Assembly (NCBI GenBank): GCA_031267575.1
Contig: JAIRYN010000042.1
Span: 1 to 59,334, forward strand
DNA from: Synergistaceae bacterium
Lineage (GTDB): Bacteria; Synergistota; Synergistia; Synergistales; Aminobacteriaceae
Reading direction: 5' to 3'
DNA: 59,334 nucleotides
The position numbers and the translations under genes are program-made. The stretch's first letter is position 1. Each line of letters starts with the position of its first letter. The notes beneath the pieces were generated by a model. It saw nothing but the letters and a program-made list of their open reading frames with translations, did no database searches and was not told where the DNA came from. This document shows positions 1 through 59,334 of the stretch, piece after piece.

Positions 1-426
1 TTCGCAACAGACTCCAGATGCCGCGATGGCGATTGCCAGCCACTGGATTTTTCCAAGTCGTTCCTTAAAAATTACGACTCCAAACAAGATGCTGACTAGA
101 GGGTTTATGAAATAACCGAGGCTGCTTTCCAGTATTCTGCCGTCATTGACCGCCCATATATAAATACCCCAGTTGGCGGTGACGGTCGCACTCGACAACA
201 TCAACATCGAAAGCGCGCGCCGACTCGACCGGAACAGCGAAACGATTTTCGAGCCTTTACGGGTTACGGCTATCAGAAAAAATGAGAACACGCACGACCA
301 AATTGCCCGATGCGCTAATATCTCCATAGAGTTCACCGAGCCCAAAGCCTTCCAATAAACAGGCATCACTCCCCAAAAAACATAAGTCGCGAGTATCGCC
401 CACGCGCCTCTCGTAGTTTCTTTCAT
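1..426 (-). CDS. rarD: RarD-type EamA permease, N-terminal part
   Basis: Reading the minus strand from an ATG at 426 gives 142 codons that run off the window edge. The protein begins MKETTRGAWAILATYVFWG and later has NWGIYIWAVNDGRILESSLG followed by YFINPL, which matches the RarD branch of the drug/metabolite transporter superfamily. At least four hydrophobic segments are visible, so this is an inner-membrane permease; the family usually has ten segments in about 300 residues, so roughly half is present. The substrate is unknown for most RarD proteins. No open frame is broken. The gene is separated from the next minus-strand gene by about 70 bases and is probably its own unit or the tail of a short one. 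Confidence 0.88.
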   Translation of the reverse strand, partial: MKETTRGAWAILATYVFWGVMPVYWKALGSVNSMEILAHRAIWSCVFSFFLIAVTRKGSKIVSLFRSSRRALSMLMLSSATVTANWGIYIWAVNDGRILESSLGYFINPLVSILFGVVIFKERLGKIQWLAIAIAASGVCCE

Positions 427-471
427 GCCGCCAAATCCGCCTCGTCCCGCACAGAAGTTTATTTTCTAATG

Positions 472-509
472 TATTTCATTCTATCTATTTCATTCTACCT
501 ATATCATTC
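472..509. repeat. 14-bp tandem repeat over a stop codon
   Basis: Two near-identical 14-mers (TATTTCATTCTATC, then the same with one change) and a partial third copy. The array includes the stop codon of the DtxR-family gene. It belongs to the family of short tandem duplications seen throughout the window. Confidence 0.8.
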
Positions 510-1158
510 GCAGCCAAACTGTCGCGGCTTCATTGCGGGGAACCTCCATTTCCTTGCCGTCCACGGAAACGCGCAAAGAACCCGTCGAGGAGGCGTCGAG
601 GCAGACAATACTCGTTCCTGACATAAAACCCTTGTCCTGTAAGTATTTACGCAATTTTTCATCGGCGGTCAGGCGGATCACCACGCCTTTCTGTCCCTTT
701 CTCAGCACGGAAAGGGGATTAGGCAGCAAGACCTGTGTTTCCATCGCGTTAAAAAGTTCATCAACCCAGGGTTCTTTATCGGCTCTGGCGCGCCTAAAGA
801 ACTCCAACATAGCATAGAGCCTGTCGTCCGTCACAATATCCATATAGTGTTCCATGCTACACGCCATCTCGGAAGAACGATCCCTGTCCACTCCCAAAAG
901 TTCATGGAAAAACGCGCGCAGCCCTTCGTGCCGGCGGTAAACCAAAAGGCCCTTCTGACGTCCCTCCGCGGTAAGGTGAAGGGAACCATAGCGCTCATGG
1001 TTCAGCATTTTTGCCTCTACCAGCTTTTGCACTGTAACCGTAACCGTACCCTTGGTGATTCCCAAGCGTTCAGCAAGATCGGTGACGGTGACGTCCCGAC
1101 CGGTGCTTTCGAGAAGAAAAATTTCCTCTAAGTAATCCTCGATGCGAGCAGTTATCAT
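499..1158 (-). CDS. DtxR/MntR-family metal-dependent regulator
   Basis: This is a 219-residue DNA-binding regulator of the DtxR/MntR family, which represses metal uptake or activates efflux when Fe2+ or Mn2+ is bound. Residues 1-60 form a winged helix (ARIEDYLEEIFLLE, then DLAERLGITKGTVTVTVQKL). The middle carries the dimerisation and metal-binding segment, including SSEMACSMEHYM where the Cys/Glu/His ligands of the family lie. The last 75 residues are a FeoA/SH3-like domain. I chose the ATG at 1158 over a TTG one codon upstream because AGGAG lies eight bases before it. Which metal it senses cannot be told from sequence. The next gene upstream is NikR, so two metal regulators are adjacent. 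Confidence 0.9.
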   Translation of the reverse strand: MITARIEDYLEEIFLLESTGRDVTVTDLAERLGITKGTVTVTVQKLVEAKMLNHERYGSLHLTAEGRQKGLLVYRRHEGLRAFFHELLGVDRDRSSEMACSMEHYMDIVTDDRLYAMLEFFRRARADKEPWVDELFNAMETQVLLPNPLSVLRKGQKGVVIRLTADEKLRKYLQDKGFMSGTSIVCLDASSTGSLRVSVDGKEMEVPRNEAATVWLRMI

Positions 1159-1162
1159 CAAT

Positions 1163-1204
1163 AAATCTCCTAAATTAAATAAATCTCCTAAATAAATCTC
1201 CTAA
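1163..1204 (-). promoter_or_regulatory. Triplicated ribosome-binding site
   Basis: On the minus strand the 11-mer TTAGGAGATTT occurs three times, with its GGAG cores at about 1167, 1185 and 1198. Only the copy nearest the gene is well spaced for the ATG at 1158. The extra copies look like tandem duplications of the Shine-Dalgarno region and could act as standby ribosome sites. Confidence 0.75.
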
Positions 1205-1448
1205 TTTGAAATGTCGCTCTCTTTGTTGGCTCCAAGAACACGGCGCTAATATGATTCCACATCTGGCTCAGAGTTTCGCTCAAATGAATACCGGAACACG
1301 ATGAACATGATGAACACGATAAATCAAGGACTTCGTTCTTCGGTTTGTCGACTTCCGATGAAGTCCTCATTTCCTTCCTTTGAAGTCTTCATTTCCTTCT
1401 AATATGGCTCCCGACACAACTCGTTAATCATAATTTGAGATTGCTATC
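1205..1448 (-). other. Long untranslated leader of the DtxR-family gene
   Basis: No convincing gene is seen here. If the promoter at 1449-1477 is real, this is part of a leader of about 285 bases. It holds an imperfect tandem repeat of about 20 bases near 1355-1400 (CTTCATTTCCTTC-type units). A 60-codon frame at 1188-1370 has a Ser/Cys-rich composition created by short repeats and is not accepted as a gene. Confidence 0.5.
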
Positions 1449-1477
1449 ATCCTAATCTGATAAAAGTGTTTTGTCAA
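1449..1477 (-). promoter_or_regulatory. Sigma70-type promoter for the DtxR-family gene
   Basis: On the minus strand TTGACA is followed by a 17-base spacer and TAGGAT (four of six matches to the -10 consensus). The -10 is embedded in a weak inverted repeat (AGATT, then AATCT), which could be an operator for autoregulation. That last point is inference. Confidence 0.55.
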
Positions 1478-1670
1478 CAGCGAAAAGCTGCGGCAAAGAT
1501 AACTTGCCCTATCTGGGCACACCTCTTGTAGAGTATTGCTACGCTTTCGTGGTACACTCGCGGCTCTGGACCCTATGTAACTTGATTGCGTTCATTTTGC
1601 GGATATTTTGACAGTGGAATAAATCTGTCGAAACTGAAAATAACGTAAAAAATTTGGAATGTCGCTATTG

Positions 1671-2081
1671 CTATAACCCCGATGTGATGACGGTATCAAC
1701 ACTTTTGAGACCTTTGACCTTGCTCAGCAAGTCGACAAAGGCTTTAACGTGGGAGGCGTCGCCCTTCAGAACGATACACTCCAAGCAGGTATCGTGGTCT
1801 ACGTGAACGTGGGTCGTACAAACGACATTCTCTCCATGATCGTGTTGAACAGCGGTCAAATCCTTGGAAATGCAGGGAGCATGGTGGTTGTACATTAAAG
1901 TCACCGTTCCATAAACTTGGCCTTTTTCCTCCTGCCAGCGTTCCTCGCTGATATAGCGTCGTATCAATTGGCGTATGACGTCCGAACGGTTGTCTTTTCC
2001 GACACGTTCTAACCGAAGATCGAACTCCGCAAGGACATCCTCTGGAACGGTTACCCCGAAACGCGCGAGTTTTTTCGCCAT
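1671..2081 (-). CDS. nikR: Nickel-responsive regulator NikR
   Basis: NikR represses nickel uptake genes when Ni2+ is plentiful. The protein starts with a ribbon-helix-helix DNA-binding domain (MAKKLARFGVTVPEDVLAEF, then NRSDVIRQLIRRYI) and ends with an ACT-like nickel-binding domain. The nickel ligands of the family are visible as the run CTTHVHVDHDTCLECIVLKG, with two His spaced HxH and the following Cys. Length, 136 residues, is normal. I chose the ATG at 2081 because GAGG lies five bases upstream; an ATG three codons earlier has no room for a ribosome-binding site. No nickel transporter or nickel enzyme lies within the window. Confidence 0.94.
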   Translation of the reverse strand: MAKKLARFGVTVPEDVLAEFDLRLERVGKDNRSDVIRQLIRRYISEERWQEEKGQVYGTVTLMYNHHAPCISKDLTAVQHDHGENVVCTTHVHVDHDTCLECIVLKGDASHVKAFVDLLSKVKGLKSVDTVITSGL

Positions 2082-2222
2082 GTCCCTCATCCTTTCTTCT
2101 CAAACGTTTTCATCGCGAAGGTGGTGCCAGAGGCATCATAAGGCCATAAGGCACCAATATTTCATATTTCAAAAGATCAAGGGCTCACCCGATAATTTTC
2201 GGGCACAGGTGGCTTTTCTGTT

Positions 2223-2684
2223 TCATCGGCGTATTCCCTCGAACCATTTTTTTCGCCTGGTTTTTTCGCCGGAACCTTCTCCAGCCTCATCCGTCGTTGA
2301 ACGCTTGTTGGATTGGCTCGAGTTTTCTGTTGTGGTCGCGTCCGTCGAGAAGACCGTTTGGCTGGAAAAGGAAGAAGATGATGAGGGGGAGGGCGAAAAA
2401 AGTTGATGTTCGCGTAGTTTTTCGTAGCAGATGATTCCTCCACCGCCAAAAAGAGCGGTCAACAAAAACCACCCCAAAAGCCTGGAGATGAACGCGAAAA
2501 CAAAACCGGCAAAGCTCAAGACCAAACCCAACATGCAGATAAACATGGGCGTGAAGATCAGCAGAAGGAGCGATCTATCTTTAGCGTTGCCACGATGCCA
2601 TTCCATAAGAATAAAATTGAAGCCCATAAATAAATTAGACGGCCAGAAATATTTTAAAAAACGCGACCATGAACGATCCCACAA
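2223..2684 (-). CDS. Small membrane protein with charged, Ser-rich tail
   Basis: I do not recognise this 153-residue protein. Two or three hydrophobic segments occupy residues 12-100 (for example LLLLIFTPMFICMLGLVL and GWFLLTALFGGGGIICY). The remaining 50 residues are low complexity: Ser-rich, then Thr/Asn/Ser-rich, ending in basic residues (KTRRKKWFEGIRR). The start is a TTG at 2684 with GGGGGGAG upstream. It lies head to head with the Lon-like protease gene, sharing the 138-base region between them. A real gene is likely from the membrane segments and start site, but there is no family evidence. Confidence 0.55.
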   Translation of the reverse strand: MWDRSWSRFLKYFWPSNLFMGFNFILMEWHRGNAKDRSLLLLIFTPMFICMLGLVLSFAGFVFAFISRLLGWFLLTALFGGGGIICYEKLREHQLFSPSPSSSSSFSSQTVFSTDATTTENSSQSNKRSTTDEAGEGSGEKTRRKKWFEGIRR

Positions 2685-2822
2685 GGCGCTCCCCCCAGAA
2701 ATTCATTTGAGTTCTACTGAAATTATATCGGATTATCTTCTAAATGTGCTCATTCGATTGCCTAGCTACGAAACTTGGGTTAGGATAAAACGCAAGAGTT
2801 ACTATATGATAACGAAGGCGTG

Positions 2823-5279
2823 ATGGATGTGACGGACAAATGGAAACTGTCCCCCGACAAATTGCGGAAGGTAACGGACCCGAAAAGCTGGCATTTCAAA
2901 ACCACCGAAGAACTTAAATCAGCCAAAAGTCTCATCGGCCAAGAACGTGCCGTCGAATCTATTTCTTTCGGCCTTGATGTTCCCAGCAGGGGTTATAACA
3001 TTTTTGTGACGGGCTACCCGGGTAGCGGTCGCACCAGTTACGCGCTGGAGCGTTTGGGAGCGCGCGCGAAAACCACTCCTGCGCCCGACGATTGGGTTTA
3101 CGTCTACAGCTTCGACGAGCCGGGGGAACCCCTGGCGATGCGGCTTTCAGCGGGACGCGGCAAGGACCTTTGTACATCGTTGGAGGAGCTGGTCAATGAA
3201 CTCAAGGTCACTATCAGCAAAGCCTTCGAGAAAAGCCAGTACGAGGACGCCAAAGCCCAGTTCGTCAAGGTATTTCAGGAAAAAGCCGGAACGATTATGG
3301 ACGAACTCAAAGCTTGGTCGGCGGAAAAGGGATTTTCCTTGAAACGAACACCTCAGGGGTTTGTCAACATTCCCTTGATCGAGGTCCAAGACGAAGAAGG
3401 CAAGACGGTGGTCCGCGAGATCCAACAGGAAGAATTTGAGGCTCTGAGCGACGAGAAGCAAAAGGCCTATCAGACCACCTCGGAAGAAGTCTCCCAAAAG
3501 ACCCTGTTGTCCCTGCGACGCATCAGAGACATGGAAAAAGAACTGAAAGAGGAGATCGGCAAGCTGGAAGCCGAGATCTGCAGATCCGCCATCGAACCCT
3601 ACCTTTCGGATATCCGGGAGAAGTACGCGGATAACGAAAAACTCTCCAAGTGGTTCGACCGACTGGCGGAGGACATTATCGAAAACTTCGGGGCTTTCGT
3701 CACGTCAGTTCGGGACGAGTCGGCTGAGGTGGACTTCAGCCGTTACGCGGGTAATTTGTTTGTCAGCAATGATCCGAAGGCTGGCGCGCCTGTTGTTTGG
3801 GAGACGAACCCCACATATTACAATCTGGCGGGAAAGGTCGAGTATGAGAGCCGGCAGGGCTATCTCTACACGGACTTTCGGCGCATCGTGGCCGGGGCCT
3901 TCCACAAGGCGAACGGCGGTTTCCTGGTTCTCGACGCCGAAAAGGTTTTGATGAACTTCATGTCATGGGAGGCCATCAAGCGCGTTTTACGGACAGGAGA
4001 GGCCAGCATCGAGAACTTGGGTGAGCAATACGGGGCCATTCCCGTTTCTTCCTTGCGCCCCACTCCAATCCAAATGGACCTAAAGGTCATCATGGTGGGA
4101 ACCCCCTATATCTATGAGTTATTGCAACACTATGACCCCGAGTTCCAGAAGATTTTCAAGATCAAAGCGAGTTTTGACTTCGATATGCCGCGCAACAGGA
4201 AATCGGAGAGGGAAATGGCCTCCTTCGTAGTGAACGTGATCCGAGAGGAAAAATTGATGCCCTTCGATGCCTCTGCTGTTTCCGAAATTTTGGAGTGGTC
4301 CAGCCGTGCCGCCGACGACCAAGAGCTTTTGTCGGTCGAAGTGGGACGGATTCGGGAACTGATTGTAGAGTCTCACGCTTGGGCCAAAACGGAAAAGGCG
4401 GGGCAAGTTGGCGAAGATCACGTTCGTAAAGCCATTCGGCACAAAAAATACCGCTCCAGTCTCTACCAAGAGAAGCTCGTTCGCGCTTTCACCACCGGAG
4501 TCCTGCGAGTGGACACGGAAGGGGAGGTCGTGGGGCAGATCAATGGGCTCTCCGTTATTGACCTCACGGACTACCGTTTCGGGCACCCTTCGCGCATCAC
4601 GGCCAATGTTTACATGGGTCAAGAAGGCGTGATCAACATCGAGCGGGAGGTGAAGATGACCGGCCCCATTCACAACAAAGGCCTAATGATCCTCTCCAGC
4701 TACCTGGGACGTATGTACGCGCAGGATATGCCTCTTTCCCTGTCGGCTCGCCTGACCTTCGAGCAAAATTATGGCGGCATCGAAGGCGACAGCGCTTCAT
4801 CTACGGAGTTGTACTGCCTGCTCTCGGCTCTTTCCGGCCTGCCCTTGAAACAGGGCATTGCTGTCACGGGGTCCGTGGATCAATTTGGGAACGTGCAGCC
4901 CATCGGCGGCGTCAACGAGAAAATCGAGGGCTTTTTCGAGTGTTGCAAACTCAAGGGCTTTTCACCACGGGGCGATCAAGGTGTGATGATTCCCCGGCAA
5001 AATGTGAAGCATCTCATGCTGGATCACGAGGTCGTCGAGACCGTAAAGGAGGGGAAGTTCTCCATCTGGGCTGTGAGTACCATCGACGAAGGGATCGAAA
5101 TCCTAACAGGAGTGAAAGCGGGGAAACCCAACAAGAAGGGGTTCACTTCGAACTCCGTGCACGCCAGAGCGAAAGCCCGTTTGAAAAAGCTGCTGGAAGA
5201 TAACGCCAAATTACGCAAGGAACTGACGGGTGGTATGGACGTAGATAAGTACGAAGATAAAGATTCGGACGAAGTCTAA
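2823..5279 (+). CDS. Lon-related ATP-dependent protease (AAA/S16)
   Basis: This is an 818-residue cytoplasmic AAA+ protease of the LonB-like group (AAA_32 plus Lon C-terminal protease domain), which unfolds and degrades proteins. The P-loop near residue 60 reads GYPGSGRTS, with Arg where classical Walker A motifs have Lys. The middle carries a long helical insertion (about residues 110-270). The protease domain at the C-terminus shows the Ser-Lys dyad: Ser in EGDSASSTELYCLL and Lys in GGVNEKIEGFF. There is no N-terminal substrate domain of the LonA type. I chose ATG 2823 because GAAGG lies four bases upstream; GTG 2820 is too close. The next gene follows after 46 bases and may be co-transcribed. 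Confidence 0.92.
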   Translation: MDVTDKWKLSPDKLRKVTDPKSWHFKTTEELKSAKSLIGQERAVESISFGLDVPSRGYNIFVTGYPGSGRTSYALERLGARAKTTPAPDDWVYVYSFDEPGEPLAMRLSAGRGKDLCTSLEELVNELKVTISKAFEKSQYEDAKAQFVKVFQEKAGTIMDELKAWSAEKGFSLKRTPQGFVNIPLIEVQDEEGKTVVREIQQEEFEALSDEKQKAYQTTSEEVSQKTLLSLRRIRDMEKELKEEIGKLEAEICRSAIEPYLSDIREKYADNEKLSKWFDRLAEDIIENFGAFVTSVRDESAEVDFSRYAGNLFVSNDPKAGAPVVWETNPTYYNLAGKVEYESRQGYLYTDFRRIVAGAFHKANGGFLVLDAEKVLMNFMSWEAIKRVLRTGEASIENLGEQYGAIPVSSLRPTPIQMDLKVIMVGTPYIYELLQHYDPEFQKIFKIKASFDFDMPRNRKSEREMASFVVNVIREEKLMPFDASAVSEILEWSSRAADDQELLSVEVGRIRELIVESHAWAKTEKAGQVGEDHVRKAIRHKKYRSSLYQEKLVRAFTTGVLRVDTEGEVVGQINGLSVIDLTDYRFGHPSRITANVYMGQEGVINIEREVKMTGPIHNKGLMILSSYLGRMYAQDMPLSLSARLTFEQNYGGIEGDSASSTELYCLLSALSGLPLKQGIAVTGSVDQFGNVQPIGGVNEKIEGFFECCKLKGFSPRGDQGVMIPRQNVKHLMLDHEVVETVKEGKFSIWAVSTIDEGIEILTGVKAGKPNKKGFTSNSVHARAKARLKKLLEDNAKLRKELTGGMDVDKYEDKDSDEV

Positions 5280-5325
5280 GGAATATAGTAAAATATAGAA
5301 AAATAAATATGGAGGTGTATGCGTA

Positions 5326-6033
5326 ATGACAAATATGAATCCCACGATTTCTGTCTACGCCGCTCGTATCGAAGCTATGAACGCTTTTTTACGCAGAGTC
5401 CATCAATGGATGGCGGCGGGGTTGATTTTAACGGCCGTCACGGCTCATTGGATCGCGGCAAGCCCTTCGATGATTCGGGCAATCTATGGGTCAAGTGTTT
5501 GGTTAATTCTTGTAGTGGTAGAGTTGGCGTTGGTATTCGCGCTGAGTGGGTTGATCAATCGTATCAGCGCGACGACCGCTATGGGGATCTTCGTGGTTTA
5601 CAGCATTTTGAATGGGGTGACGCTATCCGCCGTGCTTCTAGCCTACACAGGGGAGTCGGTATTCAGTGCCTTCCTGACGGCGGCGGGCATGTTCGGGGCC
5701 ATGAGCGTCTATGGACTCTACACGAAACGCGATCTTTCCACTTGGCGCAGTCTTCTGGTCATGGGGCTCTGGGGGCTTCTCATCGCGCTGGTTGTCAATA
5801 TGTTTCTGCGTAATGGAGTCGCCGATCTCGTCATTAGCTTCATAGGTGTGTTTGTCTTTCTCGGCTTGACCGCTTACGACACGCAGTACCTCCGGGATTT
5901 AGGCGGACAATTAGACCTGGAGGGCCAGGACGAGACCGGACGGAAACTGGCAATCATGGGGGCTCTACGTCTTTACCTTGACTTCGTCAACTTGTTCATT
6001 TATCTTCTGCGCATCTTCGGAAAACGACGTTAA
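5326..6033 (+). CDS. Bax inhibitor-1/YccA family membrane protein
   Basis: The 235-residue protein has about seven hydrophobic segments and the family pattern near the C-terminus, where FVFLGLTAYDTQYLRDL precedes a final helix with ALRLYLDFVNLFIYLLRI. Members are inner-membrane proteins; some homologues act as pH-sensitive calcium leak channels, and E. coli YccA and YbhL are relatives. A strong ribosome-binding site (GGAGGTG) lies eight bases before the ATG. It follows the Lon-like protease by 46 bases. YccA interacts with the FtsH protease in E. coli, so a link with a protease gene is plausible, but this is inference. Confidence 0.9.
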   Translation: MTNMNPTISVYAARIEAMNAFLRRVHQWMAAGLILTAVTAHWIAASPSMIRAIYGSSVWLILVVVELALVFALSGLINRISATTAMGIFVVYSILNGVTLSAVLLAYTGESVFSAFLTAAGMFGAMSVYGLYTKRDLSTWRSLLVMGLWGLLIALVVNMFLRNGVADLVISFIGVFVFLGLTAYDTQYLRDLGGQLDLEGQDETGRKLAIMGALRLYLDFVNLFIYLLRIFGKRR

Positions 6034-6100
6034 AGAAACCTAAAGAGACAAGATAAAATCATCGTAAGATTATAGAAAACTAAATAAGAGTAGAAAACTA

Positions 6101-6145
6101 ACGGTCTCTCGAACTTCTAGGATAAAAGGAAGTTCGGGAGACTGT
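6101..6145. terminator. Hairpin between convergent genes
   Basis: An inverted repeat of about 15 bp (GTCTCTCGAACTTC paired with GAAGTTCGGGAGAC) lies between the convergent Bax-inhibitor and Xaa-Pro peptidase genes. There is no long T-run on the plus side and only a weak one on the minus side. It probably terminates both genes. Confidence 0.7.
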
Positions 6146-6185
6146 TGTCCGCGAAGAATGTTCTATCCTGGTGAAAACCCAGTGT

Positions 6186-7304
6186 TTATTTTTTAGAGTT
6201 CGCGGCTATTTTTAAATGTTGATCGTCGGATTGTGTAAGACATTCCGCCCCGGTTTCGGTGATGAGATAATCGTCCTCGACACGCAAACCACCCCAACCT
6301 TCGATGTAGATTCCCGGTTCTATCGTGACCACGTCTCCCGGTTTCAGGACGTCTTTCGAGAACGGCGACAAACGCGGCGTTTCATGAACTTCAAGGCCCA
6401 GGCCATGTCCGAGCCCGTGAATGAAGTTTTTCCCATAGCCAGCGTCATCAATGACCTTACGCGCGACGGCATCTACTTCCTTGCCAGAGACTCCTGGACG
6501 GAGGACACTTGCCGCGTCGCGATGGGCTTTCACCAGGATTTGATCGATCTTGATCGCCTGCTTTTGAGCTTTCTCAACGGCAAAGTTGCGCGTAATATCG
6601 CACATGTAGCCATCCACCATAGCGCCATAGTCGAGGGTTACAGTATCCCCCACCCCAAAAGCTCTTTGGGTCGCGCGGCCATGACACATAGCTCCGCGTT
6701 CACCTGATGCCACGATAAAACTGTCATGCGCCCACCCTGTTTCCGCTCCTGCTATTTTTATTTCGTGAAGCAGGTGGCTTCCAAACTCCACCTCTGTCAT
6801 ACCGACACGCGCCTGAGTCAACATCTTGTCATAAGCTTGACGGGCAATGAGGCTGGCTTTTTTGATAGCCTCTACCTCAAAAACGTCTTTGGCGCGTCGC
6901 AGAACGGGAATGAAAATCGACGCGTCTTCCCAGTTCGTCGAAACCTTTTTCAAAACCCCCTCCACGATATTGTAGGAGAGTTTTTCTCCCTCGAACCCCA
7001 CGGATTTGTAGCCGTTTTCGGAGACCACCTTGGCAATAAACTCCACCAGAGGACGTCCCGTTTGAATGGTCAAAGCGAAAGGAGACTGAAGAGCCGCTTG
7101 AGTTTGATAGCGTCCATCTGTGACCAACCTCTCACCAACGCCGTCAATGATCAACGCGGCGCTACTGCCCCGAAAGCCCGAAATATAATGACAGCTTTCG
7201 GTATTCTGATGTTCGAGAACAAGCAAAACAAACGCGTCCATTTCTCTTTCTCGCATTAAAACCCGGAGTTTCTCCACTCGACCATGAATGATGTCAAACC
7301 GCAT
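6186..7304 (-). CDS. Xaa-Pro peptidase, M24 family
   Basis: This cytoplasmic metallopeptidase removes N-terminal residues before proline or cleaves Xaa-Pro dipeptides. The first 130 residues are the creatinase-type N-terminal domain. The pita-bread catalytic domain follows with all five metal ligands of the family: two Asp in LDYGAMVDGYMCDITR (about 225-240), His in HGLGHGLGLEVHE (about 300), Glu in TIEPGIYIEG (about 330) and Glu in GLRVEDDYLIT. Length (372) is normal for the PepQ-like short form. AGGAGG precedes the ATG by nine bases. PepP and PepQ cannot be separated by eye. Confidence 0.93.
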   Translation of the reverse strand: MRFDIIHGRVEKLRVLMREREMDAFVLLVLEHQNTESCHYISGFRGSSAALIIDGVGERLVTDGRYQTQAALQSPFALTIQTGRPLVEFIAKVVSENGYKSVGFEGEKLSYNIVEGVLKKVSTNWEDASIFIPVLRRAKDVFEVEAIKKASLIARQAYDKMLTQARVGMTEVEFGSHLLHEIKIAGAETGWAHDSFIVASGERGAMCHGRATQRAFGVGDTVTLDYGAMVDGYMCDITRNFAVEKAQKQAIKIDQILVKAHRDAASVLRPGVSGKEVDAVARKVIDDAGYGKNFIHGLGHGLGLEVHETPRLSPFSKDVLKPGDVVTIEPGIYIEGWGGLRVEDDYLITETGAECLTQSDDQHLKIAANSKK

Positions 7305-7371
7305 CTACATAGACCTCCTACTTTAATTACTAATTCGGAATATAAATACATAGGATTATAATTCTGATGGG

Positions 7372-7620
7372 TTATTTATTAAGTTCTTTTGAGTAAAGCT
7401 TTTTCATTTCTTTTTCCCTGCGTCGCGTATGCTCTTTCCACCAGGCGCTCTCCAAGGCTTTGACAAGTTCCTTACGCTGTTCACGCCACATTAGTGCCGC
7501 CATACCCTCGGATAAAGCGCTCAAATCAGCATCAATATCCACAGGACGCTTATGGATTGTAAATTTTTTCCCATCGTAAGAAACAACAGAACCATCATTG
7601 AAAGGAATATAGACTCTCAT
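7372..7620 (-). CDS. Small uncharacterised protein
   Basis: I do not recognise this 82-residue protein. It starts MRVYIPFNDGSVVSYDGKKF, suggesting a small beta-hairpin, and continues into a charged helix rich in Lys, Arg and Glu (EHTRRREKEMKKLYSKEL). It has an excellent ribosome-binding site (GAGGAGG, five bases before the ATG) and lies 26 bases after the RimI-like gene in the same direction. It is therefore probably translated as the last gene of the purA operon. Confidence 0.6.
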   Translation of the reverse strand: MRVYIPFNDGSVVSYDGKKFTIHKRPVDIDADLSALSEGMAALMWREQRKELVKALESAWWKEHTRRREKEMKKLYSKELNK

Positions 7621-7646
7621 CCGTCCTCCTCTCTCGCGCCCGGTTC

Positions 7647-8111
7647 TCAGAATTTAAGAGGCAATTTCACACTCATGTGTTGGGCGACATCGCCGTTGCT
7701 ATAAAAGTTGTTTTGGGTTTCGTCAATTTTGAACCCCAAACCATAATAAAGCGATAATGCCGCAAAATTGGAAGCGCGCGCCCTCAGTATAAGCGTTGAA
7801 AAACCCAAATTGATCCCGCACTCGGCCACAGCGACCACCAATTGAGCGCCAATACCACGTCGCTGGTACTCTGGCAAAACCACCAGATTCATCAGCAAGG
7901 CTTTTCCTTTATCATCACCCCAAACGGCGTATCCCAACAATTTATCATTTACAGCCGGAGCGAAAGCCCCCAAGTAGGAGAATCGAGCGTCTCCCACAAG
8001 AAGATCTTGTTTGACAAGACGCTCCGGCCAAGGATAAGGAGAAGTTCGGTCAATTTCCAAAACTTGTGTTAGATCGTTTTTCGTGCAAAAACGGATATCC
8101 GTCAGAAGCAC
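7647..8111 (-). CDS. GNAT acetyltransferase, RimI-like
   Basis: The 154-residue protein has the GNAT fold signature: an acceptor-side N-terminus (EIDRTSPYPWPERLVKQDL), the acetyl-CoA pyrophosphate loop LPEYQRRGIGAQLV, and a C-terminal strand-helix with ALSLYYGLGFKI. This resembles RimI, which acetylates the N-terminus of ribosomal protein S18, although other GNAT substrates are possible. It starts with GTG at 8111, four bases after the purA stop, and its ribosome-binding site (GAGGA) overlaps the end of purA. The two genes are thus translationally linked. Confidence 0.85.
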   Translation of the reverse strand: MLLTDIRFCTKNDLTQVLEIDRTSPYPWPERLVKQDLLVGDARFSYLGAFAPAVNDKLLGYAVWGDDKGKALLMNLVVLPEYQRRGIGAQLVVAVAECGINLGFSTLILRARASNFAALSLYYGLGFKIDETQNNFYSNGDVAQHMSVKLPLKF

Positions 8112-8115
8112 AAAA

Positions 8116-9408
8116 CTAAAGTCCTCGATCGATCGTCTGGTTCCTGTCTGGACCGACCCCGATCAATTTGATAGGCACGCCCACTCGTTCTTCAATATAA
8201 AGGACGTAATTTCGCGCGGCTTCGGGCAAGGCCTCGAAGGTGACGCACTCTGAGATATCCTCGCTCCAGCTCGGTAGGGTTTCAAACACCGGGCGACATT
8301 CCTCCAGAACATGAGCGCTACCATTGAAGGCATCTGTCCTTGTTCCGTTCAGATCATAGGCTGTACAGATTTTTATTTCGTCCAGACCGGTCAAGACATC
8401 CAGTTTCGTCAGGGCAATCGCGTCGACGCCGTTCAGTAACATGGAATAACGTACCCCCACCAAGTCCAGCCAACCACAGCGACGCGGTCTTCCCGTGGTA
8501 GCTCCAAATTCTCCGCCCTTAGCGCGCAAAGATTCCCCCACCTCACCTTTATCTTCCGTGGGCATGGGGCCCTCCCCTACTCGCGTGGTATAGGCCTTGA
8601 CGACGGCAACCACCCGGTCGATACACGACACCGGCAGTCCCGTTCCCGTCAACCCTCCAGCGGCGGAAGTCGAGGAACTCGTGACATAGGGATATGTCCC
8701 ATGATCAATGTCCAGTAAAGTCGCCTGGGCTCCCTCCAACAAGACGTGTTTTCCCTTACGGACAGATTCTTGCAGAAGGCTTGTGGCGTCTCCGACATAG
8801 GGCGCCAGAGCTTTGCCCCATTCCAACGCCGGCGTAAAAGTCTCGTTCAAAGGCAACGGATTTTCGTTGTAAAGTTTCGTTAAAATCCGATTTTTTTCCT
8901 CCAAAATTAAAGTCAGTTTTTCCCGCAAGTGATCCTTATCCAGTAGGTCCTCCACGCGAAGGCCGCTGCGGGCGTATTTATCCACATAGCAAGGGCCGAT
9001 CCCACGGCCGGTGGTGCCAATTTTATGCCCTTTCCCCCGAAAAGTCTCCTGAGCTTTGTCGAGGATTTTGTGATAGGGCATCACCACATGGGCGCGAGAG
9101 CTCACGACCAAACGCGCACGATCTTGCCTCTGCTCCCGCAGTTCATCCAGTTCTTTCAAAAACTGTTGGGGCTCGAAGACGACCCCGTTGCCAATGACAC
9201 AAAGTTTCCCCGGATAAAGCATCCCTGAAGGCAAAAGATGGAAAACGATCTTCTTCCCATCCACGATCACGGTATGCCCCGCGTTGGCCCCTCCTTGATA
9301 TCGGACGAAGACATCTACGTCTCCTCCCATTACGTCTACGACTTTCCCCTTGCCTTCGTCTCCCCATTGGGCTCCGATAAGAATATCCACCTTGCCCTTC
9401 AAAATCAT
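8116..9408 (-). CDS. purA: Adenylosuccinate synthetase
   Basis: PurA joins IMP and aspartate using GTP, the first committed step from IMP to AMP. The P-loop GAQWGDEGKGK lies at about residues 12-22 with the catalytic Asp. Further family motifs are TTGRGIGPCYVDKYARSGLR, LDIDHGTYPYVTSS, and the IMP and GTP regions near TGRPRRCGWLD and KLDVLTGLDE. The 430-residue length is normal. AAAGGGCGG lies directly before the ATG. The leader shares the 13-mer GCAAGAGCGAGAA with the ftsE leader. Confidence 0.97.
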   Translation of the reverse strand: MILKGKVDILIGAQWGDEGKGKVVDVMGGDVDVFVRYQGGANAGHTVIVDGKKIVFHLLPSGMLYPGKLCVIGNGVVFEPQQFLKELDELREQRQDRARLVVSSRAHVVMPYHKILDKAQETFRGKGHKIGTTGRGIGPCYVDKYARSGLRVEDLLDKDHLREKLTLILEEKNRILTKLYNENPLPLNETFTPALEWGKALAPYVGDATSLLQESVRKGKHVLLEGAQATLLDIDHGTYPYVTSSSTSAAGGLTGTGLPVSCIDRVVAVVKAYTTRVGEGPMPTEDKGEVGESLRAKGGEFGATTGRPRRCGWLDLVGVRYSMLLNGVDAIALTKLDVLTGLDEIKICTAYDLNGTRTDAFNGSAHVLEECRPVFETLPSWSEDISECVTFEALPEAARNYVLYIEERVGVPIKLIGVGPDRNQTIDRGL

Positions 9409-9436
9409 CCGCCCTTTCTCGCTCTTGCTCTTCTAG

Positions 9437-9480
9437 TTCTTATTTAATTCTTATCTAACTTTTATCTAACTTTTATTTAA
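9437..9480. repeat. Four 11-bp tandem repeats at a gene junction
   Basis: Four consecutive 11-mers of the type YTYTTATYTAA fill most of the ctpA-purA gap and include the ctpA stop codon. A truncated fifth copy extends into the end of ctpA. Confidence 0.85.
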
Positions 9481-10751
9481 CTTTTATGAGAAGCCGTAGC
9501 CGTCGGTTTCAATGTTTTCTTTCTCAGTTCCGAGATCGCTCGTTGCAACTGCGCGTCCTTCACATGATCTCTATTCAACTGCCCCTCCACTTCGATGGAC
9601 GGCGTCAGGCCAACATGGTCGATCACCTTACCAGAGGGCGTGTGATAGCGGGCGATGGTCACGTATATGCCCGATCCATCCGTCAAATTGAACAGCGTCT
9701 GCACCGAGCCTTTTCCAAAGCTCTTTTTGCCGACCGTTACCGCCCGCTCTCTGTCCGCTAGTGCCCCCGCCACGATCTCCGACGCGCTGGCACTACCCTC
9801 GTTGATCAGAACGGCCATGGGCATGTCGGTCAGATGGAGAGCGGAATTTGCGTAATATTCCTCGTTGGACTTCTCGACCCGCCCCCGTGTTCCCACGACA
9901 AGGCCACCATCCAGGAATAAACTGCTGACGTTAACGCAAACGTTGAGCAACCCACCACCGTTGTTGCGCAGGTCCAGAATCACCGCTCTGGCGCCTTGAT
10001 CGATCAAACTTCGTATCGCTTCCTCGGCTTCCTCATCCGTTTTCTGCTTGAATTGAGTCAACCTCAAATAACCGATATCGTCCGACAATATCTCATGCCT
10101 GACCGATTTAATTTTAATGATTTCGCGCATGAGATCGAACTTCAGTAGTTCTTCCTCGCCGTCGCGGCGTATCCATACGGTCACCGAGGTGTTGGGTTTA
10201 CCGCGCAGACGTTTCACGACCTCCTGAGAATCCCATCCTAGAGCCACCTCGTCGCCTACCTTGACGATTTGATCCATCGGTTTCAGTCCAGCTTTTTCGG
10301 CGGGAGTGTCTTCAATGGGGCTGATGACCAATATCTTACCGTCTCGGTCTCCAATATACATCCCCAACCCGCCATACTGGCCTTCCATCTCTAGTTCTTC
10401 ATCCTTCAATTGTTCGGGGGACACAAAACGCGTGTAGGGATCCTTCCAGGACTCCACCATGCCTTTGATTGCGCCCTGGACCAGTTGGTCCTCTCCTATA
10501 GGCGTCAACTCCGCGTCCACCTGATAGGTTTCAATGATCGCTCTCGCTTGACGCACCAACCATAAAGATTTCGCGCTGAAAGGCGATATTCTTTCCAAAT
10601 CGGAGATGTCTGCGGCCCCCGCGGAACCGATCGCGAAATCATCAGATTTCAACACCATCCATATGGTGAATATTACCAATAACCCGCCCAATAATATCTG
10701 GAGTTTCTTGAAACGATTGCTTCCGTTGTTTCCACTACTGTTGCCATTCAT
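9477..10751 (-). CDS. Carboxyl-terminal processing protease, S41 family
   Basis: This is a CtpA/Prc-type serine protease acting on the periplasmic side. A membrane anchor follows the short N-terminus (LQILLGGLLVIFTIWMVL). A PDZ domain occupies about residues 90-180 (GGLGMYIGDRDGK, then GLKPMDQIVKVGD). The S41 catalytic core shows the nucleophile Ser in INEGSASASEIVAGAL and the general-base Lys in GKKSFGKGSVQT. I favour the ATG at 10751, preceded by AGAAGG, over a GTG ten codons upstream. It is in line with the two EnvC-like genes and FtsEX, so a role in processing cell-wall hydrolases or their partners is plausible. Confidence 0.93.
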   Translation of the reverse strand: MNGNSSGNNGSNRFKKLQILLGGLLVIFTIWMVLKSDDFAIGSAGAADISDLERISPFSAKSLWLVRQARAIIETYQVDAELTPIGEDQLVQGAIKGMVESWKDPYTRFVSPEQLKDEELEMEGQYGGLGMYIGDRDGKILVISPIEDTPAEKAGLKPMDQIVKVGDEVALGWDSQEVVKRLRGKPNTSVTVWIRRDGEEELLKFDLMREIIKIKSVRHEILSDDIGYLRLTQFKQKTDEEAEEAIRSLIDQGARAVILDLRNNGGGLLNVCVNVSSLFLDGGLVVGTRGRVEKSNEEYYANSALHLTDMPMAVLINEGSASASEIVAGALADRERAVTVGKKSFGKGSVQTLFNLTDGSGIYVTIARYHTPSGKVIDHVGLTPSIEVEGQLNRDHVKDAQLQRAISELRKKTLKPTATASHKS

Positions 10752-10902
10752 TGCGGAAAAACACCTTCTCCCCATAATCACAACGCCGTTTCTCTTCGAC
10801 TATGGTCGTTGTGGTCGTGTCCATGTGCCCATCGTCGACGCGTGCATAGAGCACATTATACGCTTGCGTAATTTCAACACACAAGTCGCCTCTTACCGAA
10901 AA

Positions 10903-12204
10903 TTATGTTTTTTTCAGATAATCCAAAGGGTTTTTGGCAGATTCCCCTACTCGAACTTCAAAGTGCAGGTTATAACCCTCTGAGGTTCCCGTATTACCTA
11001 CCGTACCGATGACCATGCCTTCCTCCACAGCGTCTCTTTCCTTTACCCGAGTTGAGGCTAAGTGGGCGTACACCGTGGAAATGTTCCGTCCGTGGTCGAC
11101 GATGATGACCTGGCCGAAACCCCGAAGCCATCCCTCGAACAACACCTCACCCGGCCCCGCCGCTTTGACAGCAGCGCCCGACACCGCGCGGATATCGATC
11201 CCTGAGTTAAAAGACTTTGTTTTGAAAACCGGGTGCACTCGTGAGCCGTAAGGAGCGGCAATCGGGCCACGGACCGGCCACTCCAGCATAGAATCTCGGT
11301 CAAGGCTGGGATAGTTTCGAACCGGAGAGCTTTCTACCCTGTTCTTGCCTTGATTGTTGCCTTGATTATTAAATTGACTATTAACTTGATTATTGCCTAA
11401 ACTGTTGCCTGGAGCTTTGTTAGGTACTTCCTCTATCTCGCGGTCTTTAATCTCACGATCTTTTTTCTTGCGCATCAAAGCGAGGATAGTACGCCCAATC
11501 TCTTGTTGGGCTCGTTCTATTTCCTTCGCGGCGGCCTCGGCCTTGTAGCGTTCCCGTTGGACTCCGGACAAAATCGTGTTGGTTTCATCAATAGAAGAGC
11601 TGTACTTTTTGCGCTGGAGGTTCAGTTCCTGAGTCCGCGCCGACAATTGCGCGTTATTCTTTTCCATAGCCCGTTTGCCTTGTTCCAACTCCTCCATTTT
11701 AGCCAGCAGCGCGTCAATCACTACCTGGTCGTACCGAGAAAGCCGCTCCAAAAGATAGGCCGAAGCCACGGCTTCGTGGGTATTTTCCGCGGAAAGCAGT
11801 AGGTTCAGTCCCTCCCTGGAGCCGTACTTGTACATGCTAACTAACCGAAACCGTAGTTCTCTCACCAACTCGTCCACCTTGAGAGACGTCACCGCGATTT
11901 CCTTGTTCAACTCGGCCATGGATTTTTGAAGTTTGTTCGACTGGAGTTCCAGGAGTTTGATCTGTTGCTGCGCCACTTTAGAGTTTTGCTGCAAACTGGT
12001 AAGCCGCCCCAGGAGAGTCTGAGCCTCCTGAGATTTTTTCTTGGCCATTTCGTTGTACCGCTGTATTTTTTTATTCAAGTCATCGCGTGCTTTTTCTTGT
12101 ATCCTGATCTCGTTCTCCAGGTCCACGACCGGCGCGCTCCAGCCCATCCATGGGCAATAGAAAAACAACGCCGATACGAAAAAGATTCTCAGGATTTTCT
12201 TCAC
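10903..12204 (-). CDS. EnvC-like protein with degenerate LytM domain
   Basis: The exported protein has a signal peptide (KKILRIFFVSALFFY), a long coiled coil (about residues 25-250), a linker rich in Asn and Gln (about 260-300) and a C-terminal M23/LytM domain. Compared with its neighbour, the first zinc-ligand His is Asn (SFNSGID) and the first His of the HxH motif is also Asn (YNLHFEV). The domain is thus probably not a peptidase, as in E. coli EnvC, which activates amidases and is controlled by FtsEX. I chose the GTG at 12204, with GAGG five bases upstream; an ATG at 12231 lacks a site. It follows the intact paralogue directly. Confidence 0.9.
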   Translation of the reverse strand: MKKILRIFFVSALFFYCPWMGWSAPVVDLENEIRIQEKARDDLNKKIQRYNEMAKKKSQEAQTLLGRLTSLQQNSKVAQQQIKLLELQSNKLQKSMAELNKEIAVTSLKVDELVRELRFRLVSMYKYGSREGLNLLLSAENTHEAVASAYLLERLSRYDQVVIDALLAKMEELEQGKRAMEKNNAQLSARTQELNLQRKKYSSSIDETNTILSGVQRERYKAEAAAKEIERAQQEIGRTILALMRKKKDREIKDREIEEVPNKAPGNSLGNNQVNSQFNNQGNNQGKNRVESSPVRNYPSLDRDSMLEWPVRGPIAAPYGSRVHPVFKTKSFNSGIDIRAVSGAAVKAAGPGEVLFEGWLRGFGQVIIVDHGRNISTVYAHLASTRVKERDAVEEGMVIGTVGNTGTSEGYNLHFEVRVGESAKNPLDYLKKT

Positions 12205-12237
12205 CGAATCCTCACTCCTTTCAAAATCCATGCGTTC

Positions 12238-13491
12238 TCAGCGTTTGAGATAGTCTAGAGGATTTTTCGCGGTGCTGCCGACGCGTACCTCGAAGTGAAG
12301 GTGATAACCCGTCGTCGTTCCTGTGTTGCCCACCGTCCCGATAACGGTCCCCGCGTTGACCACCGTCCCTTCTTTAACGCGTGTGGAGGACATGTGTGCG
12401 TAAACGGTGGAGTAATCGCGCCCGTGATCGATGATGACCACCTGGCCATACCCCCTCATCCAGCCCTCAAAAAGAACCTCGCCGGGAGCCGCAGCCTTGA
12501 CAGGTGTTCCTCGAGGAGAGGAAATGTCCATGCCCGAGTGGAAAGTCTTCGTCTTGAAAACCGGATGTACGCGGGACCCAAAAGAGCTGCTCATAGGACC
12601 ACGTAGAGGCCAATCGAACATAGACCCTCTTCCCTGCGTGATTCTTCCGGCCAAATAATCGACGCTCCCCTTTCCCCCGGCTTTCTTCGCCACCGCTTCC
12701 CGTTCTTTTTTTTGGCGCATCAGTGTCAAGATAGTCTGCCCAACCGCCTTCTGGGCATCTTCCATTTCCTTGGCCGCTCTCTCGGCCAATGCCTTCTGAC
12801 GTCGAATATCATCTAAGTAGGTGTTCGTCTGCTTGATTGTGGAACTATATTTTTGCCGTTCCTGTTCGAGAGACTGAGTTCGCTGTTTCAGCCGGTTGCG
12901 ATGTTCCTCCAGAGTCTGTTGGGACAGCGTGATTTCCTGTTTCTTAGCCAAAAGTTGACTGATTAGAAACTGATCGTGTTGGTTCAGCCTGTCCAGAAGG
13001 TAAATGGAGTCGAGAACCGCATGAGTAGTCTCGGCTGAAAAGATTAAGAGAAGTTCTTCGGAAATTCCGTACTTGGCGATATCGACCATGCGCTGCTTGA
13101 GACCGAATACCAAGTCGTCAATCCGATTCTTTGTCTCATCCATAACCTCATTTAAGATAGCAATGTCTTTTTGAAGTTTATTGATCTGGTATTCCAGAAT
13201 GGTCATTTCCTGCCTAGCTTTTTCCGTAGCCTGCTGCGATTGGTCGATGCGCACCAGCAAGTCGTTTTCCTTGACCTTCATCTGTCGAATCGAATTTCGG
13301 TAAGATTGCAGCTTCTGGTCCAATTCTTTCCTCCGGCGTTCCTCCGCTGCTATTTTCACGTCGATATCCGATGCCGCCGCTCCCCACGCGATTCGTAGGT
13401 CACAAGCCACTATCAGCGTCAGGATGATTAACACCCAACAACTCATTTTCAGAACCTTGTCCGTCGTTTTTCCTTTCCGCACTACCGGCAA
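12238..13491 (-). CDS. EnvC-like M23 endopeptidase, intact active site
   Basis: This 417-residue exported protein has a hydrophobic signal segment (LKMSCWVLIILTLIVACDL), a coiled coil covering about residues 40-260, and a LytM domain. All M23 residues are present: HSGMD near 317, VYAHM, and the HxH pair in YHLHFEV near 396. It should be able to cut peptidoglycan cross-bridges. It lies directly downstream of ftsEX, which in other bacteria controls EnvC- or PcsB-type coiled-coil hydrolases during division. The start is TTG at 13491, five bases after AAAGGA; that site is provided by the conserved leader element at 13493-13551. Confidence 0.91.
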   Translation of the reverse strand: MPVVRKGKTTDKVLKMSCWVLIILTLIVACDLRIAWGAAASDIDVKIAAEERRRKELDQKLQSYRNSIRQMKVKENDLLVRIDQSQQATEKARQEMTILEYQINKLQKDIAILNEVMDETKNRIDDLVFGLKQRMVDIAKYGISEELLLIFSAETTHAVLDSIYLLDRLNQHDQFLISQLLAKKQEITLSQQTLEEHRNRLKQRTQSLEQERQKYSSTIKQTNTYLDDIRRQKALAERAAKEMEDAQKAVGQTILTLMRQKKEREAVAKKAGGKGSVDYLAGRITQGRGSMFDWPLRGPMSSSFGSRVHPVFKTKTFHSGMDISSPRGTPVKAAAPGEVLFEGWMRGYGQVVIIDHGRDYSTVYAHMSSTRVKEGTVVNAGTVIGTVGNTGTTTGYHLHFEVRVGSTAKNPLDYLKR

Positions 13492-13492
13492 A

Positions 13493-13615
13493 CCGATCCT
13501 TTCAGCGTACTAATACCTACTTATAACGAATAGATATATTTCGCATAGTATCTCTTTGACTATAAAGCCAAAGAAAAAACTGAATCTCGCAAAGCTCGTA
13601 GAAAGATTCCACGAG
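13493..13615 (-). promoter_or_regulatory. Conserved leader element, copy A
   Basis: The 59-base core (13493-13551) is nearly identical to cores at 19810-19869 and 56605-56664. In the sense direction it starts ATACTATGCGAAA, forms a stem TATCTATT with AGTAGGTA, and ends CGCTGAAAGGATCGG, which supplies the ribosome-binding site for the TTG at 13491. Upstream lies a second hairpin (CTTTGGCT, loop TTAT, AGTCAAAG) shared with copy B, and similarity to copy B continues to about 13615. It may contain a promoter with TACTAT as the -10. Confidence 0.8.
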
Positions 13616-13624
13616 CGCCATCGT

Positions 13625-14509
13625 TTATAGCGGCTTCGTCGTCGAATTCATGAAACGCGTCACCACAATACCGCTGCACACCCAACCCAAGGTAGCGCCA
13701 AACGCCGTTAGCAGCACCCCAAACTTTCCGATCGTGCGCACGTCCCCCACCAAACTGAGGAAAGGCAGGCTCTCCTGCAAAAGACGGATGCCCGGCAAAT
13801 AAGCCGACGTGATGCCCCCCACCGCGACGATGGATCCCAAAAGGGCCAAAAACGTCCCCTCCAAAACGAAAGGTGTGGCGATATAGCTACGGGTCGCTCC
13901 CACCAAAAACATGATGGCGATCTCCTCTCGCCTGGAGTAGAGAGAAATATGGATAGTATTGTAAACCACCAAAGACGTGATTATGATCGACAAGACGAAC
14001 ATTGCCATAGCGGCCTTGGACGCTATCCTGGAGATAGCGACGACTCGCTCCACCACCAGTCCAGCATAAACCACGTCCTCGATCTCAGGCATCGCCATCA
14101 ACGTCCGCACCAAATGCGAAACCTCTGCGGCGCTGTTTACGCGAATCTCGAAGTTCCACGGTAGGGGGTTTTCGCCGATTAAATCCAGGGCGTGAGATTG
14201 GCTTCCCATTTTAGACTGGAGTTTCTTCAGAGTCTCCTCCGGTGAAAGAGCGGTTAAAGAGGCGACGGATTCCATGGCGCGGATCCGCTCCGCCAAATTT
14301 CCAACCTCACTGCCCTTTCTGATGTAGGCTTGAACCACCAGTTCGCTTTCCAGTCTTTGAAGCAAGTTCTGAACATTCATGGAAAAAAGCGTTGTAAGAC
14401 CCAGAATCCACATCATCGCGGCCGCAGTGATCAGCGTTAGGAGGCTTAGGAAGCAATGTCTCACTAAGAGCCGACCCGTATCCCGCAGAACGTAACTAAA
14501 GACCGTCAT
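13625..14509 (-). CDS. ftsX: Cell division protein FtsX
   Basis: FtsX is the membrane half of the FtsEX complex, which couples ATP hydrolysis to activation of septal peptidoglycan hydrolases. The protein has one N-terminal transmembrane segment (HCFLSLLTLITAAAMMWIL), an extracytoplasmic domain of about 130 residues (SELVVQAYIRKGSE to VVYAGLVVERV), then three more segments, with the permease signature SRREEIAIMFLVGATRSYI. Start at ATG 14509 gives a 294-residue protein and overlaps the end of ftsE by 14 bases. An upstream extension is not protein-like. Confidence 0.93.
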   Translation of the reverse strand: MTVFSYVLRDTGRLLVRHCFLSLLTLITAAAMMWILGLTTLFSMNVQNLLQRLESELVVQAYIRKGSEVGNLAERIRAMESVASLTALSPEETLKKLQSKMGSQSHALDLIGENPLPWNFEIRVNSAAEVSHLVRTLMAMPEIEDVVYAGLVVERVVAISRIASKAAMAMFVLSIIITSLVVYNTIHISLYSRREEIAIMFLVGATRSYIATPFVLEGTFLALLGSIVAVGGITSAYLPGIRLLQESLPFLSLVGDVRTIGKFGVLLTAFGATLGWVCSGIVVTRFMNSTTKPL

Positions 14510-15191
14510 CCAGAGCGTACCTTCCCGCGTGCTCGTCCCGCACGACCTTCCCCGCGTCCAGCTCAATGACCCGTTGCCGGTAGGAATCCACAATATATTG
14601 ATTGTGGGTGGTCATGACGATTGTCACACCCGCCGCGTTGATCGCCAAAAGAATCTTCATGACCTCCGCGGAGGTACGAAAATCCAAGTTTCCTGTAGGT
14701 TCGTCCGCCACGAAAAGCGAAGGGGAATTGGCCAGAGCGCGGGCAATGGCCACTCGCTGCTGCTCGCCTCCCGACAGTTGAGGAGGCTTCATAAAACGTC
14801 GGCGCCAGAGTCCCACCTGCTCAATCACCTTGTTGGCGCGATACTCCACCATCTTTGGAGGAACGGACATGGCTTCCATCACGAAGGAGACGTTTTCCAG
14901 CACTGTAAGGTGAGGAATGAGTTTGAAGTCCTGCGCGACCAAACCCACGTCCCGTCGATAATAGGGAATATCGCACTGGCGCATCTTGCGTAGATTCACA
15001 TCCCCCACCGAGACGGATCCCTTGGTAGGCAAAACCTCCCGTGTGATCATGCGCAACAGGGTGGATTTTCCCGACCCCGTAGCCCCCACCACGTAGACAA
15101 ACTCCCCTTTGTCGATTTCCAAATACACATCTTTCAAAGCGGTAATATCGGGCTTGAATTGTTTGGTCACACCCGAAAATTTTATCTTCAT
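14496..15191 (-). CDS. ftsE: Cell division ATP-binding protein FtsE
   Basis: This is the cytoplasmic ATPase of FtsEX. Walker A is GATGSGKST at residues 36-44, the Q-loop is VAQDFKL, the ABC signature is [15 protein letters not shown] and Walker B is [12 protein letters not shown], a wording typical of FtsE and LolD-like proteins. The switch His lies in [10 protein letters not shown]. The C-terminal tail overlaps the ftsX start, indicating translational coupling. Its leader shares the 13-mer GCAAGAGCGAGAA with purA. Length of 231 residues is normal. Confidence 0.96.
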
Positions 15192-15236
15192 CAGTAACGC
15201 TTTCCCCTTCTCGCTCTTGCTTTATGCATTTATCTG

Positions 15237-16190
15237 CTATCTGCGGCGCATCGTCCACGCTAACACGGCGGCACTGACAATATGGTCTGCTGTGAGTCCA
15301 TAATACTCCTTCAGTTCTTCCGCCGACCCGCTTTGGCCAAAACCGATTTTTACGCCCACCGGATGCACGGAAACAGGATATTCTCGCGCGGCCAACCCCG
15401 CCACGATTTCGAAGAGGCCGCCCGGCAAAAAATGTTCCTCCGCCGTCACACAACACCCTGTGCGTTGTAGGGAAGATAAAACTAAACGCGCTGGGAAAGG
15501 ATGAAGACAATAACAGTCTACCACTTCTACATCAATTTCTTGCTGGCACAAAACCTTCGCCGCTTTCAAAGCCTCGTACACCATGATACCACAAGCACAG
15601 ATCGTTACCTGGGAACCTTCCTTCAGTATCCGACCGCCTCCGACACGAAAATCCGAGTCTTCCAGTTTGTAGACCAGCGGTTGTTCCGGCCGACCGAGGC
15701 GGGTGTAGGAGGGACCTCTAAGGGCGGCAGTCTCGCGCAGTAACGCCCGGGCGGACACGTAGTCGGAGGGAACCAAAAGAACCACGTTGGGAAGAGCTCT
15801 CATCAAGGCGATATCCTCCAGCATCTGGTACATCGCGCCATCCTCTCCCACCGTCACGCCCGCGTGGCTGCCCACCAGATGGACTCTCAGGCCAGGCAGT
15901 GCCACAGCCGAGCGGATTTGCTCGTAAGCGCGCCCAACGAGAAATGAGGCATACGCTCCAGCGTACACACAACGTCCCGCCATAGCCATGCCTGCCGCCG
16001 TCAGCACCAAATTTTGCTCCGATACGCCGAGATTCAGGTAACGGTCCGGGTATCGTTGTCCAAAGGCGACCCCTTTCGTGGAGGAGCCTACATCCGCGTC
16101 TAGCACGAATAAATCGGGATAGGAATCTGCCAAAGAGAGAAGGGCGTCCCTATAGGCGTCTCTCAGGCTTTTCTTCAGCGTTTCCGTCAT
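15237..16190 (-). CDS. Transketolase, C-terminal subunit
   Basis: This is the pyrimidine-binding and C-terminal half of a split transketolase (317 residues). The start SLRDAYRDALLSLADSYPDL and the motif NLGVSEQNLVLTAAGMAMAG, holding the Glu that activates thiamine pyrophosphate, are typical. The C-terminal transketolase domain follows (EVVDCYCLHPFPARLV). With the neighbouring N-terminal subunit it should transfer two-carbon units in the non-oxidative pentose phosphate pathway. A 1-deoxyxylulose-5-phosphate synthase-like role is less likely because of the split layout. It overlaps the N-terminal subunit gene by four bases. Confidence 0.92.
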   Translation of the reverse strand: MTETLKKSLRDAYRDALLSLADSYPDLFVLDADVGSSTKGVAFGQRYPDRYLNLGVSEQNLVLTAAGMAMAGRCVYAGAYASFLVGRAYEQIRSAVALPGLRVHLVGSHAGVTVGEDGAMYQMLEDIALMRALPNVVLLVPSDYVSARALLRETAALRGPSYTRLGRPEQPLVYKLEDSDFRVGGGRILKEGSQVTICACGIMVYEALKAAKVLCQQEIDVEVVDCYCLHPFPARLVLSSLQRTGCCVTAEEHFLPGGLFEIVAGLAAREYPVSVHPVGVKIGFGQSGSAEELKEYYGLTADHIVSAAVLAWTMRRR

Positions 16191-17014
16191 TGACGCCCTC
16201 CCTCCAATTCTTTCAAGAGGCTGTCTGTGGTCTGGTGGTCGAGCACGACCTTGCCGTTTGAAGTTCCTCGTTCGAGGGATGGAATACCCTTGCCCCGCAC
16301 TGTCTTAGCGATCACCACCCGCGCTCGGTCTTGGGGCAATGACGCGAGAGCTTCGTCCAGCGATTGCATGTCGTGTCCGTCCGCATTGACAGTGACCCAG
16401 CCGAAGGACTTAAATTTTTCCGCCAAGGGCTCCAGGGCCACGACCTTCTCCGTTTCCCCTTCCAATTGAAAGCCGTTTCTGTCGATAATGAGGGTTAGGT
16501 TTCCTAATCGATGGTGCGCGGCGACCATTAGCGCCTCCCACACCGAGCCCTCTTGTAGTTCACCATCCCCCGCCAAGCAAAAAACTCGGGCCGCCGGCAC
16601 CTGAACATTGAGAGCCAAAGCCAACCCCAAAGCGATCCCCGGCCCCATACCCAAAGGACAACAAGAAACGTCAATACCCGGAGTCCGGCGATGATCCGCG
16701 AAAGCTTGAAGCGTACTACCTAACCGACGGTATTCCCAAAGGTCCTCATGATCGAAAAAATCATGCTCCGCTAGCGTCGCGTACAAGGCAGGACTTGCCG
16801 ACCCCTTGCTGAGGACGAAACGATCCCGCTCTCCCCACAAGGGTTCTTTGGGCCGGATTGAAAGTACAACACCATAAAGCCACACCAAGATGTCGGCGGC
16901 GGAAAGCGAAGAGGTCATATGCCCGCTTCGGGCGACACCTATCATCCGAACCACATCACGCCGGACATCCAAAGCTCGCGCTTTTAGTTTCGCCAAAGCG
17001 ACAGCGTCCATCAT
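16187..17014 (-). CDS. Transketolase, N-terminal subunit
   Basis: This half carries the thiamine pyrophosphate-binding domain. The diphosphate and metal motif is visible as GDGELQEGSVWEALMVAAHH followed by NLTLIIDRNGFQ, the standard GDG to N spacing. SGHMTSSLSAADILVWLYG near the N-terminus is also typical. I favour the ATG at 17014 or the next codon (MMDAVALAKLK); the open frame extends further but without protein-like sequence. Its stop overlaps the start of the C-terminal subunit (ATGA), so both halves are made from one message. Confidence 0.93.
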   Translation of the reverse strand: MMDAVALAKLKARALDVRRDVVRMIGVARSGHMTSSLSAADILVWLYGVVLSIRPKEPLWGERDRFVLSKGSASPALYATLAEHDFFDHEDLWEYRRLGSTLQAFADHRRTPGIDVSCCPLGMGPGIALGLALALNVQVPAARVFCLAGDGELQEGSVWEALMVAAHHRLGNLTLIIDRNGFQLEGETEKVVALEPLAEKFKSFGWVTVNADGHDMQSLDEALASLPQDRARVVIAKTVRGKGIPSLERGTSNGKVVLDHQTTDSLLKELEGGRQ

Positions 17015-17320
17015 GAAACACCACTCTTTTGTCGAACTATAAAGCATACAGAAGCACACTATTAGATTTTATCGGGAAAAAACGATAATAGCAAATAGAG
17101 ATAGAGTTAGAGATTAGAGATTAGAGATAAAAAGCAAAAACCTCGTCAATGTTTGATAAAACAGCCGCGTTTTGTTTCGGGCGATATTTCTATCGTTTCC
17201 GGCGTTTCCGGGCGTCATTATATAATTTTATCGAGATTCACAAAGATTTACGATGATATTTTTATGAAGATTTACGATGATATTTTTATATTGATGTTTT
17301 TATATTATGGAGGAATTACG
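17015..17320. other. Divergent intergenic region with tandem repeats
   Basis: No gene is seen between the split transketolase and the S9 peptidase. The region holds an inverted repeat (TTATCG with CGATAA) near 17070-17090, three to four AGAGATT-type heptamers near 17100-17130, and a 24-bp unit present twice at 17243-17290 directly before the S9 peptidase start. Promoters for both flanking genes should be here, but none stands out. Confidence 0.5.
17243..17290. repeat. 24-bp tandem duplication before the S9 peptidase
   Basis: Two adjacent copies of a 24-mer beginning AAGATTTACGATGATATTTT differ only at the last base. A further partial copy follows and runs up to the ribosome-binding site of the next gene. 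Confidence 0.85.
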
Positions 17321-19351
17321 ATGAAACGTAATGTGCGGCAACAGGATCTTCTGAATTTTCATTTTTTATCCAATCCGAGCTTCTCTTCTGACGGTGGCCA
17401 TATCGCCTTTCGCGTCTCACGGCCGAACGCGGAAAAAAACGGATATGATTCAGATATCTGGGTCCATAGTATCGAAAGCGGCGTCAATCGAAAAATGACG
17501 AGTTCGGGAACTGAAAAGTTTTTTTGCTGGGGTCATGACAGTACTTCTCTGGTTTTCGCGTCTAAAAGAAACGAAAAGAGCAATGCAAAGAGCAATGAAA
17601 AGAGCAATGAAAAAACCCCCCCTTCCTCGTCCTTTTATTTCATCGACCTCCAGGGGGGAGAGACGACGTTTCTTTTCAACGTGCCCCGTGCCGTCAGTGC
17701 CATCCGCGCCTTGGACGAGAGCCGTTATCTCTTGACGGCAGTTTACGAACCAGAGTACGAGAATCCAGAGGACGCCGATATCATGATTTTTGATCAAATT
17801 CCTTTCATGGCCAATGGTAAGGGATACATCGGCCAACAACGGACGGCCTTGGCGATCTACGACGCTCAAACCGGGAAACTTGATCGCCTGACCCCTCCCT
17901 TCATGGATGTAGCCCGCTATACATTGAACGGAAACAAAACCGAGGCCCTTGTAGTGGGGGTGGATTATCAGGATGTCAAACCATCAACGAACGCCGTCTA
18001 CAAGTTGAATCTTTTCACAGGCTCAATGCGCTGCCTCAGTCCGGGATTATCTTTTACCTTTGCTCACGCCGCTTGGTTGGGAGGTACCGTTCTAGTCACA
18101 GGGACGAACCACGAGAAAATGGGGGTCAATGAAAACCTAAAGTTTTACGCTCTCGAAGAGGAAAAGCTGATCTGCTTGACACCCGACCTCGATAGTAGCT
18201 TGGGACACGCTGTCGTGGCGGACAGCCATTACGGATGTTCAGAACTGAGCGGAGCGTTTTCCCCACGCGCCCTCCCCTTGGCCAAAGAAAACACTCGTCA
18301 GGAAAGCGCGCGCTTCAAAGGACCCGTGTTCTGCGCGACGGACGTTATAAAGAGCCGGCTGTACGAGTTGAGCAAAAATGGACGGGCGGAACCGCTTACT
18401 TTCACCACGTCCGCCGTGGTTGATTATTGTGCGGAGGAGTCGGGGCGCGTGGCCTTCGTCGCCTACGAAGGACTCTATCCACCTGAACTTTACCTTTTGG
18501 ATTCAGATCATGAATCAGGTAGAGAAAAACGCCTCACCGGCTTCAACCGCCCTTTGTTCGAGGAGTTGTGTCTGTCGCAGCCAATTCACGTCACCGTGGA
18601 CAACGGTCAGGGCTGGAAGCTGGACGGTTGGTATATGAAGCCGACAAATTTTAGAGAGGGCGAAAAATACCCCACCTTGCTCCACATACATGGAGGCCCC
18701 AAAGCAGCTTTCGGAGACATTTACCATCATGAAATGCAGTGTTGGTCCGCCAAAGGGTACGCGGTGATCTACTGCAACCCCCGGGGTGGAGACGGGCGGG
18801 GAAGCGCCTTTCAGGATATACGCGGCCGTTACGGCGATCTCGACTACCACGACCTGATGGCTTTTACGGATTGGTGCGTCGCAAACTTGGACTTTGTGGA
18901 CGGTTCCCGACTGGGGGTCACGGGTGGATCTTATGGCGGCTACATGACCAACTGGATCATCACCCAGACCAACCGTTTCAAGGCCGCCGTAAGCCAACGC
19001 GGTATCAGCAACTGGGTTTCCAAGTTCGGAGGGTGCGACATCGGCTATTATTATGTGGAGGACCAACACCTGGGAACCCCCTGGAAAACCCCGGAAAATC
19101 CCTGGAACGATTCCCCGTTGAAATACGTCGGCAAAGCGAAAACTCCACTCCTATTCATTCACTCTACAGAAGATTTTCGCTGTGAGTTGAATCAAGCCTT
19201 TCAGATGTTCACGGCTTTGAAAGCCCTGGGGGTGAAGAGCCGCCTTTGCGTGTTCAAGGGGGAAAATCACGAACTCAGCCGTTCTGGCAAGCCCCGCAAC
19301 CGTCTGGCGCGTCTGCGGGAGATCTCTGACTGGTTCGATACTCACCTTTAA
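17321..19351 (+). CDS. S9 family peptidase (acylaminoacyl-peptidase-like)
   Basis: The 676-residue protein has an N-terminal beta-propeller of about 390 residues and a C-terminal alpha/beta-hydrolase domain. The catalytic triad is visible: Ser in GVTGGSYGGYMTNW (about 537), Asp in STEDFRCE (about 616) and His in GENHELSRSG (about 650). The family trims short peptides. No signal peptide is seen, so it is probably cytoplasmic. I chose ATG 17321 because GGAGG lies nine bases upstream; the frame continues upstream into the tandem repeats. A 12-base unit repeated three times (17575-17610) adds KSNA/KSNE repeats to a propeller loop. Confidence 0.93.
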   Translation: MKRNVRQQDLLNFHFLSNPSFSSDGGHIAFRVSRPNAEKNGYDSDIWVHSIESGVNRKMTSSGTEKFFCWGHDSTSLVFASKRNEKSNAKSNEKSNEKTPPSSSFYFIDLQGGETTFLFNVPRAVSAIRALDESRYLLTAVYEPEYENPEDADIMIFDQIPFMANGKGYIGQQRTALAIYDAQTGKLDRLTPPFMDVARYTLNGNKTEALVVGVDYQDVKPSTNAVYKLNLFTGSMRCLSPGLSFTFAHAAWLGGTVLVTGTNHEKMGVNENLKFYALEEEKLICLTPDLDSSLGHAVVADSHYGCSELSGAFSPRALPLAKENTRQESARFKGPVFCATDVIKSRLYELSKNGRAEPLTFTTSAVVDYCAEESGRVAFVAYEGLYPPELYLLDSDHESGREKRLTGFNRPLFEELCLSQPIHVTVDNGQGWKLDGWYMKPTNFREGEKYPTLLHIHGGPKAAFGDIYHHEMQCWSAKGYAVIYCNPRGGDGRGSAFQDIRGRYGDLDYHDLMAFTDWCVANLDFVDGSRLGVTGGSYGGYMTNWIITQTNRFKAAVSQRGISNWVSKFGGCDIGYYYVEDQHLGTPWKTPENPWNDSPLKYVGKAKTPLLFIHSTEDFRCELNQAFQMFTALKALGVKSRLCVFKGENHELSRSGKPRNRLARLREISDWFDTHL

Positions 19352-19395
19352 CCTTGCTCCACTGCCGTCAATACCACTATCCACAATCGCTATCC

Positions 19396-19452
19396 ACAAA
19401 AGCGAAAGCCGAATACATCCACATACATCCACGCTTTCGGCCTTCGCTTTTG
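19396..19452. terminator. Bidirectional hairpin terminator
   Basis: A stem of about 16 bp (AAAAGCGAAAGCCGAA with TTCGGCCTTCGCTTTT) separates the convergent S9 peptidase and yerC genes. The A-rich and T-rich flanks give it terminator character on both strands. Its loop holds a short direct repeat (ACATCCACAT). Confidence 0.85.
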
Positions 19453-19489
19453 TCTCATACCCGAATACCTACTCTTCCTAATTTTTACC

Positions 19490-19792
19490 CTATGCTTCTT
19501 CCTCTTCTTCTTCGATGCGTTCCAAAACGATTTTATAGCCGTTGGCCCCGTAGTCCAAAAACTTTTTGACGCGGCTGATGGTCGCAGTGCTTGCTCCCGT
19601 CAGTTGCGCGATCTGAGGATAAGTTTTGCTCTCGCTGAGAAGTCTAGCGACTTCCAGCCGTTGAGCCAGGGCTTTGACCTCTCCAATAGTCGCCACATCC
19701 TCAAGGAAGTTGTACATTTCCTCTCGGCTCTCCAACACTAAAAAAGCATCACACAGTTTGTCCGTCAGCGCATCTTTCCATTTTTCTGCCAT
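19490..19792 (-). CDS. yerC: YerC/YecD family TrpR-related protein
   Basis: This 100-residue protein has the TrpR-like helix-turn-helix fold: DKLCDAFLVLESREEMYNFL, then ALAQRLEVARLL and the recognition part QIAQLTGASTATISRVKKF. In Bacillus-type bacteria YerC is a small DNA-binding protein of unknown target; it lacks the tryptophan-binding residues of true TrpR. It ends in a run of Glu. The ATG is preceded by GAGAGG, and the conserved leader element copy B lies directly upstream. Confidence 0.9.
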   Translation of the reverse strand: MAEKWKDALTDKLCDAFLVLESREEMYNFLEDVATIGEVKALAQRLEVARLLSESKTYPQIAQLTGASTATISRVKKFLDYGANGYKIVLERIEEEEEEA

Positions 19793-19809
19793 AACGAGTC
19801 ACCTCTCTT

Positions 19810-19944
19810 CCGATCCTTTCAGCGTACTAATACCTACTTATAACCTAGTAGATACGTTTCGCATAGTATTTCTTCGACTATGAAGTCAAAGAAAAAGCTG
19901 AATCTCGCAAAACTCGTAAAAACGTTCGAAAATATTCCACAAGC
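19810..19944 (-). promoter_or_regulatory. Conserved leader element, copy B
   Basis: The 60-base core (19810-19869) reads ATACTATGCGAAACGTATCT at its sense 5' end and AAAGGATCGG at its 3' end. It holds an 8-bp stem (TATCTACT with AGTAGGTA). An upstream hairpin (CTTTGACT, loop TCAT, AGTCGAAG) is shared with copy A, with G-T wobble replacing G-C or A-T pairs. Similarity to copy A continues to about 19944. A second ribosome-binding site lies between the core and the yerC ATG. Confidence 0.8.
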
Positions 19945-20214
19945 ACCGTTGCTGACCTCATCATCTTTTGGAATTGCTTACCCTTTTTCTCAACATCCCT
20001 GGGCAAAATTTCTGAATCTACGCCGATTAAGGGATTGCAACCCATCTTTTTTGCTTTACAGTGTTTTTGAACTCTCGTCTCTTTCTTTAACCTGTTAAAT
20101 AGTATACACGAATCGTAATAGATATTTTGAATCACTTTTTATTTTATATAATATTTTTGCACAGCGTAAAAGGGAAGAGTACCGATTTTGTGATACGTTA
20201 AGCGAACGGGGGAA
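19945..20214. other. Intergenic region before the HD-GYP gene
   Basis: No gene is accepted here. The sequence GATTAAGGGATTGCAAC near 20024 resembles the end of some CRISPR repeats, but it occurs once. The HD-GYP promoter should lie in the AT-rich part near 20095-20160. Confidence 0.4.
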
Positions 20215-21423
20215 ATGATGAAAAAAAAGGTTTGGAATGTGACTATTGGGGAATTATTGGATGTGGAAGGCGTTGTCGCCGAAGATGTTCTATCGAAATC
20301 CCAGTCCGTGATCCTGCCAACGGGCGTGAGTGTGGCAGCGCTAAGGGAAACGAACCCGGAGATCGTGTCGTGCCTACTGAAACATGGTATCACACATGTG
20401 AAGGTGAAAAGCGTCCCCACGATCACAGCGGGGGAATTTCGGACGGCCTTGGGCTCTCTCGTCCCCTCTGTCGCGGAATTAAATCCACTTTTGACCCGGG
20501 TCGCCATTCACCAGTTTGGGGTGATCTACCGAAATATCGAGGACCGCGCCTTACGCGAACGGGGCGCTCGGACCATGATGACCATTGCCTCCTGCCTGCC
20601 TCGGGAGATTCGGCGCACACCGCAAATCACCCTCTCTCTGGTGGATACGGAAGAGCGAAAAAGGGAGCGTCCACATATTCATTCTATCAACGTGGCCCTT
20701 TTGACGGGGTATATCGCGCAAAGGCTTTTCCCCCTGTGGCCTTCCTTCGTAGAGGCTTGCGTCGTGGGTGGCCTTTTTCACGACGTGGGCAAGGCATTTT
20801 TTCCTCAGCTCCTCTGGGACAGAGAAGGGAGCGAAAAACACGAGGGAAAAGTCTTTCCTGGCGCGTCTAAAATTTTCAACTGTCATCCTCTATTGGGGGA
20901 AACTCTCATGAAAGATATGGGGATTCAGGATCTTCACATCTTGGGTGCCATCAGGTCTCATCACGAGAAATGGAGCGGAAGAGGTATCCCCGATCGTTTG
21001 GAGGAAGAGGCAATCCCCATGTCGGGCCGCATTGTAGCCGTGGCCGACGCTTTTGAAAACCTGACGAGTGAATTGCTGGAGGGATACTCCTGCCGCGGCG
21101 ACCAGGCTATATCCAGAGTGATTGGCCTCACAAACTCCGATTTCGATAGCCGGGTTGTACGCGCTCTGCTCTCCGCCATCGGTCTCTATCCACCAGGAAC
21201 GGTGGTCTTGTTGTCCGATCAGCGGGTGGGGATTGTTCTAGAGACGAAAGAGCGTGACTTGCTTTGCCCCCGGGTTCTGCTTTGCCTCGATGAACGGGGA
21301 CGGCGCGTTATCCCCTTTGAAATCCTGAAAATTCGCAAGGAGGGTAAGGTCTATATCAAAGAAGCCTTGGACGACTTCGGAAAACGTAAACTCGAACCTT
21401 ACGTTTCAAATATTAGGGTATAG
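20215..21423 (+). CDS. HD-GYP domain protein
   Basis: HD-GYP proteins are metal-dependent phosphodiesterases that degrade cyclic di-GMP. Here a 130-residue N-terminal region of the DUF3391-like kind ([18 protein letters not shown]) precedes the HD-GYP domain. Metal-binding motifs are visible: GLFHDVGK near residue 186-193, [21 protein letters not shown], and [13 protein letters not shown]. The third motif has GIP where GYP is usual. There is no membrane segment, so it is cytoplasmic. GGGGGGAA precedes the ATG. It probably controls the change between motile and attached states; a flagellin gene lies 35 kb away. Confidence 0.9.
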
Positions 21424-21443
21424 GGCTGAAAAGTAAGCTATTA

Positions 21444-21462
21444 CTGAAAGCTAATCTTTCAG
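21444..21462 (+). terminator. Small hairpin after the HD-GYP gene
   Basis: CTGAAAG and CTTTCAG form a perfect 7-bp stem with a 5-base loop, 20 bases after the HD-GYP stop. No T-run follows, so termination strength is uncertain. The rest of the gap to 21636 is A-rich, with TATAAT at about 21592 as a possible promoter -10 for the next gene. Confidence 0.45.
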
Positions 21463-21636
21463 AATCGACTAAGTATTTTCGCTTATTAAAAAATCAGACA
21501 ATATTGAAGTTTTGGATGCTGAAGTACTTTCACCGCATCGCTTTTGACAAAAGAAAGAAGAAAGAAAAAAGAAAGAGCCGTTTACGATAACTTATAATAA
21601 TTAGACGAACTTCTGGAAAAATCGGAGGCAGGCAAT

Positions 21637-22110
21637 GTGGGTGAAGCGTCGGAGATATATTCCAAAGAGAGTGGACGCAAGTACTTATCTAATTTTACCT
21701 TGGGCGCAGACGATGTGGCGAGAGCGGCCATTCTCTTGGCAATCACGAAAGACGCCGATATGGAAGCGGATTGCAGGCGCCATATTGAAGAGCAAGGTTG
21801 GCGTGTTGTCGCCACGGAGGTCGGGGGGTTGTTGAGTGATTTGCCTCAAAAAATGGTTCGCGCTTTGGTCGGTGCTTCTTTAAACGCGGGGATCATCGAA
21901 AAAAATAGCCGTGAAATGCACGCGCTAATTCACGCGGCAATTGAGGCAGGAGATAGTTTCATCAATAGGGGGCTGATCGAGCTCAGCATCGGAGCGAAAA
22001 TCGCTATCGTTCGCAACGAACGGTGGTTGGCCGTTGCCATTTTTGGGGACTGCGCCGCCCACGTCATTGCCCATCACGATCGTTGTGGACTTGGGGTAAT
22101 GCATCTTTGA
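21637..22110 (+). CDS. HutP-like RNA-binding protein
   Basis: In Bacillus, HutP binds RNA with histidine and a metal ion to prevent termination of the histidine-use operon. This 157-residue protein matches the family in several blocks: GWRVVATEVGGLLSDLPQKM, the EMHALIHAAIEAG stretch (HutP has ESHALYHATMEA) and the C-terminal RWLAVAIFGDCAA followed by GLGVMHL. The start is a GTG with GGAGG eight bases upstream. No hut genes are near; instead it is followed by a metal P-type ATPase operon in the same direction, after an 11-bp hairpin. The ligand and RNA target may thus differ from HutP. Confidence 0.85.
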   Translation: MGEASEIYSKESGRKYLSNFTLGADDVARAAILLAITKDADMEADCRRHIEEQGWRVVATEVGGLLSDLPQKMVRALVGASLNAGIIEKNSREMHALIHAAIEAGDSFINRGLIELSIGAKIAIVRNERWLAVAIFGDCAAHVIAHHDRCGLGVMHL

Positions 22111-22114
22111 AAGA

Positions 22115-22164
22115 GCCTGGACAAATATAATGTATAATGTGGCTTCGACAATGTTTGTCCAGGC
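22115..22164 (+). promoter_or_regulatory. Perfect 11-bp hairpin upstream of the ATPase operon
   Basis: GCCTGGACAAA and TTTGTCCAGGC form a perfect 11-bp stem around a 28-base loop containing TATAATGTATAATG, two tandem -10-like hexamers. There is no T-run. It could be a terminator remnant, an operator, or an RNA target of the neighbouring HutP-like protein. The last is only an idea. Confidence 0.6.
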
Positions 22165-22192
22165 CAACATATCGACAGGAGGTATTTGAGAG

Positions 22193-22420
22193 ATGAAATA
22201 CGAAAGAGCGCTTTTTTTTATAATCGGCATGACTGTGGGAGCGGGAGTCGTTTGTTTTGCCAAAAGTAAAGCGGGAAAGAAAACCGCTGTTGCCATCGTT
22301 AGCAAGGGATTGGAACTCAAAGATCGCGTCGCTTCCACGGCCGAACGGGTCAAAGAAGCGGTCGAAGACATGGTCGCCGAGGCGAAATACGTCAACGAGC
22401 AGAAGGCGAACACAAACTGA
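22193..22420 (+). CDS. Small single-span membrane protein (YtxH/DUF6110-like)
   Basis: The 75-residue protein has one N-terminal membrane segment (ALFFIIGMTVGAGVVCFA), a basic stretch (KSKAGKK) and an amphipathic helical tail (RVKEAVEDMVAEAKYVNEQ). Small proteins of this layout often sit next to metal P-type ATPases in Clostridia-like bacteria, but I assign the family only by resemblance. AGGAGG lies about nine bases before the ATG. It is the first gene of the ATPase operon, 35 bases upstream of it. Confidence 0.72.
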   Translation: MKYERALFFIIGMTVGAGVVCFAKSKAGKKTAVAIVSKGLELKDRVASTAERVKEAVEDMVAEAKYVNEQKANTN

Positions 22421-22429
22421 AAACCGACT

Positions 22430-22463
22430 AACTGAAGGATGGAATTAACTGAAGGATGGAATT
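22430..22463 (+). repeat. 17-bp duplication of a ribosome-binding site and start
   Basis: AACTGAAGGATGGAATT occurs twice in a row. Each copy contains GAAGG and ATG. The second ATG (22456) starts the ATPase; the first opens a frame that stops after about ten codons (MELTEGWNFR). The duplication creates a mini-ORF overlapping the real start. Confidence 0.85.
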
Positions 22464-24621
22464 TTCGATAGAGCACGAGTTGCCCGGCCGTTTGCGTCTT
22501 CGCTGCCCTAAAGGGGCGTTTACGCGAGAGGAAGGGTGTGTTATCGCCGCCTTGTTAGAAACGCAGCCCGGCGTGACGGTTGCTGTCGCCTCCTACAGAA
22601 CGGGGAGTTTGTTGATTCGTTATGAAGAAAACGTCTATAAAGAAAACATACGAGAGTTGATTTTGTCGGCAGCTCGGCTGATAGATAAAAAATTTTATGG
22701 GGAGATCGATGGACGAGCCCTGATCCCTCATGAATCTGGATTGGCTGGATCTGTGGTTTCCCTTTTGAGCGGCGTGGTAGGACGAGCTTTTTTGCCTCGC
22801 TTGTTGCGCTATGGTTTTACCTTTTTTCGCTCCCTTCCCTTCCTTGGCAGGGGGATAGTCAGTTTGTGGCATAGAAAGGGCCTCAACGTTTCTGTTTTGG
22901 ACGCCTCCGCAGTGGGAGTGTCTTTGTTGCGCCACGACTTTCGCACGGCTACCGTTATTACGACCCTATTGGCTCTGGGGGATCTGCTGGAGAGTTGGAC
23001 GCACAAGAAGTCCAGGGAAAGCCTGACCGATAGTTTGGCCCTCAACATCGACAAGTTATGGGTGCGAAGGGAAGGACAGGAGTCACAGATTCCCATGGGA
23101 GAGCTACAGATCGGGGACTGGGTCGTGATTCGGGCTGGCAGCGTCATCCCAGTGGATGGCGTGGTTTGCGAGGGTGACGCCATGGTGAATCAGGCCGCCA
23201 TGACGGGAGAGTCAGAACCCGTTCACCGTGTGCCGGGGTTATCCGTCTACGCGGGAACCGTGGTGGAGGAGGGCGAGCTGGTCGTCCGCGTCACCGCCTT
23301 CGACAGCGAAACGCGCCTTCGCAAGATCGCCGAGATGATCGCGGCGTCGGAAGAATTGAAGGCTGACATCCAAAACCGGGCGGAAAAAATGGCGGACGCC
23401 ATCGTTCCCTATAGCTTTTTGTTGGCAGGGGGAATTTACCTCTGGACTAAGGATGCCGTGCGAGCCACTTCCGCCCTGTTGGTGGATTACTCCTGCGCGA
23501 TCAAGTTATCTACGCCCCTCTCCATTCTCTCCGCCATGCGCGAAGGGGCAAAGAGGGGAATGTTGGTGAAGGGTGGCAAGTTTTTGGAGGCTCTGGCCGC
23601 CGCAGAGGTCGTCGTTTTCGATAAAACGGGGACCCTTACCGTTTCTTCTCCCAGTGTGGCGGAAGTGCTACCTTTCGAGGGATATTCTCGGGAGATGGTT
23701 CTGAGGACTGCCGCCTGTCTGGAGGAGCATTTCCCTCACTCCATCGCTCAGGCTGTGGTGAAGCAGGCCGAAAAAGAGAAGCTGTCTCACCGAGAGGAAC
23801 ACTCCACGGTGGAATACGCGGTGGCTCACGGCATAGCGTCCCGTATCCAGGGAGAGAAGGTTTTGATCGGCAGCTCGCATTTCATATTCGAAGATGAGGC
23901 CGTGATCTGCACACCCGAACAGAAAGAGTTGATCGGCCGGAAATCCGACAAATATTCTCTGCTTTATTTGGCCGTGGGCGGCAAGCTCGCGGGCGTTTTG
24001 TGCATCGAAGACCCTCTGCGAGAGGACGCCCGTCAAATTGTCAAGCAACTCCACGAGGTCGGGATTGTCCGTGTCGTCATGCTGACGGGCGACAATCGCC
24101 AAGTGGCTGAAAACGTCGCGGAGATGATCGGTATCGACGAAGTTCACGCGCAGCTCCTCCCGGCGGATAAAACGAAGGCCATCAATCAATTGAAAAAACT
24201 GGGAAAGGTGGTCATGGTCGGCGATGGCATTAACGACTCGCCGGCTTTGGCCGCGGCGGACGTGGGCATCGCCATGTGTAGCGGCGCGGACATCGCTCAG
24301 GAGGTGGCGGACGTGGTGTTGTCCGAGAATCGCCTCCAGGGTATTGTGGACGTACGTAAACTGAGCACCAGAGCGATGAGCAAGATCTACCGCAACTACG
24401 CGTTTATCGTAGGCGTGAACTCTCTGTTGTTGGCTTTGGGGCTTGGCGGAGCTATTACGCCCGCCGTTTCCGCGTTGTTGCACAATCTAGCGACAATCGC
24501 TTCGAGTGTTTACAGCCTGACGCCGGTCTTGAAAAAAACACTGGAAATAGAACGAGAAGAGGAACGCGAGGTAGCTGTTGAAGCTGTCGAGGCTATGATT
24601 GAATCGGTGGTTGAATCGTGA
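22456..24621 (+). CDS. Metal-transporting P1B-type ATPase
   Basis: This 721-residue inner-membrane pump exports a transition metal. An N-terminal HMA-like domain (residues 1-75) has no CxxC. The actuator domain carries MTGESEPVHRV (TGE near 247), the phosphorylation site is VVFDKTGTLTVS (Asp near 389), the P1B His-Pro motif is in EEHFPHSIAQAV, and the hinge is GDGINDSPALAAADVG. The membrane metal site reads DYSCAIKLSTP, not CPC or SPC, so it is not a standard Cu or Zn/Cd pump; Mn, Fe or Zn are possible. It overlaps the next gene by four bases. Confidence 0.92.
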   Translation: MEFSIEHELPGRLRLRCPKGAFTREEGCVIAALLETQPGVTVAVASYRTGSLLIRYEENVYKENIRELILSAARLIDKKFYGEIDGRALIPHESGLAGSVVSLLSGVVGRAFLPRLLRYGFTFFRSLPFLGRGIVSLWHRKGLNVSVLDASAVGVSLLRHDFRTATVITTLLALGDLLESWTHKKSRESLTDSLALNIDKLWVRREGQESQIPMGELQIGDWVVIRAGSVIPVDGVVCEGDAMVNQAAMTGESEPVHRVPGLSVYAGTVVEEGELVVRVTAFDSETRLRKIAEMIAASEELKADIQNRAEKMADAIVPYSFLLAGGIYLWTKDAVRATSALLVDYSCAIKLSTPLSILSAMREGAKRGMLVKGGKFLEALAAAEVVVFDKTGTLTVSSPSVAEVLPFEGYSREMVLRTAACLEEHFPHSIAQAVVKQAEKEKLSHREEHSTVEYAVAHGIASRIQGEKVLIGSSHFIFEDEAVICTPEQKELIGRKSDKYSLLYLAVGGKLAGVLCIEDPLREDARQIVKQLHEVGIVRVVMLTGDNRQVAENVAEMIGIDEVHAQLLPADKTKAINQLKKLGKVVMVGDGINDSPALAAADVGIAMCSGADIAQEVADVVLSENRLQGIVDVRKLSTRAMSKIYRNYAFIVGVNSLLLALGLGGAITPAVSALLHNLATIASSVYSLTPVLKKTLEIEREEEREVAVEAVEAMIESVVES

Positions 24622-24947
24622 TTGAGAGTTTTGTGGAGGGACGGGTGCGACTACGCTCCTCTTTGCTGGCGGATCCGGCTTTTGCGGAGCGTCTCAAAGA
24701 AGAACTCCTGAAAATTAGCGGCGTATGTAAGGTAGAAATCAACCCCCGTACGCGGGGGTTGTTGCTGGAGTATGACAAAAAACGCTTGCCCCTCCCCCTT
24801 TTGATGTGTGCCGCGCCTCTTTTCTCCCGCATCGACGAATGGGAAACTCTTGCTCCGGACCAACGACAATCCGCCCTCGAAAAATTCATGGAGGACCTGC
24901 GGCATCTCGTTTTTTCCAATATTGCCGAGTATCTTCTTTTACTGTAG
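24618..24947 (+). CDS. HMA2-like accessory protein
   Basis: The 109-residue protein begins with a ferredoxin-like HMA-type fold lacking the CxxC motif: GRVRLRSSLLADPAFAERLK, then ISGVCKVEINPRTRGLLLEY. The same layout (GRLRLR, then GVTVAVASYRTGSLLIRY) opens the adjacent ATPase, so the two N-terminal domains are probably related. It starts with GTG at 24618, overlapping the ATPase stop. A role as a partner or metal-delivery subunit of the pump is inferred from position alone. Confidence 0.72.
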   Translation: MIESFVEGRVRLRSSLLADPAFAERLKEELLKISGVCKVEINPRTRGLLLEYDKKRLPLPLLMCAAPLFSRIDEWETLAPDQRQSALEKFMEDLRHLVFSNIAEYLLLL

Positions 24948-24986
24948 ACTGAACTCGGAGGAACTTCATTACACCAGAGGTTGGGT

Positions 24987-25747
24987 ATGACGGACAACAG
25001 AGCCAACAGAGAATACAAAGCCAACAGAGAATACAAAGACAGCGTTTTCACTAAGTTGTGCGGAGACAAGAAACGGTTGCTCGATATTTAATTTACATCG
25101 CGGGAGTATTCGAAAAGTTGTTTAACCTCAATCTGAAACTCAAAAATCTGAAACTCAAACAAGCAATCTACGGAACGAAACTCCTCAAAATCCCGAAGCC
25201 CGACTTTTACGTCCTGTACAATGGCAAGGGCGAATTTCCCGAACGAAAGGACCTGAAACTTTCGGACGCGTTTCAGGAAGTGGACTCTCCAGAATGGCTG
25301 GGGGGATTTCTGGAATTGACCATGCTGGTCTACAATATCAATAAGGGATTCAATGAAGAGCTTGTTAAGAGAAGCAAGACACTCTCGGATTATGTCCTTT
25401 TCATTGCCGCGGTACGTTGGTATGCGGTACGTTGGTATGTGGAAGTTGGCTACGAATTAGAAAAAGCCATCGAACAAGCTGTGAAAGATTGTGTGGAGAA
25501 AGATATTCTGGCTGAATTTTTGCGGTCCCATGTCTCGGAGGTGATCAATATGCTGACGCTGGAGTTCAAAATGGAAGAAGCTGTGCAAGTTTGGAAAGAG
25601 GAAGGGAGGGAAGAAGGAAGAAAAGAAGGTATAGAAAAAGGTAAGGAAGAAATGGCAAGAAATCTTTTGGCGAATGGCGTCTCTCTTGATCTTGTCGCTA
25701 GAAGCGCCGGATTGTCTGTAGAGAAAATCCAGGCGTTGGCACATTAA
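24987..25747 (+). pseudogene. Broken Rpn-family PD-(D/E)XK nuclease gene
   Basis: The ATG at 24987 opens a frame with NREYKDSVFTKLCGDKKRLL, the typical N-terminus of the Rpn family (recombination-promoting nuclease/putative transposase), but it stops after 34 codons. The family sequence resumes in another frame from about 25085 (RYLIYIAGVFEKLF) and continues to the helical C-terminus with EEGREEGRKEGIEKGKEE. About 60 residues holding the catalytic core are missing. Three in-frame tandem duplications are visible: 18 bases at 25002-25037, 15 bases at 25133-25162 and 15 bases at 25409-25438. The downstream part could still be translated from ATG 25058, but it would lack the nuclease site. Confidence 0.85.
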
Positions 25748-25753
25748 CAACAA

Positions 25754-25804
25754 TTCCCAAGCCGCAAGTAAAACTTATGTTCCCTTGCCTGCTTGCGGTT
25801 GGGA
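25754..25804 (+). terminator. Hairpin after the Rpn remnant
   Basis: TCCCAAGCCGCAAG pairs with CTTGCGGTTGGGA around a loop of about 23 bases, with one bulged base. It lies seven bases after the pseudogene stop. It may be a family-specific terminator or end structure. Confidence 0.65.
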
Positions 25805-25817
25805 TCTAATTGGTCTT

Positions 25818-25882
25818 CAGGTTATCTTATCAGGTTATCTTATCAGGTTATCTTATCAAGTTATCTTATCAAGTTATCTTAT
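25818..25882. repeat. Five 13-bp tandem repeats
   Basis: Five exact-length units of the type CARGTTATCTTAT stand head to tail: three with CAGG, then two with CAAG. The array lies between the Rpn remnant and the end of the Old Yellow Enzyme gene. Unit number is likely to vary between strains. Confidence 0.92.
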
Positions 25883-25915
25883 CGAGGAATGTCTATCTGT
25901 GCGCGCTCTGAACGG

Positions 25916-26914
25916 TTAGCACGCGCCCGCGCCTCCCTTTGCTTGAAGTGTATCTTTTTGAAATCGCTCGATCAGGTTCGGTTCGCTGACAAGGGGTCGC
26001 GCAATTCCGAAGTAGCCAATATCCGTTTTGTTCAGAACGCGGGTCATCTCCAGGGGATCTCTGTTGCCTCCGGTTAAGACCACCGGCACAGAGTTTTCCT
26101 TGGCGATAGCCGCCGCCGCGTCCTCGAAGTAGGCGCCCGCGTCAGTAGGCCTTCCGAACCACTTGCCGCTCACTTCGATGGCGTCCACTCCCCGCTCCGT
26201 CAACTTCTTGCAGAGATAAAGACAATCTTTTTGCGTCAGGCCGTTCTCGATACCGTCGGTACTGTTGATTTTGACCCAGATGGGGAACCTCTCCTCTACC
26301 GCGCCTCGAACGGATTCGTAGGTTTCCAAGGTCATACGGCTCCTGTTTGCGTCCGAGCCACCGTAGGCATCGGTCCGCTGATTGTAGTGAGGCGTCATGA
26401 ATTGACTGAGCAAGAACCCGTGAGCGGCGTGAAGCTCCACTCCGTCGTATCCCGCTTCTCGAGCGCGCAAGGCGGCTTGAGCGAATTTCTTCTGAATCTC
26501 CTTCAGCTCCTCGGCATTGGCCTCTCGGGCGACGGTTCCAGTCATCAAGTTCGCCACAGCGCTGGGGGCAAGAGCGACCAGCCCACCGGTGTGGCTGGAG
26601 GTGTAGGAGCCGATGTACACCAGTTGCGCCAGAATATTAGCGCCTCCTTCGTGGGCGGCCTTTGTCAGCTTTCGATGCCTATCGATAAAAACATCGTTGT
26701 AAAGAGCGACCACAGGCAACGCCCTTTCTGCGACATCCACCAGAGTGTAGCCCGTAATGATCGACCCCACTCCGCCCTTCGCCAGTTTCCGATAGAGTTC
26801 GATCATTTCTTCGCTGATGGAACCATCAGCGGTTTTATCCGCGACAGCGGCCCGAACAAAACGGTTCTTCAAAACCATGTTCCCGATTTTCGTCGCGTCA
26901 AACAACGTTTTCAT
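25916..26914 (-). CDS. NADH:flavin oxidoreductase, Old Yellow Enzyme family
   Basis: This is an FMN-dependent TIM-barrel enzyme that reduces activated double bonds. The family start is clear (MKTLFDATKIGNMVLKNRFV). Substrate and flavin motifs include YDGVELHAAHGFLLSQFMTP followed by HYNQRTDAYGGS, and VLTGGNRDP with IGYFGIARPLVSEP near the end. The 332-residue form from ATG 26914 covers the domain; the open frame has earlier starts that add about 26 residues without similarity. It lacks the C-terminal iron-sulfur and NADPH domains of 2,4-dienoyl-CoA reductase. Its substrate is unknown. Confidence 0.9.
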   Translation of the reverse strand: MKTLFDATKIGNMVLKNRFVRAAVADKTADGSISEEMIELYRKLAKGGVGSIITGYTLVDVAERALPVVALYNDVFIDRHRKLTKAAHEGGANILAQLVYIGSYTSSHTGGLVALAPSAVANLMTGTVAREANAEELKEIQKKFAQAALRAREAGYDGVELHAAHGFLLSQFMTPHYNQRTDAYGGSDANRSRMTLETYESVRGAVEERFPIWVKINSTDGIENGLTQKDCLYLCKKLTERGVDAIEVSGKWFGRPTDAGAYFEDAAAAIAKENSVPVVLTGGNRDPLEMTRVLNKTDIGYFGIARPLVSEPNLIERFQKDTLQAKGGAGAC

Positions 26915-27022
26915 TGGCTCTTTCATCTCCATCCAACTTTCCCGTTGCTTTAATGGAAAAAGCAACAGACTCATTTTGTTTTCTCTATGCAAAGATTATA
27001 GTACAATTAATTCATTTAATAT

Positions 27023-27058
27023 ATTATTATAACTGAAATAGATTATTATAACTGAGGG
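27023..27058. repeat. 19-bp tandem duplication before a chemoreceptor gene
   Basis: ATTATTATAACTGAAATAG is followed by a second copy that runs into the ribosome-binding site (GGGAGG). It carries two copies of a TATAA-like sequence, so a promoter or leader may be duplicated. Confidence 0.75.
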
Positions 27059-27069
27059 AGGACTCAGAG

Positions 27070-29091
27070 TTGTTCAAGAATATGAAAATAAGGTCCCAAA
27101 TCATTGCCGTTTCTTTTCTTTTGGTCCTGCTGTCCGTCACATGCACCTCGATCACCGCTATGCTCCATTTCACATCTTACGCGAAGAGGAGCGCCACAGA
27201 TGAGGCCAGATATTCCATCATCAGTTTTCAGGAAAATCTACGCGCGGTGATGGAGAAGACACGTGCGTTCAGAGACAAGCTGACAGAGTCTACACAGCTT
27301 GCCCAGCTTGTGAACGAAAAGGACAGGGAGAGAATATACAATTTGGCGAAGCCTCTTCTAGATGCGGCCGGCATAGACATACTGGTGATAGCGGCATCCG
27401 ACGGCGAAGTCCTGGCGCGTCCGCATGACCCGTCCAGGCTCGGCGATAACATCGGAAGCGGCGCTGATGTGCAAAATGCGCTCCGGGGTAATTCTTACGA
27501 AACATTCATGGCGAACCCGTCGACAAAGCTGGGCTATTACTGCGGCGCGCCTATCAAGTATAACGGCAGGATAGTCGGAATGCTCAGGACGGCGTTTTCT
27601 CTGGAGAACCCCGATTTGGTGGACACGATAAAGGCGCTCTTCGGAGTGGAAGTTACCGTTTTTGCGGACAAGACGAGGATCAATAGCACATTACAAGAGA
27701 ACGGACGCAGAATTGTGGGGACGGACGCGCCCCAAGATGTGGTCGAGCGGGTTCTGCAAAGAGAGGAGGATTATTACGGCGAACTGGAGTTATTTGGCAA
27801 CCTCTATCTGACGCACTATGTTCCGCTCAAAGACCCAGCTTCCGCCAAGATTCTCGGAATGCTCTTCACCGGAAAAAACTTGGAAGGCATGTACTCGGAG
27901 ATAAAAAAGTCGATGATCACGGTGGGAGTGTTGTCGCTGGCGGTGTTGATCGTGGCGTCCATCATATCTTTCCTGCTCGCCCGGAAAATATCGAAGCCGC
28001 TGAAAAGGGCGGCGCTGCTTTCGGCAAGAGGGAAAGACGGCGACCTCACCATCTCTGAGAAGGACTTCGAGTACCGCGGACGGGATGAATTAGGGACACT
28101 CGTCGGGTCGCTTTCCGCCATGATCGCGTCCCAAAGGGCCCTTCTCTCGAAAGTGGTCTCCACGTCGGAGTCGGTCACGAATGACACGAGAGTTCTGGAG
28201 TCCCTTTCCCAGGAGAACAACGACGCCATGCTTCACACTAAGTCGCTGATCGATGAAGTTTCGGTCTTATGCGACACGAACGCCGACGCGTTGGAGAAAG
28301 GGAGCATGGGCATATCTGAAATGGCCCAGGGAGCCGCCTCCGTGGCGAAAATGTCCGCCGACAGCGCGGAATCGCTCGCCAAGACCACCAAAATTTCGAC
28401 GAAAGCCGCGGAATCGGTGAATAACTTGGTCGAAAGCATCCACACCGTGGACAAAAAGACGATGGACAACCAAATCAAGATGAGGGAACTGCACGATTCC
28501 GTATCGGAGATATCGAACTTCATGGACGTCATAACGTCCATAGCGGACCAGACGAACCTCTTGGCCCTGAACGCGGCGATCGAGGCAGCCAGGGCAGGAA
28601 GCGCCGGAAGGGGTTTCGCCGTAGTCGCGGAGGAGGTGCGAAAGCTCGCTGAGGAATCGCGAAATGCCTCAAACAGCGTGGGAACCTTGGTCAAGACCTT
28701 GAGGAAAAGCGCTGAGGACGCGATAGCCGCGACAGAGGACTCCGTTGAAATCGTCAAGCAGATCATGTCAATGGCAAACGTGGCGGTTGACGGATTGAAC
28801 ACCGGCATGAATGAAATAACCAGTACCAATGTGGCGATCCAGTCCATAGCGGCTGTAGCGCAGGTACAGGCCGCAGCCAGCTCCAATATCACGAACGCCA
28901 TTAACGCCATCAACAAGAGTACTGGAGAAATATCTCATAAGATGTCCGAACTGAATGGCCTAAGCAACCAAGCTTCCACAATAGGTGGTTCCGTTTCTGC
29001 CGCCGCCGATAAGATGTTCCAGTCAGTCGAGGAGTTGAAAGAACTCCTTTCTCATTTTAAGATAGATTCGCAGCCGGCGCTCCAGTCTTAG
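27070..29091 (+). CDS. Methyl-accepting chemotaxis protein
   Basis: This 673-residue chemoreceptor has an N-terminal membrane helix, a double-Cache periplasmic sensor of about 240 residues, a second helix near 280-300 ([20 protein letters not shown]), a HAMP domain and a long signalling coiled coil. The conserved hairpin tip is [19 protein letters not shown] near residue 490, followed by [17 protein letters not shown]. The start is TTG 27070, with GGGAGG eight bases upstream; ATG 27082 is an alternative. It signals through CheA and CheW to the flagellar motor. The ligand is unknown. It begins MFKN like the histidine kinase at 46041. Confidence 0.94.
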
Positions 29092-29147
29092 GCGCCATGC
29101 GACGACAATTTGCGGCGGGCTAAAACACCGAGAGAGAAACGTCGAAA

Positions 29148-29177
29148 GAGGCTTCAAAGCTTCAGCTTTAAAGCCTC
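29148..29177 (+). terminator. Hairpin after the chemoreceptor gene
   Basis: GAGGCTTCAAAGC, loop TTCA, GCTTTAAAGCCTC: a 13-position stem with one mismatch, 57 bases after the stop. No strong T-run follows. Confidence 0.65.
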
Positions 29178-29223
29178 AGTCTCAAAGCCCCTTTTAACAT
29201 TGATCTCGTTTTCGGCGAAAGGT

Positions 29224-29285
29224 TTTGCCATCCTTCATATTTGCCATCCTTCATATTCGATTATAGCGCCTTCGATTATAGCGCC
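29224..29285. repeat. Two adjacent tandem duplications
   Basis: TTTGCCATCCTTCATA occurs twice (29224-29255), and directly afterwards TTCGATTATAGCGCC occurs twice (29256-29285). The second pair contains the stop codon of the convergent metallopeptidase gene. Two independent duplications abut exactly. Confidence 0.92.
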
Positions 29286-29983
29286 CATCCCGGCACGAAA
29301 TGCCAGGCTTGCTTGAGTTCGATGGCGTTATTGGCGGCGTCAGGATCGAGACGGGCGATGAGAGTATGGAAGGCTTCCGAGTGGTTCATTTCCTTCAGAT
29401 GACAGAGTTCATGGATCACGACATGCCTTACCAGAGAAGGAGGTAGAAACAGCAGGTAACTGTTCAAGTTGATGTTGCCCTTGGAGGAACAGCTTCCCCA
29501 TCGGGTTTTTTGTTCTTTGACGGCGACGTTAACATAGGAAAAACGATGCCGTTTCGCTGTTTCGTCCAGCAGACGCGGCAAACATTCACGAGCTTTCAGA
29601 TGCACCCATCGTTTGAGGCATACAATAGCCTCGCTGTCACTGAAATCCGACGTCAAGGTGATAATCCCGTCTTTCGCCACTATCCGGTCCCGCGTTAGCG
29701 AAGCGAACACCACGCGCCATACTTCCTCCAAGGCGCGAAGTTCGATGGTTTTCGGCAATCCCTGAGTAGCGTCCTTTAATTGAGCGTTTTTCAGCATCTT
29801 CTCCAGGGCCTGGGTAATCCATTCCTTTTTCGTCTCCAAAATCAGGGGAAGATCACGGGACACGCAAAAACGCTGCGGCACGACGATAAGCAGCCCTTCC
29901 GCCGAGACGGTCAAACGCACAGAGCGAGCCCGGAGGCTGCGTTTCACAGTATAGGGGTAGCGAAAGGGTAAACACTGCGTCAT
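29276..29983 (-). CDS. YgjP-like metallopeptidase (M48/DUF45)
   Basis: The 235-residue protein matches the YgjP/DUF45 family of zinc-dependent peptidase-like proteins. The motif HELCHLKEMNHSEAFH near residue 190 gives the HExxH zinc site and a downstream His. The block KTRWGSCSSKGNINLNSYLL just before it is typical. I use the ATG at 29983, which overlaps the stop of the ROK gene (ATGA); the open frame continues far upstream but only through the opposite frame of the ROK gene. No membrane segment is seen. Cellular substrate is unknown. Confidence 0.87.
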   Translation of the reverse strand: MTQCLPFRYPYTVKRSLRARSVRLTVSAEGLLIVVPQRFCVSRDLPLILETKKEWITQALEKMLKNAQLKDATQGLPKTIELRALEEVWRVVFASLTRDRIVAKDGIITLTSDFSDSEAIVCLKRWVHLKARECLPRLLDETAKRHRFSYVNVAVKEQKTRWGSCSSKGNINLNSYLLFLPPSLVRHVVIHELCHLKEMNHSEAFHTLIARLDPDAANNAIELKQAWHFVPGWAL

Positions 29984-30876
29984 GCGCGGTCGCGTCGATT
30001 TAGCGCGGACAGAGCCGCTCCAAAAACCGGAGCGTCCGTATCCAGGACAGACGAAAGAAGGTTCAACGTTTTCTTGAAGGGTTCTCCCATATAGCGGGGA
30101 ATACGTGCCTCGAGAAGCTCCATGAACCCCTGTCCTTTGCGCAACCCGCCGCCGAGGATCACCGCTTGAGGATCGAACACGTGGATCAGGCTGGCGATAC
30201 CTCGAGCGATGTTGTTCAGCGCGAAATCCCAAAAGGAAGCCACAGCGGGCTCATCCTTCCTCAGCCAAAGATCCTTGAGGACGGGCGCGTCGCTGAGGCC
30301 CATCTTTTTGGCTCTGCGTTCGAGGGCGTCAGCTCCGCATAAGGCCTCGAAATGACCTAATCCTCCGCATCCGGGACCACAGGGCTCCTCGTATCCCAAC
30401 ACCATGTGTCCCAGTTCTCCGGCCATACCGTGAGCGCCGATCAGGAGACGTCCTCCTGTCACAACCCCTCCTCCAATCCCCGTCCCCAGAGTCAGCACCA
30501 CGTAATCGGTCATGCCCTTAGCCGCACCGGCGAACCCCTCGCCCAAGGCATAAGCGTTGGCGTCGTTCTCGATAGCGGTGCAAACGCCTGTCGCGTCTTC
30601 TAACATCCGGCGTATGGGAAGTCCATTCCAGTCCGTGAAGTTCGTGATCATCAAAGCCCGCTCTCGGGTGGCATCCAATCCTCCCGGAATACAGACCCCC
30701 ACGGGAATATTTTCGCCGGCTCCCAGCTCCCGCGCCATTCGGGCAATCTGGGCAATTACCGGCTGGGCTTTCCGTGAGTGTTCCGTGGGTTCTTCAAGCC
30801 TAGCCTCGACAGCGCCCTCTCCTACCCGACCCGCCATCACCTTGTGTCCGCCCAAATCGACTCCGATCGCTTTCAT
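29980..30876 (-). CDS. ROK family sugar kinase, glucokinase-like
   Basis: This 298-residue cytoplasmic kinase phosphorylates a hexose, probably glucose. The ATP-binding start is MKAIGVDLGGHKVMAGRVG; the catalytic region is ENDANAYALGEGFAGAAKG followed by LTLGTGIGGGVV. The zinc-binding motif of ROK proteins is changed: two Cys remain in EEPCGPGCGGLGHFEALC, but His stands where the third Cys normally lies. I start at ATG 30876 with GAGG nine bases upstream, where family similarity begins. It may be the downstream neighbour of the TonB receptor gene, 159 bases away, but a functional link is unlikely. Confidence 0.9.
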   Translation of the reverse strand: MKAIGVDLGGHKVMAGRVGEGAVEARLEEPTEHSRKAQPVIAQIARMARELGAGENIPVGVCIPGGLDATRERALMITNFTDWNGLPIRRMLEDATGVCTAIENDANAYALGEGFAGAAKGMTDYVVLTLGTGIGGGVVTGGRLLIGAHGMAGELGHMVLGYEEPCGPGCGGLGHFEALCGADALERRAKKMGLSDAPVLKDLWLRKDEPAVASFWDFALNNIARGIASLIHVFDPQAVILGGGLRKGQGFMELLEARIPRYMGEPFKKTLNLLSSVLDTDAPVFGAALSALNRRDRA

Positions 30877-31034
30877 CGCGAAAACCTCGCTTGTATTGAA
30901 TTTTCCGACGCGGTCCGCGCTCAGCGCAAACACGCCGGAGTTTTTATCGAGTATATCAAAAATACGCGCACATTTACATCGACTTGAGTAAAACTGCGGG
31001 ACTCCGCTCCACGCCCCGCAGGGGGCTCGTCTGC

Positions 31035-33086
31035 TTAAAGTTCGAGATCCAAGGTTATATAGAACGCGCGCCCCTCCACTGGATACCAGAGCATTCGGGT
31101 CGGCCCGTTGAGTCCACCGGCGGGGTACATCCTCCAGGAGTCCGCCTCGTTGAAGAGGTCGTCCACGCCCGCGCTCAATGTGGTCGTTGGGCTCAAATTG
31201 TACTTGACGCCTATGTTCACCACGCCCCTCACATCAAAGAGTATGTTCTCCGAGCGGTCCGCGAAGTTCGCCCCCGCGTACCGGTACTCGGCGAACGTCG
31301 AGCCTTTGGCGAACTTTCTCGTAATCCTGGCCGAACCTGCCCACCTAGGACGGTTCGGAAGCCACATCCCATAGTAGCGCGACGAGCCGGAGTCGGGCGT
31401 ATGGTTCTTCGCGTCCATCCACGTCGCCGACAGCGCCAGGTTCCATTTCTCCCAATCGAGATCCGCTCCCACCTCTACGCCTTTGACCTCCGCATGGGCT
31501 ATGTTCGCGTATCGTCCGTACTGTGGGCTGTCCATCAAAAACTCGATAAGGTCGTCCGTATCGCGCCAAAAACCCGAAACCGACGCGTTGACCCGCGCGT
31601 TCCAGGGCTCGTATACTCCGTTCCAGATGAGCCCTAGGTCGAACTGCCGTCCAGTCTCCCATTTCATATCTTCCTCCGCCGGCAGTATAAAGGCCCCGTC
31701 TCCGTAGCGCTCGTACATGTTCGGCGCCCGCGCGTAGGTGCCGAGGGTCCCCTTCACCATCCAGGCGTTGGAGAACTCCTTGGTAAACGCTATCTGCCAC
31801 GTGGCGTGGGACTCCTCGTCCTGTCCGTGCCAGCGCAGGGACGGGGTAGCGAGAAACGACCCGTCGGCCACGAGAGAGATGGTATCCTGAAGGGTGACGC
31901 TGACATCGTTGCGGTTGTATCTGTCCACGCCGCCGAGTTTGCTGAACACCATGTCTCCGTCCACGTCGAGCCGCTCGTCGGAATATTCGGCCAGCATCTC
32001 CAGGAAGTGGCGCTCGCCCAACGGCATGCTGGCGTCGAGGGCCACACCGAGGCGCGAAACACGGTACTCGCTTTTTTCCACATCATAAGAGCCGACGATG
32101 CTGTTCGCGTTTCCGCTCCTGCTGTCGTATTTCTTGTTCTGTCCCGTGTAAGTGAACTCCCAGCCCCAGTTGACGTCCCCTGCGCTCTGCTCCCGCCCCA
32201 GGGAAATATCCCATCGGGCCGTGTCCAGCAGGGCACCCGGCAGGTTGTCCGGGACCCCCGGCTTGTCCCGGCCCGGAGCCTGAGGCGGTAGGTCCCGGTC
32301 GCGCCTCACCCACGATGCCCGCGCCCGCCAGTGCGCGTCCTCCCACTTGAGCATGACATCGGTGTTCTCGAATCCGTTGTAACGTCGCTTACCGGTGTAA
32401 TCGTCCGTGTCGTTGTAGGGCGTGCCGTCGTCGTTCCAATACTCGAAATCGCCCTTATACGTCTCGTAACCGAAGGAGCCGAAGAACTTTCCGTCTCCAA
32501 GCGCATTCGAATGCGTAATGGTCCCCTTGTACCTGCCGAAGGACCCCATGCCCAGGGAGAGGATCGAGCTGGGTTTCTCCGGCGACTTGGTCACGACGCT
32601 TATGACGCCTCCCATCGCCTGGGCCCCGAACCGCGCGGGCACGTATCCCCTGTAGACCTCTATGCGCTCCACGTTATCCGCCGGTATGGCAGATAGGTCG
32701 ACTGCCGCCTCGCTCTGAAGGTTCATGAGGACTCCATCGACGTAGACCGCCACCTGGGACGAGGTGCTGCCCCGCACCGACGCCACCGCGTAGCCGTTAC
32801 GCCCCTGAAGGCGTATAACCCGCAGCCCCGGCACGTCCTCCAGCAGATCGGGCAGGTTCCGCTGCTCCCCGGCCTTCTCCTCCGGCCTGATCACCGTCAC
32901 CATCCCAGGCGACAGGTATTTATCCTCCGCGGCGTCGTAGATCACCGAACCCGTCACGACCTCCTTCGGCAATTCCACCGCCGCCCACGCCGGAACTACC
33001 GAAAATGTTGGAAGCACAGTAAGCGCAATCGAGGCTAATAAAAAAATACAAAAAGTAAACAAAATCGCTGAAAATTTCATCCTCAT
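31035..33086 (-). CDS. TonB-dependent outer-membrane receptor, BtuB-like
   Basis: This 683-residue protein has a signal peptide (about residues 1-35), a plug domain (DLLEDVPGLRVIRLQGRNGY to GAQAMGGVISVVTKSPEK) and a 22-strand-type barrel ending in a Phe/Tyr-containing strand (GRAFYITLDLEL). Such receptors import scarce, large substrates using TonB energy. Its place as the last gene behind a cobalamin riboswitch makes vitamin B12 or a related corrinoid the likely substrate, as for BtuB. GGAGGG precedes the ATG by eight bases. TonB, ExbB, ExbD and the inner-membrane BtuCDF transporter are not in the window. Confidence 0.92.
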   Translation of the reverse strand: MRMKFSAILFTFCIFLLASIALTVLPTFSVVPAWAAVELPKEVVTGSVIYDAAEDKYLSPGMVTVIRPEEKAGEQRNLPDLLEDVPGLRVIRLQGRNGYAVASVRGSTSSQVAVYVDGVLMNLQSEAAVDLSAIPADNVERIEVYRGYVPARFGAQAMGGVISVVTKSPEKPSSILSLGMGSFGRYKGTITHSNALGDGKFFGSFGYETYKGDFEYWNDDGTPYNDTDDYTGKRRYNGFENTDVMLKWEDAHWRARASWVRRDRDLPPQAPGRDKPGVPDNLPGALLDTARWDISLGREQSAGDVNWGWEFTYTGQNKKYDSRSGNANSIVGSYDVEKSEYRVSRLGVALDASMPLGERHFLEMLAEYSDERLDVDGDMVFSKLGGVDRYNRNDVSVTLQDTISLVADGSFLATPSLRWHGQDEESHATWQIAFTKEFSNAWMVKGTLGTYARAPNMYERYGDGAFILPAEEDMKWETGRQFDLGLIWNGVYEPWNARVNASVSGFWRDTDDLIEFLMDSPQYGRYANIAHAEVKGVEVGADLDWEKWNLALSATWMDAKNHTPDSGSSRYYGMWLPNRPRWAGSARITRKFAKGSTFAEYRYAGANFADRSENILFDVRGVVNIGVKYNLSPTTTLSAGVDDLFNEADSWRMYPAGGLNGPTRMLWYPVEGRAFYITLDLEL

Positions 33087-33113
33087 TGGATACCCTCCAG
33101 CTCGAACGCTTAC

Positions 33114-33141
33114 GTTTTATTATCTATGTTTTATTATCTAT
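33114..33141. repeat. 14-bp tandem duplication over a stop codon
   Basis: GTTTTATTATCTAT occurs twice in a row between the propeller gene and the TonB receptor gene. The second copy contains the stop codon of the propeller gene. Confidence 0.85.
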
Positions 33142-35158
33142 TTTTTCTTTTATAAAGCAGTACCGCCAACGTCAGAGCAACGGCTCTGCTCGAAGTGACG
33201 ATACAGCCGCCTGGCATTCCGCCGCTTGACGTTCCGCCTCCGAGGTCTGTTCCGTCGGGACTTGTGCCGTCGGGATTTTCTTCCTCTCCCTCGATCGCCG
33301 CAACGAGGGGGTCGATAACGGTTTCGGCATCCGCGCTCCAGTCATAATCACTGTTGTCCTTGATGGCTACGTTCAACAGGTATTCCCGTGACCCTATCAC
33401 GCCGTGCTGTGGGTCCCCCGACGTATCGGTGAGTATAAAAGTCCCGTGAGTGATGTCGGCCCAAGCGTTTACCTTCCTGAGCTTCTCCGTGGTCCTGCCG
33501 TCGCGCTTCAGCTTCAGCAGCCTCAGATCGTCGAAGTCGTTGCCGGCGAGTTTCGTGCCGGAGAAATTCATCTTCACGCTCACCAATGCCGTTTTGTCCG
33601 AGGAAACGGTCGCCCTAAACACGGGGATGGGCGTAAGGCTGCTCTGTCTGATGACGGCGGATTCTGCCACGGTCAGGCCCTGCCACACGGTCCCGGAGTT
33701 CGCCATCAGTTGGCCCGATGAATTGACATCGAACTTCGGATTGAGGGCGCCAATGTCGGTGGGCAGGCCGGGCAGGCTATCCAGTACGTCGCGCACCGTG
33801 CTATCGGAGGGGACGCTCACGATTTCTAGATTCTCCAGCGCCACGCTCTCCACGTTCGGATCGTCTATTGTGCTCTCGCTGACGGGGGGATCGGTTTCCT
33901 CGCCTCCAGGGGCGTCCGGCGGCGCTTCGTTGAAGAGCGCGACAGAATAGATGTCCTCACCAAGTTCCAGCGGGGTGAAGTCGCGTATCACGTTCCCGTT
34001 CTTGTCGAAGGCAATAAGGTGCGTGCCGGACATGCACCAGACGGTGTCGGATTTGGCGTCCCACGTCACTCCGTCCCACCAGGAGTGGCCGCCGGCGTTA
34101 GTGAAATTGTGCGCGACGACGAGCCCGTCTATGGCCCTTTGGCCGCCCGCCGTCAGGTCGGAAGCGGGTATCTTGAAGAGTCTGCCCTTGAAATCCATGC
34201 CGCTGTCGTAGCCTCCGGCCAGTATAAAGGCCGTTCCGTCGTCCGTGAAGTCCACCCCGTAAGCGCCCCATCCGGCACCAGCGAGAACCCCCGTGACTTG
34301 CTCGAAGTCGAGAACTTGGCGTGGGGGAGCACCGAAGTTGTTCATGTCGATCTCCCAAACGTCGCCGTATACTCCCGTTCCCTGGCGTCCTCCTATGCAG
34401 CCGATGTAGAGTTTGTCACCGTACAGTGCCATAGTGAGGGCGTTTTTGCCTATTTGTACCCCGGAATCTTCGAGAACCGCCTTGCGCCCGGTCGGGGTGA
34501 GCGCTCTGTCGAACTCCACGACTTCGCTTGGGGCGTAGTCCAGTATTTTGCTTGGGTCCGACATGCCGAACATGACGTAGACCTTGTCTCTGTAGACCAT
34601 AACGCCCTCGCCGTGGGGCCAGGCGTAATCAGCGAAGCCAGGGTAGAAAATTTTAGGGTTATGGTATCTGTTTTTGACCGTGTAGTTGTTTCTCATGTCG
34701 ACGCGTATGACCTCGCCCGTGTCCTCCGGCCCCACTGGGTAGCTCTCGTAGGTGACGAGGTACAAGTCGTCTCCATTGGAGGTTATCGCGTGTATGTTCG
34801 ATCCGAAGCCGCTTCTGTTCAGTATGGGGCTGCTGAAGGTCGATGGGGCGTAGATCCCTACGGCGTCGCCGACCCCGGACGCGCGTTCTCGGACGAGGGC
34901 GCGCAGCTCGTTGTTGTGGTCGTGGAAGGAAAAACCCGCCGTGTCGCCATTGAAGTTCGAGACCAGCTTGGCGTTTATCGTATAGCCGCCTCTGCTGTTT
35001 CCTTGTATTACCCCAACTGAACCCGCGTTGTAGTTCGACGCCGCGTAAAAAATATCGGCGTACACCTCGGTTCCCAGCACGGACAGCAGGATGACAAACA
35101 CCGCCAGAGCTGAAAATACGCGCCTGAAATTTTGATTATTTTTATTAAAATCCCGCAC
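33134..35158 (-). CDS. Secreted beta-propeller-like Synerg-CTERM protein
   Basis: The 674-residue protein has a signal peptide (ALAVFVILLSVLGTEVYA), about 380 residues of repeated beta-propeller-like strands (for example ITSNGDDLYLVTYESY, KVYVMFGMSDPSK, GDKLYIGCIGGRQ), a pre-anchor module of about 200 residues, and a Synerg-CTERM-like tail (GGMPGGC, hydrophobic segment, KRKNR). The module matches the end of the next protein upstream (ITHGTFILTD, NVAIKDNSDYDW). The start is GTG 35158 with GGAGGTG eight bases upstream. In Bacteroides the propeller protein BtuG captures B12 for BtuB; this gene sits directly before a BtuB-like receptor behind a B12 riboswitch, so the same job is proposed. Confidence 0.8.
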   Translation of the reverse strand: MRDFNKNNQNFRRVFSALAVFVILLSVLGTEVYADIFYAASNYNAGSVGVIQGNSRGGYTINAKLVSNFNGDTAGFSFHDHNNELRALVRERASGVGDAVGIYAPSTFSSPILNRSGFGSNIHAITSNGDDLYLVTYESYPVGPEDTGEVIRVDMRNNYTVKNRYHNPKIFYPGFADYAWPHGEGVMVYRDKVYVMFGMSDPSKILDYAPSEVVEFDRALTPTGRKAVLEDSGVQIGKNALTMALYGDKLYIGCIGGRQGTGVYGDVWEIDMNNFGAPPRQVLDFEQVTGVLAGAGWGAYGVDFTDDGTAFILAGGYDSGMDFKGRLFKIPASDLTAGGQRAIDGLVVAHNFTNAGGHSWWDGVTWDAKSDTVWCMSGTHLIAFDKNGNVIRDFTPLELGEDIYSVALFNEAPPDAPGGEETDPPVSESTIDDPNVESVALENLEIVSVPSDSTVRDVLDSLPGLPTDIGALNPKFDVNSSGQLMANSGTVWQGLTVAESAVIRQSSLTPIPVFRATVSSDKTALVSVKMNFSGTKLAGNDFDDLRLLKLKRDGRTTEKLRKVNAWADITHGTFILTDTSGDPQHGVIGSREYLLNVAIKDNSDYDWSADAETVIDPLVAAIEGEEENPDGTSPDGTDLGGGTSSGGMPGGCIVTSSRAVALTLAVLLYKRKNR

Positions 35159-35184
35159 TTTGCAAGCACCTCCTAAATATAGGC

Positions 35185-35206
35185 GCAGGGGAGCACGCTC
35201 CCCTGC
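35185..35206 (+). terminator. Perfect 10-bp GC-rich hairpin
   Basis: GCAGGGGAGC and GCTCCCCTGC form a perfect stem around a 2-base loop. On the plus strand TGATTTTT follows, giving a terminator shape against the direction of the operon. On the minus strand it stands just before the ribosome-binding site of the propeller gene and could act as a leader or processing structure. The remaining gap to 35382 contains C-rich and G-rich tracts but no gene. Confidence 0.65.
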
Positions 35207-35382
35207 TGATTTTTGGAGCAATGAGCCCCAAAGGTAATTGTTCAAGCTCAGGGGGGCGGAGCCCGTTCGGCCAAAAGCGACCTCACTGGCCCCCCCGAGA
35301 CCCCCCTAACGAAAATCCTTACCAGGTGAGAATCGGATAAAAAGGGCTTGAACGCTTACCTTTTCTTATTCTCTTAATTCTC

Positions 35383-38300
35383 TTACCGTTTTCTGCGGAT
35401 GTGGAGCGCACAGGCCACAAGCGCCGCCGCCATACCTATTCCGAGGCCGGTGTCGCATCCGCCGCCAGCGCTGGGCCTATCGGAGAAGACGTCATCGGAA
35501 ACGTTCTCGTTGTTGGGGTCGTCGGGGTTGATGTCTCTCGCCTTCGCGATCACGGGCGGATCGGCTATTTCTTTCTCGTAATCGTTCCAATCCAGAACGC
35601 TGTTGTCCTCGATCGCGATGATCAGCAGCTCGTCGCCGTTGATGATGTTGGTGTCCAGCTTGCCGCCCTTAGCGTTGGTGATGATGAACTGGCCATGAAC
35701 TATCTCCGCCAGGGACTCGGCGGGGGTAAACTGGTATGCCTCTCCCTCGGTTGTGAGCTTGAATAGAGCCAGGATGCCGACCGGTGTATCTGCGAAGGTT
35801 TCGAGTGCATTACGGTAGACCACGACCGCGGTGTACCCGGCGGTTTCCACCGTTGCTGTAAAGGCCGGCAGTGCGACCAGGTCCTCCGAGGAGGGCGCGT
35901 ACACCGCTGCCTGTTCGTCGGTCATGTGCTCCCACAAAGTCTCGCGGTTGGCCACGATGTTACCGTCGTCGTCCATCGTTACGGCTTCATATTCCTCCAT
36001 TTTGTCGAGCATTTTGTCGAGCGTCGGGGTGGATAGCTGGTCTAACGTTATGACCTCCGCCGCCGTCAGAACGACGCTCTCTGATGTTGGCGCGTTGCCG
36101 GCTTCTGTGATGGCCGTCGCCAGCTCCTCGAATTTGCCTCCGCCGACCGTACCGGGATCGGGGTCAGTGCCTGGGTCGGGATCAGTGCCCGGATCGGTTC
36201 CTGGGTCAGTCCCTGGGTCGGTACCAGGATCAGTTCCTGGGTCAGTACCGGGGTCAGTGCCCGGATCGGTGCCTGGGTCTACGACTTCTGCTTCCCGTGC
36301 GATGACCACGGAGTACGTTTTGGTATTCTCGCCGTTCGAGGATGTTATCTTCACCGTGAAATCATTCGAGCCTACCTCGACGGGGATGACGTTGCTGTAC
36401 TCGTCATACGTCAGTTCGACGCTTTCGCTCAAGGCTTCACCGCTCAGGGTTATCGTGGAATCGGGGTTGAGGGCCTTGACGTTCAACGCGATGGTCGTCA
36501 CTTCGTTGAGCAGCGTTCCAACATAGGCGGAGCCATCGCCGTTTAGCGCGAGTTTCACGCCACCGGGATTCATGTTTATCGAGTCCAGATCCGCATTTTT
36601 CTCCGGGTCGCCGCCGTTCACGCATTGGATAACATAGATACGCGGCTCGCTTTCGCCGTTCTGAACCACGACACGGACTTTGCGCTCACGAATGCCGTTC
36701 AGGTCGTCCGTTGCGTCGTCGCTGGCGCTTGTTCCGGTGTATTCAGCGGAACCGCCGTAGTACGCTTCCTTATTCACGTAAATATTGTAGTCTTCCGAAG
36801 CGACGACATTCACCCTCACGTCCATTCCACTGAGGTCGAAGCTGGCGAGATAGTGCACGTTACGCCCTATTTCTTCCAGTCGTTCGTCATCCAATACGTT
36901 GACTCCGTTAACGGTGAAGACCGTTGGCGCGGCGGTTATGCCCACAGAGCTTTCCTTGACGTCCGCCGGGTTCACACGGGTAATCGTGCCCAGCTCCGTC
37001 GAGATCTCTCCAAAGGGTGGGTTGTCCGCCACGTCGATGACGTTTTGCAGCTTGATATAGCAGATGCCGTCGGGCAGAACTTCGTCGAGGTTCACCGGCT
37101 TGCCGTCGCGGTCCACCGCCCATGAGAGGTCGAACATGTCGCCCACGTTGCCGCCATTTACGAAACTGGTGATCGCGCCCTGCCGATACGGGTTGTTCGG
37201 CTTGGCATCGACGCTCCAACGTGCTTCTGCGTTCCTCTCAGGAGAACAGTTGGCGACGTCGGCGTAGCCCCAATCGACCTGAACAGGGTATCCATAGCTT
37301 TCGGAGATTTCGTCCTTCTTCAAAATACGCAGGCTGTCGGTCTTTGTGGTTCCATCCCGCAGCATAATGTCGGACACATAAAGCGCTTCGAGTTCATAAT
37401 GTCGCTGTCCGGCCAGGTGGTACCATGTTACGCCGTCATACGATACCTGGACTCCCGCCGGTTCGTTGGGCTTTCCACCCTCGAACGAGTTTCCATAGAC
37501 GATAAAGTCCACGCCCCAAGGGTTGTTCGGGTCGTTCTTGATGGGGTCGTCGTAGTAATAGGTGACGTAACCGCCGATTCCACCGAGGGAAATGTAGTGG
37601 GCAAAATAGGTATACCCAACAAGCGCTCCCTCGCCTACACCTGGGAATTTACCAACTGCGGGGTGGTACTCGATAAACCGGTCGGGGGTAGATACACCGT
37701 CCTCCGGCGAGCGCAGCCTGAAATTGACCGTAAATTCATTCTCGGTTTCCTCGTCTCCGTCCTTACGGTAGGTGATCAGTTTGCGCGTGTCCGTTGTCGA
37801 GTGCTGATTGTCGTATGTCAGGCCATTGACATCAAATTTAGCTAGATAAACGCTTCTGCCACCCGTTGACAATTCCGATAATATTTCTTGCTTATTCTCC
37901 GTCGTTCTTGCCTCGCCCACGTAGACTTCCGTGCCGGGCATCACCGTGATTTCGAGTTCCGCCTGGGTCTGACCTTTATGGACCAGCGCTGTCAGGAAAG
38001 AAGCACCCTTTTTGTATTTGCCGTCGAAGTAGTAGGTCTTGTCGTGGCCCGCTGCCTCGATAATTTCGGCAGAAGGTGTGCTGCCTTCTTTGATGACGTT
38101 GATCTCATAAGAGTGCTCGAATGAGGTGCCGTTGTCCTCGGTCTTCACGCTCAAAACGACTTTTGTCACGTCGTTGGCCAGCGTGACGGCCTGTGTCCAC
38201 GAGTCCCCCGTGGCGGCGACGTCGGTTACGGTTGCCGTTCCGTCCACGAGAACCGTCAACAGAGGATTTGTGTTGCTGTCCTCGGCGGTGATCGCGAACG

Positions 38301-41061
38301 TTACCTCTGTCGTGTCCCGATTAGCATAGAGGTTATATTGCGTGTGATCGGGGTCAAATCCCTCGTCCCCAAATCCGTCCGCGCCGATTTGTACGAATGT
38401 CCCTGCGGAGTAGCCGGAGGAAAGAGGAGTGTCCATGAACGAGGGGTTGCCCGTCACGCCCGTGACCTTGATTTTATTGTTCGGCGCATTCACGTTGACG
38501 ATGAAGAAGTTGAAAACGAAGGATGGGTTGTTCATATCCCACACAACCAGCGCATATCTCCCGTTTTCGGGGAACGGCACGGTCGCTTCGCCGTTTTCAG
38601 TGAAACCCAGCGGTGTTTCCGACAGCTTGCCCGTGTCCAGATCCAGCGTGTAAATCGGAATGGGTTCGGCGACTGGGTTGCCTTCTCCATCGGTCAGCAC
38701 CAGCGTGTGGCTGGAGCCGGGGATCAGGGCAATCTCCTGTTGGTAGTTTTCGCCTTTTACCGAAAGTTTGAAATATTTGCTGCCCTCGGACTTGGGGAAG
38801 AAATGCACTCTGTCGCCCTCGCCCAGGATGGTATCACCAAGTTCGGCAATGGGTTTTTCCTCGCCGTTGACCAAAAAACCGTAACCGCTGACATCGGTAC
38901 CGAAGGCTTTGGTTACCGCGCCCGTGTTGTCGATCACGAGCTGACCTCCCCGCGTGTCCATCCATTCGTACTTCGCTGCGTGTGCGGCGACGAGTGCGTC
39001 CAGTGCGGTGATTTCGCCTATGTACGCTGATTTTACGAAACCATATTTTGACGCGGAGTTAAAGGTTACGTTCAGTCCATCCTTGGTGAAGACGACCGCG
39101 GAACCCTCTTGGGCGGTCCCGCTTACGACGGTATCCGTGTATTTGTAATTATACCCGCCGTTGACAATCCTGTTTTGAAGACTGCTTGTTCCGCTGCTAC
39201 CGATGGGGATGTAGAACGTTACGGTATCTTTCAGGGGCGCGACATTGGTTCCAGAGGCGATTGTGGCGACTGTGATATCTTTCGATAAAAATGTGATTTT
39301 TTCAAGGCTGGAACTTACGAAAGCGTAAGACTTCACATTTGTGACACAAGCCGGAATTGTAAGTTCCTTGAGACTGGTACATCCTTTAAAAGCATTGTAT
39401 GACGAACCACCGCCGTAAATCGTCGGCGCTCCGGTGGGGTTCGGAAATTCTACCTTGTTCAGTTTAGCGCAGCCGTCGAAACGGATATCACCGGTAATTT
39501 CCACCGTATCTCCCAGCCAGATTATTTCTTCAAGTTCCGCGCAGCCGTATACGAAACCGCCGCCGATTTTTTTCACAGTTGCCGGGATTGTGATTTTTGT
39601 CAGTTGCGTATTGGCAAAAGCTCCGGTTCCGATCTCGGTTATCCTTTCGGGAATCGCTATTTCGGTAATCTTGGTGCCCGATAACATGTCGTTTGGAATC
39701 GTGACGATCTTCTCGTTGTTGGGGAAAGTGAAACTTGGCAGCGCGGTATCGTAGAAAGCATTTGCACCTATCGATTCGATGCCGTCGTGCAGCGTCACGG
39801 ATGTTAAATTTCGCGCATTCTGGAACGCGCTGGGGAGTATCTCCGTAACTTTAGCTGGAACAACGATGCTATTAATCGCTGTTCCGTAAAAAGCGTTCGA
39901 GTCTATTGATTCGATATCATCGTGCAACGTCACAGACGTTAACGAAGTTGCGTCGTAAAATGCGCATTTCCCTATTTTCTTAACCGTTTTGGGAATAACT
40001 ATGCTTTCAATTGCTGTCATAGCGAACGCGCTGCCGAATATTTCCGTGCTTCCTTCCTGCAAAGTGACGGTTTTCAGATTGACGCAGCCTCTGAATATGT
40101 TATTGCTGTAGAGGGTGCCATTATTGGCGTAAAAGGAGCCTTCGCCTGAAAGCATGACGGATATCAAATTTGTACAATCTGCGAAAGCGCTTGGGCCAAT
40201 ATTCAACGGCACGTTTGGAAATTCGACCTTGACAAGACCGGTGTTTTGAAATGCGTTTTGAGCAATTGAATAGTCGTAGATATCATCCCTTCCCTGGTAT
40301 GAAAGAGATTCGGGAAAATTGATGTTTTTTAAACTTATGCAACCGGAAAAAGCGTATGGCCCAATTTTTGTTATGCCATCTGGCAGAACGATGTCCTCCA
40401 AGGCGGCACAATCATAAAAAGTGCGCTCTGGAATCGAAGTGGTGCCCGTGGGAATATTGATTGTTTCCAATTTTTTACAATTATAAAACACGTGGTTCCC
40501 ACCAAAAGAAATAAAACCTTCTGGAAGAATTACTTTGGTCAATTCGCCACAATCATAAAAGGCATAACCTCCGATCGTTTTCAAGCCGCCTTCATCAAAT
40601 ATAGCTTCGGTCAGGGCAGCGCAGCCGCGAAAGGCATAGCTCCCAATTGTCTCAAGGCTGTTCGGAAACGTTACTTCAGTCAGCGCCGTGCAGCCAAAGA
40701 AAGTACCTCCGTAGGGCCATAAGCTGTCTCCATCAGATATTTCTTTAATACCTTCGGAAATAGTAACCTTTGTAATCTCTGTGTTTTTGTAGAACAACTT
40801 ATTATCCGCGCCCGGCGTACCGAGGTAGTAGATTGGACGGCCGCTCACAACCGATGGAATGGTAATTTCACCTTCGATTTGCTGTGTATCCGCTTCGACT
40901 TTTGTAAGAACGTTATTGTCGTCCACCGTCCATTTAAGACCGCCGATAACCTCAACCGCGTCGCTGGCGTAAACGGTATTCGCCGCGAACGGCGACAGTA
41001 ACAGAAGAACGATGGCCAGCAGCGCCAACGCCTTGCCATTTCTAATCCGCATTGCATACAT
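35383..41061 (-). CDS. Giant BspA-type surface protein with DUF4430-like domain
   Basis: This 1892-residue secreted protein has a signal peptide (residues 1-32) and BspA/LRR_5 leucine-rich repeats to about 640 (TIGSYAFRGCAALTE-type units). Residues about 660-765 resemble the transcobalamin-like DUF4430 domain (TALDALVAAH, then GYGFLVNGEEKP). A cadherin-like domain follows (870-1000), then a surface domain with HYISLGGIGGYVTYYY and YGNSFEGG near 1160, resembling B12-locus proteins of Bacteroides. A second cadherin-like domain precedes PGTD repeats (about 1597-1635), a pre-anchor module shared with the propeller protein, and a Synerg-CTERM tail (SAGGGCDTGLG, HIRRKR). Corrinoid capture at the cell surface is the proposed role. 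Confidence 0.85.
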   Translation of the reverse strand: MYAMRIRNGKALALLAIVLLLLSPFAANTVYASDAVEVIGGLKWTVDDNNVLTKVEADTQQIEGEITIPSVVSGRPIYYLGTPGADNKLFYKNTEITKVTISEGIKEISDGDSLWPYGGTFFGCTALTEVTFPNSLETIGSYAFRGCAALTEAIFDEGGLKTIGGYAFYDCGELTKVILPEGFISFGGNHVFYNCKKLETINIPTGTTSIPERTFYDCAALEDIVLPDGITKIGPYAFSGCISLKNINFPESLSYQGRDDIYDYSIAQNAFQNTGLVKVEFPNVPLNIGPSAFADCTNLISVMLSGEGSFYANNGTLYSNNIFRGCVNLKTVTLQEGSTEIFGSAFAMTAIESIVIPKTVKKIGKCAFYDATSLTSVTLHDDIESIDSNAFYGTAINSIVVPAKVTEILPSAFQNARNLTSVTLHDGIESIGANAFYDTALPSFTFPNNEKIVTIPNDMLSGTKITEIAIPERITEIGTGAFANTQLTKITIPATVKKIGGGFVYGCAELEEIIWLGDTVEITGDIRFDGCAKLNKVEFPNPTGAPTIYGGGSSYNAFKGCTSLKELTIPACVTNVKSYAFVSSSLEKITFLSKDITVATIASGTNVAPLKDTVTFYIPIGSSGTSSLQNRIVNGGYNYKYTDTVVSGTAQEGSAVVFTKDGLNVTFNSASKYGFVKSAYIGEITALDALVAAHAAKYEWMDTRGGQLVIDNTGAVTKAFGTDVSGYGFLVNGEEKPIAELGDTILGEGDRVHFFPKSEGSKYFKLSVKGENYQQEIALIPGSSHTLVLTDGEGNPVAEPIPIYTLDLDTGKLSETPLGFTENGEATVPFPENGRYALVVWDMNNPSFVFNFFIVNVNAPNNKIKVTGVTGNPSFMDTPLSSGYSAGTFVQIGADGFGDEGFDPDHTQYNLYANRDTTEVTFAITAEDSNTNPLLTVLVDGTATVTDVAATGDSWTQAVTLANDVTKVVLSVKTEDNGTSFEHSYEINVIKEGSTPSAEIIEAAGHDKTYYFDGKYKKGASFLTALVHKGQTQAELEITVMPGTEVYVGEARTTENKQEILSELSTGGRSVYLAKFDVNGLTYDNQHSTTDTRKLITYRKDGDEETENEFTVNFRLRSPEDGVSTPDRFIEYHPAVGKFPGVGEGALVGYTYFAHYISLGGIGGYVTYYYDDPIKNDPNNPWGVDFIVYGNSFEGGKPNEPAGVQVSYDGVTWYHLAGQRHYELEALYVSDIMLRDGTTKTDSLRILKKDEISESYGYPVQVDWGYADVANCSPERNAEARWSVDAKPNNPYRQGAITSFVNGGNVGDMFDLSWAVDRDGKPVNLDEVLPDGICYIKLQNVIDVADNPPFGEISTELGTITRVNPADVKESSVGITAAPTVFTVNGVNVLDDERLEEIGRNVHYLASFDLSGMDVRVNVVASEDYNIYVNKEAYYGGSAEYTGTSASDDATDDLNGIRERKVRVVVQNGESEPRIYVIQCVNGGDPEKNADLDSINMNPGGVKLALNGDGSAYVGTLLNEVTTIALNVKALNPDSTITLSGEALSESVELTYDEYSNVIPVEVGSNDFTVKITSSNGENTKTYSVVIAREAEVVDPGTDPGTDPGTDPGTDPGTDPGTDPGTDPGTDPDPGTDPDPGTVGGGKFEELATAITEAGNAPTSESVVLTAAEVITLDQLSTPTLDKMLDKMEEYEAVTMDDDGNIVANRETLWEHMTDEQAAVYAPSSEDLVALPAFTATVETAGYTAVVVYRNALETFADTPVGILALFKLTTEGEAYQFTPAESLAEIVHGQFIITNAKGGKLDTNIINGDELLIIAIEDNSVLDWNDYEKEIADPPVIAKARDINPDDPNNENVSDDVFSDRPSAGGGCDTGLGIGMAAALVACALHIRRKR

Positions 41062-41142
41062 GCCCCCTCATTTTTTCTCCATACCTAAAAGCTGAGGTAT
41101 GAAGCACCTCAGCCTTGACCGCGCATTTAAGTTCAGTTTTTC

Positions 41143-41991
41143 TTACTTGCCGAGTCTCTTGAGATTTTTGATGATACCGGCCTGCCGCTTTACGCCATCG
41201 ACTTCTCTCACTCCATAGATATAATCAAACGAGAGTCGTTCCCAACTCAGTGTCATTACGAGGTAACCATCGACTATCTTGCCGGGGGTGATATACTCGT
41301 TTGTGCCGTTCGGTCCGTCAAATACAAACTGGTAAATTAGATATTCCGGATAATTGGGATAATGGGGAACATCCGGCTCTTGTGGGGGCGGAGAACCCGG
41401 CGTCAAATTGGGGTTCGGCGACCCTACAAAATACATCCAGCTTTCCCCTTTCCAGTGTATGACGATACTGCCATCCTCCCCAAATTCATAATCGGTACTC
41501 TCATGCCCCGTATACCGCACCTTTTGATTTGGATCATTTGGGTTATTTGAACCTGCCGGGTCCGTAGTTCCGAGTGTTAAGTTCATCAGATATGGCGAAT
41601 CAACAGGATTTGGAGGATTCCCACCAGGGTCGTACCCTTGAAATTCGGGCTCTGTAATATCCCCCCCGGCCTTCCCAGGGAGTAATTCGCTTATTACCCG
41701 CAAAAGTGTGCCCTTCGAGGATATTTCCGCCGGAGTAAAAACAACAGGAACTGCGGCGAACCTGCCTAGTACTTGCGGAATCGCCGTAGGACTCGTGCCG
41801 CTATAAATACCTATATCCTCACCAATCGGAGAACCGACCTCATCCCATTGCTCAAAATACAGCTTTAAACCATAAGTCACGTCTCTTGTCGCCTGTGCCG
41901 CCTTTGCCGCCGCCGGGAACGTGGTATTTGCGCCGAACAGCCGCAAGTTGTTAAAATACCCGTTTGTTACGATTATTTCCTTGCCTGCCAC
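41143..41991 (-). CDS. Unknown protein, first gene of the B12 operon
   Basis: I do not recognise this 282-residue protein. It starts MAGKEIIVTNGYFNNLRLFG and has no signal peptide or membrane segment. The middle is rich in Pro, Asn and Gly (YDPGGNPPNPVDSPY, SPNPNLTPGSPPPQEPDVP) and the ends contain strands with aromatic residues (SWMYFVG, EYLIYQFVFDGPNG). I chose GTG 41991, six bases after AGGAAGGTG; GTG 42000 is too close to that site. It is the first gene after the cobalamin riboswitch and lies 82 bases before the giant surface protein gene. Confidence 0.65.
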   Translation of the reverse strand: MAGKEIIVTNGYFNNLRLFGANTTFPAAAKAAQATRDVTYGLKLYFEQWDEVGSPIGEDIGIYSGTSPTAIPQVLGRFAAVPVVFTPAEISSKGTLLRVISELLPGKAGGDITEPEFQGYDPGGNPPNPVDSPYLMNLTLGTTDPAGSNNPNDPNQKVRYTGHESTDYEFGEDGSIVIHWKGESWMYFVGSPNPNLTPGSPPPQEPDVPHYPNYPEYLIYQFVFDGPNGTNEYITPGKIVDGYLVMTLSWERLSFDYIYGVREVDGVKRQAGIIKNLKRLGK

Positions 41992-41999
41992 TTTTTTCA

Positions 42000-42517
42000 C
42001 CTTCCTAAAATTTTATTCAGACTTTTCGGGCTGCTTGTAAATCTTCTACCCTATTCAGTTTCTCAGGGATATGTCTACGGACAACACCTTCGCGCACCGT
42101 CTCAGTCAAACTCCGACGCCCGCCCGACGGCGCAACGGACATCGGGAACCTTCTCTATCATCTGCCATCGGCGCTCACCTACCTCTCCGGCGCAAAGTGT
42201 TTCAGCCTCGTCAGAATGCTATGCGGACCATCCGCAAAGCTCCCCATGGATAACCGGCAAAAAACCGGATTTATCCGACACTCACCCGCAACCGCCCCCC
42301 ACCACTTTCGATGTCCACTCGGCAACCTCATTGATATCCGCACACTAATCTTCCTTGCTGACTGAGGGCATCGCCTCTTTATCATCTCTCCGTCACTGAA
42401 TTGCGGCATAAGGCACAAGACAACAGCACCACCCTCGCGTAGCGGATAGCTGCTCGTTTTTATTGTTGTATCTTTTTTTATCTTTTTTGGGGGTTGGGGC
42501 TCATTGCCCCGCAAAAG
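42000..42517 (-). other. Long leader between terminator and first gene
   Basis: About 500 bases separate the riboswitch terminator from the first gene. No open frame with a good start is seen. A 111-codon frame at 42179-42514 has unlikely composition. A hairpin GGGGCAATGAGCCCC (42496-42510) directly follows the terminator T-run, and a small CCGG-loop-CCGG hairpin lies near 42255-42270. The region may be a decayed gene or a long regulated leader. Confidence 0.45.
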
Positions 42518-42563
42518 GAAAAAAGAAAAAGGAGACCCCCGCCGTCATACACGAAGGTCTCCC
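42518..42563 (-). terminator. Riboswitch expression-platform terminator
   Basis: On the minus strand GGAGACC and GGTCTCC (extended by further G-C pairs) form a stem, followed by TTTTTCTTTTTT. It lies about 75 bases downstream of the cobalamin aptamer, so B12 binding probably controls premature termination here. Confidence 0.87.
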
Positions 42564-42635
42564 CTAGTAACATCCTTGAGCTTTTTTTACGCGACACACT
42601 ATAGACGCGATAAAAAAAACTTGTGACCTCCGCAC

Positions 42636-42792
42636 ATCCACCAGCCGGTCTCCTGACTCTCGTTCATCCTACTCACGCGCCTTCCCAGCCTTTACTTGAA
42701 AGTAAAAACCAGTGACATTTTGCGCTTTCGTCCCGATTACAGTGGCGGTACCGTTCCGGATTCACACCGGATTCCGCTTGCTGGATTTTCTA
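42636..42792 (-). promoter_or_regulatory. Cobalamin riboswitch
   Basis: Read on the minus strand, this stretch has the conserved blocks of the cobalamin aptamer in order: GGTGTGAATCCGGAACGGT, then CCGCCACTGTAA, a variable stem region, and the B12-box part GAGTCAGGAGACCGGC. Cobalamin riboswitches lower expression of B12 uptake or synthesis genes when the cofactor is plentiful. It is placed between the promoter at 42813-42841 and a terminator at 42518-42563, and controls the four genes down to 31035. Confidence 0.95.
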
Positions 42793-42812
42793 TTAAGTTT
42801 TTAATATATGAA

Positions 42813-42841
42813 ATTATACTCGCTTCTTTAAATTTCGTCAA
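42813..42841 (-). promoter_or_regulatory. Sigma70-type promoter of the B12 operon
   Basis: On the minus strand TTGACG, a 17-base spacer and a perfect TATAAT are visible. The predicted start is about 42806, just before the riboswitch aptamer, leaving no room for another gene between them. Confidence 0.88.
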
Positions 42842-42942
42842 ATCGGATTTCGCCAAAGAAAAAATCAATATATCGCGGTATCCTCGGACAGGTAAAATGA
42901 GCTATACAGATGTGTTTTTTCTTGATTCACTACCTCGATTCA

Positions 42943-45900
42943 CTACTGCGCCGCGACGCCTACCGCCAAATAGGTAGACAGCTTCTCCAGCACATCGTCC
43001 AAGTCCAGAGGTTTGCCCACATGGTCGTTCATCCCCGCCTCGATACATTTTTCGATGTCCTCCCGGAAGACGTTGGCGGTCATAGCGATGATAGGGATCG
43101 TTTTCGCTTTTGGACGATCCGACTCCCGGATGCGGCGAGTCGCTTCCAGCCCGTCCATCTCCGGCATTTGCAGATCCATGAAAATAATATCGTAGCGCTC
43201 CGGGTTTTCGCTGAACATACGTAGAGCGTCCACGCCATTCTCCGCGCAGTCGATTTCCACTTCCGTCGGCTCCAGCAGAGCCAACACGATCTCTCGATTG
43301 ATCTCCACGTCCTCGGCGAGCAGCACGTGACGCCCCGTGAATACGTCCATCGACTTGTCCGTCGCCTCGGACCGCGCGTCCTCGGAGAAGATATCACCGC
43401 TACCGAGACACTCGTTGACACAATCGACAATGTCGGACGAAAACAACGGCTTCGTCAAAAACCGGTCGACGCCGGCTGACTTCGCTTCATCGGCGATCAA
43501 ACTCCATTCTGTGGAAGAAATCATCGTGACGACCGAATAACCGGCCTGCCGCTCCTTGATTTTCTTTGTCAGCTCAATGCCGTTCATTCCAGGCATTTTC
43601 CAATCGATGAAATAGATATCGTGAAAGTTATTTTGTTCGAGCAGCACAGCGGCGGCTTCTCCGCTGGAAGCCACATCGCAAATAATCCCAAGCCTCTGTT
43701 CCATCTCTTTAAAGTACTCGCGAACCTCGGAATCGTCATCCACCACCAGTATACGGACGTTGTTCCAATTTACGCCCCCGGTCAGCAAAGCCTGACGCGC
43801 CGCTTTGCCCCGCGCGGCCTGTATCGTGAAGGTGAAAGTCGCGCCCTTCCCCAGCTCTGACTTGATCTGGATCTGCCCTCCCATCAACTCGACAATCCTT
43901 TTTGATATGGTCAGGCCGAGTCCTGTCCCACCGAATTTGCGGGAGGTACCGCTGTCTGCCTGCTGGAAGGCGTTGAACAGCCGTGCCTGTTGTTCCTCGC
44001 TAATGCCTATTCCAGTGTCGGTCACATCAAATTGAATGGCGCACAGACCGCCTTCCTCTCCAAGAAAACGCGCGTCTAAACGGATAGAGCCGTTTTCCGG
44101 TGTGAACTTCACGGCGTTGGAAAGAAGGTTTGTGATGACCTGCGTCAGCCGCTGATCGTCTCCCAGCAGCCTGTTGGGGATGTCTTTGCCGATGTTCACG
44201 CGGAGAGTTTGATGTTTTTCATCCACCCGGAAGTTGATGACGTTGACAATCCTCTGAAGCATTTTTTCAAAGTCGAAGTCCACAACCGAGAGTTCCAGTT
44301 TGTTGGCCTCGATCTTCGACATGTCCAAAATGTCGTTGACGACACCTAGCAGATGGTGGGAGGCGTTTTCGATTTTCTCAAAAGAGTAGTCCTTTTTTTC
44401 CGCGTCGGATGCCGATTTGCCGATAGACATCATACCGATGATGGCGTTGAGGGGTGTGCGTATTTCATGGCTCATATTGGATAAGAACTCGCTCTTAGCC
44501 CGACTCGACTCCTCCGCCTGGTCCTTCGCGATGACGAGCTGTTCGTTTAAACGGTTCAGTTTGTCGTTCTTTTCCTCCAGTTCTCTGGCGTAGTTCTGCA
44601 ATTTTTTGACGAGGTCGTCGATCTTTTCGGCCATGACCTTGAACGCTCTGGATAAAACGTCGATTTCATCACTACCCTGGCCCGATGGCACTTCGACGTC
44701 GAAATTTCCCTCTCCTATAGTTTTGGCGGTATTGGCCAGCACCAGGATCGGCTTCGTGACACTTCTCGCGATCAAGTATAAAAGGAAAGCGATCAGGCAG
44801 ATCGAAACGGCAGATACGCCTAAAGTGTAATTTCGGACGCCATTGGCGGCTTTAAGGACATCGACCATGGGGATACTCACCACGACCGACCAAGGCTTCG
44901 TGATTTCGCTGAACTGAATCGGCATGTATATTGTATAAAAATCCTTGCTGCTCGATATGTACATTTCGCCGTTTTTGATGGCGTTTTTCGCTTCCATCGC
45001 GTATTGCTGTCTGCTTGGATCCACCTGAAGCATTTCTCCGGCCATTTGGGGCGAAAGGAGCGACATATCCAGCTCGGTTTGACCGGGATTCGCCGCGTAG
45101 ACCTCCAGATTGTCAATGAATTTGAGAAGATTGCCGTATTCCTCGGTCTTGGCCTCATCCATCGGGTCTGGAGCGGGGGTTTTTTCCACGTAGGCTTTCG
45201 CGTGACGTATTGTTTCGACGACCTTGGGAGCGTTATTGGGAGTACTGTTATAAGCGTTGTACGTTAGCATATCGTACAGCAGCGTTTTCGTTAGATCCTG
45301 GGCGAGATATTGCGTGTTGGGGTGCGCCACGATGACACCGGCGTTCGAAAAAATCTGCGTAAATTCGCCTCCTTCGTAGGTATTCACCTTCGACACCATC
45401 TCCTGGAGCTTGTCGAGAACGATGTCGGAGGCGATGATGCCGATAAAATCACCTTTATGAAGGATAGGGAAAATCAAGCTGGCCAGCATGACAAAGTGGC
45501 CCTGTATCTGATACGGGTAAGGATCGGTGATGTATTCTCGTTTCGTTTCTTTGGGAACGATGTACCAATCGGCGATATCAATGTCGTATAAGGGCTCGAC
45601 CTCAATGTTGCCTCCAAGTTTGTTCCAGTAGGGTGAGTATCTTCCCGTCTCGTCGTATGCCGGTTTTTGCCCGGCGTACCGTTCGTCCCGCCCATCCAAC
45701 ATATTTGGGTCGTAAGCGATGCAAAAGGCAGTGATGTACTCCTTTTGGGCAAGGGCATTTCTCAGGATATCGTTCATCATATCCCGGTCGGTGAGGTTGT
45801 GGTCTTTCATAGTCTCGAACACGGTCGCCAAGGTCTCCGAAGTCACTCGCGCGCCTTGCAGTTCCGCCTTGATCTCGTTTTTGTATTTTTTCGCCATTTC

Positions 45901-46041
45901 CTCAGCCAAGCTGAAGGCGTCTTTTTTCGCCAATTTGACGCTTCTATCGGAGACGATCAAGGTAACCGCTAAAAAAGAGACAACGACGACAGCAGTGACC
46001 AAGGAAAATATTTGATTTTTCAAATTCAAGTTCTTAAACAT
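42943..46041 (-). CDS. Hybrid sensor histidine kinase with two receiver domains
   Basis: The 1032-residue protein has a membrane helix (residues 10-30), a large double-Cache sensor domain to about 400, a second helix (LGVSAVSICLIAFLLYLIA), HAMP, a coiled coil, HisKA with the phosphorylated His in NMSHEIRTPLNAIIGM (about 524), and an ATPase domain (TGIGISEEQQARLF, GGTGLGLTISK). Two receiver domains follow, with Asp in YFIDWKMPGMNG (about 814) and in IIFMDLQMPEMDG (about 955). There is no output domain. It ends 102 bases upstream of the B12-operon promoter and on the same strand, so they are separate units. The ligand is unknown. Confidence 0.95.
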   Translation of the reverse strand: MFKNLNLKNQIFSLVTAVVVVSFLAVTLIVSDRSVKLAKKDAFSLAEEMAKKYKNEIKAELQGARVTSETLATVFETMKDHNLTDRDMMNDILRNALAQKEYITAFCIAYDPNMLDGRDERYAGQKPAYDETGRYSPYWNKLGGNIEVEPLYDIDIADWYIVPKETKREYITDPYPYQIQGHFVMLASLIFPILHKGDFIGIIASDIVLDKLQEMVSKVNTYEGGEFTQIFSNAGVIVAHPNTQYLAQDLTKTLLYDMLTYNAYNSTPNNAPKVVETIRHAKAYVEKTPAPDPMDEAKTEEYGNLLKFIDNLEVYAANPGQTELDMSLLSPQMAGEMLQVDPSRQQYAMEAKNAIKNGEMYISSSKDFYTIYMPIQFSEITKPWSVVVSIPMVDVLKAANGVRNYTLGVSAVSICLIAFLLYLIARSVTKPILVLANTAKTIGEGNFDVEVPSGQGSDEIDVLSRAFKVMAEKIDDLVKKLQNYARELEEKNDKLNRLNEQLVIAKDQAEESSRAKSEFLSNMSHEIRTPLNAIIGMMSIGKSASDAEKKDYSFEKIENASHHLLGVVNDILDMSKIEANKLELSVVDFDFEKMLQRIVNVINFRVDEKHQTLRVNIGKDIPNRLLGDDQRLTQVITNLLSNAVKFTPENGSIRLDARFLGEEGGLCAIQFDVTDTGIGISEEQQARLFNAFQQADSGTSRKFGGTGLGLTISKRIVELMGGQIQIKSELGKGATFTFTIQAARGKAARQALLTGGVNWNNVRILVVDDDSEVREYFKEMEQRLGIICDVASSGEAAAVLLEQNNFHDIYFIDWKMPGMNGIELTKKIKERQAGYSVVTMISSTEWSLIADEAKSAGVDRFLTKPLFSSDIVDCVNECLGSGDIFSEDARSEATDKSMDVFTGRHVLLAEDVEINREIVLALLEPTEVEIDCAENGVDALRMFSENPERYDIIFMDLQMPEMDGLEATRRIRESDRPKAKTIPIIAMTANVFREDIEKCIEAGMNDHVGKPLDLDDVLEKLSTYLAVGVAAQ

Positions 46042-46426
46042 GCTTTACCCTCTCAAAGTTTTTTAAAGTTGTTCTCAATTAAGTGATTTTAATTAAGTGA
46101 TTTTACTGAAAGCGAGGCTTCAGACTATGAGCGAAAACACGAAATAATCACTGAGTCATTATAACGTCAAACCGGCAAAGATTCCAGTCAGAAGGATTTA
46201 GTTTTTGACAGACAATCGACCGTTGGTATTTCCTACTTTTTTCTGAGTTGGCCCTTTTGGGGTTGTGAAAGTCAAAGTTGATGAGAATATTTAAAAGACC
46301 TATTCAAAACGCTTTCTTTATGTGAAAATACTTTATGTGAAAATCGAGGTGCGCAAATGGTGGATAGTTGGCTGGTTTCGGTTCATGCTGGTTGGTTTCG
46401 GTTCATAATGAAAGCGGGGGTTGCAG
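46042..46426. other. Divergent intergenic region rich in short duplications
   Basis: No gene is seen. Three tandem pairs are present: AATTAAGTGATTTT at 46077-46104, a 15-mer starting CTTTATGTGAAAAT at 46316-46345, and GSTGGTTTCGGTTCAT-type 16-mers at 46371-46406 with a 4-base spacer. The last two are close to the start of the next gene. Confidence 0.7.
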
Positions 46427-47236
46427 ATGAAGAAAAAAGTGGCGCTGACGATTTTATTTGGGGCGTTTTTCAGTACGATAGCGTATGGAGGAGAAAGATG
46501 GGAAAGATGGGAAAGCAACGGCGTGGACGTTTTCTACCCCTATGAACAGATGGGGAGATATCCGGAGAGCTTTCCGAGGGAAGAAGGCTACGACCGAGGG
46601 ACCTCGGGCACCTACCCCAGGGAATATGGTTATCCACAGCCACAACAGGACTCTCGAGGGTATACCCAGGGCCAAGGAAATCCCTATCAAGGAAATCCCT
46701 ATCAACCTTACCAGCAACCCCATCCAGGGAATTCCAGCCCTTATCCTCAAGGAAACGCTCCCAAAGATTACCCTCAAGTGAGATATCCGCAAACGCAAAA
46801 TCCGCTCTACCCATCTCAAAACCCCCCAAGAGGTTACTCGGACGTGGGGGGAGCTTACCCACAAAATCCGCAAAACCCGCCGAGAGGGTATTCGGGGTCA
46901 ACATATCCGACTCCTTCAGGAAAATCGACTTATCCACAGAACCCTAGACAAGATCCCAGGGAATATCCCCAGCGCGGTTATCGAGAGGACCCGTTGAGCG
47001 TCTATGCCCGAGGGGAATATCCCCAGCAAAATTCGCCCAACGCTTATGGGGCTTATGGGGACGGTGGCTATCCTTCGAGGGACCCGCGAGGCTATGGCGC
47101 TTACTCGCCACCTCCACAAAGGTATGGGTATCCGAGGACGGACTCCGATTATCTTCGAAGATTCGAGGAAATCGTATCCGAGTACAATTACGGTCGGGGA
47201 AGAGCGCCCGTACCCTATAACAGGTACCAATACTAA
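46427..47236 (+). CDS. Secreted Tyr/Pro/Gln/Gly-rich low-complexity protein
   Basis: I do not recognise this 269-residue protein. It has a short signal peptide (MKKKVALTILFGAFFSTIAYG) and then about 240 residues made almost only of Tyr, Pro, Gln, Gly, Asn, Ser and Arg, in loose repeats such as NPPRGYS, YPQNPQ and GYPQPQQ. A 15-base duplication (46673-46702) repeats the unit QGNPY. The last 30 residues are less repetitive (RRFEEIVSEYNYGRGR). The composition suggests a disordered or adhesive, matrix-like exported protein, but that is inference. The ATG is preceded by GGGGGT. It is followed by a strong terminator and is monocistronic. Confidence 0.72.
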   Translation: MKKKVALTILFGAFFSTIAYGGERWERWESNGVDVFYPYEQMGRYPESFPREEGYDRGTSGTYPREYGYPQPQQDSRGYTQGQGNPYQGNPYQPYQQPHPGNSSPYPQGNAPKDYPQVRYPQTQNPLYPSQNPPRGYSDVGGAYPQNPQNPPRGYSGSTYPTPSGKSTYPQNPRQDPREYPQRGYREDPLSVYARGEYPQQNSPNAYGAYGDGGYPSRDPRGYGAYSPPPQRYGYPRTDSDYLRRFEEIVSEYNYGRGRAPVPYNRYQY

Positions 47237-47250
47237 AAAGAAAACGAGAA

Positions 47251-47288
47251 GGAGGCCGTCCGTTAGCCGAGCGGCCTCCCCTTTTTTT
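47251..47288 (+). terminator. Rho-independent terminator
   Basis: GGAGGCCG and CGGCCTCC form a GC-rich stem followed by CCTTTTTTT. It ends the gene for the Tyr/Pro-rich protein and may also serve the convergent substrate-binding protein gene. Confidence 0.92.
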
Positions 47289-47306
47289 CGTTTGTTTTAC
47301 GCTTCC

Positions 47307-48476
47307 CTAAAATGCCGCCTGAGGATCCCAGGTTTCAAGGTAGAGCAACACGCCGTCTTTGACCTGAAGAATGGCGCCCGGCTTGTTCAGTGGATTGTGG
47401 GTCTCTTTGTCCACCGTCCAAGAAAAGTGAGTTACGTCAAAGTTCTGCGTGTTTTCGATAGCATCCCGGATAGCCGGGCCCTCGGCCTTACCCGCCGTCT
47501 CGATGGCGTGGAAAATCATTTGCAGAATGTCGTATCCGAAAGTTGTATTCAGAATCTCCGTGGGTTTTCTTCTGTATTCTTTTTCGAATTTCTCGATCAA
47601 CCCCGCGAGTTTGGGATCGTTTTCGCTCATTGGGTAGACCCAGAAGGTCCCTTCCATAGCGTTCCCCGCGATTTCAAAGATATTGGGGCTGTAACCGTCT
47701 CCTCCCATAAAGAAAGGCTTCCAGTCTAGCTCGGCGGCCTGCTTGATCACGAGCCCCATCTCTTTGTAGAGCATCGTCAAAGCCACTGCTTCCGCTCCCC
47801 ATGCCTTGGCCTCAGTCAACTGCGCCCGGAAATCTACGTCTCCGCCTCTGTAGGCCCAGAACCTATTTTCCACCTGCAACTCGTCCGCCCGGGCTTTGAC
47901 AAACTCCGTCAGTCCCTCTGAGTAGGCGTCTCCGATATCCCCAATGATAGCTAGCTTTTTCGCGCCGCATTTCTTGATCAAATAATCGGCGATAATCATC
48001 CCCTGATAGGGGTCGGTGTAGGTGATGCGGAACATATAAGGTCGTACCTTCCCCGTATCCGGGTTCACCGTCACTGTAGGGTTCGTTGCGGAACTGGAAA
48101 TCACAGGAATCTGTTCCTTGTCGGCGATGGGCGCCACGGCAAGTTGAATCCCGCTGTAGTTACTACCCCCGATGGCGACGACTTTATCGTCGAAAATTAA
48201 CCTACGAATGGCGTTCACCGCGTCCTCAGGCTTGCCCTTGATGTCATAACAGACCAGCGCTACCGGTTGTCCCAAAAGCCCGCCCTTTTCGTTGAGTTCC
48301 TTGACCGCCAGGGTCGCGGCGTCGCGTTCATGTTGCCCCCAGGTTGCCCCCTCCCCCGTCAAAGTCGCGAGATAACCAATCTTGATCGGTTCGGCGGCAA
48401 ACGCGCAACTTGCCGCTACCCCAAAAATGACCCCCACTAATACGCTTTTACCTAACCATTCCGTTACCCATTTCAT
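47307..48476 (-). CDS. Branched-chain amino-acid-type ABC binding protein
   Basis: This 389-residue periplasmic protein has a signal peptide (residues 1-27, WLGKSVLVGVIFGVAASCAF) and the LivJ/BraC-type fold. Family signatures include PIKIGYLATLTGEGATWGQH, VALVCYDIKGKPEDAVNAIR and VVAIGGSNYSGIQLAVAPIA. Related proteins bind leucine, isoleucine, valine or other amino acids and small amides, and pass them to a membrane transporter. No permease or ATPase genes are adjacent, so it is an orphan here. The substrate cannot be named from sequence. Members of this phylum commonly live on amino acids, which fits. Confidence 0.92.
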   Translation of the reverse strand: MKWVTEWLGKSVLVGVIFGVAASCAFAAEPIKIGYLATLTGEGATWGQHERDAATLAVKELNEKGGLLGQPVALVCYDIKGKPEDAVNAIRRLIFDDKVVAIGGSNYSGIQLAVAPIADKEQIPVISSSATNPTVTVNPDTGKVRPYMFRITYTDPYQGMIIADYLIKKCGAKKLAIIGDIGDAYSEGLTEFVKARADELQVENRFWAYRGGDVDFRAQLTEAKAWGAEAVALTMLYKEMGLVIKQAAELDWKPFFMGGDGYSPNIFEIAGNAMEGTFWVYPMSENDPKLAGLIEKFEKEYRRKPTEILNTTFGYDILQMIFHAIETAGKAEGPAIRDAIENTQNFDVTHFSWTVDKETHNPLNKPGAILQVKDGVLLYLETWDPQAAF

Positions 48477-48916
48477 GACTGACTCTTCGCTCTCCTTCTT
48501 TTTTACAGGATAAATTTTAAAATCACAAAAGACGAGAGGAATTATATTTTAGTTTCTTTAATAAGTCAATATTAAAATAAAGTTTATTTTTAAAGGTCAG
48601 GTCTAAAACCTTCGGCTTCCAATCAGATAGCTTTTAGTCAGATAGCTTTTAGCATGTTTTTTATTTTGGAGTCAACATCTGTGGAGTAGAAAGTCTTTTT
48701 TCTACAACAGCAAGGAAAAAAGATGAAGGAAAAAAAATGAGGGAAAAAACCGGTCAGCAGCTCGAAGCTCTATGCTGTGCCTCTTGCGTTTCTCAGCCAA
48801 CTTTGTTTCAAAACAGTAAAATTCTGTTCCGCGATACCGTGCCACCTCCCAGAGCGCGATGGCCTATATTTGTGTTATTCTATTTAGTATATAACAACGT
48901 GGGTGGTGGTTTCTTT
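48477..48916. other. Divergent intergenic region
   Basis: No convincing gene is seen. A 15-mer TCAGATAGCTTTTAG is duplicated at 48623-48652, and A-rich AAGGAAAAAA-type repeats lie near 48710-48745. The open frame from ATG 48737 joins the HIT protein in frame but its first 60 residues are not similar to HIT proteins. Promoters for both flanking genes should be here. Confidence 0.5.
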
Positions 48917-49396
48917 ATGAATCATCTTTTTGCGACCTGGCGAATGGATTATATTATGGCGCCGAAGCATGAGGGGTGTATTTTTTGTGATTTCCCAGCC
49001 GAGCACCGTGACGAGGAGCGCTATATTCTCCATCGAGGCGCGGCGTGTTTTGTCATTTTAAATCTCTATCCTTATAACCCAGGGCACTTGATGGTGGTGC
49101 CCTATCGTCATACGAACCTTTACGAATCTTTAATGGACAACGAACACGACGACATGAACCGTTTGACTGCCCGTGCCGTTCAGGTGTTGAAGCGAGTTAT
49201 GCTTCCGGAGGGGTTTAATATAGGAATGAATTTGGGAAAAACGGCAGGCGCGGGAATGGTGGGCCACCTACACCTGCACGTGGTTCCCCGATGGGATGGA
49301 GACAACAACTTTATGGCGGTAACAGCGGACACAAGAGTGGTTCCGGAGGCTTTGAACAGGACCTATCAGAAACTGAAAGAGTCTTGGGAACAGTAG
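48917..49396 (+). CDS. HIT family nucleotide hydrolase
   Basis: The 159-residue protein carries the histidine triad HLHLHVVPRW (His near 116, 118 and 120), with the catalytic middle His. Upstream motifs are NLYPYNPGHLMVVPYRHTN and NIGMNLGKTAGAGMVG. An N-terminal CxxC (CIFCDFP) is present, as in the AP4A-phosphorylase-like HIT branch (APA2/FHIT-like). Such enzymes split dinucleoside polyphosphates or nucleoside phosphoramidates. The start is ATG 48917 (MNHLFATWRMDYIMAPKHEG), where family similarity begins. Confidence 0.92.
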   Translation: MNHLFATWRMDYIMAPKHEGCIFCDFPAEHRDEERYILHRGAACFVILNLYPYNPGHLMVVPYRHTNLYESLMDNEHDDMNRLTARAVQVLKRVMLPEGFNIGMNLGKTAGAGMVGHLHLHVVPRWDGDNNFMAVTADTRVVPEALNRTYQKLKESWEQ

Positions 49397-49404
49397 GATC
49401 AGTT

Positions 49405-50106
49405 TTGTCGACGGAACCTCAAGCGCAAAGAGAAGACAGAGATGTTTTTTGGGAACCGGCAAGAGTTACGACGGCGGAAGTCAAGATCAAAAGATCTCTT
49501 TTTATCGGGCGTCTTTTTCCTTGCAGAAGCGTCGAGGATGTTCGAACGTTCTTGACGTGTACGGAAACCGAGCACAAGAACGCGGCGCATCATTGTTGGG
49601 CGTATCTCTTGGATTCCCGGGGCAAAACAAAATATTTCTCCGACGACGGAGAACCCGCGGGGACTGCTGGAAAACCAATTCTTTCGGCCATAGAGCGATG
49701 CGGCATGGTCAACTTGCTGATAGTGGTAACGCGTTACTTCGGAGGGATCAAGCTGGGTGTTCGAGGATTAATCGAGGCTTATGGGCAGGCTGCTTCGAAT
49801 GCGTTAGAGCGGGCCGAGCGGGTGAGACGGGTTCGCTCACGAAAGTTGGCGATTTGCCTCCCATACGCTATAATAAAAGATATAACGTATTTATTAGAAG
49901 TTTATGGACTGACCGGCGTTCCAAGGTGGAATTACGGCTCGGAGGTAGAGGTTATCGCCAGAGTGAAAGAGTCTGCTATGTTACAAATAACGGCTATATT
50001 CGATGAACTTCAGGCGAGAAAACGTATTCATAGCTGGAAATGGCTGGAAGAAGGTTTCTCTTATAATGAGCAACATAATCCACATATTATGGATTCATCG
50101 CCTTAA
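49405..50106 (+). CDS. YigZ/IMPACT family protein
   Basis: This protein of about 233 residues matches the YigZ/UPF0029 family: RSLFIGRLFPCRSVEDVRTF, NAAHHCWAYLL, KTKYFSDDGEPAGTAGKPIL and VTRYFGGIKLGVRGLIEAYG are family hallmarks. The C-terminal domain resembles EF-G-like folds. Relatives of eukaryotic IMPACT bind ribosome-linked factors; the bacterial role is uncertain. I chose the TTG at 49405, six bases after AGGA, which itself overlaps the HIT stop. The frame continues upstream into the HIT gene but without similarity. Confidence 0.87.
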   Translation: MSTEPQAQREDRDVFWEPARVTTAEVKIKRSLFIGRLFPCRSVEDVRTFLTCTETEHKNAAHHCWAYLLDSRGKTKYFSDDGEPAGTAGKPILSAIERCGMVNLLIVVTRYFGGIKLGVRGLIEAYGQAASNALERAERVRRVRSRKLAICLPYAIIKDITYLLEVYGLTGVPRWNYGSEVEVIARVKESAMLQITAIFDELQARKRIHSWKWLEEGFSYNEQHNPHIMDSSP

Positions 50107-50138
50107 ATAAGCTACTAATGCCTGTTCTTCTCCCCTTG

Positions 50139-50195
50139 CCAAAGGCGTTTTCCTCTTTAAACCAGAAGAAAACGCCTTTGGTCTTAATTAATTTT
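50139..50195 (+). terminator. Strong rho-independent terminator
   Basis: CCAAAGGCGTTTTC and GAAAACGCCTTTGG form a perfect 14-bp stem around a 15-base loop, followed by a T-rich tail. It ends the HIT-YigZ unit. Confidence 0.92.
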
Positions 50196-50350
50196 AAACT
50201 TTTCAGGCGCTTTAATTTTCTTAAATTTCTTTTAGCTGTGAAAGTCTTTGCAGGTTTCTTTAAGCAAATTTGATTATTGATGAATATTGACCTTTACGTT
50301 AAAATAGACAAATGAAAACAATATTAAATTTAACGTTATCTTACGATAAA

Positions 50351-50690
50351 GCGATGAGAAAGCCAACGACTTCAGCTGTTGGATAAGATTGGGTAAGATT
50401 GGATAAGAGTTGGATAAAATTGGATGAGAATCGCAACGCCGTCGTTAGCGGCGTTTGTTTTGTATTTGGTTTCTTGCCATATGTCTACTTTCATGTTAAA
50501 CTCCTTTTATGGCTTATCAACGCGAGATACGGGGCGGAACACGACCGGGATATCAATCGGGATATTGATGCGGCTGTAAATATTCTCAGAGTGGGGGCAT
50601 CCACTCTTAAAGGAAAAGACGTAAGACCGGTTTCAGTCGGCTGTCTTTGTCGATCTTAGAATTCCACAACTTTAGTCGTGGGAGTATGTC
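50351..50690 (+). pseudogene. IS200/IS605-type remnant with TnpB C-terminal fragment
   Basis: The frame at about 50515-50659 encodes GAEHDRDINRDIDAAVNILR followed by VGASTLKGKDVRPVSVG, the C-terminal end of TnpB proteins after the zinc finger. A 12-base duplication (50546-50569) has turned the family motif HDRDxDAA into HDRDINRDIDAA. Just downstream, TTCCACAACTTTAGTCGTGG is a hairpin like the right end of IS605-family elements. A similar hairpin (CCAACGACTTCAGCTGTTGG) lies at 50363-50382, followed by five 10-11-mers of the type TTGGATAAGA (50379-50429). No TnpA and no nuclease residues remain. Confidence 0.78.
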
Positions 50691-50745
50691 AACGTTGGAG
50701 TTTGTCTTTAGGATGGGCGCCGAGTTTCAGGGAGGTTTTGGAGGA

Positions 50746-51234
50746 ATGCCTAATTTGACTTTGACGCGTGTGATCGAACAATATATCAACAAACTTTTCG
50801 GTGACGGAAGCGAGGAATCTAGCGTCTCGTTACGGCGAAAGGAGCTGGCGGAGTCTTTCGGATGCGTCCCCAGCCAGATCAACTATGTTCTGCGCAAATG
50901 TTTCACTCCTGAAAGGGGCTATTTGGTGGAAAGCCAAAGGGGGGAACACGGCTACATCCGTATCGTGCGCGTCTCCTACTCGAAACCGGAGGATAAGATA
51001 AGACACATGGAGGAGATCGTGGGCGATGCTCTTTCCGAACAAGATTGTAAAAGACTCCTGACCAATCTTCAAGAGAGAGGCTTGATAAATGTCCGGGAAC
51101 GTCTGATAATTGAGGTGGCGTTGAGGTACGTGGACGGTTTGGGACGGTCCGAGTTCGATCTGTCGCCTTACAAGCGCAGCGTTCTCCAGGCCGACGTGTT
51201 GAAACGGACGTTGCGAGGTTTGCTGCTGACTTAA
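50746..51234 (+). CDS. ctsR: CtsR family heat-shock repressor
   Basis: CtsR represses clp genes until protein stress inactivates it. The 162-residue protein has the winged-helix core RKELAESFGCVPSQINYVLR followed by KCFTPERGYLVESQRGEHGY with the conserved RG-x-G-Y wing, and a C-terminal dimerisation domain. I chose ATG 50746, where similarity begins (MPNLTLTRVIEQYINKLF), with GGGAGG ten bases upstream. It lies 36 bases before clpC. McsA and McsB, which separate the two genes in Bacillus, are absent. I found no clear tandem CtsR heptad site upstream. Confidence 0.93.
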   Translation: MPNLTLTRVIEQYINKLFGDGSEESSVSLRRKELAESFGCVPSQINYVLRKCFTPERGYLVESQRGEHGYIRIVRVSYSKPEDKIRHMEEIVGDALSEQDCKRLLTNLQERGLINVRERLIIEVALRYVDGLGRSEFDLSPYKRSVLQADVLKRTLRGLLLT

Positions 51235-51270
51235 CAAATCAAGTTCGCAAACAGAAAGGTATATGGACTC

Positions 51271-53745
51271 ATGTGGCAATTTTTTACCGAACGAGGGAAA
51301 AAAGTTATCCAATTGGCTCACCGCGAGGCTCTGAAGATGGGGCACAATGTTATAGAGCCGGAGCACATTCTCCTAGGGATTATTTACGAGGGCGGTGGTT
51401 TGGGATATCAGGCATTGGTGGTCTTGGGACTGAATTTGGACGAAATCCGAATACAGATCGAAGAGGCTATGGGGAGATCCCAACCTACGTTAAAGGCCAT
51501 TGACCTACCCCTCAGCCCCCGCGTGAAAAAGGCCTTGGAACTGGCAATACACGAGGCCCGCGGTATGGGCATCAACTACGTGGGCACCGAGCACATTCTC
51601 CTAGGGATACTCTCCGACACCAACAGCATGGTTTCTCAGTATTTTCTGGCGATGGGGATCGATGCCTCGGCGGTGCAGAAGCAGATCCTCGCGATCATGC
51701 CGGAGAACGGCGCAGTTGCCTCTCCGCAAGGGGTGGAGCCGTTTACCGAGAGGCTGAAGAAAAAAGGCCGCACAAAGACCCCGACCTTGGATCAACTGGG
51801 AATAGACCTGACCCAGAAGGGGCGCGACGGGGAACTGGACCCCGTTATTGGAAGGAGCAAGGAGATCAAACGGTTGATGCAGGTGCTTTGCCGCCGGACC
51901 AAGTGTAACCCCGTCCTTATCGGCGACCCCGGAGTAGGCAAAACCGCCGTAGTGGAGGGACTGGCCCAGCAGATCGCCGACGGCAACGTCCCGGAACCCC
52001 TGCGCGACAAGCGCGTCATTCAGCTCAACACCGGCAACCTGGTGGCCGGCACGAAGTACCGAGGCGAGTTCGAGGAGCGGTTACGCAGGATCGTTAAGGA
52101 ACTTACCGACTCCAAGGAGGTCATTCTCTTCGTGGACGAGGTGCACACTATTGTGGGAGCCGGCAGCGCCGAGGGCACGGTGGATGCCGCCAATATCCTG
52201 AAGCCCAGTCTTTCCAGAGGTGTCTTTCAGCTCATCGGCGCCACAACGCAAGAAGAATACCGCAAGTATGTGGAACGAGACGCCGCGCTGGAAAGGCGCT
52301 TCCAGCCCGTAAAGGTGGAAGAGCCGAGCGTCGCCGATTCCGTGCGTATTCTGGAGGGCCTAAGGGATCGTTACGAGCTACACCACCAGGCCGCGATAGA
52401 AGACGAGGCTTTGATAGCCGCGGCCCAACTTTCCGCCCGCTACGTTAAAGATCGTTTCCTTCCCGACAAGGGCATTGACCTGATCGACGAGGCTGGGGCT
52501 AGGGCTCGGTTGAGGACTCTCGATCCGCCCGACTCGGTCCGGGAATTGGAACGACGGTTGGATCTCACGCGTAGAGAAAAAGAGGGCGCTGTGAACGCCC
52601 AAAATTTCGAGCTGGCCGCGAAACTCCGAGATGAAGAGCACTCCCTGGCCGACGAGCTGGAGAACGTGCGCAACATTTGGCACAACAGTTCGAGCACCCA
52701 AAAGGTGGTGGTGACGGCGGAGGATATCGCGGTGGTGGTTTCCGAACTCACGGGAGTTCCCGTCGTTCAACTGACGGAGGAGGAATCCGCCCGCTTGCTC
52801 CGAATGGAAGAGGAGATCTCCACCCGGCTGGTGGGGCAGGACGAGGCTATCAGCGCTGTGTCTCGCGCCATACGCAGGGCGCGCAGCGGACTCCGCGACC
52901 CCAAACGCCCCATAGGCAGTTTCCTCTTCACGGGACCGACCGGTGTGGGGAAAACGGAACTGGCCCGTTGTTTAGCCCGCTTCTTGTTTGGCAGCGAGGA
53001 CGCCATGATCCGCCTGGACATGAGCGAGTTCATGGAAAAACATGAGATATCCAAGCTGTTGGGCGCCCCTCCCGGCTACATCGGCCACGACAACGGCGGA
53101 AAGCTGACCGAAATGGTCCGCAGACGTCCCTATTCCGTCATTCTCTTTGACGAAATCGAGAAAGCCCACCATGAGGTGTACAATATCCTGCTCCAAATTT
53201 TGGAGGACGGGCATCTGACAGACGGGCAGGGGCGTAAGGTGGACTTCCGTAATACTGTGGTGATCATGACCAGCAACGTGGGAGCCAAGGAGGCCACGCG
53301 AGGAAACCCCTTGGGCTTCGGCGTGGAGTCAGTGGACGTTTTGGACTGGGACCGGATGAAAAAAATCATTATGGACGAGGCGCAGAAACTTTTCAGGCCC
53401 GAATTTCTGAACCGTATCGACGAAATGGTGGTGTTCCGGCCCTTGTCGCGCGACCACCTGATGCGTATCGTGGAGATCATGCTTTCGGACGTTCGGTTGC
53501 GTCTGGGAGAGCGGGGAATCGGCATCGACATCGAACACGAGGCCAAAGCGATGATTTTGGACAAGGGCTTCCAGCCCAAGTTTGGGGCACGGCCTTTGAG
53601 GCGGGCCATCCAATCCATGATCGAGGACAAACTGGCCGATTCCGTGCTCGCCGGTAGAATTGGCAAAGGCAACACCGTTACGATTAAGGTTACGGACAAT
53701 GAAATTGCCTTCGACACCGATGATTTTGCCCTATATACGAAATAG
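51271..53745 (+). CDS. clpC: ATP-dependent Clp protease ATPase subunit ClpC
   Basis: This 824-residue AAA+ unfoldase feeds proteins to ClpP. Two Clp N-terminal repeats (residues 1-145) are followed by the first ATPase domain (Walker [17 protein letters not shown], Walker [10 protein letters not shown]), a UVR-type linker ([15 protein letters not shown], the coiled M-domain of ClpC rather than the long one of ClpB), and the second ATPase domain ([35 protein letters not shown]). A ClpP-docking tripeptide lies after the second arginine-finger region (KNPLGFG-like: [10 protein letters not shown]). It forms an operon with ctsR. Confidence 0.96.
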
Positions 53746-54538
53746 CCTGCGCACCGTGCGTTTTTGGGGTGTAGTGTCTTTTATTTGTGTTTCTCTAGGG
53801 TCGTTTGTCGCGAGTTTCTTACCGAGTTGGGCCGCGGCGGAGGAGATTCCTTGGACGACTCCTTATCTGGAGGACGAGGATGTGATGGCTTTTCTGGCTC
53901 TGGGACTCGGAGGAAAAGACGTGGCTTTCGCGGCTTGGTCGAATATGAATCCCTCCGAGAAACAGACGCTACGTGATCAAGCCGCGCTTGTTGCCTCAAT
54001 GGCTCAAGCGGCGGAGAGAGACGGGTTTCTCGCCTCTCCCGACGTGGAGCTTGCCGTTCGATGGGGAACTCGTTCTCTGTTGGCCGAAGTATGGGAGAAA
54101 AAAGTCACCGATGAGATAGATTGCTCGGAGACAGCTCTTTACGCCTTTTATGAGGCCAACCGCCAGAGGTATTTCGACAGTGGAGCGGTGCGTTATCGTC
54201 AGATCACCTACCCGCCAGAGCGGGAAAAAATGGCATCGAGCATCAAAGAACGTCTTCGCGGAACATCCCTCGCTCGATTGCGAGGTTCTATTGCCGTGGG
54301 CTGGATTTTCTACGATAAACTCATTCCCACCTTGGCCGAGGAATTGCGGCACGCCCCGCTTCACAAGATCATGGGGCCGATCCAGGTTCCCACAGGCCAT
54401 ATGCTTTACGAGGTACTGGACCGGCGAGACCCCAGGCCCATACCTTTCGAAGAATGCAAATCCCTTGTGGAGAGCGATAAGATTAGGCTCACGATCAGAG
54501 AAAAGTTGGAAAATCGGTTGGAAAATCGGTTGCCGTAA
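53699..54538 (+). CDS. Exported parvulin-like (SurA/PrsA-type) protein
   Basis: The 279-residue protein starts inside the end of clpC (ATG 53699) and has a signal peptide ([20 protein letters not shown], then PSWAAA). A helical SurA_N-like region is followed by a degenerate PpiC domain: [14 protein letters not shown], then [20 protein letters not shown] and [17 protein letters not shown]. Such proteins help fold exported or outer-membrane proteins. Key PPIase residues are hard to place, so chaperone activity alone is possible. A 12-base duplication at 54506-54529 repeats ENRL at the C-terminus, and its stop codon lies in another duplication. Confidence 0.78.
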
Positions 54539-54561
54539 GAGGATACATTAAGAGGATATAT
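54506..54561. repeat. Two tandem duplications around a gene end
   Basis: TTGGAAAATCGG occurs twice (54506-54529, in frame). Shortly after, TAAGAGGATACAT and TAAGAGGATATAT stand side by side (54536-54561); the first TAA is the stop codon. Confidence 0.87.
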
Positions 54562-54602
54562 ATCGTTTTTTCGGCAGCCGTTTTGTTTTCGGGGTGTGTC
54601 GC

Positions 54603-55652
54603 ATGGCGAAAAAAAAGATTGCTTTTTTAGTGTGTGAAGCGGTGTTGTTTTTTGTCCCATTCGAAGCTATAAGCACAGCAAGGGCAGCTGAAGACTTTTC
54701 TTTACTCCTGTCCTCCGAGGCGATTCCTGAAAACTCGATCTTTGACCCAGAGCCTACAGATTTTGAACCAAAGTTAAGCTCCAAAGACATAGCGTTCGAG
54801 GTCATCTCTAAGGACTGGAGCTTCGATGAGGACTGGAGCTTCGATAAAGAGAATCCCATTGATGGACTTGTGCGGTCCGTATTGCGAGCAAGCCCGAACT
54901 TTTTCGATAGCGCGTCCCACGGATTGGAGGGCAACTACGTCGTCCTGAGAGAGGAAAGCGGCAACATCGAAGCGGGTGGCAAAATTTGCCGCGTCCGATT
55001 AATAGCGCTCCGAAAAAACGATGGGCTTTACGATCGGTCGCTTGTGCTTGAGGTTTCCGCGCCTGATGAGGAGCCTTTCTTGATCCCTCTCCCCGAGGAC
55101 CTCAAGGGGTTTAAATCCACTTTCGAGATGAAAAATTTCGTATCCGCTTACAAGTCGGAGATTCTCTTGTTCGTCAAGGATGTCAACGACGAGATGCGGC
55201 GCTTGTTAATCATTGAACTCCAAGGGAAAGAGGGCAAGATCCTTTTCGATTCCAAACTCACCAACATTCCCACGATTATGGGGAGATTTTCTGATGGTTT
55301 TCGCGCCGAGATCTTCGTGAGGGAAACCGGCGACAGAGCGTTAATCGACCTGTCGTCCAGAAAAGAGGTCTACGAGACGAGGCTGATTTATATCAAGGAT
55401 TTCGGTACCCTGCGAAGCCCTGTGACGGTCTGGAAAGACCGGTATTCGGTGTTACAACCTGTCGATGTGGACGGCGACGGCATATATGAGATAAGAGGCG
55501 TCGTCGACCTTGTGGGGGTTGGGCGTTCCGATCACGTTGCCTACGTGGAGTTTACATTGCGATATATAGGCGTGGAGTGGCGCATTCTCGACATTTGGAT
55601 CTCCCCAGCTGAGGACCTGGCGAACCTGCCCATGCCGCGGCGAATCAACTGA
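54603..55652 (+). CDS. Exported protein of unknown function
   Basis: I do not recognise this 349-residue protein. It has a signal peptide (KIAFLVCEAVLFFVPFEAI) and no other membrane segment. The C-terminal half shows repeated strands and one calcium-loop-like motif (PVDVDGDGIYEIRGVVD) as in FG-GAP or VCBS-type repeats. An 18-base duplication (54813-54848) gives DWSFDE followed by DWSFDK near residue 75. The start is ATG 54603, preceded by GGGGTG. It follows the parvulin-like gene by 64 bases and is likely co-transcribed with ctsR-clpC. Confidence 0.68.
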   Translation: MAKKKIAFLVCEAVLFFVPFEAISTARAAEDFSLLLSSEAIPENSIFDPEPTDFEPKLSSKDIAFEVISKDWSFDEDWSFDKENPIDGLVRSVLRASPNFFDSASHGLEGNYVVLREESGNIEAGGKICRVRLIALRKNDGLYDRSLVLEVSAPDEEPFLIPLPEDLKGFKSTFEMKNFVSAYKSEILLFVKDVNDEMRRLLIIELQGKEGKILFDSKLTNIPTIMGRFSDGFRAEIFVRETGDRALIDLSSRKEVYETRLIYIKDFGTLRSPVTVWKDRYSVLQPVDVDGDGIYEIRGVVDLVGVGRSDHVAYVEFTLRYIGVEWRILDIWISPAEDLANLPMPRRIN

Positions 55653-55721
55653 TCGGAAAATACATCAACAGCCCAACTAGCCTAACCCAGACTAACATGG
55701 AATATAACATGGAATACCCGA

Positions 55722-56222
55722 TCACTCATCTCCCCCTTTGTCGCTCCGGCGCTCCAATAGCAAAATATTACGCCACTTTCCACGGGCGTCGCGTCCGAGA
55801 CGTTCACGAACTCCCACCGTTCTAAAGCCGCATTTGTGATGGAGACCGACACTGGGGGTATTTTCCTCGGCGATGCTGGATTGGAGCGTCCAATATCCTT
55901 CGTTCTCCGATTCCTCGATCAGAACGTTCAGCAACGTTTGCCCAACGCGTTGCCCGCGGTGTTTCTCCGAGACGTAGATACTGATCTCTGCCACGCCGGC
56001 GTAAACACAACGGCCACTCACGGGCGACAACGCGGCCCACCCTACGACCACGCCGTTCAGAACGGCAACGATCCGACAATTTTGCCTATGCGCCGCGTCC
56101 CACTTTTCGAAAGTCGGAACCTCCGTCTCCAAAGTGGCATTTCCTGTTTGTATGCCCTGTCGGTAAATCTCGGCCACCGCCCGCCAGTCGTCCGCGTCCA
56201 TCGCTCTTGTCGAAACGCCCAT
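55722..56222 (-). CDS. GNAT acetyltransferase, phosphinothricin-type
   Basis: The 166-residue protein matches the Pat/MnaT branch of GNAT enzymes: DADDWRAVAEIYRQGIQTGN, then ATLETEVPTFEKW, YVSEKHRGQRVGQTLLNVLI with the acetyl-CoA loop, and HHKCGFRTVGVRERLGRDAR followed by GKWRN. Members acetylate the amino group of phosphinothricin, methionine sulfoximine or related amino acids. I start at ATG 56222; its ribosome-binding region lies in a tandem repeat (CTTTCCACCCTCTG units at 56223-56263), so GGTGGAAAG is present more than once upstream. 55693-55716 downstream holds TAACATGGAATA twice. Confidence 0.88.
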   Translation of the reverse strand: MGVSTRAMDADDWRAVAEIYRQGIQTGNATLETEVPTFEKWDAAHRQNCRIVAVLNGVVVGWAALSPVSGRCVYAGVAEISIYVSEKHRGQRVGQTLLNVLIEESENEGYWTLQSSIAEENTPSVGLHHKCGFRTVGVRERLGRDARGKWRNILLLERRSDKGGDE

Positions 56223-56303
56223 CTTTCCACCCTCTGCTTTCCACCCTCTGCTTTCCGCCCTCGCTCTGTAGTTGGTCAACCGTTGATCAACCGCGGATAT
56301 CAT

Positions 56304-59334
<3,031 letters not shown>

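Follow-up and report, generated by a model that had tools for sequence, protein, structure and literature searches.

The minus-strand operon characterised here is, with an estimated probability of about 0.8, a cobamide-repressed operon for acquisition of vitamin B12 at the outer membrane, working by the mechanism proposed below. Genomic context speaks strongly for the B12 reading. The preliminary description of this DNA had proposed a riboswitch-controlled B12 uptake operon. This proposal is borne out by the aptamer and the terminator in the leader, the neighbourhood of btuFCD genes and riboswitches, and a BtuH-type domain, which had escaped notice in that description.

The window, i.e. the whole stretch of DNA that was analysed (59,334 nucleotides), is contig C42 of a Synergistota genome of 2.76 Mb, which is 97% complete. 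The source organism is a gut bacterium of this little-studied phylum, to which it is assigned by its relatives. A promoter, a cobalamin aptamer, and a terminator are followed by four genes, the last of which encodes a TonB-dependent receptor (Table 1). This layout had been drawn up from the sequence beforehand, and every part of it was recovered at the same positions. The search with the Rfam covariance models identified the aptamer as RF00174 (80.0 bits), which is the sole Rfam match in the whole window. Shuffling of the promoter stretch (50 shuffles) yielded at most 10 matches to the promoter consensus. The covariance-model match shares its first ~25 positions with the promoter, so that the 5' end of the RNA probably lies near 42806 and the 5' edge of the match results from forced global fitting. 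In many other cobalamin leaders of the Synergistota, a strong promoter is present with a -10 box ending close to the start of the match. The terminator is the likely expression platform, and the orthologous leader in genome G152 also contains a hairpin plus T-run. The region between the terminator and gene 1 gave no Rfam match to a second RNA element at E-values up to 5.

Table 1. Features of the operon and its leader (positions refer to the window).
Feature	Position	Strand	Evidence or description
Promoter, sigma-70 type	42813..42841	-	TTGACG-17-TATAAT, 11/12 matches
Cobalamin riboswitch aptamer RF00174	42626..42838	-	80.0 bits vs gathering threshold 31.5, E 4.1e-18
Intrinsic terminator	42528..42565	-	15-pair hairpin, then T-run
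Gene 1 (P0004), 285 aa	41143..42000	-	ORF; no family assigned
Gene 2 (P0003), 1892-aa surface protein	35383..41061	-	ORF, domain matches
LRR_5 repeats of P0003, ~residues 60-620	39202..40884	-	Pfam LRR_5, E 4.8e-115
BtuH-type domain of P0003, 234 aa	36967..37668	-	Profile and hhalign homology to BtuH
Gene 3 (P0002), secreted BtuG-like propeller protein, 703 aa from TTG	33134..35245	-	ORF
Beta-propeller domain of P0002	33890..35059	-	AlphaFold2, pLDDT 84.9, pTM 0.88
C-terminal domain of P0002	33155..33889	-	Also present at the C-terminal end of P0003 and in further surface proteins of Synergistota
C-terminal sorting tail of P0002	33137..33223	-	Gly-Gly-Cys, hydrophobic segment, basic end
Gene 4 (P0001), BtuB-like TonB-dependent receptor, 683 aa	31035..33086	-	ORF, Pfam Plug and barrel

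The surface protein P0003 is composed of a signal peptide, BspA-type leucine-rich repeats (LRR), an unnamed region, cadherin-like sandwiches, the BtuH-type domain, a Synergistota C-terminal domain, and a tail, in this order. A profile of five Synergistota copies of the BtuH-type domain, searched against the PDB, matched BtuGH (8BLW chain B; E 3.7e-21) and BtuH2 (7BIZ; E 1.1e-17), the latter over profile positions 1-273 of 283. Alignment to Bacteroidota BtuH with hhalign gave 99.9% (E 5e-32). Judged by these alignments, the domain is a clear homologue of the part of BtuH that binds B12; BtuH itself binds the vitamin and helps its uptake (PMC8941943). The B12-contact residues defined for BtuH2 in the same study were compared: Asn399 and Phe401 are kept in P0003, Gln333 is replaced by Lys, and His476, Trp511, and Trp577 are lost. 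The other four copies from Synergistota retain Gln at position 333, and a Persicobacter homologue also lacks Trp577. From its homology to BtuH, the domain of P0003 may bind cobamides, although the contact residues are kept only in part.

The BtuH-type domain is rare, being present in 7 of 188 Synergistota genomes, whereas the propeller-receptor pair is common. The LRR region is weak in the G152 orthologue of P0003 and absent from a protein of G157 in which the BtuH-type domain is present too; the repeats are therefore accessory. They had been treated as the novelty of the system, but it is the BtuH-type domain that the orthologues conserve. An AlphaFold2 model of P0003 residues 640-1380 built with three sequences reached a pLDDT of 42.7, and we make no claim as to the fold of this region.

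Homologues of BtuH were previously recorded in three Firmicutes (PMC8941943). Our tblastn search with the BtuH-type domain matched five plasmid records, all from Bacteroidota. A cobalamin riboswitch is located just upstream in all four plasmid loci inspected, and in each of the three annotated ones the homologue is accompanied by a TonB receptor as well as a propeller of the DUF5074 or YncE type. One locus has the same gene order as the B. thetaiotaomicron operon of PMC12751083, with the homologue in the place of BtuH.

The third gene product, P0002, probably starts at the GTG codon at 35158, as indicated by its signal peptide and a hairpin at 35185-35206. It belongs to no Pfam family, and DUF5074 (PF16819) was matched neither by P0002 nor anywhere in the genome. 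A profile of 27 Synergistota propellers placed three BtuG chains at the top of a PDB search (E 4.8e-8, 4.8e-8, and 2.3e-7), with E. coli YncE and gluconolactonase structures absent at E-values up to 10. In hhalign, the Synergistota propellers matched a three-sequence BtuG profile colinearly at 95.9%; with a single BtuG sequence the probability was 6.8%. Comparison of the predicted structure with BtuG, which the preliminary description had suggested as a check, agreed in part. The P0002 model has a seven-bladed propeller fold like that of BtuG2 (8BN0; Z 28.3, rmsd 2.8, 304 residues aligned). The best seven chains in VIA-align were BtuG (Z 27.5-28.3), but YVTN, gluconolactonase, and YncE propellers followed at Z 26-27, i.e. 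by a margin of just 1-2 Z units, and the first match in Foldseek was XusB, a siderophore lipoprotein. The propeller of P0002 is thus probably a distant relative of BtuG and probably works in a BtuG-like manner; it was not filed as BtuG because it lacks DUF5074 and lipoprotein features. A tblastn search of plasmids with the propeller gave no match. The C-terminal domain of P0002 shows 30% identity to the end of P0003 and up to 42% identity to sequences elsewhere in the genome.

The receptor P0001 matched the TonB plug (E 8e-20) and barrel (E 1e-30) of Pfam. Its best NCBIfam match was the B12 receptor family TIGR01779 (E 2.6e-45; 155.1 bits against an equivalog cut-off of 599.7), and its best PDB matches were structures of E. 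coli BtuB. Sequence identity amounts to 24.7% with CirA and 22.1% with BtuB. A small maximum-likelihood tree placed the receptors of the Synergistota in a clade of their own together with one from Sporomusa, apart from the BtuB of both E. coli and Bacteroides. The clear grouping with siderophore receptors that had been named beforehand as evidence against B12 uptake did not appear in this small panel. By its position in the tree, P0001 is outside the Bacteroides BtuB lineage, so the set appears not to have been simply copied from Bacteroidota. Identification of P0001 as BtuB rests on context: the cargo is decided by the neighbourhood, not by the tree.

Relatives of P0002 were found in 46 of 188 Synergistota genomes, a count that includes matches to the shared C-terminal domain only. 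The DNA around 37 Synergistota propellers was searched for riboswitches. RF00174 was present within 8 kb of the propeller in 28 of these loci, in 27 of them upstream on the same strand, compared to a chance expectation of about 2% per locus; the loci without a riboswitch were mostly short contigs. A P0001-like receptor directly follows the propeller, at a distance of up to 200 bp on the same strand, in 24 of the 37 loci. The pairing of propeller and TonB-dependent receptor pointed out for this operon, as well as its association with a riboswitch, is therefore repeated in other Synergistota. Most loci contain the pair without any LRR protein. In genomes G096 and G097, the riboswitch, btuF, btuD, btuC, exbB, (exbD), tonB, the propeller, and the receptor are arranged in one row, and G164, G043, G042, and G155 carry variations of this importer cluster. 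A profile search of genome contigs with a narrower alignment retrieved 11 loci, all in Synergistaceae MAGs.

A second locus of this kind is present on contig C30 of the source genome. It contains a riboswitch, btuF, btuD, btuC, exbB, and tonB on one strand and a second propeller and receptor on the other. This receptor is 64% identical to P0001, while the propeller is divergent. The third and last riboswitch of the genome precedes the methylmalonyl-CoA mutase gene. CbiD, present in 112 of the 188 Synergistota genomes, is absent from this 97%-complete genome, and the bacterium is, for that reason, probably unable to make cobalamin from scratch.

The best plasmid match of P0001 was from Sporomusa termitida, an organism from termite gut, and the corresponding propeller was found via the receptor. 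Three tandem cobalamin riboswitches (101-106 bits) are followed in this locus by an OmpH-like gene and genes for a 1776-aa protein, in which an autotransporter barrel is joined to a BtuB-like receptor, and a 444-aa protein annotated as hypothetical. The latter was recognised by the Synergistota propeller profile with 82 bits. The pair thus exists in a second phylum outside the Bacteroidota.

The surface proteins are apparently tethered by a C-terminal Gly-Cys tail rather than by an N-terminal lipid. All 31 complete propeller C-termini, P0002 included, carry [Gly/Ser]-Gly-Cys or Ser-Ser-Cys, followed by a hydrophobic segment and residues that are mostly basic. A lipobox-like motif was detected in one of 37 propellers and is missing in P0002. 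The N-terminal signal region of P0003 contains no Cys, and the protein ends in a GGC tail instead. The preliminary description had lipoprotein anchors replaced by Synerg-CTERM tails. The replacement of lipobox by Gly-Cys tail holds. With the Synerg-CTERM model TIGR04564 (cut-off 22.5), P0003 scored 18.6 bits and P0002 gave no match, although the tripartite tail is present in the sequence. The propeller of G164 reached 33.4 bits. The tails resemble those of the MYXO-CTERM/myxosortase system of Myxococcus (PMC11980579), where proteins combine a front signal peptide with a tail consisting of an invariant Cys, a hydrophobic helix, and a basic end, and where cleavage and attachment to the surface depend on this Cys. 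Lipidation of the Synergistota tails is a guess.

The operon shares several traits with the BtuB-BtuG-BtuH loci of Bacteroides (PMC6143338, PMC8941943, PMC10404256). These include the cobalamin riboswitch, a TonB receptor adjoining a seven-bladed propeller, a series of beta-sandwich domains that leads up to a BtuH-type domain, and the occurrence of more than one locus per genome. The Synergistota operon differs in the C-terminal Gly-Cys tails in place of a lipobox or lipoprotein export signal, the location of the BtuH-type domain inside an LRR protein, a receptor of another lineage, a propeller outside Pfam DUF5074, and the lack of a DUF4465 (BtuJ) match in the operon. A propeller and a BtuH-type domain also belong to one operon in B. 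thetaiotaomicron, where they are fused in BtuGH (BT_1490; 8BLW chain B); in the Synergistota operon they are separate proteins. The XusA-XusB siderophore piracy system of Bacteroides likewise combines a propeller with a TonB receptor but handles iron-siderophore cargo, whereas the Synergistota loci have cobalamin riboswitches and BtuFCD. The E. coli BtuB-BtuFCD system is similar in having a receptor, a periplasmic binding protein, and an ABC importer; it lacks surface capture proteins, and its receptor (~22% identity to P0001) belongs to a separate clade. In line with the statement that no system of this composition was known, the literature searched describes no B12 capture system from Synergistota.

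We infer repression by B12, B12 binding, lid action, and an order of hand-over, which would operate together as follows. With plentiful B12, the aptamer would bind the vitamin and transcription would stop at the terminator; with scarce B12, termination would be lifted and the four genes would be made. P0003 would then catch cobamides with its BtuH-type domain, held on a long stalk of LRR and beta-sandwich domains. The P0002 propeller may cover the receptor as a BtuG-like lid or docking platform, also catching cobamide and delivering it to P0001, which would move it through the outer membrane in a TonB-driven manner. Import to the cytoplasm would be performed by BtuF-BtuC-BtuD, encoded together with ExbB and TonB at the second riboswitch locus of the genome. 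The order from catcher to lid to receptor is taken by analogy from the Bacteroides model (PMC10404256), and the anchoring chemistry of the surface proteins is likewise presumed.

The B12-regulated operon might instead serve another cargo that B12 status makes useful, for instance heme, a siderophore, or a complex of cobalt, with the propeller working like XusB does with XusA. The Foldseek match to XusB, a ferrichrome-binding propeller lipoprotein, would fit this idea, as would the near-equal similarity of P0001 to CirA and BtuB, sub-threshold NCBIfam matches to siderophore receptors, and the resemblance of the LRR region to HupY. We nevertheless regard it as improbable: the recurring partners of the pair are BtuF-BtuC-BtuD homologues and cobalamin riboswitches, the same operon encodes a BtuH-type domain, and the receptor's best NCBIfam and PDB matches are BtuB. 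Still less credence is given to a chiefly adhesive or stalk-like role of the surface proteins, in which they would bring the cell close to other cells or to sources of B12, the receptor alone would move B12, and the propeller would be structural. LRR_5 and cadherin-like domains are indeed typical of surface adhesins, and the BtuH contact residues are just partly kept; orthologues, however, conserve the BtuH-type domain and not the LRR, and the pair lacks an LRR protein in most loci.

The remaining alternative concerns only the origin of the B12 acquisition system, which had been described as a separately built equivalent of the Bacteroides one. The likeness to BtuG would then be convergence, a YVTN or YncE-type propeller having been recruited independently. 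The small structural margin over other propellers, the lack of a DUF5074 match, and the different lineages of the receptors leave this a certain plausibility, yet we consider it rather unlikely in view of the ranking of BtuG chains above all other propellers in the PDB profile search, the colinear match to the three-sequence BtuG profile, and the accompanying BtuH-type domain. With this domain being homologous and the propeller probably a distant BtuG relative, separate construction is not the account favoured here.

BtuG was described as restricted to Bacteroidetes (PMC6143338), and lipoprotein-capped TonB transporters as seemingly exclusive to this group (PMC10404256). Both statements would need revision. 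The widespread riboswitch-controlled counterpart in Synergistota and the Sporomusa relative suggest that surface B12 capture is not confined to one phylum. Tentatively, and at somewhat below even odds, we propose that Synergistota and Negativicutes possess a lid-capped B12 importer on the BtuG-BtuB principle without lipoproteins, that the Synergistota lid is tethered C-terminally via a modified cysteine, and that this operon adds an LRR-BtuH forward catcher. If so, surface lids on TonB receptors are no invention of the Bacteroidota, and the hinge is at the opposite end of the protein. Such loci are a natural test of the lid model, i.e. of whether an N-terminal lipid tether is required or a C-terminal one is enough. 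They also provide a likely function for a protein family without a Pfam name and suggest that B12 is an object of competition in guts, those of termites among them.

Of the upstream gene products announced as secreted, P0003 and P0002 have signal peptides, but none was found in any frame for P0004, the product of gene 1. P0004 had no match in Pfam, NCBIfam, or PDB, and a single-sequence search retrieved no homologue, that of G152 included, at E-values up to 1. A relationship of P0004 and of P0003 residues 640-860 to DUF4430/transcobalamin was based on likeness by eye only and the claim was dropped; DUF4430 (transcobalamin-like, PF14478) had no Pfam match anywhere in the genome. In G152, a 247-aa protein opens the same operon and is 29% identical to P0004 in a MAFFT alignment. 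Recognised by operon position and by this alignment, the two proteins are probably related.

The third riboswitch in the genome to which the window belongs precedes the gene for methylmalonyl-CoA mutase (L085, 3683-6279), so the B12 regulon detected in this genome comprises two uptake loci and one enzyme. An unusual reductase pair is part of the B12 regulon in three loci (L071, L073 and L074); the identities of both its members were checked against Pfam in L071 and L074. A hybrid histidine kinase with a Cache sensor and two receiver domains (window 42943-46041) is encoded on the same strand directly upstream of the operon; it is linked to the B12 system by position only.

Features and their coordinates
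Feature	Location
Inverted repeat with perfectly matching 9-bp arms, GCAGGGGAG/CTCCCCTGC, located between operon genes 2 and 3	window 35185-35206
Cobalamin riboswitch followed by genes for a 2-hydroxyglutaryl-CoA dehydratase D-like protein and a BcrAD/BadFG ATPase, with a propeller gene	L071 154-5971; L073 2371-7477; L074 455-5512
C-terminal domain common to several large Synergistota surface proteins	window 33155-33889 (P0002); P0003 C-terminus; L083 4739-9394; L103 7580-9172

Within the operon, the inverted repeat may act as a partial terminator or processing site and set a different expression of the propeller and the receptor. The product of the first gene (P0004, window 41143-42000) lacks any signal peptide, whereas its operon partners are exported; its 247-aa counterpart in genome G152 likewise starts without one.

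The shared C-terminal domain has no Pfam name and is located immediately ahead of the sorting tail (Gly-Cys, a hydrophobic segment and a basic end); its candidate role is perhaps anchoring in the cell envelope. Several propeller copies occur in the single genome G157 (L088 5368-8916, L065 2-2851), of which some are fusions with additional domains (949 and 1182 aa).

Plasmid pSPTER of Sporomusa termitida (L148, 4937-13569) carries three tandem cobalamin riboswitches upstream of a gene for a 1776-aa protein, which combines an autotransporter beta-barrel and a BtuB-like TonB receptor barrel in one chain. This gene is followed by that of a BtuG-like propeller, annotated as hypothetical.
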